A stretch of DNA of 64,000 nt. Source: Cristatella mucedo (lineage: Eukaryota; Bryozoa; Phylactolaemata; Cristatellidae). A program made the position numbers and the translations under genes. The stretch spans positions 1,992,501 through 2,056,500 of the forward strand of contig WPIO01000027.1 of the NCBI GenBank assembly GCA_009760855.2. The letters are read 5' to 3'. The notes under the pieces were generated by a model, which ran no database searches, was not told where the DNA came from, and worked only from the letters and a program-made list of their open reading frames with translations. Below, one piece after another: positions 1 through 64,000 of this stretch (position 1 is the first letter of the stretch; every line of letters starts with the position of its first letter).

Positions 1-163
1 AGACAGTTGGCTGCCGAAGCAGCTCCTGTGAAATCTCGGTATGTACCGATGGGACACGGAACTGGATCGGCTGTCTGCTGTGGGCAGTAGTGGCCAAGCG
101 TGCACGGGCCACCCACAGCACCAGTTAGGAGAGTGCTGTTCGTCGGCTGAGCAATTTGAATGC
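1..163 (-). CDS. Exon 35 (partial): cysteine modules, runs off the window
   Basis: The acceptor is the T-rich tract ending aaatggcag, phase 1. It encodes IQIAQPTNSTLLTGAVGG, CTLGHYCPQQ, VPCPIGTYRDFTG and SAANC, then is cut by the window edge. The module pattern continues, so the real C-terminus lies to the left. Confidence 0.85.
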
Positions 164-3100
164 CTGCCATTTAAAACAAAACAGCAAAATTAACGGCCAG
201 TCAGCTTGTTGCATGCAAACGAACTTTGAAAAAAAAATAAGAAGACTCTGTCTCTGGTCTCTGTCGTTCTGTCTCTCTCCCTTTTTGATTATGCCAATTA
301 GGCCTGCTGTTTGGGCATACTCTGGCAATCAGAACAGGAAGCAAACTACAGGTCATTGGGTGGCAAAAGCTATTGCGATAGCACTCCTTAACCGTAGAAA
401 AAGCATTCGCCAGTCCTGGAATAGGTCGACACAAACAAAATGTAGTAATATGATCATCGAAATGACTGAAAAGGCTGAAAGGTCCGGAACCTACAGACAG
501 GCATTGCCAAATCGCCTGCACCCTTACCGGACTTGCAGTAGAAGCCAGCAGCACATGGACCCGTCTGGTTTTGGGTGGAATCGAATGCATAGGCTCCAGG
601 CGAGCCACAGTAGTATCCTCCTATGCACGGCAGGCAATCGCTGACGCTTTTCATGCCATACGACGGATTGTAAGTTCCGGCAGGGCAGAGAGGCTGGTCG
701 AGAGTGGTGCCGGCCGGGCAGTAGCGGCCCTTGCCACAGTCCTGAGCAAGCCGACCGTCCACGCAAAAGTAGCCAGCTGGACAGGTCCAGCACACTGCCA
801 GGCCCGTCACGTTGCTAAAGGATCCGGGCGGGCAGGCCAGCGGCGAGCCTGCAGAGCATAGCCCAAAGGTGCGAGCACGTTAGCCAGCCCAGCCCAGAGG
901 GTCATGTCTGCTCGGTCGGCCACAGCCGCTGACCAGCCGTTAGGCTTGCAGCTGATGAGCAAAGCACGGCAAAGATCACGGCCAAGATCACAGCAATTTC
1001 CGGCATTCAATCACTAGATACCGACACCTCGAGTCTGCCAAATGCCTATACTTTCTACCAGCAGCAGCACCACCACTGGCAAGCCCCGACAGGGGTTTTG
1101 GGCTAAGAGGGAATCGATCCCGATCGACCATAAATAATACATAAATAGGCTCAAGGCAACACCTTAACGTTTTTTGCATGCCTATGCCTGTGTGCTCATG
1201 ACGGGACTAACAATTTTTCGGGCTTTACAGTGTTGGAGAAAGCATGAATTTGAGATTTTTAGAAGCACAGCCAAACAACCAAACGTCGTTCTGTCCAAAG
1301 TAGATGCTGTGTCCTGGAGTCGACCCCTCCTCCTCCCCCTGTCAAATGGCCTCAGTGCCTGCAGTGGGCTTCAGCAGGTGACCTGGCTGGCTACTGCTTC
1401 ACCGATGGTGGCACTCCCACGGTTTCGCGAGCGCGGTCCATACCTGTTCCGACAGGGCAGTAGTGGCCAACGGTGCAGACGTCGCCAGTGACGCCGTCCA
1501 AGGGAGTTGCAGTCCTTGCACCACCGGAGCAGTAGTAGCCAGCCCCACAGAGGCCGCTGGGAGCGGTGAGCGCCACACCAGCGCACACAGCCCCTGCGTC
1601 GCATGGAGCACACTGCGTCTTGGCCTGCAGGCCTCTCGCGCTCGAGTACGTGCCGTTTAGGCACGGAGAATCCGCGTAGTTACCAGTTCCTGAGTGAACG
1701 GCCAGGCCCACCGCAAGATCAGAAGCTCACTTCCTAGCTAGCACTCACCAGGGCAGGGTAGAGCGCTCGAAGCTGGCTGGCGACACCGCACTCTCAACAG
1801 ATCGCAGAGCCTAGACACACACCAGTGGGTACTCGGCCAGCCACGAGCGACCCACGGCGACTTCCGGCAAGGCGCCGGATGCTGGCAGCACGAGGCAGGC
1901 AGGTAGCAACCGGGCAGCCAGCCAGCAGGCCAGCAGCTGTGCGAGCCATACCTGCTGGACAGAAGTAGCCTGGCGGGCAAATGTCACCGAACGTCTGCCC
2001 GACCGGCTGCGTGGTGTTGGAGCCCTTGAGGCAGTAGTAGCCGGCGAGGCAGGCGGCATTCGGAGCGGCCAGTCCCACGCTGGTGCATGCATAGCCGGGT
2101 GTGCACGGGTCGCACTGGGTGATGTTCGAACTGCCCTCGGCGGACAGGAACGTGCCTCGCGGGCACGGCGTGGGATACGTCGAGGCCGTTGGGCAGTAGG
2201 CGCCGGGAGGGCAAATGTACTTGGCAGAGCTGCCCGTCTCGTTGCAGAAGAAAGACTGCGGGCACACGTCGCAGCTCGAAGAGCGGCTCCTGCGCGTACG
2301 AGACACGGAAAGTGCCGCTGCAGCAGCAGGGCATGACGCTAGGACTGCGCTGCCTAGGACCGTGCATCTCAGCCACCCCGAACGATCAGTGCCAGCTTTG
2401 TATTGGCAGCAGCAGCAGCAGCGGCACTTCCCAAGCGCCGGGTCGGACTAGCTTCTCATGCAAAGCACATAAACCTCACACCGGTCTTGAGCAAGAAAAG
2501 CACCTGGGCAGGCAGGAGCATATCACTGTGAGGGCCACCGAAATAGCACAGTCGCACAAGAATGCAAGACCAAGACTTTGCTATGAAGGCACGACATTGC
2601 ATGCACATGCACTTGTGCCCATTATCAAATGCTGGCATATCTCAGACGAGCATCATTAAAAATTGAAAGACTAGCATTTCGGGCACCTGCATGTGTCAGG
2701 CCAATATCAGCATGCTAATGCACAACTTGAAGTACTGTTGCCCCTCACTCTTCATGCTTCGACTTTTGCGGCTTCACTCTATCGAGATTTTCAAATATAT
2801 TCCATTAAAGGTTCATCGAGGAAGTGCAAATGATACAGCGTGCGGGGGGGGGGGGGGGGGGGGGCTGGGTTATATGAGTCAATTATACACCTCTGTATGG
2901 ACTGCAGGCCTACGTATTCTAGCACCCCCACAAATCCTGCGACGCCAAGTGCAGCTGCTCGACCACTCCTTGTGTATGGGCAAGAACTTTTTCCAAAATA
3001 ATCAGGTGTTATTTCATGTCAAGAAGGCACTAGTAATGTGAAAACTGTATTTAGCTGGTCGCAAACAGGTTTTATATGCTCGAACTACGAAAATATCCGA

Positions 3101-6100
3101 TTTATAAATAAAGGATCTTCCTTCACCGAAATTCACTTATCGCAGTAGAGTCTGAAACTGATTAACCACTATAAACAAGAGACGACTGCAATAATAATAA
3201 TAATAATAATATATTTGTATAGCACCCTCAGAGAACTCAACCTCTTGTTTGGACACTTTACATTTTCAGTCTAATTATCGAGCGAGGCTGAGATCGAGGC
3301 ACATCCGGGATGCTCTCAAACCGAGCGGTGTAACTGTAACTGGAACGAATAATTTCAGGCAAGCGGCTTCTAGCAGACCTTTCGAGCAGCCTCTGCCGGA
3401 AGTCAGTTAGCCAGTCACGCGGTCCGCACTTGCGCGCTGCCTACTTCCTGCTGCCACGACCAAGCCGGAGAGCATGCAATGAAAGCACTCTGCCGGACTT
3501 ACTTTGCTTGGAACTGTCCGGCAGGACATGGGGTAGGCGCAAACGCCCCCTGAAGCGAGTAATAGCCGGCCGGTGTCTCGTACTGGATCGCGGTGCTGGC
3601 GCCGCCCACGCAGTAGTAGCCGGCCGCGCACTGGGCGGTGGCGGCGGAGCCACTTGAGCCGGCACAAAAGTAGCCCGGCTCACACGGAATGCAGTCGGCT
3701 GCCGAGCTCGACCCGGTGGACGGGACGTAGTATCCGGCAGCACACGCTTTCGGAGCAGCGCTGCCCGCCGGACAGTAGCCACCTCTCGGACAGAGGCCGC
3801 CCGTCGGTCCCTCGGGCGGCGCCGACGTGTACGCCTGTTCGCGGCAGTAGAACCCCGGGTCGCAGACGCCTGCAAAGACATGTCACCGCTCGACTGCTGC
3901 TGCAGGTGCTGCAGACCGATGCCGAACGGCAATAATATGCCGATGGCGGAGGTGCCCACTCAGATCGCCGACAGGCTCTGCCGGCTGAGGCGATGGCAGC
4001 AGGCACTGGCAACTGGCGCAAGTTGGTACCTGCAGGGGCAGTGCGCCCGAGGCCATCGCAGTACTTGCCGCCGGGGCACGGCGTGCAGTCGGTGCTTCGA
4101 CGCAGGTTGGTCGAGTTGCCATAGGTGCCAAGCGGGCAGGGCTGTGGATTTACCGTGCCAGACACGCAGAAGTAACCCCTGGGGCAGTTCTAAAAAGGTC
4201 AGACAAAGTCAAGCACCTCGTAAAGCCGATGCCAGATAATAATAATAATAATTCACTTGATAAAGCGCCCTCAGAGAACTTAATCTCTCTCTAGGCGTTT
4301 TACATTTGCTGTAAAGTGAAATACAATTGAATGGTAAGTAAAATCATGCTTGAAAAACAAACAAAATGAATAACACGGTTAGGGGGACATGCACAGGGTC
4401 AGCATGCAAAGGTGGTTAGTGGCAGCATGCACAGTGTCAGCACGCATAAGCACATCAAGGACGACTCACAGGGACCCACTAAATGCTGTCCTAAATAGGT
4501 GTGTTTTTAAGTTTCTTTTAAATGCGGTCACGTCAGGGGATGTTCTGACGCAGGTTGGGAGGCAGTTCCAGGCTTTGGGAGCATATGAACTAAATGCACG
4601 GTCTCCAAAGGATTTAAGGTTTATATGAGGTATTTCTAGACTGTTGGATTCCGAAAAGCGAGTGGTACGATGCTTGGCCTGATGGGGTAGTATATCTGAC
4701 AGATAGGCTGGAGCCATAGAATGAAGAGACCTAAAAGTGAGCAACAAAACCTTGAAGTCAATCCGTTGCTTGACTGGTAGCTAGTGCAGATCGGCGAGAA
4801 GTGGAGTAATGTGGCAACTTCGACGCTCACGACAGACAAGCCTAGCTGCAGAGTTTTGCACCAGCTGCAATCGCCTGATCGCACATGCTGGTAGGCCAGT
4901 AAGCAGTGAGTTGCAGAAGTCGAGACGGGATGTCACGAATGCATGGACCAACTTGGACGTGGTATCTTTATCTAAACAAGCCCGAAGGCAGCAGCAGCTG
5001 CTGCTGTGCATGCTGCAGCTGCTGCACATGGTGCAGCAATGGTATGGTGAGCCGTGATGGCACACACGAGGTAAGGCGGTTGCTTTTCATGACTTCGGTC
5101 CCGAGGTCGTGGGTTCGAATCCTGCGGTGTGTGATCCTTTAATGCCGGTGTAAGCTGTAGTGATAGCAATAAAAGCTATTCTGTCACTATACAAAAGAAG
5201 CTGTTGAATCAGCTAGTATTTTTATGTTAAGCAGCTGCCAATGCTGTTGCACCTGACAGGGAGGCAGGCACATTGATTAATCGGTATTACATTAATTTAA
5301 GGCATTTTGCACACAGGGTATATTGGGTCAAAAAAGTTGCTTACATGGACACACCAAGTATGGAGCAAAAATCACCCCAACTCTGTGGCCGAAAAACACA
5401 GGAGTATACCCGCCCAAAGACTGCATTTACATGCATGCACGTGTACCCAACAGACAGTTCACACAAACGCTGTGAAGAGTGTGAGGTTGTTTAGCTTAAA
5501 AACATTAGTTGATTTAATGACCTCATTTTTACAGCAGCAGAATAAATATAAATTAGTATAATTCATTTTTATAGCCCTCAAAGAGAACTTAATCTCTATT
5601 CAAGTTGACATGTGCCATGGTGCTCGATCCCACGACCTCGGCCAGACCTTGGTCAAGGCGAGCACCAGCCAACCAGAGTCAGAGGAAGTGTTTCAGATTG
5701 GCAGGCGGGAGCAAGAGAATGCACGGAGCTAAAGGTGAAAAACAGAAACTTGAATTTCAAACGCACTGCACATCAAGCAAGAGAAGTGGCGTGATGAGGC
5801 AGTGGTGACGTCCATGACAGACAAGACTGGCTGCAGAGTTCGGCACCATCGCCAAGAATCCTATTGCACAGGTGGGAAGACCAGTGAGTCAGGAGTTACA
5901 GGAATGTACACAGAATGTCTCAAGTGCATGGAGGACTAGCTCGGCTGCGGTTTCAGGGTCTTAGCAAATTCGAACACTTGCAACATCAAAACAGCTGAAA
6001 GTAGTCTGACTGCGAGCAGCTGACCAGCTGATGGTGTCATCTAGCGAAAGGTCGGAATGAGAACGTGAAATCACCACTACGGCGGCTTGTGGCAAGTGAG

Positions 6101-7710
6101 ACATGCTAAGCAGCAAGAGATATTTGCCGGGCCTTTAACAGCAGGGCGTCGAGGGAGGCTACAGCAGCGACTTCTCGTAGACGAACAGGCCACAAAACCA
6201 CCGAATCCACTTAGCGTGGACACGGGTGGTGTGCTGAGTGAGCAGCTGGCAAGCTGCTCGAGTGCCTTCCCCAATCGGCATCGGCTGGCAGTGACGTGAC
6301 CGACTGCAGACGGCAAGGCCAAGCATCTCGGTACACCAGCTAAGGGGCACCAAGGCTCGTCTCGGCCTCTTCATCCAAATCGGCTGGCGGCGTGAGGTGG
6401 GAGGGTGGGCGGGTAGGAGGGAGGGCTGGCGGGCACGAGGTGGCCGAGCGGAGGCAGTGGCTGCCGAATAGCCAGGCTAGCGCGCACCTTGGGATCCTCC
6501 AGGCCCGGCACGTCGCAGTAGAAGCCCGACATACAGTCAGAGCAGTCCTCGAACGACTCCATCGAGGCGCCGTTTCGGTAGAAGCCCACAGGGCACGGGT
6601 AGCTGTTGGGGCTGCCCGTGCCGCTCGGACAGTAGTAGCCGCCCGGGCACGGCCCGGACACTGTGCTGTTGCCGGCGGAGTTGCAGTAGTAGCCGGCCGT
6701 GCAGGGCGTGCAGTCGGACAGCTGCATCAGGCCGAGCAGCGGATTGAAGGTGCCGACCGGGCACGCCGTCGGGTAGGCGCTCGAATCGCCACGAAGACAG
6801 TAGAAGCCGACGCGGCACGGGTCTCGCAGCAGATCGGGCGACCGAGCCATGCCGGTCGGGCACTCCGTGCCGGCCGGACAGACGAGGCTGCCCAGCATGA
6901 CGATGTTGCTAGTGGCGTTCTGGTTGCAGTAGTGGCCCGCTGCACAGGCCGTGCACGAGGAGGCTCCGGCCGCCGAGTACCGGCCCTTGCCGCACGGCAG
7001 GGGGTCGACGGTGCTGCTAACTGGGCAGTAGTAGCCAGCCGTGCATGCAGAGCAGTAGGTCGCGTCCTGGCCTCGGAGCTGGTTTCGAAACGTTCCGGCA
7101 GAGCAGGGCGTCGGCGCCGAGGAAGCCTCCGGGCAGTAGCTGCCCTTCGGACAGTCTTGGCACTGCTCCCACATCGTGTTGCCCGCGACTCCGCTGTACG
7201 AGCCGGCGGCACAAGGGTAGCTGGTGCTGGTCGGGGTGCTGAGCGGACACCAGTAGCCCGGAGGGCACAGTCCTGCACGGCAGCAGAACACGCTTTTTAT
7301 TAAAGGTGTACTCAGTAGAGTAACTGCAGCCACGAAGCGCTTTGGGTGTCACATCTGTCCCTCAAACTTGTAACGTGCAGCCCAAGGCAAAGACTGAGGA
7401 GCCAGGGTAAGGCACTCCGAACACTAACGGTCTTACCATGACGAGAGTCACTGCTGCATGTGTCTCAAAATCCCTTGTTACACAGCTGGCTACCTATCTT
7501 ATCTATACTTTACCACTGCATGTTACTTTCAACTGCACCACTTGATAATAGAACTTGCCACATCTCATCAACCGATGGCCACAAACAAGCTTTGCATTCA
7601 TTCTATCGGCCTGGTCGGGTATATGTGTGTGTGCATGCACACACAAGCACACGCAGGCACACACACATATACATAAATATATATGTGTCTTATATATATG
7701 CCAAATATAC

Positions 7711-7785
<75 letters not shown>

Positions 7786-10700
7786 TGTGTGTCATATACA
7801 TGACATATATATATATATATATGGCATATATATAAACATATATATACAAGACATATATATATGGCACAAACCTGGCCATGCTAGCAAGCAGCTATAAGGA
7901 GACTAAAAGTTAAGTGAAGGCTGCAACTAGATAGCTGTGCATTAAATCACTTCGTGCAGTGTCACGAGTGTGAGGGCAATGATGGACCAATCCTCACTTT
8001 GCTCACCGAAGGGCAGCAGGCCTAGCGCAGCAATCACTTTCACAGACACAGACTATATACAGCTTGCACTCGGCAGATGGCCGGGGCTAATTCATGGCAC
8101 TTCGCAATGCTTAGCCAACAGGAAACGCTGCTAATGACAGGCGGCCGCGGACACGAGCTGCCACGGCTAGGAAAGAGTACCGGTCAGACCTACCTGTGGG
8201 TACACTGGCTCCAGCCAGGCAGTAGGAGCCCCGTGGGCACGGGTAGCATTCAGACTGGGCGGCCAAGTTGGTTCTGTTTGTCCAAGTACCGGCAGCACAC
8301 GGAGTGGGCAATGCACTCCCAGCGGGACAGTAGTGTCCGGTGGTGCAGATTACAGGAGGGCGTTGTGGTCCACCAGTACCATCCTGGAAGGTGTTAAAGA
8401 TGCCATTATAGTTTTTGAGGCATCATCCCTACACAACTGCCAGCAGCATGATGCCAGCTGGTCACCGACGCAGGGGAGGTAGCAAAAGATGATCAGTATT
8501 TCCTAATTATGTGGAATACACGCCAGCCCTCGGGCAGTCTCAGCCCTAGAATGAATGCGGTGCTCTCAGCACTGTTGCATCCATCAAGTTGCATCCATCA
8601 AGTCGTTGGCTCAAAATATGGCTCGTTTTCCCCTTAAATGGTGCAACTGTTGCTGCTCTGCCAGAGCTGCAGCCGCTGAACTGCCGATGCAACATTCGCC
8701 TCATAGATGCATCCCGCTGGTTACGCCCTCAGCAACCAGCCAGAGCGCACTCCACTCCCCCCCCCCCCCGGCGCTGAGCGCAGGAACCAAAAGGCCAGCA
8801 AGCAGCACAGCGCTAGCCTGCAGCACACTGCTGGCTGACACACACTCAAGCAGAGGATCTATCATCAATTAGTGCAGCAGCAGCAGTGGCTTGCTGAAGC
8901 TGAGTCGGCGGACATGTGCAACGTACGGTGCAGTAGAACCGCTCCACGCAAGGCTGGCATTGCTGCGAGGCCGTCAGGTTGACGTTGTCCGTGTACTTGC
9001 CGGCCGGGCACGGAGCCGAGGCCTGGGCAGTACTGCCTGCCGGGCAGTAGTATCCGGGTGAGCAGCGGTAGTCCGGCTCGGTGAGCCCCGAGGCCACGCA
9101 GGCAAAGCCGGCAGTGCAAGGACTGCACGCCGACTGACTGAGGTACGGGTTGAACGAGCCTGCAAGCAGACGACACAGTGCTGGCAGCAGCGCTCGGGTG
9201 GACTTCAAAAGTTAGCCGGGGGGGGGGTGGCAGCAAACTGTCAGCGTGCCGACGATTGGCACAGTGCAGCGGCGATTGAAGAGACCTCGGCAATCTGGTG
9301 CAATACAAAGCCAAGCTAAATTTGTATAGCGGTTTTCCCTGGAATGCCGCAATCGTACAGCCAGGCAAGTCAAGCTGGTACTGCCTGCAGGTAGCACTCA
9401 AGCATCGACCGATAGTGCGATGCATAAACGCAGACATCCGTCCATTATTCACCGTGAAGCCAATAGCAGGCCTTGCGAAAAGTGTATCTCTCAGCCATGC
9501 GTGCCACACTTGCCGTAGACTTTTACCTCAACTGCCTACATAACGTGAGCAGCCCGGACCTGAACACTGGTCCACGAAAGCTGCTCACCACGCCGACGAG
9601 CACGAATGATACCAAGCAAGCTGCAGGAGCCGACAGCCGCAACGAGAGGGCTGCCGTGAACGACATGCTAGTAGGTGGCGCGAGCTGCGAGCACACCACT
9701 GTGGCCAACTTACCGGGAGTGCAGAGCACTGGGTAGGGAGTGCCACTCACACAGTAGGCTCCCGTTGGGCACTGCTTGCAAGCACCGATGTCGGTGGCAC
9801 CGGTCACTTCCGTGTACATGCCGGCTGGGCAAGGTATCACGACTGTAGTCGCAAACGGACAATAACTGCCTGCAGCAGAGATGGATAACAGATACGAATA
9901 ATCTGGCCCGTGCTGCCGTACATCGGAATTACTGCGGTCAATGATGAAAAAGTTGCTCTGACTGCGAAAGGAAAAGACCTGCATTCTCTCACACTCAAAC
10001 TAGGCAATCGACGTCGTCCACACTCGATCAATCCACATTGATTGCACTTGGTGCATTCCCGCAATGTTCCAATTGCACTACTAATGCAGTTGCTGGCGTT
10101 TCCGAAGTAAGACTTACAGCACCCATTCCACCAGACATCCCCCTTCACTGCAAACAAATTCCTGCCTAAGCTGCGTGATACATCAAATGTATGCTTTCCC
10201 TCAGCTCGAGCTGACCCTAGGTTGAAGAAAATGCAACACATGGCTGCCGTCATCCTATTAAACGACCTTGCTTCTAATTCATTCAAGATTACTAATCCAG
10301 TCAGGCTGTCGAGTGCTGCTTTGCTGGTGGGTATTGGGCAACCCGACAGCAGCTGAACTTGCATGCGCATGTTGCGCACTCTAGCAGCCCTGGATAATAC
10401 AGATCAGTTGCAGATCAAGTGACTAATGAAGAAGCGTTTTCAAAAATCTTTAAAATAGTCAGAAACGCTACGTTTTTTTTAGATGACCATCTCGAAGGCT
10501 TAAACATCAATATATCTTGCCCAGTTTCAGGTAGTTATTGTGCTGCAGAGTAACGTTAGCAAATATGGCAAAAGCTTACTGACGAACAGCTTGGCTAACA
10601 ACAATGAGCGATTGGACACACAGCCATGCTTGCGAGTGCAGTTAGAACTATGTCTACAACTAGGGATTGCACTTGCATCCAGGGAACACATTGCATCATG

Positions 10701-13700
10701 GTGCATACTTATGAAATTTGACAATGCCTAAATCTGCAGCTACACACACCTGCTAGATATGTTGACTCCGTTGATTGCAACTACTGCATGTGCTATTGTC
10801 TTGGAGCAATGTGTTGCACGGCGATAGTTGAAAGTTTGCATAAATCCAGTACAGTAAATTATTCATTACCCTCCCCACACCCCACTATGCCTCAACATTA
10901 GTAATCATGCTTCGAAAGACTGTGGTGATGCTGGGTCTCCCCAACACATACCGGCTGGGCAGACACAGCTTGCACAGTGTGGATCCGATGTACCAGATGC
11001 ACAGAACCAGCCCATGGGACAGGGCAAGCAATCGCTGGCACTGGCTGCTCCATAATCCTTGCGGTAGAAACCATCGGAGCAGGCAGTCGGCGTTGATGAA
11101 CCTATAAAGACGATCAGCAAAATTGAAGGCTATCAATCAACTGCACTCACAGGAAGAATCTTTCAGAGCCGCACGTGACCCTAGTAGTAGCATCACCACA
11201 GATAATTAAGGAAGGCGATAATTAAGGAGACGTCATAATCAAATCAAAACTTTACTCGGCAAGTGAAATAAGCGTTTCTCCAAATGAGACTGGTTTCGAA
11301 GTTTAAATATATGCATGACAAGCAGTAGCATCTATTAACCATTCTCACGATTTCACAAATACGGGGTCTGATTAAGGCAACTGTCTCGGAGTGCCCCTAG
11401 AGCCAGAACCTGCTCGACTAATCGCTCCAGGAGCCTTCTATGGGAGTTCTTTGGAAGTGATCTTGTTTTAGGTCTTACCTTAAGTTGCTGCGCAGAGATT
11501 TCTTGAAGTTATCTAGTGGATCTATGCAGGTAGTGCCAACTAGCACTGAAAACAAGATGAGCTTCTGTAATTGTTTCATGTGCCTCTGCCCAAGCAGTGC
11601 CACGTGCCCCTGCCCTAGCAGCCTGCCAGCCTTTCTCACATGGACTTGCTCACACTCACAGTAGCACTGTTTCAACACTACAGCTGTCTGCTCAGTGAAA
11701 GAGACTAACCATCGGTAAGCAAGTAACTGCTAAATGACCTGAATGAATAGCAGCACCAGAGGTGACTTCGGTACATTCCATCTCACTAGAATCGCCCAAG
11801 CTCGGAGATGGAACAGCAATCATAGCAGATCAATGATGCTAGTCGGGTTTTCTCTTTTTGAACTCTATTTAAATCCAACAAACCTGAAACGGAACTCACA
11901 AGCAAATTTAAACACTTCTGATATAGTCTTCTCAGCAAAATTAACAAGGTATACCACATTTCTTAAATTGTCAAGGCGACCGACTTTCAGTTTGAAACCC
12001 TGCCAGGGGATGCTTAGGTTGCTCAGTGTGTGCTTGTACAAATAGTTCACGAGCTAGTAAAATCGCATCTTTATTATTGCAATGTTTTTCATTCAGGAAC
12101 CTTGGCTATTGTGCTTAACCTGTAATAAGATCATCAGTCTCGTTTATAGGTCACTTCACTCCTTACACTAGCCTAGCTATCCAACCTCCTCACTCCTTCA
12201 GTGTGCAGTCGCACAGCCCCTCGTCAGCATTAAGGCACTAAATTGAAATTTGTTGGTGATCAAATTGTATCTCTTTTACACCTTAAGTTTGGAACTTACT
12301 TGAGGGTATGATTATTACGATCAATCACCTAGCTAAGTCTCAGATCAAGACACATCTGTTCCGGTCAGCTTTCCTTTTGCCCCAGTGAACTTGTCTGCTT
12401 TTGTGCTTACAGGTGCTTTCCAAGCATACCTGAGCATGATTCAGTACATGTTACTAGCTAGAGGTCTTACAAAACAGTAGCACGGTTACCTTCACGTGTG
12501 CTTTTGAATTCTGGCTTGAGCATGATATTTTTTATTTTATACACTTGATACCATGCATGTCACAAACACTTCGATAATGCTTCTCTAGTGGCAAGTTGTA
12601 AAGCACCTAGACTGAGACGAAGTTCTCTAAAGCTGATATAATAACGACCTATTATTACTAAAACGTAAAGCTTGATTCATGCTAAGCAAACCTCTACATA
12701 GTCCATCTAAACATTTGTTGCAACTCTCTGTGCATGCAAAGAGCAACAAGGCTGAGAAAGCTATCAGACTTGTGCAAGGCCGGCTGACGAAGAGCTAATA
12801 TCAAAGGATTTTGTATTGAACTGGGTCTGATTTACACAATCTCTGGCTTTCCCAGCCAGTGCACAACCAAATGAGCCGTCGAGTTCGGCACTGCAGCTTT
12901 CAGCACGGGCTACTGAGGAAGTATGCATGTCTAGCAGGTCTGGGGAGTTCAGCTACGACCTCGGACACCAGGAGGAGGCAGACAAGAACACAAAGTCGGC
13001 ATTAGCTTCGGATTTCCATGTTTTACAAAGACAATCTATATGACAAGAAACAGTAAGGAAAAGGCAAAAATTAAAAAAACGGTGACTGTGACGGTGGGAA
13101 TCAAAAGATGTCTCTAATAAAAGGATCACCCAGACGGGAGTCTTCCTCGCTGTTTTTAGATAATAATAATAATAGTAATAATAATAAAAATGCACTTGAT
13201 AAAGTGCCCTCGGACAACAATCTCTTTCTAGACTCTTTACATTTGCTGCAAAGGGAAATGCGATTGAATGGTGAGTAATATCATGCTTGATAAACAGATC
13301 TGTTTTTGCTGTTACCATTTAGATGCTGAAGGTCGCATGAACCAGTAGGGAAGTAAGGTGTTCATCGACGGGATAGAAGTTCTAGGGTGAAGCTAGTAGC
13401 ATATCCCTTTGGGGCAGGGCAAGCAGGGCCACCACAGTAATTTGATATCTTGATATGGAATCAGTGATACAATGGTCGATGCAATGATCAATGCAACGGC
13501 TAGTAGCCATTGATGGTAAAACTATGCATTATGAGTAACTGGCGCCTTAAAACTCGACGACGAATTCGAGAAACTGATTTTTGATGCAGGCAAAAACGGC
13601 AGTTACTTGTGAGAAGAGAATATGAAAGTACCCAATCCTCTAAGGTAACTAACTATTCGCCTTGCCTTTTCACTACAAGCTAGGGAAACGCCAAGGATTT

Positions 13701-16700
13701 TCACAAGCCCTGCTTCAAGATGCAGTCTTTCTAAAACAGTGATGCAATGTGATGCAATCAGGATTCATGAAGCCTCGCCGTCGGTCGGCTCAAGCACTAA
13801 ATGTACAGTGACTGGCCGGCTCTGTCGCTCACCTGCTGGGCAGTAGAACCCCGGTGGACATGCCAGCGACTCGCTTGGATAGCCCATGGTGGGCAGAGGA
13901 CTGTTTGGGCAGTAGAACCGTTGAGGACATTGCAGGCAGTTGGCTGATGACGTGGCACCTGCTTGGCCACCATAGGTGCCTACAATGATTAAGAAGCAGG
14001 GTAATGATCGGCAGCAGTGACACCAGCAGGAGCTTCGGGGGGGGGGGAGCTTCGGCAGCAGAAGCAGCAGTCTTTCTGAATCAAGAGCGCTAGAAGAGAT
14101 GGCACAGAGCTGCCAAGGCTGCGCCATTGCAGTTCTCACCCGCCGCACACGGAGTCAGCGTTTTCCCGTCGGCGCAGTAGTAGCCGAGCGGGCAGAGGCC
14201 GTTTTCCGGGGCTGCATTCTTGCTGCCCTCAGGACACGAGTATCCGGCGCTGCAAGGTGAGCAAGCCGTCGTAGAGCCCGCGCTGTAGGTGCCCACAGGG
14301 CACACGACCGGATCTGAGTTTGCCACAGCACACTGGTAGCCGGCCGGACAGGCTTGGCATGCAGTGAGTCCTCCGAGGCTGAACGTGCCAGATGGGCAAG
14401 CAACGCCTGCAACGACATCGCACCACCCGCCATGCAAACGTCAGAGCAGCTGAAGCCAAGCGAAGCTTAGAATCGCCTGACGAAAGCACGCGTTAAACAC
14501 TGCTTAACAACTGCTACCGATTGGTATCAATATCAGCAGCTGCCGAAACCGCCCACTGGAGTGTACACGAAGTCCCTGGTAAAAAGACTGGCCAAAAAGA
14601 CTGACATGCCAGAGAAGTGAAAATGCAATTTAAGATAGACGGTCAGCAACCACAGCAGTGGCAACGATTTCTGTTAAGGAGTACTACCACCGATTATTGT
14701 CACGTGACCCTACGCCTGCTTCCCTTAGCTTTCCAAACCCAACGACAGCAGCACTAGCTGCAGTACTGGCCACGAAGCACTTTTAAGTTAAGTCACAGCG
14801 CATTGGCTTTTCATGTGAACTGGAAACTGTTGTACCTAGTAAAAATAATAAGAATAATATGTTTGTATAGCACCTTCGGAAAAATTAGCATATTTCTAGA
14901 CACTCTAAAAATGCTCTAAAGGAAGTATAATCGAATGATTAGTGGTTGTATGTTCAATGTCAACAAGCATAACATAGTTAGAGGTAACATGCACAGGGTC
15001 ACTATCTAGGTATGGTTAATAGCAGCATGCACAGTGTCAGCACGCATAAACACACAAAGGACAAATCACACGGACCCAGTAAATGCTGCATATCGTCAAG
15101 TCAGAGAACGTGACGTCAGTCGGAAGTGAGCTCCAGGCTTTGGGAGATGCAAACTAGAGACATGATCACCAAAGTGTTAGAGGTTCGTGCAAAGTATAGC
15201 TAAACGATTTGATTCAGAAAAGCTGGTAGTACCATGCCTAACCTGGTGGATGACTAGATATTTTAGGTAGGCTGAAGCCAAAGACTGAAGTGACCTAAGA
15301 ATGAGTGAGAGAACCTTCAAGTCGATGTACTGCTTGACAGGGAGCTGGTACAAGTCATGGAGAAGTGGTGTGATGTGGCAACTGCAACACTCATAACAGA
15401 CAAGCCCAGCTGCAGAGTTTCTTACAAACTGCAAGCGCCTGATTAAACATGTCGCTTATCAGCAAGCAGTGAGTTTCAGAAATCGAGACTGGATGTTACA
15501 AATGCATGAGCCAATTGGGATGTAGTATCCTTGCTTAAGCAAGCCCGAATTTTAGCAATGTTGTTTAGCTGAAAGTAAGCATACTTGGCCGCAGAGCTGA
15601 TGTGGTCGTCTAGTGAAAGGTCACTTTTGGACAGGACACCTAGATTTCGCATAAATGCAACAGGAGATATGCTTGCGGAGCCGATTTTGAGCATCAAGTT
15701 TTCCAATATCCGAATCACAATCTGTTTGCCCAGAACTAGCAAGTTGGTTTAATCGTCATTCAATTTAGGAACGTTTGCTGGCATTAATCTGCTGATGTCA
15801 TCAATACATGCAGCAAGAGAGTTAAGAGAATGCAACATACTGGAAGGCTGGGAGGGATCAAAGCAAAGATACAGCTGAGTGTCATCTACGAGGAAGTGAA
15901 AGCCCGGATTGTGCCTGGCAATTACTCTGCAAGAGGGAGAGTATAAACCATGAAAAGAATGGGACCAAGCGCAGAGCCCTGAGGTACCCCATATTTCAGA
16001 GGTACTTCGGATGACCTTTGACCGTACACACAAATGTTCGGCAATCTCCCACTAGTAGGGTTCACTAGCCTGGGTCGGTTGGTGAGTGACATGGCTGGTA
16101 TATGTTATGGCCAGCTGAAGGTCAACCAAGTGTGTCAAGCCTACCCTTTGACTTGTGTAGGGTGGGAGGCCACTGGGTTGGCCGATGGCACTTCGGCAGA
16201 AGTTCTCAACGTGCTGAGACATTATACTGTCGTGCAAGGTCCCTGTCCTGCAAGCACTCGTACTTGGGAAGATAGTGTGCAGACTGCTCCTCGACAAAAC
16301 TCAGCCAGTTGCCGTCAAGGGCAGCTGAGGCCAATCAATAGAATTTACACTTGTGAGCCCTCGAATCACTGGCATTCTGAGTGTCCCATTTAGTTTTTCT
16401 GTGTGTAATGTTCCACGGTAGGGTAGCCTACTGGCTAGTTTCCCCAACATGCCTACAGCGTTTGGGACATGCATTTGTTGTACAAAGTGTTGAGCAGGCC
16501 GAGACCGGTCCTCTGCGGACAGCCCGAGGTGGCCAAGCCTCCAGGGACTTGCATAGCTGGGATGAGAGGTCAAGAGGCAAATACTCTTACCTCCTGTGTC
16601 TCGGAGTGTTGACCTCGGGCAGGGGTGGGGGGCTTAACCAGAGTGGATATTGCTATCTAAAGGAAACCTACTCTCCAAAGCTAAGGACAATGATGCAGAC

Positions 16701-17739
16701 GTTAGGCCAATCACGAACGTTTGATTGCTCTTTTACTTAAGCGCATCTACAGCCTTTACACGTGCTGTAACACATAACGTCCTTTAGTGCTTTGAGTCAA
16801 AGTTTGAGTCAAATTCAAAGGCAGTTTTCTCTCCATCTGACCGCACTACAGAATCAGAGGCCTTCGTGTGTTGCAAAGCTGATGCCAACTAAATTTCTTT
16901 CTAGGCAAGTTCTTTCACAATCTCAATTTCTTTACATTTGCTGCTAAGGGAACCGCGATTGAATGATGAGTAATATCATGCTTGATAAACAACATGAATA
17001 ACACGCTTAGGGGTGACTTGCACAGGGTCAGCATGCAAATGTGGTTAGTGGCAGTATGCACAGTGTCAGCACGCATAAGCACATCAAGAACGAATCAAAG
17101 GGACCCACTAAATGCAGTCCTAAATAGGTGAGTTTTTAAGTTCTTTTTAAATGTGGTCAAGTCAGGGGATGTTCTGACGCAAGTCGCGAGGAAGTTCCAG
17201 GCTTTGGGAGCATACGAACAAAATGCACGGTCTCCAAAGGATTTGAGGTTTGTACGAGGTACTGGTAAACTGCTGGATTCTGAAAAGCAGATGGTACGAT
17301 GCTTGGCCTGGAGGGGTAGTAGATCTGAGAGATAGGCTGGAGCCAAATAATGAAGAGACCTAAAAGTGAGCGACAAAACCTTGAAGTCAATCCGTTGCTT
17401 GACTGGTAGCCAGTGCAGGTCGGCGAGAAGTGGTGTGATGTGGCAACTGCAACGCTCACGACAGACAAGCCTAGCTTCGGAGTTTTGCACCAGCTGTAAT
17501 CGCCTGATTGCGCATGCCGGTAGGCCAGCAAGCAGTGAGTTACAGTACTTCACTACACATTTCCCTTTGCAGCAAATGTGAAACGCCTAGAAAGAGATAG
17601 AGTTCTCTGGGGGCGCTTTATCAAGTGCATTATTATTATTATTATTATTATTATTACTAACCGAACAGAAGCACGGAGACTGAATGAGAAAGTAGAAGAC
17701 AGCAAAGGGAGTGTGAGAGAAAGGAAGAGTAAGCGCTAG

Positions 17740-17787
<48 letters not shown>

Positions 17788-20700
17788 AGCAAGACAGGTG
17801 TCGATATGAGAGGGAGGCAAGAAATAACCAGAGAGGACACAGAAAACAACAGTAGTGAACAGTTTGAGCTGCTTCAGAAGCTTTTTGATTGCTTCACTTG
17901 GAAATCAGCGAGGTGAGGATGTTGCCAAACTGCCGCCAGATTAGGCTATTGAGAACAAGGCACGGCATCAGGTGTCGCAGGCCGTTTCACTGAGGGTGAC
18001 ATGACTGAGGGTTACATGACTACAAGAGCAAGGCTTCGACCAAATGCCTTTACCGGTGGCTACATTTAGAGCGTCGTTGGCACACCCACCGTGCAATGCG
18101 CTGCTACAGGACTCCCACCCGTCTCCTGAGACCTCCCGTACAGCCGTGGGACAGTCGCATGAACGCCGCCGGCAAAAACGGTGCTGCCGCTGCTGCTGCT
18201 ACTGCCTCTGTCGATGCAAGTAAGACAGCGTCATCCATCCGCCCCTACTACCTGGACGAGTGCTCAGAGCAATAGCTGCCCACTCGACTCAGCAAGGCAC
18301 ACGAGTGCCCGGGCAGCCGGAGAGCAAGCTGCAGTGCAAGTGGCGTACGTACTTGCAGCGGCCGTCGTCGGACACTGCTTGCCGGCTTCGCAGAGCTGGC
18401 AGGCCTTCGAGCCGGCGATGGCGTAGTAGCCAGGCTGGCAGGCGACGACCAGGCTGTCGTAGATGGTCGGGCACGCGTAGCCGGCAGGACACTGGATGCA
18501 CGCAGCTTGGCCACCAGCGCTGCAGCAAATTGGGCCTCGACTTCAGCGCCGGCAGTGGACAGCAAGCAGCTGCTGCACGATCGGTGTCACTTCCACAAGA
18601 GCAGCTAGTGCCCTCAGCAGCAGCTAGTGCCCTCAGCAGCAGCAGCTAGCAAGCCAGCTGCATGCGCATCTGATTGAGCTTGCATGCTGCGCTGCAGCTG
18701 CAAGACTGGCAAGTAGTCGCTGAGAGAGCAGCTGGGGCCGAGAGACCCGCTGTGCGAGGCGCCGTTCAGGCGCGTGGTGCAGTGCTGCCTCACCTGTAGT
18801 AGCCAGTGCTGCACAGGGCAGCCCCAGTGGGCGCAGCCGTCGACGAGGAGCAGGCATAGCCGCGAGGACACTTTGTGCAGGACGTCTGTGATGCAAGCGC
18901 GTACCAGCCAGACGGGCAAGAGGTCGGGCTGCTGGTCGTGTACGGACATGCACTGCCTGCGCGGACGAAAAGAGCTCGGTGCCTTGGCTGCCATTGCCGC
19001 GGCCCAAATCCGCACGGCCAGACGGCTGCTGCTGCAGCTGCACACTGAACAGAGGCGGCCCCAGGAGCGGAAGGAAAAAATCCTGCCTCGACCGACTGCT
19101 GGCCGTGACTGTACCCTTCAGGTGCACTAGCTTTTAAGAGGCAATAGCCTAAGAATAATTCCGGCAACCTATGGCGCTCAGTCAGCCTCTGGCACTCTGT
19201 CAGCTGGCTAGATACGCAGAGATGTAATGTAATGTAATGTAATGTATCTCCGTCAGTAACTCCACAAAGTCATTAAGACCATGTGAGTGTTACGCAGGAG
19301 AGTTTTGTATAGCGCACTCACAGCCTAAGCGGCTTTCGGTACGCATTCGGTAGCCAACAGACTTTGTCTCAGGCAACAAAGAGAAAGTGTGAAGCATAGT
19401 AGAGTCAGGAGAGCAGTTGAGGTAGTGAGTAGCATAGAAGTAGCAGTTCAGGACCGCTGAAAAAGATGTGCCATAGTCGGCAGTTGGGGAGTAGTTGTCG
19501 TTGCGTAAGAAATTGCTGATTTGGCGGTGGCTGTGGGCTGCCGTTGGCTGCAGATAACTAACTCTATGTCAATGTCTAAGTAAACTGACTTAGGTAGACC
19601 CTGTCTATACTTATTTGGCCGAACTTGCCTGGCCAGCCGAATGCTTACAAGAGGAAGCGATTTTAATTACCAGTACACCCCAAAACTGCAAGCGATTTGG
19701 CATGACCGATGGCAATATACAGCCTTGGAGTGGAGCAATCCAGTTTTGCTAACTTCATTTGATACCCTACTTTCATTTCTTGGTTTTAGTACGACTAAGA
19801 GACTGACACGATTACTGAAGCCACAAACTGTTTCAGGAGGAATAGGCTTGCTGAAGCCATGTTGAGTTTCCCTCAATTATTCCTACAGCACATCACGAGG
19901 GATGACGAGTTGCCCTTTTTTGGCCCAGAGCTAAGGTGCTCGCCTGTGAAGACCAAAGTCGTGGGCTCGAGCCCTGGGGAACACGTACGAGAAGCGCTTG
20001 GATGGAGATAAAAAAGTACTAAGATGCTATACAAATGAATTATTGATTTATCTATATTATATATGAGTGTCTGTTAATTAAGCAGCTGGGCTTAGTTTTG
20101 CCAGACTCGGCAGCCTAACAAGCTTAGCGTTCACATGAAAGCACGTGATTTGTGGCACAGAGCCAAAGCCTGACAATAGTAGCACAGCATGACAGGCCAT
20201 CAAAGCATCGACTATGGAGCTGCATCACTGGATGAAACATGCGAACCATCTATGCGGCTCTCAGCACTCGCCAACGGTATATACGAAGAAAATGCAAAGG
20301 ACGAAAGACTGCACGCACACAGGGCTCTAGGGTAGCTGAGAGCCGGATGAAGCTAAGGCAAGGAAAGGGGGCAAATCCACGGGGCTCATGCGAATCGCGT
20401 GTAGAAATCAGAGGGATTTCCTACACACGTGAGCAGGAAGTGACAGTGAAAGCAGAGCCGGCAAGAATTTGAGGCTAAGCCAATCGGTTTCCATGCACCC
20501 TGGTGAGCTAGCATTTTTTCCTGTGCGCTTTGCATGCCTACCTGTGAATGATTCAGTGATTGTTACGACATGCTTTACTACTAATCAGCAGCCTTGAGTG
20601 TCTGCATGGTTAAAGCAATGGTTAGGAAACTGAACGGCCTCATTAATATAGCAGAAGAGCTTTCGTGGCTATCGCCCTGCTGGCAGCAGGCAATACAGGA

Positions 20701-23700
20701 CTGTCTGCAGCAAGACTCGAGCCCACGACCTGAGTCGTGGGGAGTGACCACTGGCTTTTGCATGGCTGTCTAAGCATGCTAGCTGGCTTGTCATTAACTT
20801 ATGTTTATTGCATCTCTTGCAGAGGGTTGTAACACAATAGAATAGAGATTTTATTCTCTTAGAGAGCTGTACAAATGACATTATTATTATTACTATAATT
20901 ATTATGTATATTGAATGCAGGTGTTAGGTTGCTAATGGCGTTCGGTTCACCACTGTTCTGTACCACAAAGAAAGCCCAGCCAGAGGAATAAAAGCAGGCG
21001 GTATCACATATTGGGTACTCTTAAGGTTAGAAACCAGCTCAGACTCGACAATCACCTGCCGGACAGCTGGTGCACGACGTCTGTCCTCCAACGGAGTACG
21101 TGCCGGGCAGACAGGGAGCTATGCTCATGCCTGTCACCAGAGGACACTGCCAGCCGACCGGACACGTGGTACATGCTGCCGACCCTGCCAGGGCATACTG
21201 GCCTGTCGTGCACGGAGTCACCGTAGCCTGATTGACAGATGGGCAAGCATTGCCGGCAGTGCACACGGTGCAGCTCGACTGACTTCCGGATGAGTAGGTG
21301 CCTGCAAGAGGAGCGTGCATGCCGACCGAGCCGCCTTCTCACGAGAGCGTACAGTAGCTAGGTCCGCACGACCCGACAGTCAGAGTGAGGCTGATAGCGA
21401 GGCGACTAGCTGTCACATGATGAAAGCCTTGGGCAGCAGCTCTTTCTCGGGCATTCTGAAAGCCTGTTGCACACACACACACACATTACACTTTCAAACC
21501 TGAATAGTAATAACGAACACGAACGCATCCGTTCTTTAATTGTAGGCATACAGTGACCCTGCACTTGTATTCTATCACTGCCTTGTCCCTGGCTTTGTGG
21601 GCACTCCTTTCCATCCCACGGAATCGCTCACATCCAGCTGAATCCATCTCTCAGCTTAATGCAACCGGCAGCCATGAAATCTGTGCACACGAGCTGAAGC
21701 CACAGTTTAAACAGTGGTGAAACGACATGCGACAACAGTTGCAGTAAATCAGCTGCGGCTATTAAGAGTTGCTAATGTAACGCTGGTTTGGTCTAGCGGT
21801 TAAGGTGCTCGCCCCGACCAAGGTCTGACTGAGGTCGTGGGCTCGAGCCCCGAGGCATATGTGAAGCACCTGAATAGAGATTAAGTTCTCTTGGGGCGCT
21901 ATATAAATGAATATATGAATAATGAATATAAATGATATATATATATATATATATATAATGCTGCATCACCGACTGATAAAATGCTAACAAATTCTATTGT
22001 CATAGGAAATAATGCATTTCTCAATGCAATCGATTCATGAAATGCTGAAGATAGACGAGCAACTAAGCTGCTGAGGCTGCGGTCGAGGTCACTCCAACCT
22101 GTTCTCTCTCAAATGACGACTTCATGACCGGTGGTCGTAACGAGATCGGCAGTTGCGCTGGCAGGAGAGGGGAGACTAGAGGGTGGCACTACTGTGCGCC
22201 AAAGCACTCGGCTGAAATGCCCGAGAAAGATGGCACTGCGTCTGCTGGAAACGAGCCCTTGTTCTGTCTACGAGCTCGAAACCAGCCAGCAGAAAGCAAT
22301 GCCACAGTGTGCCCGCTGCATGTCTCACCAGCTGGACACGGGTACAGCGCGGCCGACGATGTCGACTCGCAAGCGTAGCCGGCCGGACACGGCGTGCAAG
22401 CCGTGCTGCTACCGATCGAGTACGTTCCCGGCAGACAGGCGACGGGCGCTGCGCTGGTCGAGGCACAGGCGTAGCCCGCCGGACAGACCGTGCATCCGGT
22501 GGAGCCGACGTAGCTGTACTGCCCGCTTGCGCAGGCGATCGGCGCAAGGCTAGAAGGCAACGGCATCAAAGTGGCATCAAAGGCTGCCGAGCTGGCGAGA
22601 GCAGATATATGCTAGCAGCTATCTAGTGGCAGTCTGGGGTGGGGTAAAAGAACCGCGGTCGGGAAAATGTGCCAGCCACAGAGCGATTGCCTCCCCCCCC
22701 ACCCACCGAAAGGCAATACCGACAAGCAAGAAGTCTGAAGCTGCCTCTGGAGCAAGAGAGCTGGCTCCGAGCGCTCGCACTCGCGTGCATGCGCTCCCGC
22801 GGGCTGGAGCTCCTACCTCGGGTCGGAGCACGAGTAGCCGGCTGGGCAGGGCGTGCATGTAATGGCACCCTGCGCGCCGGCCGTGCTCTGACCGGCCGAG
22901 CAGGGCGCCGGTGGCTGGTTGGCATACGGACAAGCGTAACCGCTCGGGCACGGCTGGCAACTTGACTGCGAGACGAGGCTGTACGTGCCTGCAGTGCAAG
23001 CCGTGAGCGTACCCACGCTGCAAGTGTAGCCCGCAGGGCACGGGCTGCAGTGGGCAGATCCCTGCAAGGCAGCGCGGCTTGAGTAAGTCATGCATGGCAG
23101 GACATTAGGCCTGCAGCAGCAGCAGCAGCAGCAAGCAGCAGCAGCAATAGGCATGCACACCACATCGCCGAAGGAGATGCCAAGCTAGCGCTCATGCAAG
23201 AGGAGCTCAAAAGTGCAAGTAGCAGCGGCAGCAGCGAGGTCAGCTGGGTCGGCAGCGGAGCATGTCGTCACGATTGCTGCTGCCGAAACAGCCCCGGAGG
23301 AGGAGGAGGAGGCTGGCTGGCTTCGTGCCCACTCAGAGCATGCTCACCGCTAGGCTGTAGTATCCGGCAGCGCAAGAAGTCGGCGACAAGGTGGGGTCAG
23401 CACAGGAGCTCCCGGCTGGGCACGACGTGCACACGCCGGCTCCCTGGCTGGCGTACTGGCCGGCCGAGCAGGCAGACGGCAAGGAGTCTGAGCTGGAGCA
23501 GGAGAATCCGGCGGGGCACGGAGTGCAGGCCACTATTTCCCCTCCGACGCTGTACGTGCCGGATGGGCAGGCGGCTGGCGCGGAGCTGGGATTGCTGCAG
23601 TACTTGCCGACCGGACATGGTGAGCAAGAGCTGGCCCCGGTGCTGCTGTATGTGCCTGGTCAAAGAATGCGCAGAAGAAAGATATGTGCTGCTTGGTATG

Positions 23701-26700
23701 CACAGAGCGAGGCTGCCAGCACGACTGCTCGCAGCTGCTCAGATCAAGTCTCCTCTCCGGAAGGGCCACATGGAGGGAGGCTTCCATTCAGGTGGCAGAG
23801 GCCGTGACCAAGTCCAATACCCCAGCCGAGCTTGGTGGGTTCCACAGGAATCCAAAGTCCGGCAAGTTGGGGTATATACCTCACACGTGCCAATGGTGCT
23901 GAATGGCATGACGGATATTCAGCTGCTGAAGCTCGCAAAGGCACCCAGTTGCACGGCTGACTGGCTCTCTGACCGGCGCGTTGCATAGAAGCCCAATGGC
24001 GAAAAGTGCTGCCAAAAAATTGCAAAGCTATTCCCCCCCCCCCCCGAGAGGCTCGATCCTTGTCCCACTCTCACACTGTGTCAGCATCTGTGACACTCCA
24101 GCTACCCAGCCGCTGACGTCGGCTATCGTCTGACGGCAAGAGCGTGCACAGGCACTCAAGGCTGTCGAAGGCTAGCGAAGGATCAGTCGGGGCAAGCTAC
24201 AATAGCACTTCAGCTGCTATGCTTACGAAGAAATCCGAGAAAGACTGCGCACCCGTCCACTTGCCACGTGAAGGAGGAACATTAAACAGGACACGTAGCC
24301 AGTCAGTCACAACTGGTCGTTCGGCATTACCACCACAGCCGATATCGACCTAGTTCGCATGCGAACTCGCTATCCATGTTGTGCATGTTACTGCACTGGA
24401 GAGTGCAGCAAATCGATGGTAGGAGTCGGCTGTGGTTAAATGCTACACTGCAGCTAGCCGTACCTGCCAGTTAGTTTTCCTAGGCCACTAGATATCTGAT
24501 CCTTGCTTTTTCATAATTGCTTTCTGAAGGCATTGCCACGAGGTAGTCACGCTAGGTTTAGTGAAGATGTGACGATGTTAACTTTTCCCCACCTGCTGCC
24601 ACCTGTTGTTTGATGCCATAAGACTATACCCAGCTAGGGCAGCAGCAATGGAGACAGCATCGACGAAGCATGAGAACCGGAATAACTCCGACGATCACGT
24701 TGCAGGCTTTGGGGCAGTGCCTCGCCGGTGGAGGACACGAATCACTAATGGAATTGAAGCTGCTAATTCTCAGATCCATAATGAGCGCTATGAAAAAGAA
24801 AACACTATGCAGTCTACCAAGAACGGCTCCAGTCTGCCTATGGTGTTTCTAGCAATGTCACTATCTGACTGTTCCACGGGCCCGGCCCAGCTCGGCACGC
24901 ATCAGCCGCTATTGTTGCTGCCCTGGGGAATCCATTGCCAGTGATGCATAAATGGACACGATCTCACTGGCCAACTACATAAACATTCTGGAAACTCGCC
25001 AGTTTCAGCGGGAGCACGGCCACATCTACAATAGCCCCACAAAGCCGGACAAGAATGAAATCATTGAATTGGGCAGCGTGATATCGGGGCAACCTATCGG
25101 CACACGCGCATCGCCTCGAATGCCCACGCGTGAACCGCACACCGCACGACGACTGACGTGCAGGGCGATATCAGCAGTGGCAAGGCGTACCTGGCGCACA
25201 GGTGGTGCACGTCGTCGAACCGATGAAGCTGTAGGAGCCCGCCGGACAAGAGACAGCGGCCACGAAGGCCGTGCCATTGAAGCAGTAGCTGCCGGCTGGG
25301 CAGGCGGTGCACGACTGCGCTCCGGCCAGCGAGTAGTAGCCGGAAGGACACGGCTGTGTGCACAGAACAGCCAGGTCACCAACGCACGACCGACCGCCCG
25401 CCGGCGGAAAGTAGGGCACACGGTGCGCAGAGGGGGCACACGACTCTACTGACCTGACACGCGGTGGCGCCTTGCTGGCTGTAGTAGCCCGCAGTGCACG
25501 CGACCGGTGAGGAAGACTTGCTGGCACAGGATGAGCCGGCCGGACATCCGGTGCACGCCAACGATCCGGTGACCGCGCTGTACGTGCCGTCGGGACAGGG
25601 CAGAGGTCCAGTTAGGGCAGATGGGCAGTACATGCCAAGCGGGCAAGACACACACTGAGTGCCATTGGAATATTCTCCGGCCTACAAAGGCAAAAGAAAC
25701 AGCAGCAGATGAAATGGAATCAGGCGATACCTCTCCCATTCAAGTACTGCCAAGGCTGAGAGACAGAAACCAAGTAAGATAGAGAGATTCAGATTGAGAG
25801 AAAGGGGACAAAATGGTGAGAGAGACAGACAGACAGAGAGAAAGAAAGAGAGGGAGAGAGAGGAGAAAGACAAAGACGGAGAGAAGAAAGATGCAAGCCC
25901 ATCCAATAGCAGCTCTGCTCACAAAAGTGGTGGCACCATACCTGACAGGAAGTCACACTTCCACTAGCGCCGCAAGTGAACCCTGTGGGGCAACTCGAGC
26001 AGGATGTTGAGCCGGCCACGGAAGTCTACACAAAGTAAAGCGGCACCACGAGATAATCGCCTTTGCATGTGGCACTATTGCCAGTGAAGCACCGCATCCA
26101 GCTTTTTTTTGTGCTACTAGGGGTGTGCAGCAACTGGCTCATGGTCCGGGCACTTGGCTGCCAAGATGCGTGTGTGCTCTGGTCGACCGTGCTGACGTGG
26201 AAGCCGAGGCAATAATGGCAGCAGCAGCAACAGCAGCATATGCAGCAACAGGAGCAGCAGCAGCAACAGTAGCATATGCAGCAGCAGCAGCAGCAATGGC
26301 AGCAGCAGCAGCAGCAGAAGTGGTAGCAGAGAGAGCAGTGGCAGCGGCAGCATCAGCAATGGTGATCGGCCGGATACTCTGGAGGCAAAGCTGAGGCACG
26401 ATGAGCAGAGATTTACCTGGCCAAGTGGGCATGCAGTGGGCACACTGGAGGCTGTAGGGCATTTATATCCACTTGGGCACTCTTGACATGCCAGCAAGCC
26501 TGCACTTGCAGCATACCAGCCACTAGCGCACTAAAACACACGGAGGATGTAACAAGTTACAGTGGTCGGCGTTGTTCTGAAGAGGCAGACATTGGCTGGT
26601 GCTACCAGGATGCGAAGAGAACCGGCTCCTCACCTGCTTACACATGGTCGACCCGGCGTTGTCCTGATACTCACCGGCTGAACAAGTTTGAGGCACCATA

Positions 26701-28897
26701 GTTGAGTCGGCGCACTTATTACCTACCACAGCCCGGCAGAAAGGGATCTTATAATTAGGCTGCACAGCCACGTGATAGCTGCTCAACGTTCAAGCTCATA
26801 CAAAATAGGAAATAAACACGATGCGAAATGAAAGCACTATGGGAGCACATGTGCTCTCTCAACACTCTCACTCACCAGCTGGACATTGCGTACAGCCCGT
26901 GGCACCGGTGGAGGTCTGATACCAGCCGGACGAGCAAGGTGTTGGTGCTGCCAATGCAGCTATGGGGCAGGCATAGCCCGCGGGACATTGGACGCAGGCC
27001 GCACTGCCACCACTGCCGCTGGTGCCGGCCGGACACGGCGCTGGCGCCACCGTGGCATTGGCAATCTGGTAGCCCGGCGGGTTGACGCTGCACGCCGAAG
27101 CTCCACCCACTGAGTAGTAGCCGGCAGCGCATGCATCGGCTGCAAAGCATTACGAGAAAACATGGAGTGTCTGCATCGAAGCACGTGACAGAAAGCAGTG
27201 GCGGCTAGAAGATCAACGCAAGCTGCGCAAGCTCGTGGAGTGCAGCTGTGGCACAAGGGAGTCGCCGAAGAATCGCTGTCTTACCTCTGTAGGTAACCGA
27301 GCAGGCGTAGCCCGGTGGGCAAATCAAGCAGCTGCTGGAGCCAGCACTCGGCTGATACCGGCCGTCGGGGCAGGCCGTGCACTGAGTCGCACCGGCCGAA
27401 CTGCAGGAGTCAGAAGGAGGCAGGATCTCAGACAAAAGCAGGGCAGGCACCGAGGTAGCAGGCCGACTGACTGGCTCTTTCAACAAGTGTCACTGCCAAG
27501 CATTAGGCTAGTATGATTAGATTGATATAGACTGATAGACAAAGCAGAGTGGTAGGCTGAATTTGGTGACTGGACTGTTTCGGTCACCCTGGCAGTTGGG
27601 AAGCTCACAGCTCAGCTGTGAGGAAGCTCTCTAAAGTGACCTGTTTAAAAGAGAGGTTTTTCACATTAACCTTTGAAACCAGAGGCCACCGTTGAACAAT
27701 CTCATCATAGCTGCTAGTGGGTACCTTGCAGGTGCTTGGATTATCAAGAAAATGGTATAATATTAACAATAACAATGATAATAATAAGACATGTCTAAAG
27801 CACCCTCCGAGAAACCAAGCTCTGTCTAGCTGTTTTACCTAAGCTATAAGGGTATTAACAGCTTGGTAAATAGAGCTCACTCTTCTACATACAGTTCACC
27901 GACCTGTGTAAAGCACAGGGCCCTTTGCAGAAAAAGACTTAAAACCAATGGTGATCAGTGACCGACCTCGTCCTTGTTCGGCGCTTCACATGATACGTTA
28001 TGGCAACCACTGGTTCCCAGAAATTGCCAAAACTTCTGATTAAGAGGCTTGTCCATCATATAGGTCAGCACCTTAAGAGTGATGCAAAAAACGTCATACG
28101 TCACTGAGTGGCTTGAGCACACTCCACTCTGACGAGTCACAGACTCGTCAGATTGGAGTGTGCTCGGGCCAATAATTTTCTATGCAGACGACGAGTATCA
28201 CTGCAGTATTTATTGAGCTCTGCTCTGGTGCTGCAAAGGGGCAGGGAATTGGGAGCCAGCCTCACGGTTCGATCACGGGCTCATTTTCTGGAAGGAAGGT
28301 CAGGCGATTAGCAACCAACCCCGTGATCGATCATACACCCACCGTGCACGCCACTCACCGGCCGCCCCCCACCGGCTGTGAGCAGCTGCAATCGACTCGA
28401 GCTGCCGTAGAGACGGCTTGCTGCTCTCGACGAGCAAAGCAAGCAGAGCAACAGGAGCGAGCAGCACGCACGCACGCACACACCTGTAGTAGCCGGCAGT
28501 GCACTGAGTCGGTGTCGCGGTCGCGCTTGGACACTCGTAGCCAGGCGAGCACACAGTGCAGCTCTCGGCGCCGGATGGAGCATACGAGCCCTGCGGACAG
28601 GGCAGGCAAGCGGCACTGCCGTTGCTGCTGTAGGTGCCCGGCAAACACTCTTGTGCAGCTGCTGCCACAGATGCGCAGCTGTAACCTGCAGCAGAAACAG
28701 AAGGCCGTGCAGCATTCCGACCCCCTGCTTCTCAAAAAACTGCTCCACCGAGCATCTGAAAACTAGCAGTAGATCATATAGTAGAGGGCCTTGCGACTAA
28801 TGTAACCACATAAATACTAGGCATCACGACTGACACCGTGAGCTGAAGAGAGCACTATTAAAGTCATGTAAAAGTAAAGTGTGCTGATTAAACAACC

Positions 28898-28959
<62 letters not shown>

Positions 28960-31900
28960 GCAGCATGATGTGAGCCTTAATGGCTATCATTTCGCTTGCA
29001 GATGGCACAAACGACTGCCTGATGCAAGACTCGAAACCATGAGCAGGTTCGAAATGTCAGAGCACTCTACTCCCGGGCAAACACCCAGGCGCTAGTCTAA
29101 TGCAATCTACTATACTAGTTTGGCCCAGTGATTATGGAGCTTGCCCAACCAAGGTCAAAGTGCATGTGTGTGATGACCGTGGGCATGGGCTCGAGCACGG
29201 TGGCATGTGTGATGCCTGAATAGATATTCAGTTCTCTTAAAGTGGTATACAAATAAATTATATTTCACTGTTTTGTATTTTCTATAAATGTCAGAAATTC
29301 ATTTGCCAGAAGCATAAATTTGCCGTCGTGCCGAAACTCGGTTGGTGTAAATCATGCCTTACAAAGTTGAGTGCAGGGCCTCGACCTGCAGCTCAGCTCA
29401 CTGTAGCCCAGGCTGTTAGATACAACACCATTAAGATGCAAATCGGAGACAACACTGAGGATGACACCGCCGGCTTTTTCCTTCACGAACTTTTTCTCGA
29501 CAACCTATTTGACCGTGTCTTATCTCAGACGAGGCCAACCGTGAGCCAAATAGCAAATCGACGCCCTTCTCAGCTGACTAACGCATGATTAGCACAATTA
29601 GCCAAGTAAAGAAGCACTGCAGTGCAATGGATTGTCGAGCTACGCTCGAAGACACTTATATCCACTTTTGGCAACCGTCGACAGGTGATTTATACACTCC
29701 AAGATTTTACAGAGCGTTTTGTATCTGTCAATGCAATGCCAGCCGAGAGCCCAAAGTGACTTCCTGTGTATGAATACTAAGAAGGTGAAGACCTCGTGAA
29801 GTGATTTTTAGGGTAGCTCGGAGTAACTACTTAAAAGATGAACAAGAAGAATACATTCCCAGGAGCTTCGCTGCATGTAGCAGCTTGACCGCTACCCAAG
29901 CACATCGACGTGCCTGGCTAGATGCCTACCTGCAGGACACTGAATGCATCCGGTTTGGCCTGGTTGCGACTGATAGGTCCCAGTCGTGCATCCGATGAAT
30001 GACTGTGCACCTGCGACTGGACAGGCATTTCCAGCTGGACATGGTAGGCAGTTGGCTGCGCCGGCTAAGGAGTAGCTGCCAGCAGCACACACGGCTGGCG
30101 ATCCGGTGGTAGTCGAGGAGCATTCATATCCTAGGCGACAAAGAGTACCTGGTGAAGTGCTGTCAGCAAGCGGCAACACACTAGTTAACTGCAATGCAAT
30201 GTAATGTAATGTATCTCCATCAGTAACTCCACAATGCCATAACTGCCATAATTGGGTAGATTACGCTGGAGGGTTTTCTATTGCGCAATCAAAGCCCTGG
30301 GCAGCTTTCAGTATGCATTACATGTGCGTGACATTTGAATAAAGTTGCTAATCTTTCTGGACATAGTGCATTAGCCACAAGCACTCTGCTACAAACAACA
30401 TAGCATTGACCGTCAATTATTACTTGACCGCAAGAATTGTGATGGCACGTCTGATTTGTTAACGCCTCACAGAAGATTAGGTCTGATAAGGCGTCCATGA
30501 TGGTGGAATGTGGCATTGATAGTCCTGAGCAAAGGTGCTGTTAGATGGTACAGTAACTATCCCTAGTCTGTACAGCTCCACATATATATTTACACTGCAG
30601 TGGCTCAACATTGGTGAGGGAAATGCAGAGTTAGCCTTCAGTCGTAACAAAAATGCACCTAGTTGAGAGAGGAGTATGACCTTAAAGTAAAGGGACAATT
30701 TTCATTTCATTGCTACTGACACACTGCGCTGGCAGTGCCTCGCAGGCAATGTGTATGAGACGTATGAACCCTGAGAAATGTATGGACACTGGCATCCGTG
30801 GCCGATCAGGTTATTGCTGCTCCAAGTGGTGCTGCTCAATTTCCACCGTACACTCACAGTAATGTCCTCTAGTCAGTGCATTCATGCTGCTATGATCAAT
30901 CTGCAATACCCACTCCAAACCCGTGTGTACTGCCCAGATGCAAATGGGAAAACTATGGAGGCAGCCAGGTGCCTTCAGTTTCTGCTTCTTACCAGGCTAT
31001 TAATGTGAAGATGAGTAATTATAAACGACTCCCTCCCCCATCAGAGCTGTGGTCTTAACTTGGGCTGTGATATATGCAGCTCTAATAAGCACGAGCAAGG
31101 TGAAATATTTGAAAACTTCTTGCAAGCTTACATTTAATCTACCTCTAAGGATCCCGGCAACAAAATTGTCGAAGGACAATATGGTATTGCTAGATAATGC
31201 TTTACGGCCTACATATGTAGGCTATAGTAATTTGTTCTTAATCTAGTCTTTGTTGGTTTGGTACAGTGGTTAAGGTGCATGCCCCGACCAAGGTCTGGCC
31301 GAGGTCGTGGGCTCGAGCCCCATGGCATATGTGAAGCGCTTGAATAGAGATTAAGTTCTCTGAGAGTGCTATACAAGTAAATTATATTTTTCCGTTAAAA
31401 GCACGATTGCAAATCACTATTTGTGTATTAATCAGCAACAAGCACTAGTAATCCAGAGGGTTCAGTGAACTGGACGCCAGGGTGTTTCTGAAATGATTAA
31501 TCATCAAATTTGATATCGTACAAACAGCCAGCAGCTCCATCAAGGACTGAAACGTACGACCGGCGTTTGAAGCACTTCCTTATCATTCACAGAGAGATAT
31601 TTGGGAAGCTGTACATATTCACAAATAAAACTTTGAACACAAAAATGATCATAAAAAGGTAATCGGAAACAGCATTTTAATGTCACTTGCTTCCACCTGA
31701 AACAGTCAGACAGCTAGTGAATTCTGCTCTTCACATATATTAGTATTGCCCCGAATGTATGTGAGGGCGTTTTAAAGTGTGAGCAAGAGACCAGAATATT
31801 AGAGATAATAAAAGAGTAAACAGAAAGTAACTTGCTAGATTAAGCAATATAAAAAGCTTTGCATGCAATAATGATGTCCCACAATGCCAGCAACTGCTAC

Positions 31901-34900
31901 CAACTGCCAGCAACAGCATTTGGTCACAAACCAGCAAGCCACGCCGATATGTACACGAGTTTCTGCCTTCCGCCAGAGTGAACATATGACTGCCACACGC
32001 ACAGATGACACACACGGTGTGAGCAAGGCAAACCCAACGGCCGGCCACGTACCGGCCGGACAGCTGGAACAGACAGTTGATCCGTTTAAGCTGTACATCC
32101 CCTGGCCACAGGGTGTCGCGACTGTGGCACTGCAATAATAGCCGGCACGGCAAAGTTCGCAGGAAGGTGCTCCACTAGAGCTCCAGGTACCTGCCAAATC
32201 GTGAACACCTCGATTAACAAACATTTTAGAAAGCGTATGTGTCTTGTTTAGGGCTACAGAGTGACTGAATCAAATCGGCAACGAGATCACGTAACATTCT
32301 TGATGCCAGAGAAGAATAGCCGAACAATATTACATCATTATAGGCACAATCTAGAAAGACTCGACATCATGTCAAGTGCAAGGAACTAGTTCTCGGCCAG
32401 CGGACTTGCCAAGCTGTAGCTAAGTGATATTCAACTTCTAGGTTTTTCCAGGTATCCTGCGGCATCCACTAGCCAGCATTTGCAACAGCCATTACAGCTG
32501 CAGTTAGATGCCAAGTGCAAAAATGACTTGGGAGATTGGATAAAATAAATGTGGACAACACAGCTACGACGACTACCGAACTGAGATTCGGCTGACACTT
32601 GAAAGACCAGGTGACTGATTGCAGACTGGAGGCATCTGAAATGGTACCATCGGCTGCTGGACCCCACCCAGATCTTGCAGATGTCTGGCCCAAGTGTATC
32701 AGCAGGGGTGGGATGGCCGGATACAGTCCCTTTTAAGCCTAGTGGCACATCTCAAGCAAGGGCTGTGGCTTACGGTGGCTGGGTGGCTCTGGAAGGTCAA
32801 GTATCAGTCGTCTACTTGAAAAGTTCTGCACATAATGGTTAATGGTAATGCGTACTTCGATATTTAACGACGTAATGAGCCAACTAAATCATAGTGCCCT
32901 AAGTTATTTTGGCTGCCAGTGACAATTTAGCTGTGTCAGCCGGCAAAAGGAAAGACAGACAAACTGATTGACAGAGAAGGAGGAAGAAAGGTTGAGGGAA
33001 AAAGGCAAGCAACAATCATCGTTTTTACCAAGTATCAATGCGGGTAGACAGGCACTGGTGAGAACTGTAGTACTGCTTCTCCTATGGAATCTCACTGCTG
33101 GTGTATCTGGCCTCATATACCATTTTGATAGAATTCGAGTACTTTATGCAAATTTTAACATGATCTTATTTGAGAACAAATGAAGAATTTATTCGTGTAG
33201 ACAAGTCTAGATTCCGAGCATGCAAAGATTGTTATGACTGGCTGAGGGGGTAGCAATAGCAATTGCGTATCACAAGGGCAGCTAGCTAGCTATACAAACA
33301 AATGGTCCCTCTCCACTTTACGTTTCGACTTTCGTGGCTTCACTCTATTGCGGCTTTTCCAAATATCTCCATTAAAAAGTAGATCGAGATGATGAAAATG
33401 ATACAGCAAGCGGTCGGTTGTCTAATTCAATTATACACCCCTGCATAACAATTAAAATTAAAATTACTTTACTTAGGTCTATGTCTTTGAGCACCCACAC
33501 CCTCACAAATCCTTCAACGTCAGGTGCAGCCTCATTGAGAGAAGTAACCTTGCTCTTCTTTGCCGTGCAGTACACCTCTTCATCATCATTGAACAAATTG
33601 CACTATTTTCATAAGTTAGTGGTAGTGTGCAAAACTGCTTGTGTGTAATTAAATGTATGCTAATAATATAATATTTGTAACTCCTAATATGTCTTATTAT
33701 CCCTTACTTTGTCTAATATATTGGGTAATACGACGACAACTACTCTCCTGTTGCCGACTATGGCTCATCCTTTTCAGCGTTCCTGACCTGCTACTGCCAT
33801 GCTACTCAGTACCTCAACTGCCCCCATGACTCTGCTATGCTTCCCACTTTCTCTTGGTTGCGTGAGACCAAGTATGTTGGCTACCGAATGCATACCGAAA
33901 ACCGCTTAGGCTGTGAGTGTGCTATACAAAACTCTCCATCGTAACACCCACGTGGTCTTTATGACTTTGTGGATTTACAGACAGAGATATATAATGGAGA
34001 CTGGAAGGGTGTTATTTCATGTCCGGAGGGCTTTAATAACGTAAAAACTGAATTAGAGGGTCGTGAGCAGAATTTTTCTATGCTCTAGTTACGAAAATAT
34101 TCGATTTATAAATAAAGAACTGTACTTCGTGGAAATTCACCTATCGAGGCAGAGTCTAGAACCGATTAACCTCGATAAACGAGGGACGACTGTACAGCTA
34201 TTTCCTTGGAGTGCTAACTGATATGACAAACTGTAATGCAGTTAAGCAGACGATAAAAAATGCAAATGTATGTCAAAGCTTAAAAAGAATGCTTGCTGCT
34301 AGTGATAATCTTATGCATGTTTCCGACTATAAAATGCTGCCCTGATCTGGCCCAGGTTAAGGTGCTAGCCTTTGACGATCGAGATCATGGGCTCAGTGGC
34401 TTACGAGATGCTTCTGGGTGGAGATTAAGTTTTCTTGGGATGCTACACAAATGAATTATATATATACAGGTATATATATATGTGCATGTATTGCGATATA
34501 TATACATATATATATATATATATCTCTTGACATTTACATAAACTTAGCAGCCATAGGTTCTGCCGAACCTACTCAAACTATGGCCCCCTGGTTGACTATT
34601 GCTGTAGGCAGTTTTAAAGTCCTCCCAAAGAGTCAAAACGAGTGAAACTGACGTCAAATAAGCAAAACAGTCCAATGCACAATGTTTTCAACACGAAAAC
34701 CGAAACAGGGACAGTAGAAACTCTAGATCTAGTAGGATGCGACCCCCTCCCCAATTAGCGACCACTTCTGCTATTTTCGCTGGCACAGACTCAACGAGTC
34801 TCAGAGTTAAGTCGGATGGTAATGCATTCCAGACCGCTTGCCATTTGTCCCATTATTCGACCGGCAGTCTTATTTTGGTGTCTAGAGCTCTCAGCCGACG

Positions 34901-37900
34901 CTAGACGCTGAACCTCGTGCCACAGATGTTCAATCGGGTTAAGGTCCAGGCTCTGACTAGGCCACTTAAAACGCTTGAAATGAGAACAGTCAGGAAACTG
35001 TTTTTCACTTTGATAACTTATCTGACGCTTTCAGCACCGAATTTCGTGCATTGACTGACTCATTGTCTCTTGTGGCTCATGTGCATGGCCCTACCCACAT
35101 CAAGGGTCACACATTCGACCAGATTTTCTCATATAACTGCACTTTGTCATCACCAATTATTACCAAATCATGCTTATCTGACCACATGCAGATCTCATTC
35201 AATCTACAGTGTGTGCCCACATCCTCCTCTAAAATAACCTGTGAATCGCGAAACCTCAAGACCCTTGACATCGATGCTGTCCGTGCGAGAATATCTGCTT
35301 CACCTCTGCTGCTCAATCCTCCCTCCGATCTGTCATCATTGGTAGATAGCTTCAACATGACACTAGCTGACACGCTAGACGAGTTTGCCCCTCTGACAAA
35401 GCGCACTGTGCGTCCCCGCCCAGACGGCCTATGGTTTACCGCAGACATTAAACTAGCCAAGTCTACTAAACGAAAGCTTGAAAAAGCATACAAAAGATCC
35501 GGACTAACTGTCGATCGACAGGCAAATGAAGGCTACTGTAAGTCGTACCAATCAATCCTAGCAAAGGCTAAGTCTAGTTTTTATAACAACATTGTTGAAT
35601 CACAGATGCACAATCCAAAAATGCTGATGTCGACAATAAAGCATCTCCTCAACCGTTCCCAGATTAGCTCCTTGCCTGATGATCCTAATGATGATCTAGC
35701 CGATCGCTTCTCTCGATTCTTTGTGCAGAAGATAGACAAGATCAGGGAATCCATCCCAGCGATGACAAACTCCCCACTAGAATGCTGTTCCTCGGTTCCT
35801 GGCTGCACTCAATGTCTGCATTTAAGCAGGTCACTAGTGATCTAGTCCTAAAGTTCGTATCTCAATCAAAGAAGACAACAAGACCTCTGGACCCTATTTC
35901 CACTGTCCTGCTCCTACGTTGCATTGATCTGCTGCTGCCATGCATAACTAACATAATTAATATGTCATTAGCCTCAGGTCATGTCCCAGCACCTTTCAAA
36001 AAAGCTGTAGTCAGGCCACTTCTCAAGAAAGCTACACTTGACCTAGAGAACTTGAGCAACTACCGCCCAGTTTCCCTTCTACCATTCCTATCAAAGACAC
36101 TCGAACGGGTCGTGGCGGACCAGCTGAACTTGTATATCGAAACCTCACACCTTGCTAGTAAGTTCCAGTCAGGCTTTAGAGCTAATCACTCCACAGAGTC
36201 AGCATTGCTTCGGGTATACAACGACCTACTTAGGAATGCAGACATGGGTAGAGTGTCTCTGCTTGTTTTGCTTGATCTTTCGGCAGCTTTTGATACCATC
36301 GATCACAAAGTTCTTCTAGAGCGCCTCTCATTTCACCTGGGCATCACTGGCACTGCTCTGCAGTGGTTCAGGTCCTATCTCAGTGGGAGACTCCAGAGTA
36401 TTGACGTGAATGGACAAAGATCATCTGAAGTACCTCTGAAATATGGAGTACCTCAGGGCTCAGTGCTAGGTCCGATTCTTTTCACGGTTTATACTCTGCC
36501 TCTTGCTGATGTGATTGCCAAGCACAATCTAGGCTTTCACTTCTATGCGGATGACACTCAGTTGTACCTTTGCTTTGATCCCTCCCAGCGTTCGAGCACC
36601 TCAAATTCTCTAAACTCACTAGCTGCATGCATTGATGACATCCGCACATGGATGGCAGCAAATTTTCTAAAACTTAACGATGATAAAACTAACTTACTAG
36701 TTATGGGCAAACCCAGTGTGATCCAGAGATTGGAAAGGCTGACTCTCAAAATTGGCTCTGCCAGCATATCTCCAGTTGAATCAGCTCGAAATCTAGGTGT
36801 CATATTCCAAAGCGACCTCTCGTTAGATGACCATATCAGCTCCACAGTCAAATCCGCCTATTTTCAGCTTCATAATATTGCTAAAATTCGGGCTTGTTTA
36901 GATAAAGATACCACGTCCAAGTTGGTCCATGCATTCGTGACATCCCGTCTCGACTTCTGCAACTCACTGCTTACTGGCCTACCAGCATGTGCGATCAGGC
37001 GATTGCAGCTGGTGCAAAACTCTGCAGCTAGGCTTGTCTGTCGTGAGTGCCGCAGTTGCCACATTACTCCACTTCTCGCCGATCTGCACTGGCTACCAGT
37101 CAAGCAACGGATTGACTTCAAGGTTTTGTCGCTCACTTTTAGGTCCCTTCATTCTATGGCTCCAGCCTATCTGTCAGATTTACTCCCCCATCAGGCCAAG
37201 CATCGTACCACCCGCTTTTCGGAATCCAACAGTCTAGAAATACCTCATATAAACCTTAAATCCTTTGGAGACCGTGCATTTAGTTCATATGCTCCCAAAG
37301 CCTGGAACTGCCTCCCGACCTGCATCAGAACATCCCCTGACCTGACCACATTTAAAAGGAACCTAAAAACACACTTATTTAGGACAGCATTTAGTGGGTC
37401 CCTGTGATTCGTCCTTGATGTACTTATGCGTGCTGACATTGTGCATGCTGCCACTAACGACATTTGAATGCTGACCCTGTGCATGTTCACCCCAAACCAT
37501 ATTATTCATTTTGTTTGTTTTTCAAGCATGATTTTACTTACCATTCAATTGCATTTCACTTTACAGCAAATGTAAAGCGCCTAGAGAGAGATTAAGTTCT
37601 CTGAGGGCACTTTATCAAGTGAATTATTATTATTATTATTATTATAAACTGTACCACAACTTTCGCAGTATATTTCGGATCGCTTTCCTCTTGATATATA
37701 AAATTAGTGCAGGGCAGGTCATCCAGGATTCGCAGGTAGCCGTCTTTAATCATTATGCCTTCAATGTGTTGAAGGGCTTCAACATCGTTTGCTGCGAAGC
37801 CTCCCTACACCATCACTGGTCCGGACCTGAACATCACAGTATGTTGCAAGCAGACATCGGCATATGCTTTTGTCACTCCTGGGTCGAACGCAGGATCGAC

Positions 37901-38966
37901 GTTTGCAGCTGCCATACACGCTGCACTTACATTCGTCGGTAAAGAATACCCATTTCCAATCTTCGGTAGTCCAGTGTCTATGCTGCCACCCTCACAGAAG
38001 ACGCACTTCATAATGGGCTTTTGTTGGTAGCTGAGCTTGCTTTGCCACCCTTGCCATAACGCCTTGTTCGTTGAGCCTTCACCTCACAGTCTGCTCACTG
38101 AGGATTTTGCCGGTGGTAAGCTTGAGTGCTTTGGCATGGACTCGAGCAAGGGCAACGTGGGCCTTCAGGCACTCCATTTTCAGGAGCCAATCATCCCTCC
38201 AAGTAGAAGCCCGAGAGCACCAAGATACAGGCTAATTCTTCATCGTCCCTAGCACAGACATTTTCCGAATGTTATATCGGACTGCGTTCTTGCTTAATTA
38301 CCAGCTTCCGTGCGATCTCTCAGTTGCTAACCTTCTCAACATGGTAAGATCATGGCTGACCCTTGACAAAATAAGACAAAGCATAACGTCTTCCCTTTGC
38401 TATAGCTGCTAGTAGTACATTTACATGCTGATACGATCTGCAGGCAGTGGCCAAGGTCACTAGGTGGCGGCCCAACTTACCCTGTGTGCTAGCCCAACAA
38501 GACTATATTGCACCTTTTATTAGACAAATAAGGTTAGCAAATGCTACTGGAATGATGTCGGCCATTTTTAAATGTGCAATCCCCAATTCAGATTTTCTCT
38601 ACTAGCAGATGTTTACAACATTATTATCGCGTACCATGCCCATGGGTGGGTGATGCAATACTTCCCACCCAGCCACCGAAATCCAGAGCCGAAACCCTCC
38701 AACGGTATAGGAGTTATCCGGTTGCTAAGGAAGGCATCAATGCCTACTTCCGGGTTTCCCAGGTACAGCACTCGGAAGTCCTCGTGAGAAAAATGATACT
38801 GACCAAAACACTGCTTCTCGATAGCCAACGAATTAAAACACATTCTTCAGTATTTACCATAAATTTGCAGTAGTTCCAACAACTGTTGGCTGAGGTACAT
38901 CGACTCTACTCACAGCTGGCCAAGTGAGGCAAAACTTACAGCTGCTAGTGTCTGTGTGTGTGTGTG

Positions 38967-39003
<37 letters not shown>

Positions 39004-39035
39004 TTGTGCATTTTTTTAATATATACACAGGTGTG

Positions 39036-39075
<40 letters not shown>

Positions 39076-42000
39076 CCTGTAAATATAATTAATAAACGCA
39101 CATTTTATTACAGCATTTGGTGGGTCTTTGTGATTCGTTCTTCGTATGCATGTACCTGCTTACACTATCCCTGCTGCTTGCTGTTGTTACCATCAATCAT
39201 TTGGTAAAGCTTTCTATGAAGCATCTGTAAAGTGCCTAGAAAGAGATTAAGTGCTCTGGAGGTGCTATAAAATGTATTATTATCATTACTATTATTTGTG
39301 TAGCGACCTAAGACAACTTAATCTCCATACAGACATATACAGACACCATCATGAGGCTAACCAGACATCTGACAGGAAATGACAGCAACGAATAACTCTG
39401 GGTTTTGTGCAGGGAAAGTTACAGTTCAAGTTATTTGCAACTTGTCAAAAAATGGCATCTACCCAGCAAAGGCGTCGAGCATCAGATTAAAGAAGCCGAT
39501 TACAAGCCCGGATGGGGCACGGTCTGCCTAATGCCGCTGGCCTTGGCACTGCCACCAGGCACAGGAAGCAAGCAGAGTTGAATTAGCACTAGCTAAAACA
39601 TCCTAGTTGAAGTCAGCAGTTCACCAGTTCACGGTGTTTCGACGAACAAAACAGAAGACGTGCGCAGCATGGGGGTGCGCGGCATGGACCAGCACAGCAG
39701 CATGGCACACCTGATGGACAAGGCGAGCACGCCGAGCTTCCAGCGCTGCTGTAGGTGCCAGCTGTGCACGGCTGGGCCACCGCAGCTGCAGACGAGCAGC
39801 TGGAGCCTAAAACGTGAAGGCAAATGAAACTTATGACCCACTCAAGTTTGCCAGCTTCCACAATGACAACTGGATTATACTTTATTGCAACAGGTGCATG
39901 CACCCAACTGCCAGGCAGCAATCTCGAGAAGATCTGCAGTCGAATGTTCTGTTCTGGCCAGCCGGAAGCTTTCCAAGCTGTTGATGATGACATACAAGGC
40001 ACTCACAGGCCTCGAGGCACTGTGATCCATTGATATTTGCCCAAACGGTCCATAAGCAGCCAGAGGATTAACCGAATAAGCAAGCAGGTAAATCCAATTA
40101 AAATCATCGGCATCGGGCCATTCTTTATTCCCAGCTTGTGGCCCTAATTAGAGATGCCTAGGTTATCAAAAAAGTTGGTCAGAGCAAGGAGAAGGCAACG
40201 CGATTGATGCCACAGCATAAAACTGCAACAATTTGCCTTCCCCTTCTCCTGCACTATAAGCCGACCCGAAAATATTTCAGAACTCATCTCTTCCGGCACC
40301 AATAGAATCCTGGAGCTCTTTGGAGCCCTGCAAGGAAGCAGGCTCAAACTCGAGGGCACATGTCACTGCTCACTAAGTTCATTCGTTTTCCCACTAGCTG
40401 CCAACAATGAGGACTGCAATTCCGAAGCTGCAACCCGATCCTATCCAAGATATTTTAGCAGCTCGTGGTCACAGATGACATCAGCACAGCATTAGATGTT
40501 AGTGGCAGCTGCCCCGGCCGTCGCAGCCAGCTCCCCAAAGCATGATCCTAGGTGGCATGCTTGGGTGCAGACCAGCATACCTGCAGGACAAAGCGTGCAT
40601 GTAGCTGCACCGGCCGACGAGTAGCTGCCCGTAGGACAGGGCGTTGGAGATGCGGTCGCGCTCAGAGAGCATTCATAGCCTGAAAAAATGCACGCAGCAT
40701 CGTGCCTGTTATCTGCCACCCGAATTGTGTATGCACGATGCATCCCACACCAATATCTTGCATCTCATAGCAATGGCAGTCCAAAATCTAGCAGCAATAC
40801 ACCAGTGCAACATGGTAAAGACGTAAGCCCTATCCCAAAGCATAAAACCAAAGGCTAAAACTATGGAGAGGGCGGTCAGCTGCATAAAGAACATTCCCAC
40901 GACTTGCCCTATTAGGCAACCAGCGACAGCCGAGTCTCTTCAATAAAGCTAAGGACCTTTTAAAATGAAAATCAGATTTGTATAGCATACAGCATCTCTT
41001 ATCTCTTTATAAGCACTTTAGTTTTTCAGTAAGGGAATTCCCCCAATAGTTAGTGATAGCATGCAAAGTTTCAGCTTGCATGTATGTCCGTTTGTAACTC
41101 CACAAAGCCATGCAGACTATATGGGTAATACACAGGAGATTTTTGTATAGCGCACTCACAGCCTAAGCGGCTTTCGGTACGCATTCGGTAGCCAACAGAC
41201 TTCATCTCATGCAACAAAGAGAAATTGGGAAGCATAGCAGAGTCAGATCAGTTGAGGTAGTGAGTAGCATGGAAGTAGCAGCACAGGACAGCTGAAAAGG
41301 ATGAGCCGTAGTCGGCAGCAGGAGAATAGTTGTCGTTGCATAAGAGTTATGGCAGCGAGTTCCACAGTCTAAGACCTGCTTCGGTCGCCAACGGTCTTTA
41401 AGCAGAGGAATGGAACAGCTAATTCATTGTCCATACAAGACCTGAGGGCACGAAGAGGCTGAAGCTGGTGCAGCAGTTCAGCTAGGTACGGATGAGCCAA
41501 ACAGTGGCAGGCGAAGTGGGTCAGAGTAAGAACTTTGCTCTGTATCCATTGATCAACCGGCAGCCATCCTAGCTCTTTTAGCAAAGGATATACGTGGTCA
41601 AACCTCTGGGACTTGAGGACTAGCCTTGCAGCCATATTCATAGTCAGCTGCAGTGGCCAAGTTGCTTTCCTTGGTAGCCCAGCCAAAAGGGAATTACAAT
41701 AATCAAGCCAAGACAGAACTAAGGAGCTAGTTAAATTTTTTGCAAGCCTCTGTGGAAGACACCTCGTAATCTTAGATAGGGATCAGGCGTGACGGCTAGC
41801 TGTAGAAGCAGTCTTCTGAATGAAGCTTTTGAAGTTTAGGCAGCTGTTAAAAACGACACCTAAATTTCGACCACGTGGTGATGATCGCACAACAGCATCA
41901 CCTATTAGAAGAGCAAAGCTTTTTAATCCAGCCACATGCTTAGGGTATCCTATGAGCAGCAAAATCGTTTTTATCGTCATTTAGTTTCAAGAATTTTTAC

Positions 42001-45000
42001 GACATCCCGGGTCGAATGTCAGCAAGGCAAGTATTAAGTTGGTCATTTGCTGCAGCAGATTCCGACGGTTTGAATGACAAATACAGATGAGCATCGTCAG
42101 CATAAAGGTGATATCCTATTCCATGGGCCTTCGTCACCTTTCCCAGAGGTTGAGTATAAATGGAGAACACCAAGGAACCAAGGACGGATCCTTGAGGGAC
42201 GCTGCAGGTGACCTGACTCGTTTGTGAGACCTGACCCCCACACGACATGGATAAACACGATCAGACAAGTTCGATTTGAACCACGCCAGTGCCTCTTCTG
42301 CCAGACCGGTCGTTGTTCTCAATCGTTCAAGTAGAATATCGTGATCAATAGTGTCGAAAGCATCAGACAGATCTAGCAGAGCTAGGGCAGTGACATTCCC
42401 GTCGTCGTTGCCACGTAGAATTTCATTGTTAACACGGAGGAGAGCAGTTTCGGTAGAGTGCTGCCTCTTGAAACCTGATTGAAATGTTTCTGACATTCCA
42501 TTATTTTCAATGTGTTCAACTAGCTGCTTAGCAACAATTTTTTCAAGAATCTTTGATAAGAAAGGAAGAAGGGAAACTGGGTAATAGTTTGCAAGGACCT
42601 CTGTATCTAATCCAGGCTTTTTTTGCACACTGCACAGTCCTGGAGAACTTCAGGAACCGGAAGACCTTAAAAATTTAAGGCTGGGTAAAGGTCATATGGC
42701 CGGCTGCTCTAGCAGCAGAAGCTGGCACAAGTTCTAGGCACACTGAGTGTGCAGACCTAGACAGCTGGTTGCTGGCCATCTTAGCTGTTTGGGACAACAG
42801 CTAGAATGACTGCCTCAAATCAACAAAAACCTGCAAGGCAAGCTCATCTGAGTGGTTAAATGCTGCTAAGCCATGTCTCTTAGCAAGTCCGGCTGAAGGA
42901 ATAAAGAAACATCACTGCTACACTTACATTTGGCTAAGCAAGAATGCCATAAAGTTGCTTTCAAAATAAGTGTGTTGCCAGCTATGACAACAACAACACA
43001 AAAAATGCTGTAATCGACCAGCTTCAGAACCCTTAGTGGTGTTTGCCATGTCCGATGAACAGGGAAGCCCTTAGTTACTCCAAGCCTGCAATCAATGCGG
43101 TTGTGATCGCTTAATTGAGCAGCTATGTACCCTCCCAAAACGGAGTAAATTCCCCCTAGCCACGACCCTCGAATAACAACTTGAACCGAGGCTGTGCATT
43201 CAACCATAGCACATTGAATTTTCATTCTCTGGTATTTGCTGCTGCAATCGCTGAGCTGAGAGCTAGTGATCTCTGTCGACAGCTTTCCATTGGCTTCAAA
43301 TTAAAGTGACTAGCACTTGGCTGTCTCTCTTTCCTGAACAACAAAGTGAAATCCAATACGACAGGCAGACGTAGGTACATGTAGGTACACGGTAGGTACA
43401 CGGCAGTACTTTCACTAGGTTCAACTTTATTAACAACCTCTACAATAAGCTAGCTTGTTCAGCTAGTGAGTCCATTACAATTACATAACACGTGTGTTAT
43501 ACTAATTATATAATCATTACTCAAGATTGTTACACAATAAAGCATTGCAATTACATGCTGTTGGCACTACCACTTATGCAATAACGTGTTATTGCACAAC
43601 GGTTATTGCATAATGACATGCTTAAGAACTTCACAGAACTATGTAAAAACAGAGTTTTCAGAGGGATGTCATAAAAGCATTCCACTAGGTTGCACTATCT
43701 GCACTATGACCTCCATTGCAATTTTAGTTCAAACCCCTTTCTTGCTTTTTCACATTCTTTGACATCTGGAAACAAATTTTTAATTAAATGGATGTTAACT
43801 ATTCAGAAAATTGAGAATATGCATTGAAGTAAACTGAGAAGAAAGAAGTTTAATTAAATGTTGTGGAATTTTAGCTAATTAATTCCTTTTTCTTTTTGTT
43901 CGGCAGAAGCAATGCTGCTTATTTCACCTGTTATTGCTGGCTTGACTGCGACATTCATAGAGCATCATGAGCAAGTCATTCGGCTTTTTCTACTTCCATT
44001 TATCGGGAATGTTGAGTGAGAGCTGTGTGATGACATTTATCACCCACAAACAGATTTGAGCCATGTGTAAGTTTAACGTTTGCACTGCTGAGCTCAGTGT
44101 TCACCAGTTTTGTCAAATTGACAGTGCACTATGTTCATTTTCCGGAAGCAGAACGGAATTTTAGCTAGATCTGCTGATTTTTTCAAAATGTTCCCGTTCT
44201 GCTTGCAAACTGAAATCTAGTCGACTCATATAATTAATGTTGAAGTGCTCGAGACCAATAAACTAAAGTCAGTGCTGACTAGCTAGCCATGCTGACCAAT
44301 GAAAAGAGAGCTTATAATTTGCACTCCAACACAGGCAATTGAAATAAGAAATTGACTTTAAAATGTGATTTAAAATTAACATCCTTTTTTGTGTGCATGC
44401 ATGCCCTGTAAACTGTGAATGATCTACAGGTTTCCATGAGCAGGACTAGTTCTATCCTTAGAAGTTCGCGAATGTGAACACTGTAACGATTTGGAGAAGC
44501 AGCTGAAGCAAGCGCAGCTTCAGCTGCTTCTCGACTATCGTTATAGTCGACCATCATCTTTGTACAGCAGATCTTGGTGAAGCAAGATCCAATGATGGAA
44601 AAAGCTGGCACAGCAACTGAGCGAGCATCGATAAGGACGAAGCAATAAGGAGTGACGCAGATAGATACCTGCAGGGCATTGACTGCACGCTGCACTCCCG
44701 TTTGCCCTGTACGATCCAGTGCCGCACGCCGTGCACGTGCTATTGTCGACGCCCAGCACGTAGCCAGCTTGGCAAATATACTGAAAGTAGAACAACATCA
44801 GTGGAGCAGCAAAGTCCTAGACACACACTCTCAGCTTTCCGGGACCGGCGTGCAGGTTAGTGCACAGAGCACAGAGTGCCCGACTTCTCGAGCTGCAGGG
44901 CAAGCTGAGCCGTTTACCCACAGATCATCTCATTCAGGCCATGTCACCAACTCTGATGCTAGTTTGTCAAATATGCAATCCAAGCAGACGGAAGTGTGAA

Positions 45001-48000
45001 TACAATTACTTCACTTTATTGAGCTCAGCTGTCCCATTCCTCCGCTTAAAGACCGTTGGTGATAGAAGCTTTAGCTCTGCAGGTCCTAGACTGTGGAACT
45101 TGCTGCCACAATTCTTACGCCACGACAACTACTCTTCTACTGCCGACTATGGCACGTCCTTTTCAGCGGTCCTGAGCTGCTATTTCTATACTACTCACTA
45201 CCTCAACTGCTCTCCTGACTCTGCTATGCTTTCTACTTTTTCTTTGTTGCGTGAGACGACGTCTGTTGGCTACCGAATGCGTACCGAAAGCTGCTTAGGC
45301 TGTGAGTGCGCTATACAAAACTATCCTTCGTAACACCCACATGGTCTTTATGACTTTGTGGAGTTACAGACGGAGATAAATTACATTAAATAGGATGTGC
45401 AACAGCTGAGCTGCAGCGAATGACTAGTTCTGTACACATATACCAGGTGCAGCCGTAAGTCACCGGAGTTATTCGTCCTACCTGCCAAATCAGCTGCCCC
45501 GGTCCTTGGTCCCCACCCCCCCTATAAGCACACATTTTGTAGCAAACTTACACAATGATTGAGGAGTAGATAGTCTGCCCAGCAGATCTGTGAGGGTGGT
45601 GCTACATCAGTTTCTACTCTGCATGGGCCGACCGGCACACTCCCTAGGGCAGGCTATGCAGATGGAGTTTAGGGGTTGGCCTATCGCTGGAGCGCTATCC
45701 GGGACATGCCATACCAGCCAGCCCATCCTGCTTCAAATATGAGGATCATCAAAGGCATTGAAAAAGTCGAGGTGGCCTTATGCTGCTCGAGAGACAAGGC
45801 AGGGACTGCAAAATTTTTAAAAAAAAATGGGTGCAAGAAGGTGAATCGCTCAAGTAGAGCGCTCCCCCCCCCCAACGCGGCTGGCGCTACTCCTACTTAC
45901 GACAGGTGCTTGGTCCGTCGCAGGACACGAGTAGCCGTTCGGGCACGACTGGCACACGTCACTGCCGGCAGCTGAGTAGGTTCCAGCCGTGCAAGCAACC
46001 AGCTGGCTGGTGCTGGGGCAGGCGTAGCCCGCCGGACAGATGGTGCATGCAGCTGCACCTCCGAGGCTCACCGTACCGAGCGGACAAGGAGTGCATGCGT
46101 CGGCACTGGCGCTGCCGGCGCTAGCAGATGCTGCGCCAGCAGGGCAGGGGCTGTAGGGCTGGTCTGTGCCCAGGCAGCTGCAAAACAAACCCAGGTGCCC
46201 TTGACCGTTCGAGTTGTCAGCAGCAGCAGCAGTGGTGGCAGTAGCACAGCATCAGCGGCTACAGCAACAGTCAACAGTAGCACCGCAAGTGATGGCAGCA
46301 GCCGCTGGCCAAGAAGGCCATCAAGGCTGAGCATGGTTCTACTCGCTAGCCGTGGTGGCACACTAGATAAGGCGGTTGCTTTTCACGACCCCGTGGGTTC
46401 GAATCTTGTGGTGGGTAATCTTTCATTGCCTCTGCAAGCGATGGTGATAGCCGTAGAAACCCTTCTGTCTATATACAAAAGAAGCTGTTGAATCAACTAG
46501 TATTTTTTCTTTTTAATTTTTTATCTTATTTTTTTATTTACTTTTACTTCTTGGCTCAGACGGAGGCTGGAAGTAGAGTGGAAGGGTGGAAGCCACGAAT
46601 ATATGCACAAAGGCTTGGTCTTCTTTATTGCTAGGAAAGGCAAAGTGTACGGCAGACAAAATCCACTTTCCCGTTCACCGGGAGGTGTATCGTTGAGGGC
46701 CATTTTCTGACCTCCCTAACAAAAGATGTATTCCCATGAACACTCTTAAGGTGAAGCAAGAGGCTAAACGGAAGCAAAACAGCAGGAAACCGGCCGTGTA
46801 AACTTCTCACAAGAAGGAAGACCAATGCACAACCAAAGAGATACTAACCACAAACAGGCAGCTAAAGTTGGGACCACTTAAGTGAGTCACGTGGTTCTTG
46901 TTTGGGGGGCCCTTCGTGCAAGTATGGCATATCTATATATCAGTCTGCTCTTTACAAGCAACCAAACAGTTAGCATGTTAAACTAACAGCATTGCAAACA
47001 CTCGAAAATCGACCAGCCATCTCTCTTACCGTTTAAAGTGACATTGAAGTATGCTTTACTGACACTACCCATTACAAATATTGCAGAACAACTTGGCCCA
47101 AGCTAATTTTTGTACTACCACAAGTTCGGCTTGAGGGCTTTAATAGTGAAAGATGCCATGGAATTTCCTTTTGCTGGTCCTAACTTTGCAGCAAATGTAA
47201 AGCGCCTAGAAAGAGATTAAGTTCTCTGAGGGCGCTTTATCAAGTGCAATATTATTATTACTAACTCTCCAAACAGCATATAAACTTATCACAGAGTACA
47301 TCCTGGCCTCTTCATCTCACATGGCTGTCAAAGACCAGTGCATAGCTGCGCACACAGACGATGAAGTTTTCTCGGTGCTAGTGGCAACGTAATAATGCAA
47401 TCTGCACTTATCTCATCTCGTGGAAGAGTTGAATGTACAATAGCATTAGCATTGTGGGCTACACACTTGCAACATCAATAGTGACATGTTAGTCCCAAAT
47501 CCAAAGGAGTGAACCTCATGTTTCCGCCATTGAATCCCAACCACTTGTTAGACATGGATGTTGGTCAGTACTACGAAATTATAGTCGGTGTTGCGCAAAA
47601 TAAAAAATTAAGTAGGAGATTCTATAGCACAGTCAATCTCACTGTGGCATTTAAAGGCAACGTTATGTGAATGAAGCTACAGCTTACTTGGTTGGTACAC
47701 CTACATAATATTCTTCTCTAGGTAGATATGGTGGATTTCTGATGCTGCTTCTGCCGTGAAACTAACGCACGAAACATTTTATCGGGTTATAAGAAAATCC
47801 CAGACCGTCCGTGCTGGGATGGGAGAGGTAGGTGGCAGTTTTGGGCCAGCCATGCATGCTGCAACCAGCAGCGGGGAAGCCTGAGTGTATTACAGACATC
47901 ACTTTAGGGTTTTCACTATCAAAAATTGATGCGAATCGCCTTCAAGTAGGAGACTGAAAGTAAATCTGAAGAGCTCGATCTCCATCCCAACCAATGACTT

Positions 48001-51000
48001 GGCAACAGCAAGCCATGCAGGGATTGAAAGCACTCAACAGGCAGAGGAGTACCTATGGTGAGGTGAGTGCAACTTGTGTCCTGGGCAACACTTAGATAGG
48101 GTTAACCGCCATGGTACACCCAGACAGCACTGCACTGCCAGAGCCGACGACCCCAACTGAAAACGTCGGCCGTTACATGACCTGAGGCTATGGGTCTGCT
48201 TGCTACCGACTTGCCGGCTCTTCTCTGGCAGGGTGGTTCAGTTGCTGCCTACCGATTACCGTGAACTAGCATAGATCTAGTCGTGCTTTGGTTTTTGGAA
48301 AAATAAGAAAGTATAGAGACCAGAGGATCTTTCGAATGTAGTCCTCAATATTTCCATTGCTTTTCAGATCATTGCAAAACATCCTAAGTTTCCATTGCAA
48401 GCTGTGAGTTATAATTCGGTAAGTTAAACAAATAATTTCGCATTTGAGAGCCTCCGTCGGTCAAGGTAGACACTGTGATCCTGTTCTGCTGAGCAAAGAA
48501 AATTAAGAAACTTGTTAAAACCGACTTTGAGCATATCATACAGCAATTTTTCTCTGTGAAAGTAAGGAGGGTGCAGTCGCAAATTTCATTTATTGCCTTC
48601 AAATGTAGATGGGAAGACATACGAGTTTGACACGTGATAAGACAGGCAGGGTCAGACTTGTCAAAAGTCACAGGTCAGAGGTCAGATGCAGGTTAAACTG
48701 GTAAGCAGTAGCTGGCCATTGCAGCCGTCGTCTGACTTTCTCGAACGATCGACACAATCTCGTATACATAAGTACCCTGCTCTAGCCAAAGATCAATGGT
48801 GCAACCCAACGCTGGCAAGCAGGTCGAAGAGAGCCATCCTAGCAAGGAATAACCAGTGGTCATTGTGCATCGTAGTGCATAAGCCGAGGCTAACTGGTTT
48901 ACCTGATGGAGACTAATTAGCGGTTAAGGTGCTGCCCAGACCAAGGTCTGACTGAGGTCGTGGGCTTGAGCCCCGAGGCATATGTGAAGCGCCTGAATAG
49001 AGATTAAGTTCTCTTGGGGCGCTATATAAATGAATTATATTATATTATTATTAATTTTTCTGTTCGAATAGGCACCGCAAATAAAAGATGAAAATCATGC
49101 CCACGGCTTATAGAAAATATAATATAATTCATTTGTATAGTGCCCCAAGAGAACTTAATCTCTATTCAGGCGCTTCACATATGCCTCCGGGCTCGAGCCC
49201 ACGACCTCAGCCAGACCTTGGTCGGGGACTAGCACTAGCACCTTAACGACTGGACCAAACCAGCAAGCAGCATAAGCTTTCAGCTCTGCCAGTGTGGTCC
49301 GTGGCAGTGGTGATTGTGGTTTCGTACACAGCCTGGTCGAGTCCTAGTGGGCAATGAGCCTGTTATCCAGGAAGTGGGAAATCTCGGACGTAAGAGCAGT
49401 GTAGTCGGTATAATGGCTAGACAAACCAACCTGTTTGTGTAGGCCCTAAACAAGCAACCCTTATCGCCAGTGTTGTGGAGACAGGCCAGGTGCTGCAGCT
49501 TAATTACTCCACAACAAAAGCCGAACAGGCTTAGTCAAAAGATATAGAAAGGGCATACATTCCTTTTGCAAGCCACAGAATGCTAGCCGAATAAGGTTAC
49601 GGCCTTTCTGGCTGACTACCTGACTGATTGCAACCTCCACATCTTACAACACAGCACCTGCAGCCAATCACGACCTCTGCAGCTAGCCCCCAGTCCTGAA
49701 CAAGTGTCATCTTGAGGGTGGCTCAAAAACCAGCCATCAGGTAGGCAGAGGCGATCTTGCTGGCACAGTAGCAGCATCAAGTCGCGGGTAGACGACAATT
49801 TAATAAAATGTCACGTATCAGAACAGCCTACCGGTACAACCGGCACACATAAGAACAGGCCACCTTGTGCCCTACAACTATGCATGGGGTACACCACTGA
49901 TGCTACATACAGCATCACATCCGTGACCCCAAGACGACCATGCCGTCTTCGACGGACATGCTATTGGATAACAGCTACAGTGGCAACGGTAGCTGCTCTG
50001 TTTGCTAAGCAGGGGCAGTAACAGCAGCCTTGATCAGAAGGGCATGGCTAGCCTGAGGCTAGGCTGCCGCAAGCCAGCGCATGTGTGCGTGCTTGCATTA
50101 AAGTGTGTGCATGCGAGTGTGTGAGCGCCTGCTGCGTGCTGCGAACGGCAGGCATGTAGCACTCACTAATATCCTGGCATGCAGATGTGGCAGGCCGTCG
50201 TATTCGCATCGAAGTACTGGCCAGCAGTACAATTCGCAGCCGAGCACCCATCGCTACCGAGGACTCCTGCAACAAACAATTAGGTCCGGCATATGCTGAT
50301 TTGCTGACACGGCAGACACATTTTAGGCTGGCAAGACAGATCTCGCACTGCTGCTATAGCATGTTTGCCGAATCAATTCATCGCTTTAGCAGCTGGAAGG
50401 ATTCTCTTGAAACGTTGACCAACTCTAACGGAGGACTTTCTTGGGTTGTGCTGTGGAGGGCGGCGAGTGGGAAGCTACAGCTGGTGCTGAAGTCAGGCAG
50501 GGCGGGTGGCTCAGCCGGTCAGTCAGCAGGTGCCACATTCCTCCCACATTTCTGATAGCAAACAAAGGGCCGAGCTCGGCAGATTAAACAGCCTAGTTCA
50601 TGTAGCTGCAAAAAAAAGCCTTGCAGCTGCTATCACTTTGCTTACAGCAGGCAATTAAAGATTGCTTGCTGCAGATATCGAACACCCGACTTCGGTCATG
50701 AAGAGCTAGTGCCTTGCCTCTGGGCTGAGACCCGTGGTACTAGCTACCGTGCTGTAAGCCGGTCAATGGTTTGAGGCACCCTACATGACTTTAAGGACAA
50801 TCCCCAGACACTATCTCCGCTCCACTATCTCTGCTGGCCGAATTTGAGTGGTCAGGAGTACCGACTCAAGCGTACAAACAGCTTACAGTAAATGACGAGT
50901 GGACGGCTCGAACGGTCCACACCGACAGGGTGTCACTGTTAACTTCACACATTGTATGTGTATACAGATAAGGACTATATTGTAGGTGTATACAGATAGT

Positions 51001-54000
51001 CTTCTTTGCCTCGATGGGGCAGCCAATAGGTATCACTGGAGGCGTGGCAGCCGAGTCTCTGCCAGGTTTGCTAGTGTCGGCCAACTGCTAGGAGATTGCT
51101 AAAAGCTTCGGAAGCTGAGAACACTGGGAGCTTACTTCCTCGCCTTCGAGAGCTACCGCCAAGAAGTGAGCAGCAGCAGCGCTGCAGTACACAAAAGAAG
51201 ATATCTGATGACAAGCCTCACCAGAGTAGAGCCGTTATGACCAAAATGTCCAATATCAGATGCATCAAATCGCTATTACAATTTCCTTTCACAACTGCGA
51301 CAACTGGGACTATAAGACCACAGCTGCAGTTTCGGTCAGGGAGCTGGCTACGCTTTCTGCCTCTACAGCTCTCACCCCTATGCAGATCAGCGTATTACCC
51401 CAGCTCTAAGCGCTAGTATCAAGTCAGGTAAGAAATCGGGTGAAAGGCAACGCTCCGGCTTAGCAGAAATCCCTGCCCGCGTGCTGCTGACTTATGCACT
51501 GCAGTCGGTGGGAGAGCTGCTGCGGCAGATGGCTTCACTAAGCTGGTGTGATATTAGGTCCAGTAAGCTGTTACTGTGCAGTCGAGGTCCACATGGTAAT
51601 ACCTTACAACGTTTAGCCCATGGTGATGTGGTACTCGGGCAGTGGTTTAGGCCAGTGCAGGAGCCCATGACCAAGATCTAACCAGGAGCTGAAGCAAAGT
51701 CAAGCCAGCCAATGACCTCCCCAGATCGCCCTAGCTAATCAATACAGGATTCCCATCCCATTGTTTGCCCTAACTGCAATTAATAATACATCACCGTCAT
51801 GGTCTGAGATGAAAGCTTTATCAGGCCATAGTGTGTGCTGAGTCGGTGCAGAAAAGGCACACACATGGCATCAATTGAGAATTCAGGATAGTTTGAGGAG
51901 ATCCAGTAGCCGAGATGTTCACGTTGTTGCACATCTAAAGAATGTGCATTTAGTACCGCCTCCCCTCCCAGTTGAAACAAAAACGTTGCAGCAAAGATTG
52001 AGTTACTGCTTTTAGTAAGAGTGCTACCGATGGCCCAAGCAAGGTGCTTTAAACACTTGCTGCTACCAGTCCCAGACCTGCTGGAGCGATTGACGGCAGA
52101 GGAACAATCAAACTGCCAGTCGAGGGTTGGAAGACAAACTGCAGCACAATCGTTTTGGATCTGAGGATCCGGAACAGTTCAGCTGCCGGTCACACAAACT
52201 ATGAAGAGTCCAATTACAAAATACAAGCCGGCCAGTGGTACTGCCTAGCCATTAGATAGATGCTCTTGGGTCGCATGGTATTCCTTAGACAGCTGAGACT
52301 TGTGGATGGGGGTCAGCAGGCCCTGGACCCCTTGATATGCAGGCCAAGCTGAGATCATGGGGCTCTTTCAGCTTCTTTTGAGTTGGTGGGGCAATAAGAC
52401 AACAAAACGTGTGACAACAAGAGCAGACGCATTGGGAAGCACTAGAAGACTCTCTGGCCACTGCAAAAAACTGCTAGAAAGACCTGTGAAGTCAATTAAA
52501 ACCATATCCTGAGCGTGGCCCTCATGTGCAGAGTTGTCTGACTAGCTGACTAGAAGCAAAATTACAAGCCAGAGGCAAAGCGATACTAAGCTTGCTTTCA
52601 AAATTGTTTAGCCTTCGGTGGTCCAACGGCTGAAAAAGAAAGGTTTGCACAGCAGGCCACCGACACAGCCACGAAGTGGACGAGTCTAGAGATCAATACG
52701 ACCAACGGTTGTCAGTTTCGTGGGCTGCTGCAGCAGCAGCCATACTGCCTGGCCTCTGGAGTGCACTTGAAAGCTCGGTCGCCCGAATTGGCCACCGGGC
52801 ACATGCCCTCACACTTCCTAGAGTAGCTGCTCCAGAGCAAGGTCAGATTTTGCCCCCTTGACTTGATCCTGGTACGTGCCCATTGTTGTTGCAACCAGTA
52901 CAGCGGCGATCAGCAGCTACACTCAAGCTTGCACACTCAAGCCTTCGCCACCTGGGACTTCTGCTACTTCTGCAGCTGCCTATAAGTGAGGACATCGAAT
53001 TACCTGATCCTACCGATCCTACCTGACACTTCGAAGGTCAGTCAAACGTGGCTCCATAAATGTAGCAATCCTGCTGCTAAGACCCTGGGCAAGGCGCTAA
53101 TGTTTGCAGCAGTGGCCAAGCCACCCTGGTGAATTTGTTAGGTATCAAGCCCAGTCAAATCGAATCTCGTGCACTGGTCTAAGCCATCGCCAGTGCAGCT
53201 GCTTTGCTTGTAAGTAGTAAGCAGCATGCTTTAACCAGCAAAGTGCAGCTAGTGCTGCCTACACGATTCTTTCCTATATGATTATTCCAACCGAATGTCT
53301 AGACAATCAGGTAAAATATGCCTTTCACCATCTGTAAGCATTAGTTCTCTTACTACATACTGCATAGGTTTAAGCATTATAACCTTTGAATGCATTACTG
53401 GTTGAGAGGCCAACAGTTTCCAGGGCATTGGAGCAGTGGATTCGAGAAGCGAAAAGTTACTTTCGGTGCATTTAATGCAGTCTTTCAGGACGAGCAATGC
53501 ATGGTGTCATACGTGCAGCGGCTTTGCTGTTAGGCCCATTATATAGCTTAAATAACATGGACAGCGCAGGGTCCCAGGCATCCCAGAATAAGCCAGCAGC
53601 AGCAGAGACCAAGCGAGCGAAATATCTCCGACTCCAAAACAATTGCTTTTTTCCTAAATTAAGCATACTTGCCTGCCTTCGATGATTGCTGTTTAACACG
53701 TTTGCTTAAGAAAATGTTGACAACCCAGGCATACCCTGATTTGGCCCTAGGATAAGATACTTGCCTTTAGCAATCAGGGTCACGGGCCAGAGTCCTAAGG
53801 CGCCTACGAAGCTCCCGGGTAGTGACTGAGGTCTCTTAGCTATACCGTAGCTAGACTGCAGCAATGCTAGACATGTATTTTGTGTCAGTGGACGACAAGG
53901 AGCTGGCCACAGCCCTTCAGTCCTGTCTCACCCCGCTCCTCTAGCTGCCTTTCTCCAGGACCTAGCATTCCTGAAAGAGGAGACTGTTAAGGATGTGTAT

Positions 54001-56390: not shown

Positions 56391-57189
56391 CCCTAAATTC
56401 CGCGGATGGGGCGCGAAGGGTTGACGATTTCGCAGCGGTCGGCGCCCTGTCCTCACGTCGGGCTATAGCACAGGCGCGCCATCGCACGCCGCCGAGCTAA
56501 GAACGCAGTTCGGCACGGCTCCGTCGGGAAGAATTAAGCGCGAGAATGCCCTCGCGTGTTATTAACACAAACAACAATGAGGTTTTTGTTCCGGTTAAAA
56601 TGGCTGCACCGCCCCTCCGCCCGCAAGCGCCGCGAGTCGTCAGGCAACGGGGCGGCCGCATCCGCGCCGTTGGAGCGGCGAGCGCGTTACGCACGAGCCG
56701 CGGACATGCCGGGTCGTCCCAGCTCTCGTTCGTCTGGCGGCCTCGCGCGCCAGCACGCAGCCCCCACCACGCCGCCGGAGGCGCGCTTCTTCGGCCGGGG
56801 GGGGGGCGCGTCAAACGACTCGAATGGGGGCGCAGATGACGTGGGGCGAGGCGCCGTCGTCTGTCAAACCGCCAGCTCAACGCACAAGCCACTCGCAAAA
56901 TGCGGGCCGTCGCGCGCGCGGGCTTCTGCTTGGTGAATAGCCTATGGCCAAGCGGCGCGATCTGGCCTTTCGTCTGGACGGTCGCCTCACTGGCGACGTC
57001 GCTGGCGTCGCTCAACCTCGCTTTTCGCCCAGTTTGGATGGGGCAGGCCGTTCGCTCCATTCGTTGGCGCTTGGTTCTCGGAAGCGAGGCCTCGCTAAAG
57101 CGATTCGAGTGCGACCCTTGTCACCAAATCCACGGGGAGCGAGGATCTAACGGCGGCGCTAGGCAAACCAGCCTAATTAAGGTGGCGAA

Positions 57190-57455
57190 TTGCTATTCGC
57201 GATTATGCGCTTATGCAAGAGTTTATCGTCGATGCCGTATAAAAGGCCGGCTGCTTGAGGTTGGCTGTGGGGATTCGAGACTCGGGGAGTTGGCATTGGA
57301 GGGAGCCGATGCGAGCTCAAGACCACGCAGCCGTAGGTGTACGCCTGTAGGTCGTCGTTGAACGTCTGCAACCGTCCGCTGGCGCTAAATAGATTTGTCT
57401 CCATTAGGGATACGAACTTGGCATGGCTATGCTACGGCATGAGCGCTCGTCGTCG
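57190..57455 (+). repeat. Duplicated TATA-containing block, copy A
   Basis: Contains a canonical gtataaaaggccgg (TATAAAAGG at 57238-57246), then gcaaccgtccgctgg near 57369 and a ggatacgaacttgg region. It is shared in order with copy B. The TATA box reads on the plus strand, away from the large gene. Confidence 0.65.
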
Positions 57456-57503
57456 CTGCTCTGTCGGCTTGATCGCGATTATAAGATTATGATCATTATT
57501 ATA

Positions 57504-57740
57504 AGATCGCGATTATAAGATTATGCGCTGGTTTATCACTGAGACCCTGTAAAAGGCCGTCGCCCTGAGATAGAGGGCAGTGAGTACTCCGGCGTAGTGG
57601 CGTTAGAGCTGACGTGAGACTTAGGCCACATTGTCGTTGTAGTGCGTCTGTAACCGTCCGCTGTTGTTCAATGGATACGTCTACATAGTGGATACGGACT
57701 CGATACGCTACGGTACGAGCACGTCGTCGCCGTCGTCGCC
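57504..57740 (+). repeat. Duplicated TATA-containing block, copy B
   Basis: Shares gcgattat..gcgct, tgtaaaaggccg (57549-57560), taaccgtccgctg (57651-57663) and ggatacggactcg with copy A. Its TATA is degraded. A palindromic AT-rich patch with two copies of gatcgcgattataagattat precedes it. Confidence 0.65.
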
Positions 57741-58514
57741 ACCGATACTTTCGGCCGATACGCGCGTGCGTACGTGCGTCTGTGGAGCACGTACGAGTAG
57801 CTAGCCGCGCTACAAGGTTCGGGCGTCGCCAGTATTCGTCGCGCGTCGGCTGCTGAGACGTCGGCACAGCGCCGCGTTTGGTGCGAGGTCGCGACCGGAC
57901 GTGGAAGCCGCACGCCGCGTTCGTAGCAAGGACATTAGCGAGCAGCTCGGACAGTCTTGCTTGCCTGAGAGTCGCCATCGCCCAGCTGCGAGGCCTACGT
58001 CCGACGCTCCCGGTGGCTGCTCGCCAGCGAGCCGTCGAAAGTCGGGTTTAATGTCCGGCTTAAAATTCTTCGCGTCCTTCGCCGGGCCTAACAATAGCTT
58101 CGGTAATAAGAAGGGTGCGAGCAACAGAGTTGCCCGATATCGTTAGCAGACGCCGAGCTAGGATTTCCATCGTGAAAGACCCGCAAGATTTGTATGTGCT
58201 GCTAAAGACCCGTGAGTAATAAAAGTTATAGCGCACAATGGTTGCGTTTATTCGATGCCGTGTGCACCCGCTGTTTCTGTAGCAACGTGACACTAATGTA
58301 CATGCCCCACCTGTTACCAATAGTTAAGCTATCGTCGCAGCGCAGCGTCAGGCCACTAATGCAGATTATATTTCTTGACGTCTGCTGCAATCCATCAAGC
58401 TGTCACGCCTTGAAAGAGATAAAGGAGAGTCTCGTTGACCACTCGCGCCCGCGCTGCATCTCCGCGAGACTCCACGAGAACTGCCGCCGCCGGAGCCACT
58501 GTATTAGTTAAAAA

Positions 58515-59200
58515 TATTTAACTAGCTCTTTAGTTCTGTCTCGGCTTGATTATTGTAATTCTCTTTTGGCTGGGCTACCAAGGAAAGCAACTTGGCCACT
58601 GCAGCTGACTGTGAATATGGCTACAAGGCTAGTCTTCAAGACCCAGAGGTTTGACCACGTGTCTCCTTTACTGAAAGAGCTAGGATGGATGCCGATTGAT
58701 CAACGGATACAGAGCAAAGTTCTTACGCTGACCCACAAGGCTCGCCACGGCTTGGCTCCTTCGTACCTAGCTGAACTGCTGCATCAGTTTCAACCTGTTC
58801 GCGCCCTCTGGTCCTGTGTGGACAATAAATTAGCTGTCCCATTCCTCCGCTTAAAGGCCGTTGGTGATAGAAGCTTTAGCTCTGCAGGTCCTAGACTGTG
58901 GAACTCACTTCCACAATTCTTACGCAACGACAACTACTCCCCTACTGCTGACTATGGCACATCCTTTTCAGCGGTCCTGAGCTGCTACTTTCATGCTACT
59001 CACTACCTCAACTGCTCTCCTGACTCTGCTATGCTTCCCACTTTCTCTTTGTTGCATGCGACGAAGTCTGTTGGCTACCGAATGCGTACCGAAAGCCGCT
59101 TAGGCTGTGAGTTCGCTATACAAAACTCTCCTGTGTAACACCCACTTGGTCTTGATGACTTTGTGGAGTTACAGACGGAGATACATTACATTACATTGCA
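58515..59200 (+). mobile_element. LINE B 3' copy with open RT C-terminus
   Basis: 190 open codons (GLPRKATWPLQLTVNMATRL through CEFAIQNSPV), then the shared ttacagacggagatacatta end. It is the best-preserved LINE B C-terminus in the window. Confidence 0.88.
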
Positions 59201-59617
59201 GCATCGACACAAACGCGGCGGTTGCTTATCGGCAGGGGAATTTATAAGCGAGACGAAATTTAGTACACGGTCGCCGTCGGCGCGGGATGGGGCACGTAGG
59301 AATAGGGCGCGGCCCAGCTCGCAGCCTGCTATTTGGGGAGGGGCAAATACCGCATCATCATCCCCTCGACTCCACCGTTGAGTATGAGTTGAGTATTCTG
59401 CCTATTGTCAGCCGCTAGAATACCTGCACGAGCAAGTCGAGCACATTCCGGCATATTCCGAATGAATCGGACAGTTCTCGCGCGGCTCGACTACGTGCGC
59501 CCTCTTCGGAGAGCGTTCGGAGTAGGACAGCTAGTCGGCTCCTGCAGAGGGCGCTCTCTGTTTCTCGCAGCCCAGAGCTGCTGCCGACGACCCGCCGACC
59601 CTAGCGCGTGCAGCTGC

Positions 59618-59625
59618 GTCTAGGA
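59618..59625. repeat. Left 8-bp target-site duplication of hAT element
   Basis: gtctagga, identical to 59811-59818. Confidence 0.9.
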
Positions 59626-59810
59626 CAGCGGTTCTCAACCTGTAGGTCGCGACCCCTTTGGGGGTCGAAAGATCCAGTCATAAGAGGTTGCCTAGACCAT
59701 CGGCAAGCGCGAATTTTTCACACAATAATTTTATGGTTGGGGGTCACCACAGCAACAGAGGAACTGCTTTTAAGGGTCACGGCATTAGGAAAGTTGAGAA
59801 CCGCTCACTG
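59626..59810 (+). mobile_element. SPIN-like nonautonomous hAT element (185 bp)
   Basis: It starts cagcggttctcaacctgtag and ends gttgagaaccgctcactg, giving inverted termini. Inside are tcgcgacccctttgggggtc, ttttatggttgggggtcacc and gggtcacggcattaggaaag. From memory these blocks match the terminal parts of SPIN/OposCharlie-type hAT elements of vertebrates very closely. It is flanked by perfect 8-bp duplications, the hAT hallmark. Confidence 0.85.
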
Positions 59811-59818
59811 GTCTAGGA
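59811..59818. repeat. Right 8-bp target-site duplication of hAT element
   Basis: gtctagga, identical to 59618-59625. Confidence 0.9.
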
Positions 59819-60640
59819 GGAGCCGAGACCACCTCTCGGGCATATAGTTGCCTGGCAGCTTTAGCGCTCACTGTGAATGTTGAGCTCACAGCTTTAGCGC
59901 GACTGTTGAGAGCAGTCGACATAGCGAGCGGCAAGAAAATGAGAGGCCATTTTCATAGCACTGTACCCTAGAGTAGGCGGACCCACTGACATTCGATATG
60001 TCGGGCTGGGCGTCGCCTTGCCCCGGAAGGGTAAAGCCTGTGGGTCAGCTCCCAGAGTTCCGAGGACGGGAACTGGGTACAATGTGCTCGCTCTCTTTCG
60101 GCGGAAGCTCTCGACGATGTTGGACGTCCGCTCCGTCTACCACAGAGTACTCAGCTAGCCGGGTCTTGGACGGCGTATGCTTGTACTGGTGAGACGGAGT
60201 CCTGCGACGGTGCGACTGTGGAAGCCGACTGAGCACTAACACGTTTGTTCGCGCTTGCGGCGTCATCCCGTGCCCCTGTAGTTTACCTTGTATAGGAACT
60301 TCCTCTGTAGGCTTGTTTAGTGCCCTCCTTTGTATAGCGCATGCGTGTGTATTATATAAAGTGTTGTGTACCCGATTGATCACGCGTGAACCACTGTTAC
60401 CGAAGGGCCCAGCGTAACGACCCAGAACGGACATAGATAGTAGCGAGCCATAGTGGGAGTTGGCCGCTGGCCCATTGAACTCGGTTACAGCACTGAACCT
60501 TTCCAGATCTTCTGCCCCTCCGCAAGGAGGGGGTGGGGGATGCGTTTGTTGAGGCATTGCGGCTCACGGCTCTTTCCCATGGTAATCGGCTGCCCAAGTG
60601 CTTGCTACATTCAAGCCACCGACTGAAGGCTTTACTTTGA
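59819..60640. other. Unassigned upstream stretch
   Basis: It holds a TATA-like tattatataaag near 60350 (plus) and a purine-rich run near 60522-60540, both seen in LTR elements, but no LTR pair was found. A 170-codon minus open frame has low-complexity content and no motif. Confidence 0.35.
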
Positions 60641-60641
60641 C

Positions 60642-60938
60642 TCACTGTCTACTTAAACGAGAATGTATCGATTTTCTTGCATGCGTCAGCCCCAGATAAT
60701 CGCCACCTACGATGGCAGGACGCCTTTCTGGGCCAGAGCTGTGTAGAGCTTTGAGTAGTGGTCCAAGCGGCCCACCAGCATACAGGATCTGCTGAGCTAA
60801 CTCCACTCCACTTTGCTGCAAAGTTTTTCTTTTGACTGCAAGCTCCCTAGCTTTTGGTGCATCAAATGAATAGTCATTTACCCTGTTGCATGCCGAGAAG
60901 AAATTGTGGTAACCTTGATCGATGTCTCCGCCTGTCAA
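60642..60938 (-). CDS. Unrecognised protein-like ORF or exon
   Basis: About 98 codons with balanced, protein-like composition (GYHNFFSACNRVNDYSF, ELAVKRKTLQQSGVELAQQI). A plausible acceptor (ttacatttatctaccag) lies just upstream and a GTGAGT donor overlaps the end near 60645. It could be an exon of another gene or part of a transposable element. The family is not recognised. Confidence 0.35.
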   Translation of the reverse strand: MTGGDIDQGYHNFFSACNRVNDYSFDAPKARELAVKRKTLQQSGVELAQQILYAGGPLGPLLKALHSSGPERRPAIVGGDYLGLTHARKSIHSRLSRQ

Positions 60939-61244
60939 TTCTGTCGCGAGAACTGGTAGATAAATGTAAAAGTCCGAGCTCCTCTGGCTAAAATTCCTCT
61001 AGCTAACTTGAGCAGCTGATTACGTGAGTAGTAGTGGGCAGAACCACAAATCAGCGAAAGCGGGAGCTTACGGGTGCTTTAAATACTACCCTAGAAATAG
61101 ATTGAGCAGCTACAAAAGGCGTGGCGCCTTACGCTTCTGCAGGGCGTGATTCCCTCCCTCATAACCCATCGCCGCCGTAAAATGGCAATGACCCATGAAC
61201 CGGCGGCATCGCCATTATAAGCACCACTGGGCCATGAGCTGGCC

Positions 61245-61425
61245 GGAGGCTGGAGCCAAAGAATGAAGTGACCTAAAAGTGAGCGACACAACTTTGAAGT
61301 CAATCCGTTGCTTGACTGGTAGCCAGTGCATGTCGGCGAGAAGTGGTGGGATGTGGCAACTGCGATGCTTGCGACAGAAAAGCCTAGCTGAGTTTTGCAC
61401 CAGCTGTAATCGCCTGATTTAACTG
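61245..61425 (-). mobile_element. LINE A internal fragment
   Basis: Antisense RT C-terminal sequence (ccgttgcttgactggtagcc, gcaccagctgtaatcgcctg) lacking the 3' tail. Confidence 0.8.
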
Positions 61426-61429
61426 TCAG

Positions 61430-62115
61430 CAGTGCACGGCAATCCACAGCAATGGTAGGGGCACCGATAGCGAGGTCCGTAAAAAATTGACAAGGTTGTC
61501 TGCAATAAACTGCAACTCTCATTCCACGTGACATGTACCTGTTTGCGAGCAAGGTTTTTACTCATTGTGCGCACGGCAATTGACGGCAATAGCCAGGTGA
61601 AATATGCCTATCCGTAACAGTCAGTTACAAATGGATCGACAGTTGCTGAGACAAGATCACACCTTTCTCGAGTATTGCACTACCCTGCATTAAAAGTGCA
61701 GCCACATTTTTTTTAACAATCGACAAAGGCACAGTCGAGGAAAATGCATGGCAATCGACGGAAATTGTCCGGTCTCTACCACAATCTGTTTCAAATTTAA
61801 TGGAAATTGACTGTTTGAATTTGCAATTGTACTACCTCATAAGGCTCACTGTGGGCGCACACACATACTGTCATTTTGCACATTCAACCTTAGGCAATGC
61901 GTGGCAATCGACGGCAATTGCCCGAGAAAATACAGCAATCTATGATTGTTTGTTATAATTACAAGCAAAGCTGGTGAAAGAATATCCAATTTTTCTTGCG
62001 CAACATTGTGCTGTGTTAAAAGTGCAACCGCATCCTTTCAACCAATCGTGAACGTACATGCGAGGGCAATGTGCGGCAACGGCCTAAGAAAATACGGAAA
62101 TCTATAACGATCCAT
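61430..62115. repeat. Diverged tandem repeat of about 140-175 bp
   Basis: The phrase g(c/t)(a/g)(c/t)ggcaat(c/t)gacgg recurs near 61434, 61571, 61746, 61899 and 62071. A second phrase, ttaaaagtgcarccrcat, recurs near 61692 and 62017. Confidence 0.6.
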
Positions 62116-63254
62116 TTAAAATAGACTATGCGTTGCTTGGTGACGCTCCCATTTAGATTTCTCATTCGAAATTGCTTGTGGTTACTCAGGCCAGTAAGGG
62201 CAGGGCAGCGAAAGTGCCCGACGATCCGGGTGTGACGTTAAGCTAGGCCTGGTGGTTTGTCGCCCAGACAAACACGAACGAGCCATTGTGGTGCTTGGAC
62301 GCAAGTGATCGCCAGCTTCCAGTATTGAATCCGACTACAGCAGAAACGGCTAAGTACTTTACTTTACTTCACTTAGGCAGTACTGTCGTGTGAACATTTC
62401 TCGCTTAACTGATAACAAAGCGTCCGCATTGAACCGAGCCGATAAACTGCGCTTTTGGCTACATGTGGGCTGCCTGTACGCTCGCCTGCTTGTCGCGTGG
62501 CAAGCGCTCTGTTGAGATGTATTAGTTCGTTCCATGAAAGTTTTTTGGCCATTACAAGCAATAGAAAATAACATTAGAGATTCTGTAGCAAACTTAGTGC
62601 TGCTAAGCAGTAAAGCTCGCCGGCATATAAAGGCAAATGCGGCGTGAATGAACGAATAATTTACTTGGTAAGCACGCCTAAATACTTATATCTAGACTAA
62701 GCTCGATTCAAATCGTCTCCACTTGGCAAAAAATACATTGAAAAATTTGATGTGCATCAATACAAGCAACGTGGAAACACAATGTAATTCACGGGTTGAA
62801 AGCGCTAAGAGGCTGGGGTTGTCCATGGTGTGGCAAGTGCAGCTACTGCTCATGCTCGTGCTACTTACAGCTGCGGACTACACGGCACGCTTTTCCGCAG
62901 ATTTCGGACAGATTTTCCACAGAATTCAGCTAACGCGTTATCATACGTCACAACGTTTTGGGGAAGAGACTCTGCAGACTCACCAGAAGAAGGATTGGCC
63001 TCAACTTTTTGGCTCCTCGATGGCTAAGCCGACCATTCACAATCCCGGGGCTCGTCACCTCCACCCCACGGCCAAAATAAAAAATGGCCATCGTTCGTAG
63101 GCTCGGGTATATTGACTCGGTGAGAGCAAGTCCTTGAATGTGGAATGGTTGTGCGTTGTAAACCAATGCTTCAGCCTTTTCCACATAAACTAGTAACGTC
63201 GCACGTTACTTAGCACTAAGCACCAGCACACCCATAACGGCGCACATTACTCGG
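62116..63254. other. Unassigned stretch
   Basis: No repeat or gene recognised. A plus-strand frame at 62827-63027/63100 begins with a hydrophobic signal-like MVWQVQLLLMLVLLTAADYT but has no further support. Confidence 0.35.
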
Positions 63255-63330
63255 TACTGCTATAATAATAATAATACACTTGATAGAGTGCCCTCAGAGA
63301 ACTCAGTCTCTTTCAAGGCACTTTGCTTCC
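63255..63330 (-). mobile_element. LINE A 3' tail
   Basis: Antisense (TTA)n and cacttgatagagtgccctca, gagaactcagtctctttcaa. Confidence 0.75.
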
Positions 63331-63499
63331 TTCCCCGTAAAACTTCAAAAGAATTTCCTTTTCTTTATATTCTTCTCATACTACTCTAAACGGTGACTGC
63401 AGCGGCGAGTTCAGCGTCTGCCAGTATTGGCTTGGCGTCTTTCTGGGGAAATGCTCTATCATACCAGTCTCCCGCATTAGAGCACGAGCTGTGGGCGGT

Positions 63500-64000
63500 G
63501 TAGTTTGACATTATTCCCAGCTGCAAGTACGCGACACCACGCAGAACACCGAAGCAGGCTCAAAGACGTTTATTCACGCGGACGCCGCTGCGGGCCAGTA
63601 CGCGACTGCCTAGCCCGATGTCCTCGAGTTACTTCCCGGTCCTCTGCCGCCCGTTACTTATATATCTCAGCCATAAATCGCAATAGCCCATAAACCAACG
63701 ACAGTGTCATAATATCAAAATAGCCACAGGCGGGGCTAAGTCGGCCATGAAGTCTGTCGTGGGGGGATTAAATCTGTCACGTTGGGGGCGAAACCGCGCG
63801 ATGGCGACGGCAGGTCCACAGTTTCACTGGCCGTCGTGCCAGATGCACTAAACGCTTGCTTGAGGTTCGTAATTGACTCTGGATGCAATATAATCTCATG
63901 AGATACCCACAACGGTCTCAAAACTAGAGCGAATTATTGTAGACAATGTTGTGCTACAGTGTCTCTGGCGGTGGCTGTTCTTGTGGAGTCTCACGGAACC
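63500..64000 (-). other. GC-rich end of window, possible LTR-derived sequence
   Basis: On the minus strand a TATA-like gatatataagtaacggg (near 63655) is followed about 100 bases later by an AATAAA signal (near 63575), an arrangement seen in LTRs. No primer-binding site or second LTR is visible. Confidence 0.25.

Follow-up and report, generated by a model that had tools for sequence, protein, structure and literature searches.

The window, that is, the whole 64-kb stretch of DNA analysed here (C199:1992501-2056500 of a 572-Mb genome in 688 contigs), contains one SPIN-family copy. The earlier note had described a 185-bp element between perfect 8-bp duplications GTCTAGGA, and direct reading of positions 59626-59810 and their flanks bore this out. 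The element begins with CAGCGGTTCTCAACC at 59626 and ends with GTTGAGAACCGCTCACTG at 59810. Its inverted arms are 13 bp long and perfect (59627-59639 and 59793-59805). The features of the locus are the following:

59618..59625, plus strand: left copy of the target site duplication GTCTAGGA, of the nnnTAnnn type; read directly, with the length and TA centre the same across 40 copies
59626..59810, plus strand: 185-bp non-autonomous hAT element of the SPIN family, a degraded member of a 187-bp MITE family; from the sequence and the genome copies
59626..59641, plus strand: left terminal inverted repeat CAGCGGTTCTCAACCT; from the sequence and the family consensus
59791..59810, plus strand: right terminal inverted repeat, in which 4 bp are inserted compared with the family consensus AGGTTGAGAACCACTG
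59811..59818, plus strand: right copy of the target site duplication GTCTAGGA; read directly

A 12-bp direct repeat CAGCTTTAGCGC occurs twice just outside the right duplication (59856-59867 and 59889-59900). Three LINE pieces, which we take to be L2/CR1-like, lie at 35695-37407, 42134-42649 and 58512-59138. The first two match RVT_1 (E 2.3e-32 and 7.6e-14, respectively), and the third has no Pfam match. The minus strand of 1794-28796 contains many exon-like frames with cysteine-rich CPPGYFCP repeats and one sub-threshold match to Ephrin_rec_like (E 0.00032); perhaps these frames belong to one large multi-exon gene. No Rfam match at gathering scores was observed anywhere in the window.

A search of the same genome with the element produced at least 39 further matches with 79-82% identity, 40 of 1789 candidates having been scored. 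The window copy and these 39 matches, fetched with their flanks, were used to derive a family consensus. The consensus is 187 bp long, and 23 of the 40 copies have exactly this length. SPIN-type terminal inverted repeats are present, and the consensus ends are CAGCGGTTCTCAACCT and AGGTTGAGAACCACTG. A 27-mer from the left end, with up to two mismatches allowed, occurs at 909 places genome-wide (464 + 445), and its reversed control at none. The earlier note had proposed counting the copies in the genome; these left ends correspond to a family of about 900 or more dispersed copies.

The two 8-bp flanks are identical in 10 of the 40 copies, differ at one position in 18 and at two or more positions in 12. 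When flanks were paired across different copies as a control, there were no full matches among 1560 pairs, and 19 pairs had one mismatch. Since at most one mismatch is observed in 28 of 40 copies compared with these 19 of 1560 control pairs, the target site duplication is real. The target is centred on TA: T is found at the fourth position in 31 left and 36 right flanks of the 40, and A at the fifth position in 36 and 35, respectively. A preference for nnnTAnnn targets is a trait of the Buster group of hAT elements.

The mean distance to the consensus is 6.4% for all 40 copies of this first sample. The window copy is unusually strongly decayed for this family: it lies 16.2% from the consensus, compared with an average of about 6% for the other 39, has lost 8 bp internally and has gained a 2-bp insertion and, in its right terminal repeat, another of 4 bp. 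The pairwise distance among the other 39 copies is 11.4% against an expected 12.4%, twice the distance to the consensus, and thus the divergence is star-like. Differences at CpG positions are about twice as frequent as at positions elsewhere (93/854 against 357/6409). The star-like divergence together with the CpG excess fits a single burst followed by neutral decay.

A second sample was formed by 40 new places with an exact left end, taken from 100 listed of the 909 and read with about 3.7 kb of downstream sequence. The right end is recognisable in 34 of them and absent in 6, and duplications with at most one mismatch are seen in 20 of the 40. One of these copies (L063) is 509 bp long, has a perfect duplication and contains a longer right part. 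A 23-mer from this right part occurs at 70 places (33 + 37; control 0), of which 12 were read, L063 among them. Six of eight fetched right-part places are complete elements of 309-331 bp, the 319-bp class, with duplications having zero to two mismatches. Another complete copy (L099; 352 bp, perfect duplication) has a different middle. In L098 no left end was found, even with extra upstream sequence. The longest copy (L107, 919 bp) has flanks that differ at three of eight bases, and no transposase was recognised in it by eye. The region L108, considered as one long element, was rejected, as it consists of two SPIN copies 2.6 kb apart. The forms of 187, about 319, 509 and 919 bp have both ends in common, and thus the family forms a graded series of internally deleted elements. 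The left and right parts differ from the consensus by 5.6% and 5.3% in the first 39 copies, by 6.2% and 8.0% in the other 39 copies, from the second sample, and by 8.5% and 9.8% in 12 longer copies; these differences do not prove separate ages, because the copies of the first sample were chosen for resembling the window copy and those of the others for having exact motifs.

Vertebrate comparison DNA was located by searching papers for 15-17-letter strings of the element. Six printed pieces were considered, each assessed against 2000 shuffles. The Kcnq1ot1 primers (PMC3447949 and PMC6221546) we take to be from mouse, and the FDH piece, on our own reading, to be an intron. A mouse origin of the printed DNA is stated in PMC2767504 and PMC8376875. 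Two Ate1 primers match the consensus at 18 of 19 bases from base 1 and at 18 of 20 bases at 56-75. Two Kcnq1ot1 primers match at all 18 bases at 62-79 and all 16 bases at 144-159. The piece of the mouse FDH gene matches at 67 of 80 positions at 107-187, up to the exact right terminus. In each of these five cases none of the 2000 shuffles reached the score. The sixth piece, another Kcnq1ot1 primer, matches at 15 of 20 bases, a score also reached by 184 of the 2000 shuffles and so not above chance. Thus five of the six pieces match the consensus with 84-100% identity and cover its positions 1-19, 56-79 and 107-187. Compared with the window copy itself, the same six pieces match more weakly, 0, 3, 26, 1, 146 and 0 of 2000 shuffles reaching the score. 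The likeness to SPIN that the earlier note had called striking is therefore confirmed for the ends and blocks of the family consensus, and is less marked in the copy for which it was claimed.

The terminal repeats, the 8-bp nnnTAnnn duplication and the block similarity to the printed mouse pieces all support the identification of the family as SPIN. Murine rodents are among the mammals invaded by SPIN 15-46 million years ago, according to the review PMC5857283. One alternative is that the element belongs to a different hAT family that has only conserved terminal motifs in common with SPIN and no recent common source with it. Ends can indeed be conserved by selection for transposase binding, and no host transposase was found that could be compared with that of SPIN. 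However, whole blocks match beyond the 15-bp termini, at 67 of 80 and 18 of 20 positions in the printed mouse DNA. Moreover, a putative vertebrate SPIN sequence, which we treat as a lead and not a test, agrees with the 319-bp class at 85 of 85 bases on the left and at 95.7% of 141 columns on the right, including an internal stretch missing from the short form. A different hAT family thus seems improbable, and the assignment to SPIN is retained. The same putative sequence is 79.1% identical to the 187-bp consensus, with 38 gap columns, and 68.7% identical to the window copy, the middles differing in both cases.

Exact patterns from the family were also compared with public sequence. The left-end pattern had no matches in viral contigs, the right-part pattern none in genome contigs, and the internal pattern none in either. 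A blastn search produced no match in phages and two 25-bp stretches in plasmids at E 7, the level of chance.

Candidate transposase partners were considered next to these non-coding copies. The hAT dimerisation domain PF05699 has at least 138 matches in the genome (150 of 766 candidates scored), and PF14291 at least 46 (150 of 237 candidates scored). None of these 184 domain matches is found less than 14 kb from any of the 70 places with the right part, and among the candidates scored there was no autonomous SPIN. A total of 62 of the 138 PF05699 places score at least 73.5 bits; most of them are identical, with open frames from 148 aa upward, and one is situated on the same contig as the window (C199:1846474). 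Probably these 62 places represent a BED zinc finger hAT, apparently a single uniform young family, recently active and separate from SPIN. A 640-aa open frame with BED and dimerisation domains was read at C110:3941100-3943900 (L104). This young BED-type hAT was rejected as the SPIN partner because no SPIN ends were found in the 2.8 kb read around the frame of this one copy. Two decayed hATs with both PF14291 and PF05699 (L105, L106) were rejected as well, as their flanks were read and contain no SPIN ends.

For each of 78 copies, the two flanks were joined and aligned with the window and with all sequence fetched. A site was recognised as unoccupied if the alignment extended at least 40 bp beyond the junction in both directions with E <= 1e-6. 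Unoccupied paralogous sites were found for nine of the 78 copies, with no gaps at the junction in five, one in three and six in one. Five of the nine best unoccupied paralogues are situated in the 64-kb window:

58810..58983, plus strand: empty site for copy L023 (contig C645), 80.5% identity over 174 columns, spanning the junction with a single target-site copy
35829..35980, plus strand: empty site for copy L047, 79.4% identity
36353..36525, minus strand: empty site for copy L092, 68.8% identity, the weakest of the five
17057..17182, plus strand: empty site for the 330-bp copy L101, 81.0% identity, one gap at the junction
49112..49207, plus strand: empty site for copy L013, 81.4% identity, six gap columns near the junction

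As the unoccupied paralogues occur in the same assembly, these are insertions in the host's own repeats. Copies of L2/CR1-like repeats such as those of the window served as empty sites. For the window copy itself, no unoccupied paralogue was observed among the fetched loci.

These observations bear on the suspicion, raised in the earlier note, that the contig might be vertebrate or chimeric. The contig or the whole assembly could in principle represent vertebrate contamination or a chimera, so that the SPIN copy would not truly be from an invertebrate, and SPIN is indeed best known from vertebrates. Against this, the left ends are dispersed over 909 places of the assembly, 38 of the 39 first-fetched copies are on contigs longer than 1 Mb, and nine of 78 copies sit in host repeats with empty versions in the same assembly, five of them inside the window. 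In addition, a contig with SPIN copies (C166) contains a 96-97% copy of mitochondrial DNA that uses genetic code 5. The genome-wide dispersal and the empty sites inside the window refute contamination or a chimeric contig, which we consider very improbable.

The mitochondrial genes are on contig C688 (21,008 bp). At conserved positions of COX1, read by eye, ATA corresponds to methionine, AGR to serine and AAA to lysine, that is, code 5; on inspection of the COX1 translations by eye, codes 2, 4, 9 and 13 were rejected. The protein genes, named by eye, follow one another on one strand as cox3, atp6, cox1, nad3, nad1, nad6, cob, nad4L, nad4 and nad5, with rrnL on the opposite strand; inspection by eye did not reveal cox2, atp8 or nad2. 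Direct and inverted repeats of 1.8-2.1 kb flank the nad1-nad5 block (L053-L055). The layout reflects either a rearrangement of the genome or a flip in the assembly. A nuclear copy of this mitochondrial DNA (L049, C166:4375626-4376390 and around) extends over at least 3.7 kb with 96-97% identity and lacks about 0.5 kb internally. The 5.6-Mb contig C166 also has SPIN copies, and this ties the mitochondrial and nuclear genomes together. Thus the invertebrate host suggested in the earlier note holds, given the invertebrate-type code, read by eye, and the nuclear copy of C688 DNA on a SPIN-bearing contig. A further COX1-like stretch with stops (L050, C83, 3121-3735), 74.6% identical to the mitochondrial contig, is either an old nuclear copy or comes from another organism.

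PMC3285623 reports the block cob-nad4L-nad4-nad5 from entoprocts and phoronids as well as from some molluscs and two ectoprocts. The A+T content of C688 is 55.5%, close to the 57-59% of the articulate brachiopods compared, but Sipunculus has 54.2% and Nautilus 59.6%. The brachiopod Terebratulina retusa itself was rejected as the host, as the strand skews of its mitochondrial DNA differ from those of C688. The molluscan haemocyanin domain PF14830 had no matches in the host genome, which does not show its absence. The host is probably a lophotrochozoan.

Taken together, these data are very probably explained by a SPIN hAT derivative of the miniature, non-coding MITE type, which presumably arrived by horizontal transfer. 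The hAT elements move by a cut-and-paste pathway. A SPIN transposase encoded elsewhere would bind the common ends, excise the element and insert it at a target centred on TA. A copy with an internal deletion may then have been amplified in a single burst, and the transposase source could since have been lost, have decayed or have been missed. Horizontal transfer, not descent, would have brought the family into the invertebrate lineage, because the non-coding blocks still match mammalian copies with 84-100% identity in the printed mouse pieces, and the putative vertebrate SPIN sequence is closer still. Inheritance of SPIN by descent since vertebrates and protostomes had a common ancestor is hardly conceivable. 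We saw no point in its support; under neutral decay, unconstrained non-coding DNA would not keep 84-100% identity for more than 500 million years, and the copies are already 5-10% from their own consensus.

One possibility, which we put forward tentatively and regard as rather doubtful, is that SPIN entered a phylum of Lophotrochozoa outside the molluscs, in a host without a blood-feeding link to vertebrates, and was active long enough to produce several size classes. The best guess for this phylum would be brachiopods, from the mitochondrial base composition and gene block. If this is true, such lophotrochozoans would be a candidate reservoir of SPIN and not merely an end point. SPIN is among the clearest cases of DNA passing between distant animal lineages, and parasites and their hosts have been proposed as its carriers. 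Each further invertebrate host tests this idea, and should the present host turn out to be something other than a parasite or a snail, a different route of transfer is needed. With about 1,000 copies and the unoccupied sites, the age of the family can be estimated and compared with the 15-46 million years that PMC5857283 gives for mammals.

The family may be compared with several known systems. The non-autonomous SPIN (Space Invaders) elements of tetrapods, including the murine copies, have the same terminal repeats and the same left and right blocks as the elements described here. Vertebrate SPIN elements also make 8-bp target duplications and have MITE-like non-coding forms, as here. The middle differs from that of tetrapod SPIN, the commonest form read here is 187 bp, along with forms of 319, 509 and 919 bp, and the host is an invertebrate. 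PMC3621081 describes OposCharlie1 (OC1), which the earlier note had named beside SPIN, as a hAT family that moved horizontally among vertebrates and Rhodnius; the match to SPIN makes identity with OC1 less likely. In the assassin bug Rhodnius prolixus, SPIN is represented by SPIN_NA_12_RP and SPIN_NA_13_RP (PMC11614815). Likened by description only, Rhodnius is an insect feeding on vertebrate blood, whereas the present host has a lophotrochozoan-like mitochondrial gene block. The snail Biomphalaria glabrata has about 1,000 copies of a SPIN-like hAT, with no intact transposases detected according to PMC5440852. Here too the likeness is by description: the copy number is of similar order, and both hosts are probably lophotrochozoans. 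Thus SPIN in invertebrates is already in print, as PMC11614815 and PMC5440852 attest, and the present host would extend this list and not open it.
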